Source: a virus
Length of the DNA stretch: 31,763 bases
Strand: one strand, 5' to 3'
IMG/VR virus record: IMGVR_UViG_3300015245_000244
Location: 1 to 31,763 of that record
Each line of letters starts with the position of its first letter. Within the stretch, counting starts at the first letter, position 1. The notes beneath the pieces were generated by a model that did not search any database, had not been told where the DNA came from, and saw only the letters and a list, made by a program, of their open reading frames with translations. Below are positions 1-31,763 of the stretch, piece after piece. Made by a program: the position numbers and the translations under genes.

Positions 1-5
1 CAGCC

Positions 6-422
6 ATGACCACCATCGGCCTCAAGTGGGACGGCGTGCCGCAACTGCTGAACGACTACAAGCAGGTCGGGCAGGCTCTCGACGCACGCAGCAAGCCGGT
101 GAAGAAAGTTCTGATGGGGCCCGCCAAGGCGATGGTGAACAACGCGCGGTCGATGGCCCCCAAGCGCACCGGCAATCTGGCGGCGTCGATCTTCGCCACC
201 GAAGGGCCGGATGAGAAACCCGGCGTCCTGATGCTGGTCAATCAGACCAAAGCGCCGTACGCCCGCTTCGTGGAGTTCGGCAGTTCGCGCACTCCCGCAC
301 AGCCTTACTTCCGGCCTGCCCTGGCGCAGATGACCGGCAGCTATTTAAACGACATCCAGCCGGGGGTGAAACAGATCGTGGAGGAGACTGCGCCCAAGTA
401 TGCCTATCACCCGCCCTCGTAG
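6..422 (+). CDS. HK97 gp10-like head-tail/tail component
   Basis: A 138-residue protein of the HK97 gp10-like family, which acts in head-tail joining or tail completion in siphoviruses. The family-typical pattern is clear: a basic segment with APKRTGNLAASI (about residues 51-62), then YARFVEFGSSRTPAQPYFRPAL (about 85-106). The latter is the conserved aromatic/FGS/QPYFRPA signature. Length is normal for the family. It is the first gene of the window and sits directly before a tail-terminator-like gene and the tail tube gene, the usual order. The capsid, portal and terminase genes would be expected upstream, outside the window. I am fairly sure of the family; the precise structural position in the virion is inference. 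Confidence 0.85.
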   Translation: MTTIGLKWDGVPQLLNDYKQVGQALDARSKPVKKVLMGPAKAMVNNARSMAPKRTGNLAASIFATEGPDEKPGVLMLVNQTKAPYARFVEFGSSRTPAQPYFRPALAQMTGSYLNDIQPGVKQIVEETAPKYAYHPPS

Positions 423-429
423 GTTCTGA

Positions 430-888
430 ATGGTCATCTTCGAACAGACGCTCCGCGACCTGTTGATACAGACCAACCTCGTGGAGCGCCGCGTGTTCCT
501 GATGCGTGCTCCCCAGGTGCCCGCCGAGGCGCAGAAGGTTCCCTACTTCGTTTTCTTCCCCGTGGCCCCGTACCCGAAGGTCACGCAGCGCGGGCCGCTG
601 AATCAGGTCCAGCGTGACTATCAGGTGTCCATCTTCGATAACTCGCAGTCGCGTGCTCTGGCCATTGGCGACTCGCTGCGCGGCTACCTCGACACCTTCC
701 ACGGTGACTACGAGAACGTTCACATCGGCTCCTGTTTCTACATGGTGCAGACCTGGAACTGGGAGCCGGAGCCACAGCTTTTTCACGTGATTCAGGAGTA
801 CCGCATCATGTTCAACTACCTGGATCTAACCGCAGCACAACCCGCAGTACGAACCGCAGTAACACCCGAAAGGACCAAACGCATATGA
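430..888 (+). CDS. Tail terminator-like protein (DUF3168/gp17-like)
   Basis: A 152-residue protein in the position of a siphovirus tail terminator, the ring that stops tail tube polymerisation and docks the tail to the head. The N-terminal helix (IFEQTLRDLLIQTNLVERRVFLM), then VPYFVFFPV and QRDYQVSIFDNSQSRALAIGDSLRGYLD, match the general plan of DUF3168/gp17-like proteins: strand, VQ/YQVSI, helix, and a late aromatic strand. The stop overlaps the next start (ATGA at 885-888), so the two genes are probably translationally coupled. Assignment rests on this pattern plus synteny; no catalytic residues are expected. The last 25 residues are low complexity (Ala/Thr/Pro) and may simply be tail sequence carrying the next ribosome site. 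Confidence 0.7.
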   Translation: MVIFEQTLRDLLIQTNLVERRVFLMRAPQVPAEAQKVPYFVFFPVAPYPKVTQRGPLNQVQRDYQVSIFDNSQSRALAIGDSLRGYLDTFHGDYENVHIGSCFYMVQTWNWEPEPQLFHVIQEYRIMFNYLDLTAAQPAVRTAVTPERTKRI

Positions 889-1778
889 GCACGTCTGTCA
901 TGGAACCTACCGCAACCACGGCTGCACCGCCGCGCCAACCGCTGGCCGCAGGTGCTACACAACCGCCCGGTGCGCGAACGCCAGCCACACAAGCCGGTAC
1001 GCCGCCGCAAGGCCCAGGAGGGCCGGGGGGGCCCGCCGCACTCGGAGCAAGTTCCGATGACCTTGTGACCGGCATCCCCGCTTACGGCACGCTGATTCAG
1101 GTTCTGTCCGATGCAGGCCCGCCCGAGGTCTACACCAACATCGAAGGGGTTGGAGACATCACCGGCCCGAACACCGCCATTGCCGAGGCCGAGACCACTT
1201 CGCACTCTACCGGAGCGCCTGTGCGGAGCTTCATCCCGACGCTGATTGACCCAGGGGAGCTTTCCTTCCCCTGCTTCTGGAATCCTGCCGATCCTACGCA
1301 GTCGATCAAGTCACCGTACGGCATCGAAGCTCTGTTCTGGGGCCGCGTGATTACCAAGTTCCAACTGGTGAACACCGACCCGACGCACCGCACACGGCAA
1401 TTCAAGGGCTTCGTCAAGACCATCGGTGAGACCTACCCGCTGGCTGGCATCATGACTCGCAACACGGCGATCCGCATCACCACGCCCTACAAAGACGTGG
1501 CCCCCGCCATCTTCGTCGAACCCGATAACGCTTCTTCCACGGGAACAGGCGAACCCGGCACTTTCGACGTGAAGACGGGCGGCAGCAATGCGCCCTGGCT
1601 GGCCGCTCCTGACGTTTCGTGGATCACGATCACCTCACCCACCGAGTACACCACTGGCGATGCCGAGGTCTCCTACGGCGTGCAGCCTAACACCCTGGGC
1701 GCACCTGCACGCACCGGGCACATCAACATTTCCGCGCTCAGTTTGAGCTTCACGGTCAATCAGGCTGCGCTGCCATAG
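885..1778 (+). CDS. Major tail tube protein with C-terminal BACON-like Ig domain
   Basis: A 297-residue protein predicted to polymerise into the tail tube. Residues 1-50 are a Pro/Ala/Gly/Thr-rich leader. Residues about 58-210 resemble a phage tail tube fold (GIPAYGTLIQVL, IEGVGDITGPNTAIAEAETTSHSTGAPVRSF, then FKGFVKTIGETYPLAGIMTRNTAIRI). The last about 75 residues look like a separate beta-sandwich: APDVSWITITSP, GDAEVSYGVQPN, RTGHINISALSLSFTVNQAA. This is the pattern of BACON and related Ig-like domains (Trp-Ile, V-Y-x-V-x-N, R-x-G-x-I, F-x-V-x-Q). Such decoration would be displayed on the outside of the tube. AAAGGA about 10 bases upstream of the ATG is a good ribosome site. Tube assignment rests on synteny and pattern; the BACON call is by motif. 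Confidence 0.8.
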   Translation: MSTSVMEPTATTAAPPRQPLAAGATQPPGARTPATQAGTPPQGPGGPGGPAALGASSDDLVTGIPAYGTLIQVLSDAGPPEVYTNIEGVGDITGPNTAIAEAETTSHSTGAPVRSFIPTLIDPGELSFPCFWNPADPTQSIKSPYGIEALFWGRVITKFQLVNTDPTHRTRQFKGFVKTIGETYPLAGIMTRNTAIRITTPYKDVAPAIFVEPDNASSTGTGEPGTFDVKTGGSNAPWLAAPDVSWITITSPTEYTTGDAEVSYGVQPNTLGAPARTGHINISALSLSFTVNQAALP

Positions 1779-1794
1779 GGAGAGGAGACGGCAC

Positions 1795-2220
1795 ATGGTC
1801 TATACGAAACCCGAACCAGGGAAACCTATCCTCGTGGAAGCCGCTGGCCAGATGCTGGAGCTTCGCTTCACGCTGAAGACGCTGAAGGCTCTCGATGCCG
1901 AGCACGACATCTCGGTGTTGAAGGGCGAAGGGATGGCCGGTATTTTCCAGAACCCGGCTAAGATGGCGGTGGTTCTCTACTATGGCCTGCGGGCCAATAA
2001 CCCGGAAGTCACCGAGGACTGGGTAGAGGAGAATTTCGACGCCTCGATGCTGCTGGACCTCGCGCCGGTGCTGGCCTATGCCACCACGGGACGCTGGCCC
2101 GATCTAAGCAAGATCCTGGGTGAATCCCCAAACGCCGACCGGCCCGGTACGACTGGCTTACCGTCTGGGCCATCGGAAGATATGACCTCGGTTGCAGTGA
2201 AGACGAACTCTGGAGCCTGA
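1795..2220 (+). CDS. Tail assembly chaperone, short (G-like) product
   Basis: A 141-residue protein corresponding to lambda gpG or the N-terminal chaperone of other siphoviruses. It lies between the tail tube and tape measure genes, where it would coat and deliver the tape measure during tail assembly. Residues 20-100 are the conserved globular part (LELRFTLKTLKALDAEHDISVL, then VVLYYGLRANNPEVTEDWVEENFD, then LLDLAPVLAYATTGRWPD). GGGAGAGGAG lies before the ATG. This is the non-shifted product. A -1 frameshift signal near its 3' end gives the longer G-T product described separately. The last about 28 residues after the slip site are low complexity (ADRPGTTGLPSGPSEDM), consistent with being a simple readout of the unshifted frame. 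Confidence 0.85.
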   Translation: MVYTKPEPGKPILVEAAGQMLELRFTLKTLKALDAEHDISVLKGEGMAGIFQNPAKMAVVLYYGLRANNPEVTEDWVEENFDASMLLDLAPVLAYATTGRWPDLSKILGESPNADRPGTTGLPSGPSEDMTSVAVKTNSGA

Positions 2221-2615
2221 CGCTCGAAGAGTTCCACGCGCTCTGCGAACGGGACCTGGAGCACCAGGACTTCCTCGAATACTGCGCCGCCCTGTCTCCC
2301 TGGGCGATCTACAACGTGAACCGCGCCAAAGGCGTGTCGTTCTTCCAGCCCACCGAGTTCATGCTGCGCCGCAGGGTGCGCGTCGAACAGCAGGCCGTCG
2401 AGCAGCAGGCCCCGCGCCATCACGTCCACCGCTCCCAGGGCAGGCCCGCCAAGCTGGTGGAGCCGATCCCCGCCCAGGGTGCGCGATGGGCGAAACCGGG
2501 TGAGCGGCCACCCTCCAAGTTCGCTCCAGGACAGAACGATACCGTGATCGAACAATTCGACGCCTACGCCGCGCAATGGCGTGGAGGCAAGGTGCCACAT
2601 GGCCGACGCTGGTGA
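1795..2615 (+). CDS. Tail assembly chaperone, frameshifted G-T fusion product
   Basis: This is the long product made when ribosomes slip -1 at 2127-2133. It comprises 113 residues of the zero frame plus about 160 residues of the -1 frame, about 273 in all. The -1 frame is open from 2124 to the TGA at 2613-2615 and reads as convincing protein (YDWLTVWAIGRYDLGCSEDELWSLTLEEFHALCERDLEHQDF). It then gives a charged Gln/Pro/Arg-rich tail likely to contact the tape measure protein. In lambda the gpG:gpGT ratio is critical for tail assembly; the same role is inferred here. The last bases overlap the tape measure start. The T part has no plausible start of its own near its beginning, so it is unlikely to be an independent gene. 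Confidence 0.82.
2127..2171 (+). promoter_or_regulatory. Programmed -1 ribosomal frameshift signal (slippery site plus stem-loop)
   Basis: CCCAAAC at 2127-2133 is a perfect X XXY YYZ heptamer in the zero frame (codons CCA AAC slip to CCC AAA). It lies four bases after the last stop in the -1 frame (TGA, 2121-2123). Seven bases further a hairpin can form: GGCC (2141-2144) with GGCC (2168-2171), and CGGTA (2145-2149) with TACCG (2159-2163). The loop is nine bases and there is a four-base bulge. Heptamer, spacer and stem are the classic arrangement for tail-chaperone recoding. Confidence 0.85.
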
Positions 2616-5600
2616 ACTGAAAGCACGGGCAACGCTCGATAACAGTGAGTTCCTAGCCGCGCTCCAGGGCATCGCTGCCAATGTCGAGAAGGCCGTTCAG
2701 ACCTCCAGCGACACGCTGAAGGGAATGCAGGAAGCCTTCGGCAAGGTGACCGATGCCGTGGGCAAACTGGCCGCGCTCGGGGGCCTCACTGCATTCGCCA
2801 AAGAAGCCCTCGACGCCGCCAACCAGACCGCCAAGCTCGAAGCTGGCTTCAAGGCCATCCTCGGCCCCGGCGAAGAAACCCGCGCTCTGTTCGAGAAGTT
2901 GAAGGGCATGGAATTGACCTCCCTGTTCGACTTCGAGAAGACGCTCGGGCCTGCCGCCAAAAACATGCTCATGCTCGGGGTCTCGGCAGACCAGACCGCG
3001 AAGACGATGAAGGCGGTCGTGGACGCGGCGGCGGGGCTGAAGGAAGGCCCCGAGTACATCAACGAAGTGACCAGCACCATCGCCACCATGCAGAGCCATC
3101 TGGTGGCCAGCCAGAAGGACATGAAGGCGCTCCAGAAGGAGGGCGTCGATGCCTGGGGAGCGCTGGCCCGCGAGATCGGCACCAGCGTGCCCGAGGCCCA
3201 GGAGAAGGTCAAGAAGGGCCTCATTTCTTCGCAGACGGTCACCGAGGCAGTCACCAAGGAAATGGGAGACCGCTTCGCGGGCGCAGCCGAACGCTCCACG
3301 GACTCATGGAAGGGTGCCATGCACATCCTCGATGAGACCGGCAAACAGGGCATGGAAGCCCTCGGCAAAACCATCAAGGATATTCTCACCGAAGCGAAGC
3401 CCATCATCGAGGGAGTGTCCAAAGCGCTGAAGGAGCTTTCGGACTGGTGGACCGGCCTATCTGGTCCGGTGAAGCAGGCCATCGTCATCATCGTGGGGGT
3501 GACCGGCGCGGTGATCGCGCTGCAATCCGCATTCGGAGCCTTGAAACTCGCCGCCGCCGCGCTCTCCCTCAACCCCACCACACTGGCCGTGTCCGCTGCC
3601 CTGGCTGCACTGGTGCTGCTCGGCAAGTGGGTCTACGAAAACTGGCCTGCGATCAAAGCCGTGATGATGAAGCTATGGGACGGCATCGCGGAGTTCTGGG
3701 GTGCAGTCTGGAAGAAAATCACCGATATGATCGGCTCCGTGGTGGGCTGGATCAAAGACAAAATCGACGCACTCTCACCCGTCATCGACTTCCTGAAAAA
3801 GCTGTTCTCTCCGCTGATTGCGGTCTGGACTGTCGAGTGGAATCTGATCGTTGCAGTGGTGAAGAAGGCCCTGGGGTGGGTGTTCGACCTGATTAGCGGT
3901 CTCGGCGGCGCACTCGATAAATTCATCGGCTGGATTAAGGGCATCTTCGGCAAGATGCCGGGTGCGGAGCAGTTGAAGGGCCTCGGCTCCACCTGGGAAG
4001 TAGAGCAGAAGAAGCTCGAAGCCGCGAAAACGGCCACCGATGCAAAGACCAAATCTGACGAAGCCGCTGCTGCCGCTTCCGCCAAGCAGCGCATCTCCGC
4101 GCAGCAGGCCGAGGGGCAGGAGCTTGCCGCAGCCAATGCCGCCAAGGGCGCTGCCGAGGAACGCAAGAAGGCGGCGGAAGAAGCGAAGAAGGCCGCAGCC
4201 GAACAGCAGAAGCTGGCCGAGGGCGTGCGCAAGGGCTATGAGGCCCTACGCGCGGTGGCCCCCGATGTAGCCGCAGCTTTCGCCGCCTCGATGGGCGGTC
4301 TGCGGGAAGACGCTTCCAAGACTGCCGAGGTCTTCGGCACTGCCTGGGCCAAGATGTCGCGGGCGCAGAAGGACACCGCCATTGAGACGCTGGCCCTGGG
4401 CGCAGCGCTGAAGGGCCTGGGGGTCACCAGCGAAGCAGGCTTCCAGAATGCCGAGGCCGATGCGGAGAAGTTCTACAGGACCGTGCAGACTTCCAGCCGG
4501 TCCACTGCCGCCGATGCCATAGCAGCCCAGAACGCCGTGATTGCGGCATACCAGAAGCACGCCGATTTCCTCAACTCGGATCTGAAGAAGGCATACGAGC
4601 AGGGCAAGATGTCCGCCGATGCCTACTACGCCGAGGTGGTGAATCGCGCCCAGGCCGCGCTCGATGCCACGCTGAAGCTGGCCGCTGAAGGCAAGGCTTC
4701 AGAGTCTTCCGTACTCGCTGCCCGCCAGCAGGTAGCAGCCGCCACCAAAGCCCTGGCGGAAAACACCGCGAAGGAGGTCTCCGCAGCCTACGCCGCCATC
4801 GGGGAGAAGTCAAAGCAGGACCTGGACAAGAGCACGCAGCAGTGGGCCGAATACTACGCCACGCTGGTGAAGACCGCAGGAGCAGGCAGCAGGCAAGCCG
4901 CCGAAGCGGAACTGAAAACCTGGGAAGCGGTGCGGGCGCGGCTCCAGGCGGAAGGCAAGGATTTCACCGATGCGCAGATGGCCCAGTTCGAGGCCCTCAA
5001 GCTGAAGGTCGAAAGCCTGAAAGATCCCGTGCAGCGCGTGGCCGACGCCTTCAAACTTCTCGGCGTCACGCCCATGAAGGCGCTGCAACAGAACCTGACG
5101 GACCTCACCAAAGCCCTGCTCGATTTGCAGAACGCCACCGGCAAAAACAAGCCCGCGTTTGAAGATCTGTATGCGGCCCAGAAGAAGGTCGATGAAGTCA
5201 CGCAGCAGATTATCGACCGCATGAGCCAGCCGTGGAAGGATGCCCACGAGCGCGGCGAAGTGACCGCCACCGAGATGTACCAGCACATCGTAGCGGAAGC
5301 TCAGAAGTACCTCGCGCAACTGGTCGCATCTGGCGACCGTGGACCGGAGGCGCTGGCCAAGATCAAGGCCGCGACCGATGCGCTGGCCGTGGCCACGAAG
5401 AAGGCTGGCGACTCCGTGCAGAAGGACATCAACGATGCGTACCACTCCATCGGCATGAAGTCCACCAAGGAACTGGACGACCAGTTAAAAGCCGCGACGG
5501 AGATTTACGGCCAGATCACCAAGGAGGCCGTGAAGAGTCCGGAGGCCATACTTCAGGCGTGGATAGTAATGCAGAAGGCGCTGAAGGCAGACCGGGAGCG

Positions 5601-7770
5601 CCACGGTGTGGACTGGTCGAAGGAAGACCAGAAGCAACTGAACGATGCCGAGGCGCGGCTGAAGAAGTACACGCAGAAGGCGAAGGACGTCTGGGGTGAT
5701 CTGTTCAAGGAGATCAAAAGCCTTGCGGAGAAATTCAAAAACGATGTCATCGACAAAATATTCGACCGCATGTTCGGCAAAGACCCCAACGCCGAACTGA
5801 AGAAGCAGGAAGCCGACCTCCAGGCATCGCTAGTCACCCGCGCCAAGGAGTGGGACACCTACGTCGCCGACAACGCGAAGCAGTTGCAGTCCCTCACCGA
5901 CAACTACAACACGGCGATGGAGAAGGAGGCCAGTGACACCCAGGCCGCGCTGGACGATGCCCAGAAGCAGTACGACGACTATGCCGCCACGGTGTCACAG
6001 AACATCGACGGCATCAAGCAGAAGCACGCCGACGCCGCCGCCGCCGAAGTGAAGGCTGCGGACGACGCGCTCCACCAGAAACAGCAGGATTACGAAGACT
6101 TCGCCAAGGAGGTCGGGCAGAACATCGAGGACATCAAGCAAAAGTGGGCCGACCAGCTAGAGCAGCAGACCGACAGCTTGCGGAAGGAACTCGATGACCA
6201 GCGGCAGACCTACGAAGACTTCGTGCGCGACACGAATAAAACGCTGGCGCGGGTGGGTGAGGATACCGCGACCAACATTCAGGATGAGACCGAAAACACC
6301 AAGACCAACATTGAGGAGCGGCAGAAGGATTACCAGCGATATGCCGAGGACACCGCCAAGAAAATTGCGGAGGTCCGCGCCAAAAACAACGGCACCTACA
6401 GCAGCGAGGAAGACGACCTCCAGACCTCCCTGCGGCGCAAGGGAGAAGACCTCCAGGACTACATCGACGAGCAGAACCGCAACCTGGACCGCTACACGCG
6501 GGATCAAAAAACCAGGCAGGACCGCGAGACTGAGGACCTCAAAACCAGCCTAGCCGACAAGACGCGCGACTTCGACGAGTTCCAGGCTGACAACGCGAAG
6601 AAGCAGGAGCAGGCGCGATCCGATTACCAGAAGGGCCTGGACACCGAGGTACAGCAGCAGGTCGATTCGCTGGCCCAGAAGAAGAAGGACCTGGACGACG
6701 CCATCGTCACCCACCAGACGCAGCTTGACCAGATTCAGGCCAGTCACCAGAAGGAGCAGGACGCGGAGATTCAGGCGCAGGTCGATGCACTGACCCAGAA
6801 GGCCAAGGATTTCGAGACGGCGAAGACCGGGATTCTGCAAAAGAGCGAGGAGCAGAAAAACCAGATCAAGGCCGACTACCAGCAGAGCACCACCGACCTG
6901 CATACGGAACTAGAGAAGCAGAAGGCCGACTATGCGGCATTCGTCGCGGACATCATCGGCCCTGGCGGGAAGCTCGACCAGTTGAAGGCGCAGCACACCA
7001 CCATCTGGGGCGATATCGCGTCCCTGGCAACTGCGGCAATGGGCGACATCGCCAAGAGCATCCTGCATGTGGCCAGCGATGAAGTGATCGGGGTTCTCAC
7101 CGGGAAGACTACCGGGCTGAAGGGCATCCTGACAGACCTGGGCAAGATCCTCGATGACGTTCTGGGGAAGACCGAGAAGGTGACCGAATCGGCCAGCACC
7201 CCCCTGCCATCAGGCGGCGGCAGTGGTGGCGGTGGCGGTGGCGCTGCGTCCGCTGTGGGGAACAGTCTCACAGGCTGGATCGGCGCAATCTCTGGCGCGG
7301 TCACGGCAATATCGAGCGTGATTAGCAATTTCCAGCAAGCCAAGATGGAAACCACGCTCAACGCCATCGAGCACAACACCCGCTACACCATGATGTACGT
7401 CGGGGAGCGGGCAGACGGCGGCATCCTGGGCGAACTCTTCCGCATCGGGGATGAGATTGCGTTCGGCTACAACACCAAGGCCACCGAGAACCTGCGGGAC
7501 CTATTCAAAGACTGGATCGGTGTTATCACTCCGATTCAGCAGGCCATCCAAAATCAAATCGTCGGCCTCGCTCCCTACATCGTGGACACCAAGGTGGTGC
7601 TGGAAGACATCCGCACCATCGTGGGCAATATCGAGACGGCCATCACCACCGGCCCGCGTGCCGTAACCATCAACATCAGCCCGCAGGGACTGACCACCGC
7701 CGAGGCCGCGCGTGCCCTGGGCAACCAGATCGCGCAGAACCTCAGCACCCAACTGGTGCAGGTCTCGTGA
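2599..7770 (+). CDS. Tape measure protein
   Basis: A 1723-residue protein that sets tail length and is ejected during infection. The ATG at 2599 is chosen over an in-frame GTG at 2581: GGAGG lies upstream and MADAGELKARATLDNSEF is a typical start. Residues about 50-290 are the N-terminal tape-measure domain (FAKEALDAANQTAKLEAGFKAIL, LGVSADQTAKTMKAVVDAAAG, then EMGDRFAGAAERSTDSWKGA). Residues 295-350 are hydrophobic, membrane-spanning in character. Residues about 470-550 are Ala/Lys/Glu coiled coil. A roughly 215-residue unit occurs twice (607-1034), then nine 40-residue repeats (1085-1444). A Gly-rich linker lies at about 1536-1552, followed by a compact C-terminal region. No lysozyme or peptidase domain was seen. 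By the usual 1.5 angstrom per residue the tail would be about 250 nm. Confidence 0.93.
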   Translation: MADAGELKARATLDNSEFLAALQGIAANVEKAVQTSSDTLKGMQEAFGKVTDAVGKLAALGGLTAFAKEALDAANQTAKLEAGFKAILGPGEETRALFEKLKGMELTSLFDFEKTLGPAAKNMLMLGVSADQTAKTMKAVVDAAAGLKEGPEYINEVTSTIATMQSHLVASQKDMKALQKEGVDAWGALAREIGTSVPEAQEKVKKGLISSQTVTEAVTKEMGDRFAGAAERSTDSWKGAMHILDETGKQGMEALGKTIKDILTEAKPIIEGVSKALKELSDWWTGLSGPVKQAIVIIVGVTGAVIALQSAFGALKLAAAALSLNPTTLAVSAALAALVLLGKWVYENWPAIKAVMMKLWDGIAEFWGAVWKKITDMIGSVVGWIKDKIDALSPVIDFLKKLFSPLIAVWTVEWNLIVAVVKKALGWVFDLISGLGGALDKFIGWIKGIFGKMPGAEQLKGLGSTWEVEQKKLEAAKTATDAKTKSDEAAAAASAKQRISAQQAEGQELAAANAAKGAAEERKKAAEEAKKAAAEQQKLAEGVRKGYEALRAVAPDVAAAFAASMGGLREDASKTAEVFGTAWAKMSRAQKDTAIETLALGAALKGLGVTSEAGFQNAEADAEKFYRTVQTSSRSTAADAIAAQNAVIAAYQKHADFLNSDLKKAYEQGKMSADAYYAEVVNRAQAALDATLKLAAEGKASESSVLAARQQVAAATKALAENTAKEVSAAYAAIGEKSKQDLDKSTQQWAEYYATLVKTAGAGSRQAAEAELKTWEAVRARLQAEGKDFTDAQMAQFEALKLKVESLKDPVQRVADAFKLLGVTPMKALQQNLTDLTKALLDLQNATGKNKPAFEDLYAAQKKVDEVTQQIIDRMSQPWKDAHERGEVTATEMYQHIVAEAQKYLAQLVASGDRGPEALAKIKAATDALAVATKKAGDSVQKDINDAYHSIGMKSTKELDDQLKAATEIYGQITKEAVKSPEAILQAWIVMQKALKADRERHGVDWSKEDQKQLNDAEARLKKYTQKAKDVWGDLFKEIKSLAEKFKNDVIDKIFDRMFGKDPNAELKKQEADLQASLVTRAKEWDTYVADNAKQLQSLTDNYNTAMEKEASDTQAALDDAQKQYDDYAATVSQNIDGIKQKHADAAAAEVKAADDALHQKQQDYEDFAKEVGQNIEDIKQKWADQLEQQTDSLRKELDDQRQTYEDFVRDTNKTLARVGEDTATNIQDETENTKTNIEERQKDYQRYAEDTAKKIAEVRAKNNGTYSSEEDDLQTSLRRKGEDLQDYIDEQNRNLDRYTRDQKTRQDRETEDLKTSLADKTRDFDEFQADNAKKQEQARSDYQKGLDTEVQQQVDSLAQKKKDLDDAIVTHQTQLDQIQASHQKEQDAEIQAQVDALTQKAKDFETAKTGILQKSEEQKNQIKADYQQSTTDLHTELEKQKADYAAFVADIIGPGGKLDQLKAQHTTIWGDIASLATAAMGDIAKSILHVASDEVIGVLTGKTTGLKGILTDLGKILDDVLGKTEKVTESASTPLPSGGGSGGGGGGAASAVGNSLTGWIGAISGAVTAISSVISNFQQAKMETTLNAIEHNTRYTMMYVGERADGGILGELFRIGDEIAFGYNTKATENLRDLFKDWIGVITPIQQAIQNQIVGLAPYIVDTKVVLEDIRTIVGNIETAITTGPRAVTINISPQGLTTAEAARALGNQIAQNLSTQLVQVS
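4417..5700 (+). repeat. Tandem duplication of a roughly 215-residue unit in the tape measure
   Basis: Two diverged copies start with LGVTS (4417) and LGVTP (5059), 642 bases apart. They share the later landmark IGEKSKQDLDKSTQQW (atc at 4798) and IGMKSTKELDDQLKAA (atc at 5449), 651 bases apart. Both copies have a middle section with an alanine-rich helix (AALDATLKLAAEG versus AQKYLAQLVASGD). The copies are divergent at DNA level, so the duplication is old. Confidence 0.7.
5851..6930 (+). repeat. Nine tandem 40-residue (120-bp) coiled-coil repeats in the tape measure
   Basis: Units begin at 5851, 5971, 6091, 6211, 6331, 6451, 6571, 6691 and 6811, each exactly 40 codons with no indel. A tenth start (YAAFVADI) lies at 6931 and a degenerate half unit precedes 5851. 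Each unit opens with an aromatic or Leu followed by acidic residues (YDDYA, YEDFA, YEDFV, YQRYA, LQDYI, FDEFQ). It continues with a Gln/Asn/Lys helix and ends with a charged LxxxxxD segment (ALHQKQQD, ELDDQRQT, SLADKTRD). The units are divergent in DNA. Confidence 0.9.
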
Positions 7771-10367
7771 ACGTCATCGTGATGCTGAACGGGCAGGACG
7801 TCACCGATGCCTGCCGACTCGCGGAGACGCGCATCGCCTTCGACTCTTCACGGCGCATCACCACGGCCAACCTGACCATCATGGGCCGCACGCTCAACCG
7901 CGTGGCCCGCTATGACTATGCGCACTACGACCAGGACACCTACGCCATCGCTCTGCGGGAACTGTACGAGGTCGTCATCCTCGATGGCCGCGATGGAGTC
8001 ACCAAGCTGTTCGACGGGCAGATTTACGCGCTCGAAATGGAGCAGTCGGACGCCCCCACCTTCGAAGTCTTCTACAAGTGCGACCTGAACGACTGGGCGG
8101 TGTGGCTGGATCGCTCCGTGTGTTGGGATTCCAGCTTTCCGCTGGTCCTGCCCAACAGCGACCAGGGCATCATCCTTGCACTGCTCGGGAAGTTCTGTCC
8201 CAAGATCCACCTGACGGACATCGGCCTCCTGGTGCCGGTCATCATGAGCTTCGACTGGATGACGAAGACGTGCAGGCAGGTGCTGGATGACATCTGTTCG
8301 CTCTCGATGGGCACGTGGCGGGTAGACTTCGACGCCAACCTGCACTACGGCCCTGCATCGGCTGCGCCGCTGGCTCCCTTCGCGCTCTCCACCAGCCCCG
8401 ATTACGTGACCAGCTTCCCGGTGAAGGTGAGCGGATACCGGCATGACTTCAGCAACCCGGTCAACCGCGCCTATGTGCGCGGAGCGGCGGACACTACTAC
8501 CGGCCTGCTGATTGAGGCCACCTACGCGGACCCGGTTTCCATCCAGCAGTACGGCGAGTATGCCTCGGCAGTGGTCGACGACCAGATCACCACGGCCTGG
8601 GACGCCTCCTTGCGGGCGAAGTCCACGGTGCTGCAATATGCCTTCCCGGTAGAGCAGGGGAACTTCACCATCTGGCAGGACGGCCTCGAATGCGGGATGC
8701 GGGTCTCGATCCACGAAGACTCTCTCGGCATCAACGGCGACTACACTATCCGCGCTCTGACGATGCAGTGGGAGGACCAATGGCAGGTTCGCTACGAGGC
8801 CCAGTTCGGCGCGGCGCAGCCCGACCTGGAGACTATTCTGCGGCTGCTGGAGCAACGCGCCAAGTGGAAGACCTCCAACCAGCCGGTGGCGTCGGTGGCC
8901 CCTGGGAGCGTGACCGATGCCAGCATCGCTCCTGGTGGCCTGCACGCTGGCTCCATTGCCACGGTGAATGCGGGCAGCGTGGTGGGCCTCATCCAAGCCG
9001 GTCAGATCGGCAACGTGAACGCGACCTCGATCCTGGGCCAGATCACGGCGGGCCAGATTACCAGCGTCAACGCGGGCGCGATTGTCGGCGCTCTCAATGC
9101 GCAGCAGGTGGGCAGCGTCAACGCCACCAGCATTCAGGGAGTCATCACCGCGACCCAGATCGGCAGCGTTAACGCTACCACGATCCAGGGCGTGATTCTG
9201 TCTTCGCAACTGGGCAACCAGATCATCGACAACCTCGCCAAGTACGTCGATGCGCTGCGTCCGGTGCCCATGATTCAGACCGCCGCGCAACTGCCTGCCC
9301 TGCCCAACAGCAACTACCCCGCGAACACGTTTTTCTACTACGTCCCTGACGGGCACTTCTACCAGATCACCGCCAACGGTCTCTCCTGGTTCCAGAATGA
9401 CAACCCCAAGGGCACGCTGATGAGCTTCTACTACATCGGGGCCATCAGCGCCCAGTCCATCATCGGCGTCATCGTCGCGGCGCAGATTCAGTCCATCACC
9501 GCAGGCCAGATTACCGGGCTGGTGCAGGCAGGCCAGATCGCAGCCGTGAACGCTTCCAGCATCAGCGGCCAATTGACCGCAGGCCAGATCGCCACGGTCA
9601 ACGCCAGCACGATCCAGGGCACCATCAGCGGAACCAAGATCGATGCCATCAACGCAAACCAGATTAGCGGCACGCTCTCCTACTACCAGATCGGCAGCAT
9701 CAACGCGGCGACGATCACGATCAACCAGATCACGGACGGGCAGATTGCCAACATCTCAGGCGGCAAGCTCTATGCCGGGAGCATCACTTCAGACAAGCTG
9801 GACACCTATGCTCTGAATGTCGGGGGCCTGGGCAACATGCCCGGTCGCATCAACGTGTACAGCACCAATTCGCTGGTGGCCCAGGTCGGGTATCTGGACT
9901 CAGGCGGAACCTATGGCGGGTGGTTTCAGGTCTTCGGCGCAGGAGGCAGCGGCTACTACAATGCCAAAGTCAGAACCGACACGAGCGGCAATCTGTACAT
10001 TACCGATGCCAGCCTCAGTATCACTTCGGGCAGTTTCCAAATTCATACCAGCCCGGTCACCTTCGACCAGTCGTACGGCTCTCTTGCGCTCATCGCAGAG
10101 GGCTATCCCGATAAGGCTTCCTTCATCTCGCGCGGCATGGTCATCTACTATGCAGGCTCGAACATCGGAGCGCTGGTGCGTGCTCCTGGCGGCGGGTGGG
10201 GAGAACTCACGCTCCAGGGCGGAAGCTATGTCTACCTCTCGGGCAATTCCGGCGTCTGCCGCGCGGATGGCGGATTCCAAGTGGGAGGGTATGTGGGAGT
10301 CACTGAGTATGTGAACGTCGGCGGGGTCTATCTTCGCTTCGTCAATGGGATGTACGCAGGACACTAA
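7767..10367 (+). CDS. Tail hub / host-contact protein with 17-residue repeat shaft
   Basis: An 866-residue tail tip protein. The GTG start overlaps the tape measure stop (GTGA), indicating coupling. Residues 1-370 resemble the baseplate-hub-like N-terminal half of distal tail proteins: a short beta module (VIVMLNGQDVTDACRLAETRIAFD), then a domain with VLDDICSLSMGTWRVDFDANLHYGP, and later GDYTIRALTMQWEDQW. Residues about 397-675 are two blocks of 17-residue repeats (consensus IGSVNATSIQGVITAGQ) interrupted by a 75-residue inserted domain (FFYYVPDGHFYQITANGLSWF). The C-terminal about 190 residues are Gly/Ser/Tyr-rich, as in receptor-binding tips. Role by position and architecture: joins tail tube to fibre and contacts the host. 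I cannot name a specific family for the N-terminal part. Confidence 0.8.
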   Translation: MNVIVMLNGQDVTDACRLAETRIAFDSSRRITTANLTIMGRTLNRVARYDYAHYDQDTYAIALRELYEVVILDGRDGVTKLFDGQIYALEMEQSDAPTFEVFYKCDLNDWAVWLDRSVCWDSSFPLVLPNSDQGIILALLGKFCPKIHLTDIGLLVPVIMSFDWMTKTCRQVLDDICSLSMGTWRVDFDANLHYGPASAAPLAPFALSTSPDYVTSFPVKVSGYRHDFSNPVNRAYVRGAADTTTGLLIEATYADPVSIQQYGEYASAVVDDQITTAWDASLRAKSTVLQYAFPVEQGNFTIWQDGLECGMRVSIHEDSLGINGDYTIRALTMQWEDQWQVRYEAQFGAAQPDLETILRLLEQRAKWKTSNQPVASVAPGSVTDASIAPGGLHAGSIATVNAGSVVGLIQAGQIGNVNATSILGQITAGQITSVNAGAIVGALNAQQVGSVNATSIQGVITATQIGSVNATTIQGVILSSQLGNQIIDNLAKYVDALRPVPMIQTAAQLPALPNSNYPANTFFYYVPDGHFYQITANGLSWFQNDNPKGTLMSFYYIGAISAQSIIGVIVAAQIQSITAGQITGLVQAGQIAAVNASSISGQLTAGQIATVNASTIQGTISGTKIDAINANQISGTLSYYQIGSINAATITINQITDGQIANISGGKLYAGSITSDKLDTYALNVGGLGNMPGRINVYSTNSLVAQVGYLDSGGTYGGWFQVFGAGGSGYYNAKVRTDTSGNLYITDASLSITSGSFQIHTSPVTFDQSYGSLALIAEGYPDKASFISRGMVIYYAGSNIGALVRAPGGGWGELTLQGGSYVYLSGNSGVCRADGGFQVGGYVGVTEYVNVGGVYLRFVNGMYAGH
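8955..9209 (+). repeat. Five 17-residue repeats, first block of tail shaft
   Basis: Five consecutive 51-bp units in phase: IATVNAGSVVGLIQAGQ, IGNVNATSILGQITAGQ, ITSVNAGAIVGALNAQQ, VGSVNATSIQGVITATQ, IGSVNATTIQGVILSSQ. Regular Ile/Val at positions 1, 4, 9 and 13 with Asn-Ala suggests a beta-helical or beta-roll shaft. Confidence 0.88.
9435..9689 (+). repeat. Second block of 17-residue repeats in tail shaft
   Basis: Five further units keep the same 17-residue period: IGAISAQSIIGVIVAAQ, IQSITAGQITGLVQAGQ, IAAVNASSISGQLTAGQ, IATVNASTIQGTISGTK, IDAINANQISGTLSYYQ. Degenerate units (IGSINAATITINQITDGQ, IANISGGKLYAGSI) follow to about 9797. A 75-residue non-repeat domain (9210-9434) separates this block from the first. 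Confidence 0.85.
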
Positions 10368-10385
10368 GGAAAGGAGAGAACAGCA

Positions 10386-10655
10386 ATGGGACCGAACAGC
10401 AACGGGCAGCAGCCGGAACAGCAGCAGCAGGAGGCCGAAAACTTCCCGCTGGATGACGCCTTGATTAGCCTGCTGGCCGATATCAAGACGCACCAGCAGC
10501 AGGTGGAACAGCAGGTGATGGCCCTGAACGCGCAGCGCCAAGGAGCGCTCGTGCTATTCATCCGCCAGCACAAATTGCAGGGCAACTGGCAGGTGGCGGA
10601 AAATGGCAAGGAGCTTGTGAAGGCTCCCGAGCCTGTGCCCGCGCCCAAACCGTAG
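10386..10655 (+). CDS. Small Gln-rich tail-region protein, unknown function
   Basis: An 89-residue protein between the tail hub and the tail fibre genes. I do not recognise it. The N-terminus is Gln-rich (GQQPEQQQQEAENFP). A predicted amphipathic helix follows (LISLLADIKTHQQQVEQQVMALNAQRQGALVLFIRQHKLQ), and the C-terminus is a Pro/Ala tail (APEPVPAPKP). AAGGAAAGGAG before the ATG is a strong ribosome site. Its place suggests a small tail-fibre-associated or chaperone-like factor, but that is inference from location only. Confidence 0.7.
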   Translation: MGPNSNGQQPEQQQQEAENFPLDDALISLLADIKTHQQQVEQQVMALNAQRQGALVLFIRQHKLQGNWQVAENGKELVKAPEPVPAPKP

Positions 10656-10663
10656 GAGGCACC

Positions 10664-12775
10664 ATGACCCCATCGCCGCCGAACTTCGCTGTTCCTAATT
10701 TCGTCTTCCCGAACTTCATCCCTGGCCGGTACCGCATCCCGCCTGACTTCAAACTCTGGCCGGATGTCTTCCTGCCTGGGCAGGCGGAAGCGCTCCAGGC
10801 TGGAACCCTGCCGGTAACGCCGCCGATCCCGCCCACAGTGGTCTCGACCGAACTCATCACGGCAGTCCACGAGAACACGGTCACCACGGCGCTGAATGAC
10901 CTGTGGATCAATGAGCAGTGGATCGCGGCCAACATGCTGATAGACCCTACCACGACTAAGGGCGACCTCCTAGTACGTGGGGCCTCACTCTCGCGTTTCC
11001 CCGTAGGCGCTAATGGCTACGCGCTGCTGGCAGATAACGCCCAGGCCCTCGGTGTGAAGTGGGGGCCAGTGGACGCCAATGCCATCGGCGCGGTACCCAC
11101 CACGAGGCGCGTAATCGCTGGAGTGGGCATGTCTGGCGGCGGTGCGCTCAGTGCTGATGTCACCCTGACTGCGAATGTCACGAGCGTGTTCGGGCGTGTG
11201 GGCACTGTGACGCTCAACGCTACCGATGTGAGCAGTGTCGGTGGCGTGCTCAACACCCGGCGCGTGATTGCAGGGGCCGGCCTGGGCGGGGGCGGAGACC
11301 TCAGTGCGGATCGCACCTTCACAGTGGTGGATGACACCACCAACCAGCGCGTGAAGGTGCTCTACAGCGGTGCGCTCACCGGCACCCGGCCTGCGGTCAA
11401 CCTGATTCCCGGCTCCAATATCACGCTGGCGGTTGCCGATGATGCCGTGAACAACCGCGTGAATGTGACCATCAATGCGGCAGGCGGCAGCGGTGGGGTT
11501 TCGTTCTCGGTCAACGGCGCGAAGATCGGAACCCGGTATGGACTCAACCTGATCGCAGGCACTGGCATCACGCTCACGGGCGTGGATAACGCAGGTTTGG
11601 GGCAAGTCAACGTCACCATCGCCTCGGGCGGCGGCATGACGGACCCGACGACGACCTTCGGTGATCTCATCGTGCGCGGCAGCACTGCCGTGGCCCGCCT
11701 GGGGATGGGCAACCCAGGCCAAGTGCTCACCGTGGATATCAACACGGGCGTGCAGTGGCGAAACCCGCCGAGCGGCTCGCTGCCGCCCGGAGACATGACC
11801 GGCGACGTGTTGTATTGGAACGGCATCGGAGCGCAATGGCAGGTGATGGCTGTGGGCAACGACGACGAAGTGCTCTCGGCGGATTCCAGCAGCAGCACTG
11901 GGCTGCGGTGGCAGGTGCCTGACGTTCCACAGGCACCGAGCTTCTACGTCAATGGCGCGTTGGTCTATCAGGCATTCAAAGTGAACTTCATTGCGGGCAC
12001 GAACGTGACCATCTCGGGTGCCGTGAATGCCGGGCAGGGCCGCGCCGACATCACGATCAACTCCACGGGCGGATCGCAGAGCCCGTGGACCAGCAACATC
12101 AATGCGGCGGGCTTTGCGTTGAATGGTGTGGGCAAGATTGCCATTGGCCAACCGTCCGCCACTCACCCGTTGCAAATTCTAGCTACTGCGACAACCGCAA
12201 CGCTAGCTAATACGACTGTATTCATTGCAAGAAGCGCGGCGGGCAGTTTCGCGGGCATTGGCATCAGCGGGGTGCTCGCCGTCAATCCGTGTATCTATGC
12301 CGTCCTCAACACGGACGATTTAGCTTTTGGCTTCGACAGCGCTGGCACAATGGTTGAGCGTATGCGCATCACGGCGGCGGGCTATGTCGGCATCGGTGCG
12401 ACGAGTCCGCAAGCTCGATTATCTCTCGGCTCGACCGGTGGTGTGAAACAACTGTGGTATGACGGCAGTAACTCGCAGTATAACTCTGGAGTCGGGTTGA
12501 ATCTAGCGCCTGGGCAGGGTCTGGATGTGTTCATGGGATTCGGGACTGGCACAGATACTTCATTCCGCATCTGTCGTCCGAACGCTGCTGCTTGGCCGTT
12601 TGCTTCCTATACGGCATTAGTTACGGTGCTGGAAACCGGCAATGTCGGCATCGGTACAACGAATCCCGGCTCTCGCCTTGCAGTCGCTGGCTTGCCGAGT
12701 TCGGCTGCGGGTTTGACCAGCGGCGATCTGTGGTATGACCCGGCCGCAGGCAACGTACTCAAAATTGTTCCCTAG
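10664..12775 (+). CDS. Modular tail fibre / receptor-binding protein
   Basis: A 703-residue fibre. The N-terminus (MTPSPPNFAVPNFVFPNFIPGRYRIPP) is a likely attachment segment. The middle consists of repeated beta modules. DPTTTKGDLLVRG and DPTTTFGDLIVRG give two copies of one module. TRRVIAGVGMSGGGALSAD and TRRVIAGAGLGGGGDLSAD are two copies of another. VNLIPGSNITLAV, LNLIAGTGITLTG and VNFIAGTNVTISG are three copies of a third. The C-terminus has the fibre-type GNVGIGTTNP motif (also GYVGIGATSP) and ends with GDLWYDPAAGNVLKIVP. From about 12170 the DNA is visibly less GC-rich than the N-terminal half, which suggests exchange of the receptor-binding end. No chaperone or peptidase domain was recognised. 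Confidence 0.82.
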   Translation: MTPSPPNFAVPNFVFPNFIPGRYRIPPDFKLWPDVFLPGQAEALQAGTLPVTPPIPPTVVSTELITAVHENTVTTALNDLWINEQWIAANMLIDPTTTKGDLLVRGASLSRFPVGANGYALLADNAQALGVKWGPVDANAIGAVPTTRRVIAGVGMSGGGALSADVTLTANVTSVFGRVGTVTLNATDVSSVGGVLNTRRVIAGAGLGGGGDLSADRTFTVVDDTTNQRVKVLYSGALTGTRPAVNLIPGSNITLAVADDAVNNRVNVTINAAGGSGGVSFSVNGAKIGTRYGLNLIAGTGITLTGVDNAGLGQVNVTIASGGGMTDPTTTFGDLIVRGSTAVARLGMGNPGQVLTVDINTGVQWRNPPSGSLPPGDMTGDVLYWNGIGAQWQVMAVGNDDEVLSADSSSSTGLRWQVPDVPQAPSFYVNGALVYQAFKVNFIAGTNVTISGAVNAGQGRADITINSTGGSQSPWTSNINAAGFALNGVGKIAIGQPSATHPLQILATATTATLANTTVFIARSAAGSFAGIGISGVLAVNPCIYAVLNTDDLAFGFDSAGTMVERMRITAAGYVGIGATSPQARLSLGSTGGVKQLWYDGSNSQYNSGVGLNLAPGQGLDVFMGFGTGTDTSFRICRPNAAAWPFASYTALVTVLETGNVGIGTTNPGSRLAVAGLPSSAAGLTSGDLWYDPAAGNVLKIVP

Positions 12776-12812
12776 GGAGCGAAAGGTACACACAGGGCAG
12801 CATTCCCCTGGC

Positions 12813-13085
12813 CTAGAGTTTCGGGCGCGTTCGCCGCACGCACCGCAGACTCTTCTCGTACTCCACCGCGAACTGCGTGAATGTGATTCCCAGGGGCGGG
12901 AACAGCTTGTACAGAGTCTCCAGGCTCGGGCTGTGGTGGCCCCGCTCCAGTTGACCCATGTACCCCCGGTCAATGTCGCTCTCCAGGGCTAATCGTTCTT
13001 GCGCGATGCCTGCGCTCTTCCGCAATTTCCTCAGACAGATGGTGAACGCGCTTCGCAGGTGAGCGCGATCCGGCGATGTTTTCAT
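12813..13085 (-). CDS. XRE-family helix-turn-helix regulator
   Basis: A 90-residue protein, the only convincing leftward gene here. Residues about 12-66 are an XRE/Cro-type DNA-binding domain: FTICLRKLRKSAGIAQERLALESDIDRGYMGQLERGHHSPSLETLYKLFPPLGIT. The recognition-helix region (IDRGYMGQLERGHHSPSL) is typical. ATG at 13085 is preferred over a start at 13124 because the extra residues do not look like a domain; the Shine-Dalgarno is weak in either case. There is no C-terminal peptidase domain, so it is not a LexA/CI-type autocleaving repressor. Position between tail and early operon, opposite in direction, suggests a lysogeny or early-gene regulator acting on the adjacent operator-like repeats; this is inference. 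Confidence 0.82.
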   Translation of the reverse strand: MKTSPDRAHLRSAFTICLRKLRKSAGIAQERLALESDIDRGYMGQLERGHHSPSLETLYKLFPPLGITFTQFAVEYEKSLRCVRRTRPKL

Positions 13086-13242
13086 ACCACGCCAGTGTGT
13101 CGGTTCCTTGGCACAAATGACCACTTGGTATTTAGAGGGGTGGAATACGCAGGCACCGGCAAAAAAGTTTTGAATCTTGCCGCTAGTTCTGGGCGTCCTG
13201 TCTTAGACCCCACCGGCCTGGAGGACATCATCAGTGCTTGTC

Positions 13243-13279
13243 CCGAAGGGTGTTCGAGGGCCACGTGGCCCGCCTTCGG
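13243..13279. repeat. Nested inverted repeats around a perfect 14-bp palindrome
   Basis: CCGAAGG (13243-13249) and CCTTCGG (13273-13279) form an outer inverted repeat. Inside lies the perfect palindrome GGGCCACGTGGCCC (13258-13271). There is no T-tract, so it is not a standard terminator. It could be an operator or a structured origin element. Confidence 0.75.
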
Positions 13280-13286
13280 TAACCTG

Positions 13287-13363
13287 CCGCCACCGATCTG
13301 GCACCGTACTTACACTGTGTCACCACATTATTAACACGCAACTAACACCGAGTTGACACGGAA
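13287..13363. repeat. Seven 11-bp units, each with CAC at the same position (iteron/operator-like)
   Basis: CAC occurs at 13291, 13302, 13313, 13324, 13335, 13346 and 13357, exactly one helical turn apart. The last three units are TTAACACGCAA, CTAACACCGAG and TTGACACGGAA. The period is not a multiple of three, so codon structure does not explain it. The last unit contains a -35-like TTGACA. Confidence 0.8.
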
Positions 13364-13381
13364 ACGGTGGCAAACTATTGG
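13353..13381 (+). promoter_or_regulatory. Possible sigma70-like promoter overlapping the repeat array
   Basis: TTGACA (13353-13358), 17-base spacer, TATTGG (13376-13381). The -10 is imperfect. It overlaps the last 11-bp unit, so a protein bound to the array could block or recruit polymerase. Confidence 0.4.
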
Positions 13382-13399
13382 AGCTAAAGAACTTAGCCC

Positions 13400-13429
13400 T
13401 TGACAACTCCCGGCAACTGGGTTTATATT
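13400..13429 (+). promoter_or_regulatory. Strong sigma70-like early promoter
   Basis: TTGACA (13400-13405) and TATATT (13424-13429) with an 18-base spacer (or TTATAT at 17). It points rightward, about 100 bases before the first gene of the long rightward operon, and is the best consensus promoter seen in the window. Confidence 0.7.
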
Positions 13430-13526
13430 TCTGACTTCCGAGGGGCGCGTAAGGCGGCAAACCCACCAAGCGCGAGGATGACCCCAAACTCGATGAGCAG
13501 GGCGTCAAGGGGAGGAGTGTGTCTTC

Positions 13527-13799
13527 ATGCATCAGGCAGTACCGGCAGTCAGTGACGATTACTTCGCTCGGGTAAACACCCGCGTAACACGTATCGCATT
13601 CCGCCGCTTGCAGTGGGCCTGTGAGCAGCGCGAACGCCTGGAGGCATCGCGCGTACCCCAGGGCAAAATTCTGGTCGAACTGATGATGGCTCACCTGGAG
13701 CCTCACCCGGACGAGAACGGCACCGCAGCCGCCGCCAGAAGGAAGGGCCCGAGGTCCGAGAAGAAGCGCAGCGCCAAGACCAGCACCACCACAGCGTAG
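13527..13799 (+). CDS. Small basic protein, first gene of early operon
   Basis: A 90-residue protein, not recognised with confidence. Residues 14-57 (FARVNTRVTRIAFRRLQWACEQRERLEASRVPQGKILVELMMAHLEP) have the size and pattern of a ribbon-helix-helix or short helical DNA-binding domain. The C-terminus is Lys/Arg/Ser/Thr-rich (RRKGPRSEKKRSAKTSTTTA), typical of nucleic-acid contact. GGGGAGGAG precedes the ATG. It is the first gene behind the strong promoter, a place often used for a regulator. DNA-binding is inference. Confidence 0.65.
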   Translation: MHQAVPAVSDDYFARVNTRVTRIAFRRLQWACEQRERLEASRVPQGKILVELMMAHLEPHPDENGTAAAARRKGPRSEKKRSAKTSTTTA

Positions 13800-13806
13800 G
13801 GGTTTT

Positions 13807-14025
13807 ATGGCGGCGGCACTCGCAATCATCTTCGAGCAGGAGCAGACACAAGCCCGAGCCGATGAGCGCCGCTATCGCTGCGACCTATGTCACACCGCGA
13901 ACGGAGTGCAGTTTGCCGATACCTACTGGGCCTGCCCGCAGTGCGCAGAGCGCATCTTTCTGCGGCTGCGGTGGGAGCAGTGGACGACTTCCGCAGGATT
14001 CAGCATCAGGAGGAAGAAACGATGA
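13807..14025 (+). CDS. Small zinc-ribbon protein
   Basis: A 72-residue protein with two CxxC pairs: CDLC (about residues 25-28) and CPQC (about 43-46). They are spaced as in a zinc ribbon (RYRCDLCHTANGVQFADTYWACPQCAERI). The rest is helical and ends in a basic tail (SIRRKKR). Its stop overlaps the start of the HNH gene. Function is unknown; small zinc ribbons are common in phage early operons. Confidence 0.7.
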   Translation: MAAALAIIFEQEQTQARADERRYRCDLCHTANGVQFADTYWACPQCAERIFLRLRWEQWTTSAGFSIRRKKR

Positions 14026-14558
14026 TTGATCCGAAGGTACGCAGGCTCGGTATGCAGAATCGCCATGAGAGTCGGGGTCCGCTGACTGTAATCTTCCTTC
14101 GACGGAAAGCGGGCCCCGATCTCGAATGTCTAATAGACACGGCTGACCTTCAGGCCGTCCAATCGGTCGGCGCAACTTGGTATGCCGCATGGGATCGAAA
14201 GGCCAAGAAGCACTATGTCAAGAGCACGCTACCGGGATCGCGGAGACAGGTCTTTCTGCATCGCATATTGCTCGACCCACCAGTAGGCAGTGAGGTGGAC
14301 CATCGAAATCACAACGGCCTGGATAATCGCCGATCCGAACTCCGAATAGTGACGCGTTCGCGAAATGCTTTCAATGCAAAGCGAAGGTACGCATCTCGAA
14401 GCGGAGTTCGAGGCGTAATTTGGAATGCTCGGGACAACCGATGGGTCGTCAAAATCGTTCATGACAAAGTGCGGCGGCGATTTGGAAGCTATGCAGACCT
14501 TAATCTCGCGAAAACTGCGGCGGCCAAAGTTTATGCGGAGTTGGAGGCAGAGGCATGA
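14022..14558 (+). CDS. HNH endonuclease with AP2-type DNA-binding domain
   Basis: A 178-residue homing-type endonuclease. The ATG at 14022 is preceded by AGGAGGAAG. Residues about 77-115 are the HNH core: LHRILLDPPVGSEVDHRNHNGLDNRRSELRIVT, with His80, Asp93-His94, Asn102 and the NRRSELR segment. Residues about 127-177 form an AP2-like three-strand plus helix domain (SGVRGVIWNARDNRWVVKI, then RRRFGSYADLNLAKTAAAKVYAELE). HNH-AP2 proteins are freestanding mobile endonucleases that insert between phage genes. The gene overlaps both neighbours by four bases, and its DNA is less GC-rich than the flanking operon, in line with recent arrival. Catalytic residues look intact. Confidence 0.9.
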   Translation: MIDPKVRRLGMQNRHESRGPLTVIFLRRKAGPDLECLIDTADLQAVQSVGATWYAAWDRKAKKHYVKSTLPGSRRQVFLHRILLDPPVGSEVDHRNHNGLDNRRSELRIVTRSRNAFNAKRRYASRSGVRGVIWNARDNRWVVKIVHDKVRRRFGSYADLNLAKTAAAKVYAELEAEA

Positions 14559-15532
14559 TAAATCCGGAACTGAGACGGCAGGGCATAAGTTCCACGGATA
14601 TCGGCGCAATATTCGGCCTGGACCCGTGGCGCGATGCCTTCTCTGTATGGGCCGCGAAAAAAGGCCAGTTGCCGCCTGTAATAGCAACGCCCAGAATGCG
14701 TCTTGGCAAATTTCTCGAACAGGGCATCATGGCTTTTTATGGAGATCTGACAGGGCGGTCTCCAGAATGGTGCGACGAAACACTTCAACATCCGGAGCAC
14801 CCTTGGATGGTCTGCACGCCAGACGCCTTGATTCCCCGAGAACGGCGCGGAGTAGACGCGAAACTCGTCTTTTGGGATCAACGCCGCAAGTGGGGCCACA
14901 ATCCCGATGAGATCCCTGAATCCATCCAACTCCAAATGTGGTGGATGATGGCAGTGCTCAATTACGACCTCTGGGATGTGGTGGCGCTCATCGGCGAGGA
15001 CTTACCCCGCATCTACACCATCGAGCGCGACCGCGAGGTAGAGCGCGTGATGCTGGCGCGGGTGGAGGAGTGGTACCGGCGCTACCTGATCGGCGATGAG
15101 CGGCCCCCGATAGGCAGCAGCGACGACGCCGCGCGATGGCTTCAGCAGGTCTACCCGAATCACAAGCGGCCCGACCTGCGTTGGGCCACGGATGGAGAAG
15201 TCGCGCTGCTCAACGAGTACGTGCAATTGCGCGTGGTCCAGAAGGAATTGAGCGCACGCCGGAACCTCCTGGAGACGGCCTTCAAGGAGGCCATTCAGGG
15301 CCGCGAGGGCCTGGAGTGGAACGAGGGCGCGTTCACGTGGCGCAAGTCGAAAGACAGCGAAGTGACCAACTGGGAGGCCCTGGCGATAGCGCTGCTCTAC
15401 CACCACATCAAAGACCCCGAGGCCCGCGCCACGCTGCTGGCCGAGTACACGCGCACCAAGATCGGAACGCGGCGCATCCGCATCAGCCATGACGACCTGC
15501 GCGATGCTGCCGCTGACAAGGAGGCCGCATGA
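14555..15532 (+). CDS. YqaJ-type viral recombinase exonuclease
   Basis: A 325-residue protein of the YqaJ/lambda-exonuclease-like (PD-(D/E)XK) group, which resects double-strand DNA ends for phage recombination. The start has the YqaJ signature RRQGISSTDIGAIFGLDPWRDAFSVWAAKKGQ (residues 7-38), then RMRLGKFLEQGIMAFYGDLTG. The catalytic area is MVCTPDALIPRERRGVDAKLVFWDQRRKWG, with the Asp and Asp-x-Lys. IPESIQLQMWWMMAVLNYDLWDVVALIG follows, which is the typical helix after the active site. The C-terminal about 110 residues are a charged helical extension. The first about 350 bases are less GC-rich than the rest, as is the HNH gene just before. The following annealing-type protein would be its partner. 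Confidence 0.85.
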   Translation: MINPELRRQGISSTDIGAIFGLDPWRDAFSVWAAKKGQLPPVIATPRMRLGKFLEQGIMAFYGDLTGRSPEWCDETLQHPEHPWMVCTPDALIPRERRGVDAKLVFWDQRRKWGHNPDEIPESIQLQMWWMMAVLNYDLWDVVALIGEDLPRIYTIERDREVERVMLARVEEWYRRYLIGDERPPIGSSDDAARWLQQVYPNHKRPDLRWATDGEVALLNEYVQLRVVQKELSARRNLLETAFKEAIQGREGLEWNEGAFTWRKSKDSEVTNWEALAIALLYHHIKDPEARATLLAEYTRTKIGTRRIRISHDDLRDAAADKEAA

Positions 15533-15816
15533 TTCCTGCCGCCGAGATTCTGGGCAACCATGTGGCGAAGACGCTCCAGGACCTGCACCAGCAAATAGAG
15601 GCCGCGAAGCTCATCACCCAGGCCCTGCTCAAGCACGTGGGTGCGCCTGCGCTCTGCAAGGGGTGCGGAGCGCAAATCCTGTTCGTGCGGCACACGGCAT
15701 CCAGCGGCAAGCTCACGCCCTATGACCCGGACGGCCTGAACCATTTTGGTACTTGCCCGAAGGCCGCGCAGTTCAAACGACCGAAGACGAAGGAGGCAAC
15801 CCAACATGCAGGATAA
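15529..15816 (+). CDS. Small zinc-binding protein
   Basis: A 95-residue protein with CKGCGAQILFV (about residues 43-53) and a later Cys (HFGTCPKAAQF), a probable zinc site. The N-terminal half is a long helix (VAKTLQDLHQQIEAAKLITQALLKHV). Its start overlaps the exonuclease stop (ATGA) and its end overlaps the start of the annealing-protein gene by 11 bases, so it is embedded in the recombination cluster. Function is unknown; an accessory role in recombination is inference. Confidence 0.65.
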   Translation: MIPAAEILGNHVAKTLQDLHQQIEAAKLITQALLKHVGAPALCKGCGAQILFVRHTASSGKLTPYDPDGLNHFGTCPKAAQFKRPKTKEATQHAG

Positions 15817-16849
15817 CCAGCAGGTCTTGAAAACGCCGCCCGCCACGGGCAGCACTGTGACCGTGCGCTCGGACCTCACCGAAGAAATCAGCGTCGGCCA
15901 TGACATGGCCCCGACTGCTGCGGCGGCAGCAGCCAAGGCCGAGATTGAGGCCCGCATCATCGCGGCGCGGAAGTGGCCCAGGGATGTGGACCAGTTCCGG
16001 GAAGGCATCCTGAAGGACTGCCGCCGCCCTGGATTCGCGGACATCGCGCTGTACCAGAAACCAGTGGGCCGGAAGAAAAACCCGCAGACCGGCCAGTGGG
16101 AAGACGCCTTCGCTGTGGACTTCTCGGTGCGCTTCATCGAGAGCGCCTTGCAGCACTGGTGCAATGTCCACATCACGGCGCGGATCGGCTATGAGGACAC
16201 CGACCGGGCGCTGCTCACCGTGGCGGTGGTGGATGTCCAGCGTAATGTGGGCTACTCGACCGACGCCATGCTGGACAAGCTCGTGGAGCGCAAGGAAGTG
16301 AAGGCGGGCCGCAAGGCACGCGGGATGCGCGAGAACAGCTACGGCGATGTGGTCTACCTGCTCGAAGCCACCAAGGATGAGTTCCGCAACGTGATGGGCG
16401 CGGAGAGGTCGAAGCTCCTGCGCGACAACGGCAAGCGCCTGCTGCCTCGGGACGTGCTGGAGGAGGCCCGCGCCATGATCGACGCCACGGTAGCCAACGA
16501 GAATGCCAAAGACCCCGATGCGGCGAAGAAAAAGGTGCTCGACAAGTTCAGCGCCCTGGGCATCTCGGCTTCGATGCTGAAGGAGTATCTGGACCGCCCG
16601 GTGGAAACGCTCACGCAGAAGGACCTCGCGGAAATGGCCACGCTCTACAACGGACTGAAGGAGGGCGACTTTACATGGGCCGATGTTATGCGCACGCACA
16701 AGGAAGCCGCCGAAGGCGAAGACAGCAAGCCAGCCGAAGGCGCACGCACGCCCCCGAGGGCGCGGGACAAGATCATGCAGCAGGCCAGCTTCACGGAACC
16801 GCAGGCCCAGGCCCCGGCCCAGGAGCAGAAGCCGGAGACGAAGAAGTAG
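15806..16849 (+). CDS. Putative recombination/annealing protein partner of YqaJ
   Basis: A 347-residue protein. ATG at 15806 is chosen because AAGGAGG lies just upstream; an upstream alternative adds only an Arg-rich stretch. The core (residues about 45-260) is rich in conserved-looking segments: IIAARKWPRDVDQFREGIL, FSVRFIESALQHWCNVHI, ARGMRENSYGDVVYLLEATKDEFRNVMGAERSKLLRDNGKRLLP. I recall this type as a widely distributed phage protein next to recombination genes but cannot name its family. The C-terminal 50 residues are a disordered Pro/Ala/Gln/Lys tail, as in ssDNA-binding or annealing proteins. Synteny with YqaJ makes a single-strand annealing role likely, though unproven. Confidence 0.6.
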   Translation: MQDNQQVLKTPPATGSTVTVRSDLTEEISVGHDMAPTAAAAAAKAEIEARIIAARKWPRDVDQFREGILKDCRRPGFADIALYQKPVGRKKNPQTGQWEDAFAVDFSVRFIESALQHWCNVHITARIGYEDTDRALLTVAVVDVQRNVGYSTDAMLDKLVERKEVKAGRKARGMRENSYGDVVYLLEATKDEFRNVMGAERSKLLRDNGKRLLPRDVLEEARAMIDATVANENAKDPDAAKKKVLDKFSALGISASMLKEYLDRPVETLTQKDLAEMATLYNGLKEGDFTWADVMRTHKEAAEGEDSKPAEGARTPPRARDKIMQQASFTEPQAQAPAQEQKPETKK

Positions 16850-16998
16850 GCCCGCGCTGCTCGGTCTGCCACTCGGACGAACTCGAAGGGGTGGAGGGTG
16901 AGTATGCAACCGGCGTGGTGGCCCCTGACGGCTACCAGGAGCGCTGGCGATGGATCGGGTATCGGTGCCTCAACTGCGGAGCCGTGGAGGAAGAATGA
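16849..16998 (+). CDS. Zinc-ribbon coding segment without a clear start
   Basis: This frame reads RCSVCHSDELEGVEGEYATGV, then RWIGYRCLNCGAVEEE: two CxxC pairs in zinc-ribbon spacing, followed by an ATGA overlap with the next gene. It is therefore probably translated. But there is no ATG or convincing GTG/TTG between the end of the annealing gene (16849) and the first Cys pair. The frame is -1 relative to the upstream gene, so a frameshifted extension of that gene is possible, though no good slippery heptamer is present. Coordinates are approximate at the 5' end. Confidence 0.45.
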   Translation, partial: GPRCSVCHSDELEGVEGEYATGVVAPDGYQERWRWIGYRCLNCGAVEEE

Positions 16999-17210
16999 CG
17001 AAGCTCACCGCTGAACGCCGGGTGAAACGCGAGACCGCAGCCGAGTACCGCCGCCGCCCGCTGGTGGTGGAACTGTTCCCGCACTGGATGAGCGTCCGCG
17101 TGAAGGGCACGCGCGAGGTTCACATGGTCTCCTGGGAAGCCGTGCTCGACCTGGGCCGCAGGCTGGATGCCCGCAACCCGCTGAAGACCATCGAGAGGAA
17201 ACGGGCATGA
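16995..17210 (+). CDS. Small basic protein, unknown
   Basis: A 71-residue protein beginning MTKLTAERRVKRETAAEYRRRPLVVELFPHWMSVRVKGTREVHMVSWEAVLDLGRRLDARNP. I do not recognise a family by name. It has a basic helix followed by a compact beta section and a C-terminal helix. The ATG overlaps the previous stop (ATGA), and GTGGAGGAAG provides the ribosome site. Its own stop overlaps the next start in the same way. Confidence 0.65.
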   Translation: MTKLTAERRVKRETAAEYRRRPLVVELFPHWMSVRVKGTREVHMVSWEAVLDLGRRLDARNPLKTIERKRA

Positions 17211-17434
17211 AGCGGCTCTCGATGCGTTCAGCCACGCGCTGCGAGACCGCCAAGAATGCGCGGTGCCGCTGCCGGTGCGGGGGCCTGCTGCACGGTGCGA
17301 AGCGCAGCGAGGACGCGGCCTACTTCGAGGCCCTGCCGGATGAAGACCCGCACAAGGCGAAGGCCAAGCGCCAGCCGACGAAGCGCGTGCTGAAGCGGGA
17401 TTGCCCGTTGCCGCTGTTTGAAGGTGCTGCATGA
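17207..17434 (+). CDS. Small Cys- and Arg-rich protein
   Basis: A 75-residue protein with ATRCETAKNARCRCRCGGLLHG near the start. Four to five Cys within about 15 residues could bind a metal. The rest is charged and ends CPLPLFEGAA. The ATG overlaps the previous stop (ATGA). Function is not recognised. It belongs to the run of short, tightly coupled early genes. Confidence 0.6.
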   Translation: MKRLSMRSATRCETAKNARCRCRCGGLLHGAKRSEDAAYFEALPDEDPHKAKAKRQPTKRVLKRDCPLPLFEGAA

Positions 17435-17460
17435 GCAAGCCGAAGCCCCTGTGTGTGTGA
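17431..17460 (+). other. Nine-codon micro-ORF
   Basis: ATG at 17431 overlaps the previous stop (ATGA) and encodes MSKPKPLCV before TGA at 17458-17460. The next gene's ribosome site follows at once. It may be a relic of a deleted gene or a translational-coupling device. Confidence 0.3.
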
Positions 17461-17473
17461 GCAAGGAGGGATG

Positions 17474-17680
17474 ATGGACGACCAAAACTATCGAGAACGT
17501 GTGCGCCAGCTTGAGGGCCAGATCAATGAATCGCTGGACCGTTTGATGCCGCTGATTGAACAACACGCCGGGCGTGAAGCCGATATGCAACGCCGAATTG
17601 CGCGGCTGGAGCGGGTGCTGTTCGGCTCAACTGATGATACCGAGATCGCGCAGTGCATCCAGGAAGTGAAGGAGGCGTGA
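17474..17680 (+). CDS. Small coiled-coil protein, unknown
   Basis: A 68-residue protein, almost all helix (RERVRQLEGQINESLDRLMPLIEQHAGREADMQRRIARLERVLFG), consistent with a coiled-coil dimer. AAGGAGGG lies immediately upstream of two tandem ATGs (17471 and 17474). The second gives the more usual spacing; the first is possible. The stop overlaps the next start (TGATG). No family recognised. Confidence 0.65.
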   Translation: MDDQNYRERVRQLEGQINESLDRLMPLIEQHAGREADMQRRIARLERVLFGSTDDTEIAQCIQEVKEA

Positions 17681-17883
17681 TGCTGGTTCGAGATCCGATC
17701 TGGGACAAAATCCGCGACGACTTCAGCGAGGAGGAGAAGACAGCGCTGCGGGCCGCGATCAAAGGGCAGGTCATCTGTCCTGCCGGTGTCGTGATCGACA
17801 CTGACGACCTGGGGCCGGAACTGGCCCGCAAGCTCACCGAGAAACACGGCGCGGCGATGGCTGCGCGGAGCAAGGGGGTGTGA
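17680..17883 (+). CDS. Small acidic/helical protein, unknown
   Basis: A 67-residue protein (MLVRDPIWDKIRDDFSEEEKTALRAAIKGQVICPAGVVIDTDDLGPELARKLTEKHG). The ATG at 17680 is chosen because it overlaps the preceding stop and has GGAGG upstream. The sequence suggests two helices around a short beta hairpin. No recognised family. It lies in the early operon before the frameshifted nuclease-like gene. Confidence 0.65.
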   Translation: MLVRDPIWDKIRDDFSEEEKTALRAAIKGQVICPAGVVIDTDDLGPELARKLTEKHGAAMAARSKGV

Positions 17884-18355
17884 GTGTCGCACATGGTCAC
17901 GCTCTCCTGGTACGAGCACGAACTGGCTGCAAGCACCGGCGTCAAGCGGGTCGTGGAGTCGCGCCGTCGTGGGAAAGCTCAACACAAGCCGATGGCTGGC
18001 AATCCGCTGGAGGGCGCTTTCGAGCAGAACGACATCAACGCAGCGGGCGCGGAAATGGCTGTAGCGAAACTGCTCAATCGTTACTGGCCTGGAGGCGTGA
18101 ACACTTTCCAAGAGCCAGACGTGGGCAAGACCATCGAGGTGCGGTGGACAGAACATCATTCCCTGCTCGTGCGCGACCGCGATCATGACGACCGATCCTG
18201 CCTTCGAAGTGGTGGGCTGGATGCGCGGCGCAGACGCCAAGCAGGACCGCTGGAAGCGAAACCCCAACAGTGACGGTGCCTGCTATCTGGTGCCGGAAGA
18301 GGCCCTCACCGAATTTAAGATTGGAGACCACCCCAATGGAGAGACGACTATATGA
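17884..18355 (+). pseudogene. PD-(D/E)XK-like phage protein, frame broken (+1)
   Basis: The first frame (GTG at 17884, or ATG at 17893) reads SWYEHELAASTGVKRVVESRR, then AGAEMAVAKLLNRYWPGGVNTFQEPDVGKTIEVRWTEHHSLLVRDRDHDD. The natural continuation PAFEVVGWMRGADAKQDRWKRNPN, then ACYLVPEEALTEFKIG, is in the +1 frame and ends at 18353-18355. The joint is at about 18190-18194, where one extra base would explain the break. The Glu helix and PD-x-x-x-x-IEVRW pattern resemble a PD-(D/E)XK nuclease core, with Arg in place of Lys. A complete protein would have about 156 residues. It could be a real mutation, a sequencing error or recoding. Confidence 0.6.
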
Positions 18356-18710
18356 GTCGATCAAGTACGTTTTCACGTCCACGGAAATCCGTGAACTTGG
18401 CGAAGCCCTGGCGCGGGAGGCCCAGAACGTCTTCGACCTTCGAGAGCAGAAGGCAACGGCGGTGGCTTCGATCACGGCAACCATCAAGTCTGCCAACAAG
18501 CGCGTAGCCGACCTCACCACGCGCATTAACAACGGCTATGAACTGCGCGAAGTGGAATGCCTCGCCATGATGGAAACGCCGCGCCCTGGGATGAAGCGCA
18601 TCGTTCGGCTGGACACCCAGGAGACTGTCCGCGAAGAAGCGATGACGATGCAGGAAATGCAAGGGTCATTCGGCTTCCAGGACGGAGAAGACCCGAGGCC
18701 GGAGAAATGA
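18336..18710 (+). CDS. Helical coiled-coil protein, unknown
   Basis: A 124-residue protein. ATG at 18336 (MERRLYESIKYVFTSTEIRELGEALAREAQNVFDLREQKATAVASITATIKSANKRVADLTTRINNGYELREVECLAMMETPRPGMK) overlaps the end of the frameshifted gene by 20 bases. Residues 15-67 form a long helix, probably a coiled coil. After it a small beta part (VECLAMMETPRPGMKRIVRLDTQETVREEAM) ends in an acidic tail. Similar small proteins are common in phage early operons, but I cannot name the family. Confidence 0.68.
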   Translation: MERRLYESIKYVFTSTEIRELGEALAREAQNVFDLREQKATAVASITATIKSANKRVADLTTRINNGYELREVECLAMMETPRPGMKRIVRLDTQETVREEAMTMQEMQGSFGFQDGEDPRPEK

Positions 18711-18841
18711 CGCCCGTAATCGTGGGCCTCGTGCTTCTGGCCTTCATCGTCTGGGATGCCATCGACGCTGCACGCGCACGCCGGGAGCGCGAGAACATGC
18801 GGCACATTACCGGCGCACGGCCCTGGTGGGGGCAGCGATGA
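18707..18841 (+). CDS. Single-pass membrane micro-protein
   Basis: A 44-residue protein with one N-terminal membrane helix (MTPVIVGLVLLAFIVWDAI, about residues 3-19) and a strongly basic cytoplasmic-type tail (AARARRERENMRH). ATGA overlaps on both sides tie it to its neighbours. It has no recognised family. A membrane-active role (superinfection exclusion, for example) is possible, but nothing here shows it. Confidence 0.55.
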   Translation: MTPVIVGLVLLAFIVWDAIDAARARRERENMRHITGARPWWGQR

Positions 18842-20040
18842 TGGCAATCAGTATCGACCCAGAGTTCCAGACATTGATTGCTCCGTTGCAGCCGGAAGAA
18901 CGCGAGCAACTGGAAGCCAATCTGGCGGCGCATGGGTGCCGCGACCCTCTGGCAGTCTGGCGCGGCCTTCTTATTGATGGCCACAACCGGCATGAAATTT
19001 GTGAGCGCCGCAAGATTTCGTACCGGACTATTGAGGTTGCGCTGACTTCCCGCGAGCACGTTCTATTGTGGATTGAAGAGAACCAGCTAGGGCGGCGCAA
19101 TCTTACCGATGACCAGCGGGCGGTTATCGCCCGTGCAGTTCAGAAACGGCGGGCGGCTCTGGCCAAGATTGAACGCGGGAAGCAGGGCGGGCGCGGCCAT
19201 AAGAAAGTTGTAGGCAACAGTGACCTACAACTTCCCAAGGCGGCACCTTCCCGTCCCGCTGTCGCCAAGAAGGCCCGCGTTTCAGAGCGCAAACTGCGGC
19301 TGGTGGCCGAGATTGAAAAGAAAAACCCCGCAGCACTGGCCGCGGTTCGAGCGGGCGAGAAGACCTTAGCCAAAGCATTGCGCGAAGTGCGCACTGACGA
19401 ACGCGCAGCGCGGCGCGTGATACCTGTGGGCGCGGTGCTGCCGACTGACTGTGAGTTGCACCAGGGCGATTTGTCCGAGGTGGAGATTGTATCAGCATCA
19501 GTAGACGCCATCGTGACGGACCCGCCATACCCGAAAGAGTTCCTGCCGGTCTACCGCAAACTGGCGGTGCTGGCCCTTCACTGTCTCAAACCCGGTGGTT
19601 CCCTGCTGGTGATGGTGGGTCAGTCCTACCTGCCCGACCTGCTAAAGGCGCTCTGTGTGGATGACAGCCTCACTTATCACTGGACGCTGGCATATTTGAC
19701 CCCTGGAGGCCAAGCGCCGCAAATCTGGGCGCGAAAGGTCAACACTTTCTGGAAGCCTGTCCTGTGGTTCGTGAAGGGACAGTATGCGGGTGACTGGATC
19801 GGTGACGTAGTGAAGACCCCGATCAATGCCAACGATAAGCGATACCACGAGTGGGGCCAATCCGAGATGGGGCTGGCCTCCTTGGTCGAACGGTTCACCC
19901 TACCTGGGCAAACGATCTTAGATCCATTTCTCGGTGGTGGAACCACCGCAACCGTGGCATTGAAGCTCGGGCGGCGCTTCATCGGCATTGATTCCGACTG
20001 CGCGGCAATTGAAACAACGAAAGCGAGACTATCTGCATGA
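18838..20040 (+). CDS. ParB-like domain fused to beta-class DNA methyltransferase
   Basis: A 400-residue protein. Residues about 1-95 are a ParB/Srx-like domain (LQPEEREQLEANLAAHGCRDPLAVWRGLLIDGHNRHEICE, then WIEENQLGRRNLTDDQRAVIA). Residues about 100-200 are a basic helical linker. Residues about 215-400 are an amino-methyltransferase with DPPY first (about residue 228, TDPPYPKEF) and the SAM-binding DPFLGGGTT last (about 362). This is the permuted order of beta-class enzymes. DPPY favours N6-adenine methylation. The ATG overlaps the previous stop. There is no cognate restriction gene of clear type, although a PD-(D/E)XK-like gene follows. A role in protecting phage DNA from host restriction is likely. 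Confidence 0.88.
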   Translation: MMAISIDPEFQTLIAPLQPEEREQLEANLAAHGCRDPLAVWRGLLIDGHNRHEICERRKISYRTIEVALTSREHVLLWIEENQLGRRNLTDDQRAVIARAVQKRRAALAKIERGKQGGRGHKKVVGNSDLQLPKAAPSRPAVAKKARVSERKLRLVAEIEKKNPAALAAVRAGEKTLAKALREVRTDERAARRVIPVGAVLPTDCELHQGDLSEVEIVSASVDAIVTDPPYPKEFLPVYRKLAVLALHCLKPGGSLLVMVGQSYLPDLLKALCVDDSLTYHWTLAYLTPGGQAPQIWARKVNTFWKPVLWFVKGQYAGDWIGDVVKTPINANDKRYHEWGQSEMGLASLVERFTLPGQTILDPFLGGGTTATVALKLGRRFIGIDSDCAAIETTKARLSA

Positions 20041-20453
20041 ACGGCGAAGTCAGGCAAGAGCGTACGCACTGGCGGGACCAGGGGCTGAGCCAGAGACACC
20101 GCAAGTGGGGTTTCCACTGTCCTGCCATTGATCTTGATTTCCTTCTCGTTGAATACGATACCGGGCTAACAGTGGCCATCATCGAGTACAAGAATGAGCA
20201 CGCTCCAACCCAATGGTCATCGCACCCGAGTTACAGAGCCATCAGCAGACTGGGTACGACTGCGGGCCTCCCGGTTTTTGCCGTCCGCTATGCCTCTGAT
20301 TTTTCGTGGTGGAAGGTCACCGCCCTGAATGAGAAGGCAAAGGAATGGGCAGCGATGACAGCAGAGCTAACCGAGGATGACTATATTCGGTTCCTGTACA
20401 GCGTGCGCGGGCGTGAAGCGCCGCCTGACATCTTTGAGGCCACCGAGATATGA
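20037..20453 (+). CDS. PD-(D/E)XK-like nuclease-fold protein
   Basis: A 138-residue protein with a core of CPAIDLDFLLVEYDTGLTVAIIEYKNE (residues about 28-53). An Asp is followed about 18 residues later by Glu-x-Lys (Glu50, Lys52), each at the end of a beta strand. This is the PD-(D/E)XK nuclease pattern. LPVFAVRYASDFSWWKVTALNE then gives further strands typical of Holliday-resolvase-like small nucleases. It directly follows the methyltransferase with an ATGA overlap, so it might be its restriction partner or a phage recombination nuclease. The motif is clear; substrate and function are inference. Confidence 0.65.
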   Translation: MNGEVRQERTHWRDQGLSQRHRKWGFHCPAIDLDFLLVEYDTGLTVAIIEYKNEHAPTQWSSHPSYRAISRLGTTAGLPVFAVRYASDFSWWKVTALNEKAKEWAAMTAELTEDDYIRFLYSVRGREAPPDIFEATEI

Positions 20454-20854
20454 CCCGCGCCCTCTGGTCCGAACTATTCCCCGACGAACTGTGGCCCGGT
20501 TCCGACGAGGCCGCAGTGCGCATGATGGCCGATGAGATTCGTGCCTTGCGCCTGCTGGCAGACATCATCGTAACCACGGCAATTGAGCAGGTATACCCGC
20601 AGCGGACCCGCGACGAAATCCAGATGGCGCACGACCTCATCGTGCAGATGGTGCAGGACCGGAGCCTCTTCGATTCCGTGTTCTGCAAGGAGCACCAGGA
20701 AACCATGCTGCACAACTGCGATGCGCTGTGTTGGGTGCTGCGCCATGACCACAACCAGACCTTCGGCAAAAACCTGGAGGTCATTCGAGCGCGGCTGGCC
20801 TCACTCGGGTATGAGGTCCTGCGCTACCCCGAGATGCAGTTTCCAGACCGTTGA
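20450..20854 (+). CDS. Unknown helical protein
   Basis: A 134-residue protein beginning MTRALWSELFPDELWPGSDEAAVRMMADEIRALRLLADIIVTTAIEQVYP. It is mostly helical, with C-terminal DHNQTFGKNLEVIRARLASLGYEVLRYPEMQF. The ATG overlaps the previous stop (ATGA). I do not recognise it. The His/Cys/Asp content (FCKEHQETMLHNCDALCWVLRHDH) might bind metal, but there is no conserved arrangement I can name. Confidence 0.65.
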   Translation: MTRALWSELFPDELWPGSDEAAVRMMADEIRALRLLADIIVTTAIEQVYPQRTRDEIQMAHDLIVQMVQDRSLFDSVFCKEHQETMLHNCDALCWVLRHDHNQTFGKNLEVIRARLASLGYEVLRYPEMQFPDR

Positions 20855-20865
20855 GGCTGCCACCG

Positions 20866-20913
20866 ATGAGGGCAGAGCGCATGGAATGGCCAATTGAGGT
20901 AGAGCACCGATGA
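20866..20913 (+). other. Fifteen-codon micro-ORF before ParB-like gene
   Basis: ATG at 20866 encodes MRAERMEWPIEVEHR and stops with TGA overlapping the next ATG (20910). It could be a gene remnant or a leader that couples translation to the ParB-like gene. No other support. Confidence 0.25.
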
Positions 20914-21803
20914 AAACAAAAAAGAAGGAGAAAGTGTTTATGATGCCAGAAACAACCAAAGTAGCGCGGCGTGAGGACGCCGTTAATATCACTCCAGAAA
21001 TGGCGCAGAAGTGGCTGGAAACGATGAATACCATCAATCGTCCCATCCGTAAGGGCCATGTAGAACGCCTGACAGATGATGTTACGAATGGCAAATTTCT
21101 CTACACCCGAGACCCCATTCGATTCGACTGGAACGGTGTTCTCCTGGACGGTCAGTATCGCCTGACGGCTTGCATGATTGCTGGAAAACCTATCGTTTGC
21201 GATGTCATTTGGGACCTTGACCCGGCACTGCGCGATGTGATCGACACCGGCCTGAAGCGGACAGCAGGCGATATTGCGGCAATGCGCGGGGCATCTAATC
21301 CAAGGGCCGCAAGTTCCGCGGCAGCATTGCTTATTCCATATTACCGGCGCAAAGAACATCGCACCCTCGGTGTGAGTGCCGGTCAAAATTCGCGTGAGAT
21401 TGCACAGTGGGTTATGGACCACCCCGATTTACAAGCCGCTGTTGAGGAAGTGCCGCCGTTAAAAATCCTCCAACGGTCCCTGGCTATTGCTTGCTTCTAT
21501 CTGTTCTCCCATCAGGATGCAGAGCGCACCGAGATGTTCTTCGCTGCACTACGGGAAGGGGCATCGTTAGCCGAGGATGACCCAGTGCTCATTCTCCGAA
21601 ACAAGCTAATTGCCCTCAGCACGCAACGAACGAAGGAGCGTCCATATGTGATCGCATCGTATGTCTTTAAGGCATGGATTGCTTTTCGCGATAAGGCCCC
21701 GTTGAAGCCGAGTGCTCTGCGTTATGTAAGTCATGATCGTTTTCCCGATCTCGATCTGGGCTGGTCTCAGGAGGAACAACAGCCTGCGGAAGTAGTCGGA
21801 TAA
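20910..21803 (+). CDS. ParB-like phage protein
   Basis: A 297-residue protein. Residues about 25-100 carry the ParB N-terminal-like pattern ITPEMAQKWLETMNTINRPIRKGHVERLTDDVTNGKFLYTRDPIRFDWNGVLLDGQYRLTACMIAGKPI, including DGQYRL in place of the DGxHR motif. The remainder is helical and less conserved. Such proteins are frequent in actinobacterial and other phages and in integrated elements; nuclease, partition and NTP-binding roles have all been proposed for the superfamily. There is no C-terminal helix-turn-helix typical of true ParB. The DNA here is less GC-rich than in the morphogenesis genes. The start is ATG after AGAGCACCG. Function is open. Confidence 0.75.
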   Translation: MKTKKKEKVFMMPETTKVARREDAVNITPEMAQKWLETMNTINRPIRKGHVERLTDDVTNGKFLYTRDPIRFDWNGVLLDGQYRLTACMIAGKPIVCDVIWDLDPALRDVIDTGLKRTAGDIAAMRGASNPRAASSAAALLIPYYRRKEHRTLGVSAGQNSREIAQWVMDHPDLQAAVEEVPPLKILQRSLAIACFYLFSHQDAERTEMFFAALREGASLAEDDPVLILRNKLIALSTQRTKERPYVIASYVFKAWIAFRDKAPLKPSALRYVSHDRFPDLDLGWSQEEQQPAEVVG

Positions 21804-21832
21804 CTCCCACCAATCGAGGAAGGAGCCGCAGC

Positions 21833-22344
21833 ATGAGCGATTACCAACCTGGGCACGTTCACGGAACACTGGCAGCGATGGCAAGGGAGCGCCTGCCGCC
21901 AGATTGTTCGCTCGAAGCCCACCTGATGACGATGGCAAACATTCTGCGCAGCCAGAAGGACTACGCGGAACTGTGGCGGCGGGTGCGTGACGGGTTGCGC
22001 CCCACTGTTGTCTGTCTCTGCGGGTCAACCGCTTCTGGAAGGAGTACCAGCAGGCCAACCGCGACGAGACGATGGCAGGCAATATCGTGCTCACCGTGGG
22101 GAGCTTCGTCCACATGGAGGAGGAGCCATCCGGCACGATGGCGATTTACGAGCCGGTCACCGACGAGGAGAAGCGCAAGCTGGACGCGCTGCACCTGCGC
22201 AAGATCGACCTCGCCGATGAGGTCCTGATAATCAACCCTGGCGGGTACCTGGGCGAGAGCACCAGGGCCGAATGGCGCTACGCCCTGGAGCGGGGAAAAT
22301 CCATCCGCTCTCTGGAGCCTCTGGGAGCGCCCGCCACCACCTGA
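21833..22344 (+). pseudogene. Nucleoside 2-deoxyribosyltransferase-like gene, frame broken
   Basis: The first frame gives RPTVVCLCGSTAS, then runs out of sense. The frame from about 22030 reads RFWKEYQQANRDETMAGNIVLTVGSFVH, then LHLRKIDLADEVLIINPGGYLGESTRAEWRYALERGKSIRSLEP. Joined, these give CGSTRFW...LADEVLIIN.GGYLGESTR..W.YA...GK, the pattern of nucleoside 2-deoxyribosyltransferase-like/DUF4406-like proteins. A single missing base in the ACC(C)GC codon pair near 22028-22030 explains the break. The conserved catalytic Glu region (GESTRAEW) is in the second part. The restored protein would have about 170 residues. It could be a mutation or an assembly error. Confidence 0.75.
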
Positions 22345-22350
22345 CAAGCA

Positions 22351-22372
22351 TTACGCAAACTATGTTAACCTG
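22351..22372 (+). promoter_or_regulatory. 22-bp box, copy 1, upstream of integration module
   Basis: Starts TTACGCAAACT and contains TGTTAA. The same 22 positions at 29728-29749 match at 20 of 22, the differences being A/G and C/A. It lies six bases before the next ATG, so it may overlap the transcript start, and it contains an imperfect dyad (TTACGCA with TGTTAA). Possible operator or phage-specific promoter element. Confidence 0.6.
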
Positions 22373-22377
22373 GATGC

Positions 22378-22761
22378 ATGACCAAAACCAAGCAGGCAGG
22401 ACGGAGCACAGAGCGCCCCGGCCAGCCCAAGGCAAACCCGAGTGGGATGCCCTACGGCACCGGCTCTATCCAGATGCGGGGCCGCTCATGGTGGATGATT
22501 TACCGCGACGTGGAAGGGCGCACCATCCAGGAGAACACGCGCACCGAGGACCAGGACGCGGCGCGGCGCATGTTGGCAGAGCGGGCCATCATCACCCTCG
22601 AAGCGCAGATTGCCGCGCTCCGCGAGGTCCTCAATGACGGACAAAGTAAAAGTAACCGTGGTGCCAGCGGCACAGGAGCCAGACAGCGAAGACAAGCTGG
22701 TGCAGGCGCTAAGGCTGCTGCGCGAGATCGGAAAAAGGGTACTGAAGGAGGAACGCGCTAA
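22378..22761 (+). CDS. Orphan integrase-type arm DNA-binding domain protein
   Basis: A 127-residue protein. Residues about 22-70 (SGMPYGTGSIQMRGRSWWMIYRDVEGRTIQENTRTEDQDAARRMLAERAI) match the plan of the N-terminal AP2/SAM-like arm-binding domain of tyrosine integrases: GSI, RG, W, Y, T, A..LL..R. There is no core-binding or catalytic domain. The last about 40 residues are low complexity and overlap another frame (22634-22837) that looks at least as protein-like. It is directly upstream of a serine recombinase, so it may serve as an excisionase-like directionality or DNA-bending factor; inference. Confidence 0.6.
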   Translation: MTKTKQAGRSTERPGQPKANPSGMPYGTGSIQMRGRSWWMIYRDVEGRTIQENTRTEDQDAARRMLAERAIITLEAQIAALREVLNDGQSKSNRGASGTGARQRRQAGAGAKAAARDRKKGTEGGTR

Positions 22762-22837
22762 TGGCCGCAAGAGTGACAGCACAGCCGGAACTGATCGCAG
22801 CGGGGATTGCCCGCGTGAGTCTGATAACCCAGGTTGA
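22634..22837 (+). CDS. Small overlapping ORF upstream of serine integrase
   Basis: The frame starting at ATG 22634 reads MTDKVKVTVVPAAQEPDSEDKLVQALRLLREIGKRVLKEERANG, a plausible small helical protein, but runs on into the serine recombinase. It overlaps the tail of the arm-domain gene and the first 77 bases of the recombinase. It may be a real short gene whose final part is a shadow, or only a frame artefact. I would not insist on it. Confidence 0.35.
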   Translation: MTDKVKVTVVPAAQEPDSEDKLVQALRLLREIGKRVLKEERANGRKSDSTAGTDRSGDCPRESDNPG

Positions 22838-24449
22838 CAACTACTCGCTCGACGCCCAGGTCCACAACTTTGCGCACATGGGCGAGAAGTTCGGCTGCAA
22901 GATCCCGGCAGAGTACATCATCGAGGATGACGGCTACAGCGGCGCGGACTTCAACCGGCCTTCGATCAAGCAGGCCCTGAAGTGGGTACGCGAGGGCAAC
23001 GTGCAGGCCGTGGCCTTCCCGCACCTGGACCGCTTCGCCCGCAATGTGGAAGGTGGCCTCACCCTGATTCGTAAGTTCCGCGAAGCAGGCGCGGCAGTCC
23101 TGCTCGGCAATCTGGGCTGGTACACCGATGACCGCTCCTTCCGCATGCAGATGAATATCGGCCTGATGTTCGCGGAGTTTCAGAAGGACGAGATTCAGGA
23201 GAAATCGCGGACCGGCGTCGAGCAGAAGATTCGCCAAGGGCTGGCCCACGGCGGCGGCTCTCCTTTTGGCTGGCGCTTCGTGACCGGAGCCGAACTGACG
23301 GTGCAGGCCATGAATGAGGGCCGGGAGAAACCGCGCCGTCCGCAGAACGTCCACAAGCGCGTCGAGAAGGATATCCAGATCGTGGCCCTGATGGGTGAGC
23401 TTGCGCTCGAAGGCCACGGGCTGCGGGGCATCTGCCGGGAGCTTCAGGCGCGTGGCATTGCCGCTCCCCGCAAGATCCGCTGGAACCCGACCACAGTGGG
23501 CAAGATCCTGCACGATGCCTGCTACTACACCGGCATCTGGCACTACAACAAACGCCAGTGCGTGGAGCCGAAGAAGATTCGCAGCACCAGGGAGCGCCAC
23601 CGGGTGCGGACCTCCTGGAAGGCACGCCCGCAGAGCGACTGGAAGCCGCAGCCTCTGGAGGGTGGGCCCGTGTTCACCAAGGCTAAGTTCGATGCCATCC
23701 AGGAAGCTCTGGCACGCAACGGCAAGACCTCCGTGGGCAGGCCCGCAGGCGAGAATGGCCGCGAAGCTCTGCTGCGTTCCCTGGTCAAATGCGCCTGCTG
23801 CAATAAGGCAGTCTGCCCGCAGCACAAGACGACTCCGGCAGGACGGCGCTCCTGGTACATCTGCTCCAACCGGGACCGGGTAGCAGGCAACCACCTGTGT
23901 CCAGCGGCCCGCGCCATCAAAGCCGATGTGTTGGAGGAGGCCGTCTGGAACGGCATGGTAGAGGCCCTGACGGAAAACCTGGATGCGCTGGTCGAGGAGC
24001 ACCGCAGCCGGTTGACTCAGGATGTGGATTCTACCGAACTGGAACGGATGCAGGCCCTCGAACCGAAGCTCATCGGCAAGATGAAGGAGGCCGCCGAGAA
24101 GGAATTGGCCGAGGATGACGCGGACCTCAAGCAGATGTATTCTGAGCGGGTGGCGGAATTGAAGGGCCAGCTAAAACTGCTCCGCAGGCGCATCGGTGCC
24201 TTCACGATGGAAGCCGACACCATCCAGGTGGACACGCGCACCATTTCGCGCGAGGTCAAAGCTGGCACTCGCACCAGGGTGCCCGCTGAGCGCCGCCAGA
24301 TTCTGGTGACCTGGGTGCAGGAGGTCCGCTACGCTAACGGCAAGGCCGAGCTTACCCTGCGCGTGCCGCTGGCAGGTGCTAATCGTCAACATGACCAACA
24401 TCATGCTGACAATTACATCCTGCTGAAAACAAAGGTGAGGGCCGCGTGA
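22761..24449 (+). CDS. Large serine recombinase (phage integrase)
   Basis: A 562-residue large serine integrase. The resolvase catalytic domain starts with AGIARVSLITQ; Ser20 is the nucleophile candidate. It continues with the Arg motif FPHLDRFARNVEGG. The recombinase domain begins about residue 150 (EKSRTGVEQKIRQGLAHGGGSPFGWRF). The zinc ribbon (CACCNKAVCP, then WYICSNRDRVAGNHLCP) lies at about 344-380. A coiled coil (EPKLIGKMKEAAEKELAEDDADLKQMYSERVAELKGQLKLLRRRI) follows at about 430-475. AGGAGG and a TAATG overlap with the previous stop set the start. The gene is intact. It would carry out attP x attB recombination; the truncated host gene at 31441 supports a right junction about 7 kb downstream. 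Confidence 0.95.
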   Translation: MAARVTAQPELIAAGIARVSLITQVDNYSLDAQVHNFAHMGEKFGCKIPAEYIIEDDGYSGADFNRPSIKQALKWVREGNVQAVAFPHLDRFARNVEGGLTLIRKFREAGAAVLLGNLGWYTDDRSFRMQMNIGLMFAEFQKDEIQEKSRTGVEQKIRQGLAHGGGSPFGWRFVTGAELTVQAMNEGREKPRRPQNVHKRVEKDIQIVALMGELALEGHGLRGICRELQARGIAAPRKIRWNPTTVGKILHDACYYTGIWHYNKRQCVEPKKIRSTRERHRVRTSWKARPQSDWKPQPLEGGPVFTKAKFDAIQEALARNGKTSVGRPAGENGREALLRSLVKCACCNKAVCPQHKTTPAGRRSWYICSNRDRVAGNHLCPAARAIKADVLEEAVWNGMVEALTENLDALVEEHRSRLTQDVDSTELERMQALEPKLIGKMKEAAEKELAEDDADLKQMYSERVAELKGQLKLLRRRIGAFTMEADTIQVDTRTISREVKAGTRTRVPAERRQILVTWVQEVRYANGKAELTLRVPLAGANRQHDQHHADNYILLKTKVRAA

Positions 24450-24483
24450 GACCGGCCTCATCTTCCGGCCCCTTCTTCGCCTT

Positions 24484-24504
24484 CGGCCTGCCCAGTGCAG
24501 GCCG
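24484..24504 (+). terminator. Hairpin after serine integrase (possible terminator)
   Basis: CGGCCTGC (24484-24491), loop CCAGT, GCAGGCCG (24497-24504): a perfect eight-base-pair stem in the 145-base gap after the integrase. The T-tract after it is poor, so termination is uncertain. Confidence 0.45.
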
Positions 24505-24594
24505 TTGCGCTTCTGGCCCTCCACTCTCTACATGTACCAACCGCAGCCAGTTTGAGCGGTCCAGCCGAAAAATATTTTCAGACGTGGAGGCAGC

Positions 24595-24810
24595 ATGAGC
24601 ACGAGCCGCCCGCCTCGTGAGCCACCCCTCGACCGCGAATGGACCCAGGAGGAACTCCGCGCCTACCTGGAACCGCATGGTTTTATGTTCCGCGACGGCG
24701 AGGCGATTCCGCAGGGCTGTAAGTTCATTTCCTTTGAGCCGCTCACCGAACAGGACATTCGACTCGCTAACGAAGTAGCGGATCGCTTCGGACTGGAGGA
24801 AATAAAGTGA
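24595..24810 (+). CDS. Small unknown protein
   Basis: A 71-residue protein: a Pro/Arg start (STSRPPREPPLDREWTQEELRAYLEPHG), then FRDGEAIPQGCKFISFEPLTEQDIRLANEVADRFGLEE. I do not recognise it. GTGGAGG precedes the ATG. It opens a new run of coupled genes after the integrase (its stop overlaps the next GTG). The AT-richer stretch upstream (AAAAATATTTTC near 24568-24579) may be part of a promoter, though no good -35/-10 pair at standard spacing was found. Confidence 0.65.
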   Translation: MSTSRPPREPPLDREWTQEELRAYLEPHGFMFRDGEAIPQGCKFISFEPLTEQDIRLANEVADRFGLEEIK

Positions 24811-25151
24811 CCTGCCCTACCTGCCATCACCCAATTCCCGACAACATGATGGTCTGTCCACTCTGCGCCCAGGAGCGCGGCGCGGTCGCCCTACGCGCTT
24901 ACCAGCTTGACCCGCTGCGGAAGGTGGCGGCAGGGCAGGCCGAGCTTACTGTGCGCCCTGTAGACGGCAAGCGCCACGTGCAGATGTTCGGCGCGGAGCG
25001 GGTCTTCTGTGGCCTGCCGGTCTCGCCCCAACACCGGCGCAGCCGGATTGCCTGGACAGAAGACGAACTCAACAAGATTTGCGCCGGATGCCGGATCGAG
25101 CTTCGGCGTGCGATGGAGGAGGCGCAGAACCAGTGCCCACCTTCCGGGTAA
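24807..25151 (+). CDS. Zinc-ribbon protein
   Basis: A 114-residue protein, GTG start overlapping the previous stop (GTGA). The N-terminus is a canonical zinc ribbon: CPTCHHPIPDNMMVCPLC (residues 3-20). Further Cys residues (VFCGLPVS, and CAGC near residue 96) could form a second site. The remainder (RVFCGLPVSPQHRRSRIAWTEDELNKICAGCRIELRRAMEEAQ) is helical. DNA or RNA binding is likely, but no specific role can be given. It is followed by a further short gene with GGAGGAGG within its 3' end. Confidence 0.7.
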   Translation: MTCPTCHHPIPDNMMVCPLCAQERGAVALRAYQLDPLRKVAAGQAELTVRPVDGKRHVQMFGAERVFCGLPVSPQHRRSRIAWTEDELNKICAGCRIELRRAMEEAQNQCPPSG

Positions 25152-25354
25152 TCCACAGCACCCAGGCCGTCAACGGCAGTCTGCACCATCACGCCCGCCT
25201 GCTCTCCCGGCGCGGCGATCACTGGGCTGTCTGCGGCGTGCTTCAGCTACACCCCGCCGAGTGGGAGTGGTTTGTCTTGTCCTGCGAAGTTCTGAGTATC
25301 GAGGTTGCCGATGAGGTTCCGGCTGAAGCCACCAAAGCTCCCACGGCTGTCTGA
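25133..25354 (+). CDS. Small unknown protein
   Basis: A 73-residue protein from a GTG at 25133, chosen because GGAGGAGG lies 12 bases upstream and the reading MPTFRVIHSTQAVNGSLHHHARLLSRRGDHWAVCGVLQLHPAEWEWFVLSCEVLSIEVADEVP is fluent. It appears to be a compact beta-rich protein (SSHHHARLL, WAVCGVL, WFVLSCEVL). No family recognised. It overlaps the previous gene by 19 bases and the next by 44. Confidence 0.55.
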   Translation: MPTFRVIHSTQAVNGSLHHHARLLSRRGDHWAVCGVLQLHPAEWEWFVLSCEVLSIEVADEVPAEATKAPTAV

Positions 25355-25667
25355 AAACGATGTCGAGAAGGCGTGCATCGACCTGCTGCACCTGCGCGGG
25401 TATTGGGTGGTGCGCCTGCACGCGGGCACCTTCAAGAGCGCGGACAATCGGCGATGGATCAAGGGCGCTGAGAAGGGCACGCCAGACTATGCGGCCCTAC
25501 ACCATCGCTTCCCAGGTTTTTTATTGGAAGTGAAACGCTCCGGCGCGAGTCCCACGCCGGAGCAAGAGACCAAACACAAGGAGCTTCGCATCGGGTTCCG
25601 TCTCGCCATCGGTGTAGTCGATAGCGTGGAGGCCCTGGTTGCGTGGCTCAATCACCACGAACAATAG
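25311..25667 (+). CDS. VRR-NUC domain nuclease
   Basis: A 118-residue stand-alone VRR-NUC (PD-(D/E)XK superfamily) nuclease. ENDVEKACIDLLHLRGYWVVRLHAG forms the first helix-strand. GTPDYAALHHRFPGFLLEVKRSGASPTPEQETKHKELR contains the catalytic Pro58-Asp59 and Glu73-Val-Lys75, followed by the conserved SPTPEQ. The end (GFRLAIGVVDSVEALVAWL) fits the family. Such proteins occur widely in phages beside replication genes and resolve or cut branched DNA. The ATG at 25311 is preferred (MRFRLKPPKLPRLSENDVEK). The catalytic residues look intact. Confidence 0.88.
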   Translation: MRFRLKPPKLPRLSENDVEKACIDLLHLRGYWVVRLHAGTFKSADNRRWIKGAEKGTPDYAALHHRFPGFLLEVKRSGASPTPEQETKHKELRIGFRLAIGVVDSVEALVAWLNHHEQ

Positions 25668-25678
25668 GCAGGTCAGTT

Positions 25679-26620
25679 ATGGCGAGAATGCGATACATCA
25701 AACCCGGCATCATGACCAACGAAGACCTCTGTGAGCTTGGCCCCTATGCCTACATTTTATTCACATCCCTGTGGATGCTGGCCGACCGCGAGGGTCGCCT
25801 GGAGGACCGGCCCAAACGGATCAAAGCCGAGGCCATGCCGCTATGGGATGACGTGCCCTGGCAAACGGTGGATAACCTTCTGGAAAAGCTGTCGGAAAAG
25901 GGATTTATCCACAGGTACAAAGCCCAGGAGCATAGTTACATTCAGGTTACGAATTGGAAGAAGCACCAATGCCCGCATCCGCGCGAAGGAACCAGCACGA
26001 TCCCGGTCCCGGCCTCAGCGAACGGCGCAAGTGCCGATGCGCCAACAGCTTCGGTGGTGGCAATGCCAAGGCACGTACAAGGCATTGCGGAGGCACTGCC
26101 GAGCCGAGTGGGTAATGGGGAATGGGTAATGGGGAACAGGAGCGGCGGTGTAGTGGAAGATAGGGGGTGCGGGGGAAAGGAACCGGCATCGGTGGAAAAC
26201 CCGCCGCCGCCGCCCAATCCAAAACCAACACAACCGCCTGCGGCGGCAAAACGCAAACCGCCTTCCTCGGAGCGGGGAGCAGGCCAGACACCGCGCAAGT
26301 CTCCCACCAGGGAAGACCGCGCCCGAGAAGGCCCCCAAGAATTACCCCGAGCGCGGGCCGCGCCGCTCGAAGACTTCTGGCCGCACAAAACGGAAGACGT
26401 GATGCTGGTCCGCGAGTCCCTGAACCAGCTTGCGGCCCAGGTCCACATGCCGCCGCCTGACGATGACATCGTGAGGCAGGTTCTCGATGCCTGCCGGGGC
26501 GCATCCGGGGAGGAGATTCACGGAGTCCTGAAGGCGCTGTTTCACAAAAACAAGTTCCGCAACATGTACTCATGGGGTTTTCTCCCAGTGGTACTCGGTC
26601 CCTGCTTCCACGCCGCTTGA
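25679..26620 (+). CDS. Replication initiator-like protein
   Basis: A 313-residue protein. The N-terminal 105 residues are the typical phage replication-organisation wing: MARMRYIKPGIMTNEDLCELGPYAYILFTSLWMLADREGRLEDRPKRIKAEAMPLWDDVPWQTVDNLLEKLSEKGFIHRYK, then YIQVTNWKKHQCPHP. It is a winged-helix-like domain often found in siphovirus replication proteins. Residues about 110-240 are a disordered Pro/Gly/Arg-rich linker, with a short direct repeat in the DNA near 26111-26139. The C-terminal 70 residues (EDVMLVRESLNQLAAQVHMPPPDDDIVRQVLDACRGASGEEIHGVLKALF) are a small helical domain. A neighbouring helicase loader is not obvious. Initiation of replication is inferred from family and context. Confidence 0.8.
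   Translation: MARMRYIKPGIMTNEDLCELGPYAYILFTSLWMLADREGRLEDRPKRIKAEAMPLWDDVPWQTVDNLLEKLSEKGFIHRYKAQEHSYIQVTNWKKHQCPHPREGTSTIPVPASANGASADAPTASVVAMPRHVQGIAEALPSRVGNGEWVMGNRSGGVVEDRGCGGKEPASVENPPPPPNPKPTQPPAAAKRKPPSSERGAGQTPRKSPTREDRAREGPQELPRARAAPLEDFWPHKTEDVMLVRESLNQLAAQVHMPPPDDDIVRQVLDACRGASGEEIHGVLKALFHKNKFRNMYSWGFLPVVLGPCFHAA
26111..26139 (+). repeat. Short direct repeat in the replication-gene linker
   Basis: GTAATGGGGAA occurs at 26111 and again about 15 bases later in a run GTAATGGGGAATGGG then TAATGGGGAA. It encodes VGNGEWVMGN. Probably slippage in a disordered linker, but it could be protein-bound. Confidence 0.55.
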
Positions 26621-26798
26621 TATATCCAGTGGCGAGATTCAACACATTACGGGTGGTAAACAGGTGTACATTTGGTGGTGTTACTTAGTAGTATCTCGGA
26701 ATGGCCGGGCTCGGCAGGCCGGTTTTCGTTGGTAGGGCCTCTTGTGGCAAACCGCCTTGTCTCGCACCCGGCATTCTCGAAGGAGAAAAGCCGAAACA

Positions 26799-27329
26799 AT
26801 GAAACATTCAGAAGAAACGACAACCTACGCTCAGATGGGCATGGCTGCGCTCCTGCCTGGAATGCAGTACATGCTCGAACGGATGCAGCACCAGCTTGAT
26901 GAGTTCCGAAGTCAACTGGCTGTATTGCAGACTCCAGTCGTGAGCACCAACGGCAACGCGCCACGCATCACCAAGAACGGCAAGCGCATCGGTCGGCCAC
27001 GGAAGGAAGTAGCGCCTGTCTTGCGCAGCGGCTGGCCAGCCGACCCCGAGGAGCGCAAAGCCGAAATGAAACGCCGGATGCAGGTCCGCAAGCAACGACG
27101 GGCAAACTCACCACGTGCAGACTCCTCGGCACCCGCACCTACACACCCGCGTGATGCGAACCATCCCGATCATGAGGCATGGGTCAAGAAAATACGAAAG
27201 GCCAACAAGCGGGCCTGGAACGGTCTCAACCCCGAACAGCGCAAGGCGCGGATCGCGGCGTCGCTGGAAGGATGCCGCAAGAAAGCCGAAAGCAGGATTC
27301 CTACTGCGCGGCTGGCGGTGGCCTCATGA
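26799..27329 (+). CDS. Basic coiled-coil protein with AT-hook-like motif
   Basis: A 176-residue protein. ATG at 26799 follows GAAGGAG. The N-terminal helix (MAALLPGMQYMLERMQHQLDEFRSQLAVLQ) is a likely coiled coil. NGKRIGRPRKEVAP (about residues 60-73) has the GRPRK core of an AT-hook. Two helical segments follow (DPEERKAEMKRRMQVRKQRR; HEAWVKKIRKANKRAWNGLNPEQRKARIAASLEGCRKKAE), strongly basic. The general plan resembles H-NS-like or nucleoid-associated phage proteins, but I cannot name the family. It lies behind a 178-base gap that contains no other gene. Confidence 0.65.
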   Translation: MKHSEETTTYAQMGMAALLPGMQYMLERMQHQLDEFRSQLAVLQTPVVSTNGNAPRITKNGKRIGRPRKEVAPVLRSGWPADPEERKAEMKRRMQVRKQRRANSPRADSSAPAPTHPRDANHPDHEAWVKKIRKANKRAWNGLNPEQRKARIAASLEGCRKKAESRIPTARLAVAS

Positions 27330-27658
27330 CGCGACTCAGCAACCGGCAGTACCCGATGTTGAAGGCGTTCGCCGAGGGCAACGTCTACATGTCACTGGCC
27401 CAGGCTCAGAAGTTCGACCAGCGTCCGTTCCGCTCGATGCTGATTCGGGAGTGGGTGGCCTACAAACCGGGCAGGGGTTTTCACGTCACGCCCGATGGCC
27501 TGAAGGCATGGGACGAGTTCCGCTATACCGAGATCGCCCGCAAGAATCCCACCTTGCCGCTGACTCGTTACTTCGATCCCACGGCCTACGGTCTCAAGGT
27601 GCCCGAGCGAAAAAAAGCTCAGGTTCACGTAATGCACAAGCGCGGTCAAGCGGCGTGA
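27326..27658 (+). CDS. Winged-helix-like small protein
   Basis: A 110-residue protein. LSNRQYPMLKAFAEGNVYMSLAQAQKFDQRPFRSMLIREWVAYKPGRGFHVTPDGLKAWDEF has the helix-turn-helix, beta-hairpin and final helix order of a MarR-like winged helix (VTPDGLKAWDEF resembles the LTPAGxxxW end). The C-terminal third is basic (KVPERKKAQVHVMHKRGQAA). The ATG overlaps the previous stop (ATGA). It may be a regulator acting with the AT-hook-like protein upstream. Fold by pattern only. Confidence 0.6.
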   Translation: MTRLSNRQYPMLKAFAEGNVYMSLAQAQKFDQRPFRSMLIREWVAYKPGRGFHVTPDGLKAWDEFRYTEIARKNPTLPLTRYFDPTAYGLKVPERKKAQVHVMHKRGQAA

Positions 27659-27666
27659 ACCAAGCG

Positions 27667-27704
27667 GTGTAGGTGGCTGGCAACGGAGGGCTGGCCACCT
27701 ACAC
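27667..27704 (+). other. Stable RNA hairpin (11-bp perfect stem)
   Basis: GTGTAGGTGGC (27667-27677) and GCCACCTACAC (27694-27704) are perfect complements around a 16-base loop, directly followed by the next gene's GGAGG. There is no T-tract, so it is not an ordinary terminator. It may limit ribosome access or protect mRNA. Confidence 0.7.
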
Positions 27705-27722
27705 CCAGGAGGAAAGGACACC

Positions 27723-28271
27723 ATGACTTACGACCGCGATTTGAAATGGGGACGCATCGGCGCAATCGGTGTCGGCATTGCCAACCTGATTGCGGCATTC
27801 AGTAATTTCTGGGAGCACAACTGGTTCGTCGGCGGCGCGGCGCTGCTCTGGGCCTTCTGCTCGGTGGTGTGGCTGTCTCAGATCAAGGGGAACCAGATCA
27901 CCCGCGATCAAGCGCGGCTGGTAGCCGCGATCCTGAATTGTTCAGGCGCACGAGCCTGCCATCCTCACACCACGGGCAGACTGCCGCTGCCGTTCTGCAC
28001 TACCTGGACGCCGCGCCGCCGCTTGGATGCGAACAGGAACATCCACGTCCCAATGCGCCGTTCTACTTCAAGCCGGAAGCCGCGCCGCTACCCGGTTATG
28101 TGCTCCAGTGCGCCTTCGACCTCCTGCCGCATTCCGCGCACGCCACGGCCTCCGAGAAACGCAGGAACCGAGGCTGCGCCCATCGTTCGGCGCTTTATCG
28201 GGCAGAGGCTCGGCAACCTGATGCGCTTCGCGGAACGTTGCGGGAATGCCAAATTGGAATTGCTGCCATGA
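27723..28271 (+). CDS. Two-helix membrane protein; 3' half frame-ambiguous
   Basis: A 182-codon frame. The first about 60 residues are clear: GRIGAIGVGIANLIAAFSNF and WFVGGAALLWAFCSVVWL are two membrane helices, then IKGNQITRDQARLVAAIL. After about 27940 this frame becomes Arg/Pro/Thr-rich and unlike protein. The frame two bases on instead reads PNAPFYFKPEAAPLPGYVLQCAFDLLPHSA (about 28040-28130). The original frame again looks real at the end (EAAPIVRRFIGQRLGNLMRFAERCG, about 28160-28260) and its stop overlaps the next ATG. The 3' half may be a separate frame-broken gene. Small two-helix phage proteins can be holin-like, but that is not shown. Confidence 0.5.
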   Translation: MTYDRDLKWGRIGAIGVGIANLIAAFSNFWEHNWFVGGAALLWAFCSVVWLSQIKGNQITRDQARLVAAILNCSGARACHPHTTGRLPLPFCTTWTPRRRLDANRNIHVPMRRSTSSRKPRRYPVMCSSAPSTSCRIPRTPRPPRNAGTEAAPIVRRFIGQRLGNLMRFAERCGNAKLELLP

Positions 28272-28735
28272 CCCCGCAACTACACATCACCACCGAAGCC
28301 ACGTTGCGGCCCGAGGTACAGCCGGTTCGCAATTTCTCCGTGAAGCCAAAAGGCGGGTTCTGGACTTCGACCTACTGCGATGGCCGGTCGGAGTGGGTCG
28401 ATGCCTGCCAAGACATGTTCGAGAGTGCCTACCAGAAGAACTGGTTTCTATTGGTGCCGAGTCTGTCGGCCCGTATTCTCCAGATCAATAGTCTCGCTGA
28501 CCTGAAATACCTGCTACGCACGGCTCCAAATCCCTGTCCCCGTACGCATATTGTCTGGCTGGATTTTGAGGCGCTTGCGCACTCATACGATGCGATAACC
28601 CTGACGACGCGTGGCCAAATTGAAACCCGCCTCACTTGGCCGGAAACCCTGTATGGATGGGATTCCGAATCGACCTTATGGTTCCGCTGGATGTTTTTGG
28701 ACGTGCAGCGGATCGCAACGCCGGAAGCGAGATGA
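28268..28735 (+). CDS. Unknown phage protein, possible ADP-ribosyltransferase-like fold
   Basis: A 155-residue protein (MTPQLHITTEATLRPEVQPVRNFSVKPKGGFWTSTYCDGRSEWVDACQDMFESAYQKNWFLLVP, then LARILQI..LADLKYLL, later IVWLDFEALAHSYDAITLTTRGQIETRLTWPETLYGWDSESTLWFRW). KPKGGFWTS at the start, a middle helical domain and a late YGWDSESTLW are patterns I recall from uncharacterised phage and bacterial proteins that may share the ADP-ribosyltransferase fold. I see no proven R-S-E triad. The start overlaps the previous stop (ATGA). Function is unknown. Confidence 0.55.
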   Translation: MTPQLHITTEATLRPEVQPVRNFSVKPKGGFWTSTYCDGRSEWVDACQDMFESAYQKNWFLLVPSLSARILQINSLADLKYLLRTAPNPCPRTHIVWLDFEALAHSYDAITLTTRGQIETRLTWPETLYGWDSESTLWFRWMFLDVQRIATPEAR

Positions 28736-28992
28736 CCCCAGGTTCACAGACCATCTACGCGAATCCGTTCCGCACCTGGGCCGAACTGCTGCGCGGATTG
28801 CGGCAATGCTTCGTGGTCGAAGCTGGCCTCGTGGACAATGCGGCCCTGCTCACGCCGCACATGGGTGAGGCCCTGGGCGCAATCGCGGGACTCATCAACG
28901 ACTGCGAGGCGATAGCAAAACAGATCGACGACCTGCAACGGAAAGACCTCGGCGCGTTCGAAGCCTTTCAGCGGGCGTTGGAGAAAGCATGA
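28732..28992 (+). CDS. Small helical protein, unknown
   Basis: An 86-residue protein (MTPGSQTIYANPFRTWAELLRGLRQCFVVEAGLVDNAALLTPHMGEALGAIAGLINDCEAIAKQIDDLQRKDLGAFEAFQRALEKA), almost entirely helical and probably a small bundle. The ATG overlaps the previous stop (ATGA). I do not recognise it. Confidence 0.65.
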   Translation: MTPGSQTIYANPFRTWAELLRGLRQCFVVEAGLVDNAALLTPHMGEALGAIAGLINDCEAIAKQIDDLQRKDLGAFEAFQRALEKA

Positions 28993-29204
28993 GAATCAAC
29001 ATCGGCGGCTCGTTCATTGAACCGGATGAAGGGCCGCGCAATACGATCTTCCATCGGCGCATCGTGCGCGAGGAGGAAGTAGTCAACATGCCGTGCGCCA
29101 AGGTTCTGTTGCTCGATTGCGGGCATCGGGTTGTGGCCATTGGCAGAGTGGAACTATGCGAGGGGCGGGTCTTCTGCCTCTATTGCAAGGCGGTGGGAAA
29201 CTGA
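28989..29204 (+). CDS. Small Cys-containing protein, possible zinc site
   Basis: A 71-residue protein with MPCAKVLLLDCGHRVVAIGRVELCEGRVFCLYCKAVGN (residues about 34-71). Its Cys and His residues are in knuckle-like spacing (C..CGH..C..CLYC), so zinc binding is likely. The start overlaps the previous stop (ATGA), and the stop overlaps the next start. Function is unknown. Confidence 0.65.
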   Translation: MRINIGGSFIEPDEGPRNTIFHRRIVREEEVVNMPCAKVLLLDCGHRVVAIGRVELCEGRVFCLYCKAVGN

Positions 29205-29449
29205 TGCGGTTCGACCAGTTGAGCGCCCGGACCCAAGCCGGTCTGCGACAGTGGGCCATCTGGCAACACGATGACGAACTCCTGTTCGATGCGATTGCCA
29301 GTCTGCCCGAATCGTGGGCATGGCTCTGTTTTCAACTGCGCGTGGCCGAGGACCGGCCCGAGTGGTTCCCCAAGGGCAAGTCGGCAACCATCCAGGTGAT
29401 CGAACAGCGGCTCTATGCCGAGGCTGAAAGAGAACGGAGGCAAGCGTGA
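29204..29449 (+). CDS. Small unknown protein
   Basis: An 81-residue protein (MRFDQLSARTQAGLRQWAIWQHDDELLFDAIASLPESWAWLCFQLRVAEDRPEWFPKGKSATIQVIEQRLYAEAERERRQA). ATG at 29204 overlaps the previous stop (TGATG). It is mostly helical and Trp-rich. No family recognised. A GTG overlapping its stop opens a frame at 29446 that does not read convincingly; see the next gene. Confidence 0.65.
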   Translation: MRFDQLSARTQAGLRQWAIWQHDDELLFDAIASLPESWAWLCFQLRVAEDRPEWFPKGKSATIQVIEQRLYAEAERERRQA

Positions 29450-29528
29450 CACGACGACTGATATTGGAAGGCTTGGAACGATTTCCGCAAGCGCGTGCTG
29501 GAACCGGCTGGCGCTGGAGCAGTGCAGA

Positions 29529-29714
29529 ATGGAGGAGACACGGCGCGGATTCTACGCAGGAGCAAACCACCTGTTCTCGTCCATCATGTCGATTCTGGAA
29601 CCCGATGCCGAACCCACCGCGAAGGACTTGGCCCAGATGCAGGCCATCCACGATGAGATCAAGGAGTACGGCGAGGAACTGCTGCGGAAATATGCCACGC
29701 AAAAAAAGTCTTGA
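29529..29714 (+). CDS. Small helical phage protein
   Basis: A 61-residue protein (MEETRRGFYAGANHLFSSIMSILEPDAEPTAKDLAQMQAIHDEIKEYGEELLRKYATQKKS). This is a common plan in phage genomes: helix, Pro turn, helix, basic end. ATG at 29529 has GGAG about ten bases upstream. The 80 bases before it (29446-29528) contain a GTGA-coupled frame and a different frame reading WNDFRKRVLEPAGAGAVQ, which flows into this ORF with a +1 step. The true gene may thus start earlier and be frame-broken. Confidence 0.6.
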   Translation: MEETRRGFYAGANHLFSSIMSILEPDAEPTAKDLAQMQAIHDEIKEYGEELLRKYATQKKS

Positions 29715-29727
29715 CTGCCGACATGGT

Positions 29728-29749
29728 TTACGCAAACTGTGTTAAACTG
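29728..29749 (+). promoter_or_regulatory. 22-bp box, copy 2, upstream of histone-like gene
   Basis: Starts TTACGCAAACT and contains TGTTAA; matches the box at 22351-22372 at 20 of 22 positions. It ends six bases before the next ATG (29755 against 29749), like the first copy, so its placement is conserved as well as its sequence. Confidence 0.6.
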
Positions 29750-29754
29750 AGTTT

Positions 29755-30246
29755 ATGGAAAACAACACAGCAGTAACCAAGAAGAAGACGACAACGAAGA
29801 AGGCAGTCAAGAAGGCCGCGAAGAAGACCGCCGCGAAGGACGGCGTTATCGCGGATGAATTGAAGGCAAAGGTTGCGGAACTGAAGGCGAAAGCCACCAA
29901 GAAGACCGCCGCGAAGAAGGCCCCGGCCTCCAAGAAGAAGGCCACCCAGAAGCAGGCCGAAGCCGCGCTGAAGGTTCGCCTGTACGCCAAGGGCGAGTTC
30001 TACTTCGGCAAGCTGGCCGCATCCCGCATCGGTGACCTGCCCTACATGACCCTGGAGGCAAAGGGCAAGACCGTTACCCTGGTGCCCACCAAGAGCGAGA
30101 AGGACGCGCACAAGCTCATGGCCTGCCACGCCAGCCCGGTGCTCCGGGTGGCGAAGGTCCTGGAGGAGATCGGCTGGAACGGCCAGACTCAGGACCTGGA
30201 CGTGAAGCCGGTCGGTGAAACGGGCTTCCAGTTCGACATCGCATAG
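29755..30246 (+). CDS. Histone H1-like nucleoid protein
   Basis: A 163-residue protein with a Lys/Ala/Thr tail, residues 1-70 (KKKTTTKKAVKKAAKKTAAK, later TKKTAAKKAPASKKKATQKQ). It resembles bacterial histone H1-like proteins and would neutralise DNA charge. The C-terminal about 90 residues form a compact, differently composed domain (LKVRLYAKGEFYFGKLAASRIGDLPYMTLEAKGKTVTLVPTKSEKDAHKLMACHASPVLRVAKVLEEIGWNGQTQDLDVKPVGETGFQFDIA), which I do not recognise and which may be the specific part. It is intact and preceded by the 22-bp box. A role in DNA packaging, or in silencing or protecting phage DNA, is likely but inferred. Confidence 0.72.
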   Translation: MENNTAVTKKKTTTKKAVKKAAKKTAAKDGVIADELKAKVAELKAKATKKTAAKKAPASKKKATQKQAEAALKVRLYAKGEFYFGKLAASRIGDLPYMTLEAKGKTVTLVPTKSEKDAHKLMACHASPVLRVAKVLEEIGWNGQTQDLDVKPVGETGFQFDIA

Positions 30247-30254
30247 GGCCAGCC

Positions 30255-30582
30255 ATGAGCACCGAACGCATCGCAGAACTGAATGACCTCGCCCGCACTG
30301 CAATGGGTGTCTGTAGCCGGGTGCTACAGACAATCCGGCATCAACGCCCTCGATCCTGCCGACCAGTCCCGCATCCGCGAGAAGGTGGAACTGTTCAATG
30401 CCTTCAACCCCGGCAACGATCCCTACGGTGAGCGTGACATGGGCTTCTTCGAGCACAACGGCATCGCGGTGATGTGGAAGATCGACTACTACGACAAGGC
30501 CCTGGAGTGCGGCAGCGAAGACCCGAGCGACCCTGCTCAGACCACGCGCGTGCTCACCATCATGCTGCGGGAGGAGTACTGA
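30255..30582 (+). pseudogene. DUF3768-family gene, frame broken (+1)
   Basis: ATG at 30255 reads MSTERIAELNDLARTAMGVCSRVLQT, the normal start of DUF3768-family proteins. After about 30332 that frame loses meaning. The +1 frame continues SGINALDPADQSRIREKVELFNAFNPGNDPYGERDMGFF, then WKIDYYDKALECGSEDPSDPAQTTRVLTIMLREEY, the family end. Skipping one base (A at 30333) restores a roughly 108-residue protein. The family is common in phages and proteobacteria and its function is unknown. The break is close to the start of the conserved region, so an unshifted product would be almost empty. Confidence 0.8.
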
Positions 30583-30645
30583 ATGGCCGCTCATCCTGAC
30601 CGGCGTAACCCCTATCGAAGATGTGATCTGGAAGCCTGCGGTAAA

Positions 30646-31260
30646 ATGAAAGCGACCCCCAAAATCATGAAGCAATTTTTTGTAAGTATCCTCCTGCTCG
30701 GCGCGTCCGTCGCGTCGGCGCAGATGACCAAAGAACAGCTTGCCGTCCACATGCGCGGCTTCGTGCTCCCCGGCCAGAAGGTCTTCGCTAATCCCGATGA
30801 TCCGTTCGTGACCGCGCTCTATGCAGAGGATCACATGAAGCCGTGGCAGTCCGCATTTCAGGCTGTGCCAGAAGGTGCAACCTTCGAGTTGAGAATCAGA
30901 CCTGTGCCCACAGACGTTATGGAACGCGCTCGGCTGTTGCTGAGCCTGAGTGCTGATGGGCTTCAGACTTGCGTGCGGCAAAATCTTCAAACCGATGCCT
31001 GCGTAGTGGCCCGTGCATCCGGTGAGGATCGCATCGTCGAGTTGCGGCGGCTGGATGACAACGAGGCGGTAGCGGCCTGCTCCTTCCGAAGCTCTAACGC
31101 CCTCGCTTGTGTGCTCCGGCTAGCAGGACACTTCGGCAAACCCGATCCCAATCGGCGGCGGAAGCTGAATAGCTGCACTTCCTGGGAAGTGGGCAATAAC
31201 GTTCCTTGCGGTCTCGGAGGCGGCTATATTTGGGACCCGTATTTCGGCATAATCCGGTAG
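30646..31260 (+). CDS. Secreted Cys-containing protein near prophage end
   Basis: A 204-residue protein. ATG at 30646 (MKATPKIMKQFFVSILLLGASVASAQMTKEQ) gives a clear signal peptide: basic start, FFVSILLLGA core, and an ASA cleavage site. ATG at 30667 is an alternative. Upstream residues in the same frame do not look like a domain. The mature part has six Cys residues (QTCVRQNLQTDACVV, AACSF, ACVL, SCTSW, PCGL), which suit disulfides in the periplasm or outside. No family recognised. The gene ends at a strong terminator and sits at the right end, the usual place for prophage cargo (moron) genes. Cargo status is inference. Confidence 0.7.
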   Translation: MKATPKIMKQFFVSILLLGASVASAQMTKEQLAVHMRGFVLPGQKVFANPDDPFVTALYAEDHMKPWQSAFQAVPEGATFELRIRPVPTDVMERARLLLSLSADGLQTCVRQNLQTDACVVARASGEDRIVELRRLDDNEAVAACSFRSSNALACVLRLAGHFGKPDPNRRRKLNSCTSWEVGNNVPCGLGGGYIWDPYFGIIR

Positions 31261-31297
31261 ACTGGAAGCTCGGCTTTTCCAAGTTTTAGACCTCACA

Positions 31298-31328
31298 CCG
31301 CGCCCTGCTTCGGGGCGCGGTTTTTTAT
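31298..31328 (+). terminator. Rho-independent terminator
   Basis: CCGCGCCC (31298-31305) pairs with GGGCGCGG (31313-31320) around a seven-base loop and is followed by TTTTTT (31321-31326). It is the best intrinsic terminator in the window, 37 bases after the secreted-protein stop, and insulates the prophage end from host sequence. Confidence 0.9.
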
Positions 31329-31440
31329 TGGACTTGCCACCACCTGAAGCATTGGCGTACGATTAGGGGCGAAACTGCTGCACCCTGGGCCGTGTGGGAC
31401 AGGCCCTAACCCCGAAGTGATACACATCCCGCCAACCAGA
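31329..31440. other. Right prophage-host junction (candidate att region)
   Basis: Between the terminator and the TatT homology there is no gene. The imperfect inverted elements TTAGGGGC (31363-31370) and GCCCTAA (31403-31409) are separated by about 33 bases. Since TatT similarity starts only at about 31441, the crossover is probably within 31400-31445. The left junction and the opposite half of the site are outside the window, so no core can be shown. Confidence 0.5.
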
Positions 31441-31763
31441 TGCGTACCCGCGCGCTCAAGCTCTACCTGCGCGGACGCGACTACGGCCTGCGCGGCCTGG
31501 CGCTGCGCAATCGGGGCATCGGCGCCCAGCTCCAGCGCGATCCGGGAGCCGCGGCGGCGCGCATCGGGATCAAGGACCTGCCGATGCTCTACTGGACCGC
31601 GGCGGCGTGGGGATCGGCCATCAACCTGGGCAAGGACGATCCGCAGCTGCTCGCCGACCTCGGCGTGGTCCGTACCCTGATGGAGCGAGGGCTCGCGCTC
31701 GACGAGCGCTACGATGGCGGGGCGTTTCACGAGGCTATGATCGTGCTCGAGTCGTTGCCGGAG
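31441..31763 (+). CDS. Host TRAP-transporter TatT-component-like protein, truncated at both ends here
   Basis: The frame from 31441 to the window end (still open) reads MRTRALKLYLRGRDYGLRGLALRNRGIG, then IKDLPMLYWTAAAWGSAINLGKDDPQLLADLGVVRTLMERGLALDERYDGGAFHEAMIVLESLPE. It is typical of the helical-repeat TatT (T-component) lipoprotein associated with TRAP transporters. Full-length proteins normally have a signal peptide and about 100 residues before the ALKLYLRGRDYGLRGL segment; these are missing. The upstream in-frame residues (GPNPEVIHIPPTR) do not match. The ATG at 31441 is internal to the family, so the gene appears cut by integration or by a contig junction. Confidence 0.85.

Follow-up and report, generated by a model that had tools for sequence, protein, structure and literature searches.

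The seven CAC triplets that recur at exact 11-bp steps in the window (the whole stretch of DNA analyzed here, a 31.8-kb IMG/VR record) probably belong to a cooperative operator for the ribbon-helix-helix (RHH)-like protein encoded at 13527 to 13799, which would most plausibly act as a repressor of its own early operon. The window derives from a temperate siphovirus-like phage that carries tail genes, a YqaJ exonuclease, a serine integrase and a replication-initiation-like protein. An 11-bp periodicity was detected by a self-similarity test upstream of a matching TTGACA-type promoter in 13 of the 13 phages compared, and in every one of them a homologue of the RHH-like gene lies directly downstream of the array and promoter. 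The sequence of the repeated core differs among these phages, so that the phase of the array is conserved while its cores vary.

The array and the early promoter

The features of the window on which the analysis draws are listed below, with the basis of each in brackets.

12813 to 13085, minus strand: XRE (HTH_3) regulator, divergent neighbor of the array (PF01381, E 4e-10).
13287 to 13363, plus strand: array composed of seven units of 11 bp, in which CAC occupies positions 5 to 7 (direct reading and run search); units 1 to 4, in order, are CCGCCACCGAT, CTGGCACCGTA, CTTACACTGTG and TCACCACATTA, and units 5 to 7, in order, are TTAACACGCAA, CTAACACCGAG and TTGACACGGAA.
13363 to 13373, minus strand: inverted unit TTGCCACCGTT, with GTGGCAA, closing the array on the promoter side (held-out PWM match).
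13400 to 13429, plus strand: early promoter TTGACA-18-TATATT (consensus scan, sigma-70-like, 11 of 12 matches).
13527 to 13799, plus strand: predicted RHH-like protein of 90 aa, first gene of the early operon (homologues, AF2, hhalign).
13807 to 14025, plus strand: zinc-ribbon-like small protein with a CxxC...CxxC pattern, second gene of the conserved module (weak zinc-ribbon matches).
14555 to 15532, plus strand: YqaJ-type exonuclease, used as bait for relatives (PF09588, E 1.7e-19; alignment search).

Direct reading placed CAC at 13291, 13302, 13313, 13324, 13335, 13346 and 13357, which agrees with the seven positions given in an earlier note on this DNA; all seven fall at exact 11-bp steps over a span of 13291 to 13359, and the flanking 11-bp positions, 13280 and 13368, are not CAC. 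The TnACAC flanks that had been described for the triplets hold in four of the seven units. The array had also been placed in non-coding DNA beside an XRE regulator and strong promoters, and it does lie in a non-coding, 440-bp gap between the XRE gene (minus strand) and ORF 13527 (plus strand), with one promoter rather than several: the sequence at 13400 to 13429 is the sole strong promoter match, and the array ends about 40 bp upstream of it (43 bp from the −35 element).

When equal-triplet runs were enumerated across the window (all triplets, periods 4 to 40), the longest was a single 7-run, the CAC array, followed by two 5-runs. Dinucleotide shuffles (n = 40) contained 0.325 5-runs and 0.025 6-runs each, with one 6-run and zero 7-runs in total, and extrapolation from these shuffles gives p ~1e-3 or less for the CAC 7-run in a single window when all triplets and periods are considered. 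Self-similarity over the 110 bp that precede the −35 element gave a z-score of 4.1 at lag 11 and 3.1 at lag 22. Outside CAC the units are unlike one another, and none of them matches the DnaA-box consensus TTWTNCACA.

The inverted unit, which is absent from the earlier note, ranked 6 of about 63,500 positions when the window was scanned with a weight matrix built from its seven direct units. In the relative L276, the corresponding inverted unit, TTGCCACCAAT, is found at an equal offset and ranked 1 in its 11-kb locus in a weight-matrix scan. In both arrays, the last direct unit and the inverted unit form a symmetric pair, TTGaCAC-N7-GTGgCAA, that faces the promoter.

On the other side of the array, about 15 bp to its left, a perfect 14-bp palindrome, GGGCCACGTGGCCC, occupies 13258 to 13271 and is contained within a larger imperfect hairpin, CCGAAGG...CCTTCGG.

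Conservation of the 11-bp phase in related phages

A nucleotide-level search of the window against a phage collection yielded zero matches, and homologue searches with ORF 13527, a tail protein or the XRE protein singly retrieved no kin. The bare pattern (six CAC triplets at 11 bp) was present in at least 120 IMG/VR stretches, which included mini-satellites, DnaA-like boxes and others, and DnaA boxes account for some of these other 11-bp CAC arrays; as the matches are this heterogeneous, an 11-bp CAC pattern alone is not diagnostic of a family. A more selective scan for four TNRCAC units retrieved L161, the kinship of which was recognized via its XRE protein and the exonuclease of which is 39% identical to that of the window. 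In L161, five GGCAC-type units immediately precede the promoter that serves the gene in the position of ORF 13527. Because L161 had been found by its array pattern, and this ascertainment had to be removed, a search by exonuclease alignment, independent of the array, was chosen; it returned 13 loci, including L161 and L274 again and one duplicate (L275/L276). The records of the relatives all derive from metagenomes and could be fragments.

Periodicity was measured as the self-similarity, for all lags between 4 and 30, of the 110 bp that precede each −35 element. For ten distinct phages, the combined z-score was 12.8 at lag 11 and 8.4 at lag 22, with values of at most 0.7 at other lags, and random windows from the same records reached a z-score of at most 2.2. 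Lag 11 or its double, 22, ranked first in 11 of 13 sequences, and lag 11 itself was first or second in 12 of 13 (second in L279, third in L277). In the eight distinct phages that were found via the exonuclease or the XRE protein and not via the array (L276, L278, L280, L282, L283, L284, L285 and L287), the combined z-score at lag 11 was about 9.9. In addition, a phased-unit search of consecutive 11-mers gave a z-score of at least 3 in 11 of 13 phages, with L280 and L281 weak (z 0.5).

The arrangement around the promoter is likewise recurrent. In L276, which was found by its exonuclease (51% identical), the equivalent place is occupied by a run of nine CACs, each exactly 11 bp from the next, and this array ends 43 bp from the −35 element, as it does in the window. 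A promoter of the type TTGAC[AGT]...TA occupies the equivalent place in all 12 other sequences compared, near consensus with 9 to 11 of 12 matches. In most phages the array ends 15 to 37 bp upstream of the −35 element and does not lie over the promoter; units were also found just downstream of the −10 element in L282 and L279, and one unit lies in the promoter spacer of L278 and L279. The cores are CAC in the window, L276 and L161, GCCAG in L283, GTGACTTC in L282, GCGACT and GTGACT in both orientations in L277 to L279, TTGnTGA in L285 and A[AG]TC in L274. The earlier note had named a lack of conserved phase or CAC in homologous regions, together with a lack of protein binding, as refuting its reading, and the scan of relatives found the 11-bp phase kept throughout. 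As the phase is conserved in all relatives, the sequence comparison strongly supports its proposal of a phased array for cooperative binding of a regulator near the early promoter.

More distant proteobacterial prophages, with exonucleases 26 to 33% identical, showed no 11-bp excess in the 3 kb upstream, which indicates that, as far as seen, the array is confined to the clade of the window. One member of this distant set, L145 (z 5.0), was considered as an array and dropped; it looks like a short local repeat.

An RHH-like protein encoded directly downstream

ORF 13527, which is preceded by an RBS-like GGAGGAG, is the only regulator-like gene common to all 13 phages, and in several relatives a similar small CxxC ORF lies between it and the exonuclease. 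Its product is likely an RHH-like protein of a previously unrecognized family, as judged from alignment and structure prediction. The aligned homologues share the pattern [RK]-[VLI]-[TN]-x-x-[VIL]-[TS], followed by a helix of about 18 residues, the pattern [VI]PxG[KR]I..EL...HL and a basic tail. With an 11-sequence alignment, AF2 predicted an extended segment at residues 11 to 21 and helices at 22 to 39 and 45 to 56, corresponding to RHH topology; the strand of an RHH protein would form only in the dimer. An AF2 model from the single sequence, which gave one long helix, was superseded by this alignment-based model. Comparison with CopG by hhalign placed the strand in the correct register (KRVTVTLT against KRLTITLS) with a pairwise E of 5e-4 and a probability of 31%. 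The ORF was not recognized as RHH in Pfam, PHROGs or PDB sequence searches, and the best Foldseek match in the PDB, the RHH regulator Reg576, was non-significant (E = 4). Because the sequence searches were negative and the Foldseek matches non-significant, the assignment is held to be likely and not proven.

The predicted recognition strand offers a further comparison with the array. It reads RVNTRVT in both the window and L276, each with a CAC core, and RLNLQM, with Asn at the middle position, in L161, where the core is also CAC. In the ten other phages Thr replaces this Asn, and the cores are different or carry CAC on the opposite strand, as AGTCAC in some of the Thr-type phages. This link between strand and core comes from a small and related sample, with three Asn-type phages only, two of them close relatives, and a strict code in which Asn in the strand equals CAC was toned down in view of the opposite-strand CAC in Thr-type phages. 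The pattern fits a divergence of the RHH-like protein and its array together. We consider it an even call whether these phages represent an undescribed clade of temperate phages with a fast-diverging RHH regulator and a multi-unit operator that keeps only its 11-bp phase and promoter-proximal placement, while the core changes with the predicted strand.

Alternative readings of the array

The earlier note had pointed to two proteins as possible binders, the XRE regulator and the replication-initiation-like protein, and did not mention ORF 13527 in this role. Nothing was found tying the replication-initiation-like protein to the array. A role of the array as lysogenic operator for the divergent XRE (HTH_3) repressor is unlikely on comparative grounds. 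Eight of the 13 phages do have an XRE gene to the left of the array, but in one of these, L161, an AraC-type regulator (HTH_18; 1059 to 2156 of that record, minus strand) parts it from the array. No HTH_3 domain was present in the records of L277, L278, L279 and L283 (22 to 51 kb, which may be fragments), which nonetheless have the array, the promoter and the RHH-like gene; HTH_3 was also absent from the very short L287 record. The core does not follow similarity of the XRE protein either: identity to the window is 64% in L276 and 55% in L161, both with CAC, and 53% in L274, which has no CAC array.

It is quite improbable that the RHH-like protein and its array serve mainly in segregation or replication, as a parC- or iteron-like locus, with promoter control secondary. 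An 11-bp unit array upstream of an RHH-like gene does match the layout of an RHH adaptor with a direct-repeat centromere, as ParR proteins are RHH and the ParR of plasmid R1 requires at least two 11-bp direct repeats (PMC9426499), and direct-repeat arrays are typical upstream of par operons (PMC5016525). In the type II partition system of R1, 11-bp direct repeats lie at the promoter of the operon of a small autoregulating RHH protein (PMC9426499, PMC5016525), but the ten repeats of R1 flank the promoter in two blocks, whereas the phage arrays are mostly upstream. Furthermore, a Pfam scan of window proteins revealed neither an actin-like, ParM-like ATPase nor a ParA-like one, the phage has a serine integrase, and the operon and its neighbors are recombination genes, not the segregation genes of a par operon.

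Activation rather than repression of the early promoter by the RHH-like protein is very unlikely. In most phages the whole array is upstream of the −35 element, a typical activator position, but its distance from that element is variable (15 to 37 bp). The promoters are near consensus in all relatives, which makes restraint more likely than activation, and in L278, L279 and L282 units occur within the promoter or beyond it, as would be expected of a repressor.

Still less probable is a reading in which the array binds a host winged-helix regulator of the OmpR/PhoB type, which would link early transcription to the physiology of the host. Regulators of this class use direct repeat units of 11 nt, as in the PHO box and GlnR box of actinobacteria, and half of the window array reads TTAACA-N5-CTAACA-N5-TTGACA. 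However, related phages have strongly different cores, yet in each of them the array adjoins an RHH-like gene of the phage itself, as would be fitting for a binder that the phage encodes. Among those window proteins that were scanned, none was a regulator of this type, and the promoters are strong already. Sites of this type, considered for their 11-bp unit, were set aside for lack of support. Finally, chance or recent tandem-repeat slippage without function can be dismissed: 11-bp CAC does occur in many unrelated mini-satellite-like arrays of IMG/VR, but the units here differ outside CAC, the run is far above the shuffles, and the phase conserved across relatives with diverged cores refutes it.

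Proposed mechanism and related systems

In the preferred reading, an operator bound by the RHH-like protein, the fold, binding, cooperativity and repression that we infer would combine as follows. Dimers of the protein would insert their beta-ribbon into the major groove, with one dimer per 11-bp unit; as 11 bp is about one helical turn, the dimers would be aligned on one face of the DNA and could bind cooperatively. Binding might nucleate at the symmetric pair at the promoter-proximal end or on the array itself, and the bound protein would then spread toward the promoter at 13400 to 13429 and repress it, resulting in autoregulation of the RHH, zinc-ribbon and exonuclease operon. Where an XRE gene sits opposite, its leftward transcription may also be controlled. 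RHH proteins have been described to bind distal high-affinity sites and then to oligomerize toward the promoter (PMC5569661), and this spreading, together with the binding of ParR to 11-bp repeats (PMC9426499), provides precedent for the proposed behavior.

The viral RHH proteins SvtR, AvtR and F55 of archaeal viruses resemble the proposed system in being small, in acting on their own promoters and in the cooperative binding of multiple dimers (PMC5569661). The operators of these proteins and of Arc and Mnt have one or two sites, often inverted, whereas the phage arrays have about 4 to 9 phased units, and none of these proteins has detectable sequence similarity to the RHH-like protein. Arc and Mnt, from phage P22, are small virus-encoded RHH proteins that act on their own promoters with several dimers bound cooperatively. 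The heptad arrays of Omega have a 7-bp period, as against 11 in the phage arrays, and Omega is a plasmid partition and copy-control regulator. Omega (pSM19035) is similar to the proposed system as an RHH protein on long arrays, with short direct and inverted units that overlap promoters (PMC5016525).

With this reading, an odd sequence pattern becomes a regulatory switch that can be put to the test, in a so far uncharted group of phages, and an orphan gene family unrecognized by current databases gains a likely role. The roughly ten related protein/operator pairs, with equal geometry and different cores, would be useful for the study of how RHH specificity changes and how cross-regulation is avoided. 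If core and strand do change together, nature would have supplied a series of matched proteins and operators with spacing, not sequence, as the invariant. In addition, 11-bp periodicity can expose operators after sequence conservation is lost.

Other unit matches and 11-bp CAC arrays

Elsewhere in the window, three more CACs at 11-bp steps were observed at 26653 to 26677 (minus strand), between the end of the replication-initiation-like gene (26620) and a gene that starts near 26799. As chance would yield about 0.4 such triples, this is no more than a candidate second site. At 29735 (minus strand), the sequence TTAACACAGTT matches the array unit strongly; it lies just upstream of a gene at 29755 to 30246 (plus strand) for a 163-aa protein whose lysine/alanine-rich N-terminal half resembles a histone H1-like tail.

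Among other IMG/VR records, L207, L162, L011, L117 and L018 contain 4 to 6 11-bp CAC units beside genes that look like late regulators of the ArpU/RinA type, some of them near terminase-like genes, and these may be binding arrays for late activators of Firmicutes phages. In the unrelated phages L228 (at 4152) and L009 (at 1624), 11-bp CAC arrays directly adjoin small XRE-like genes.
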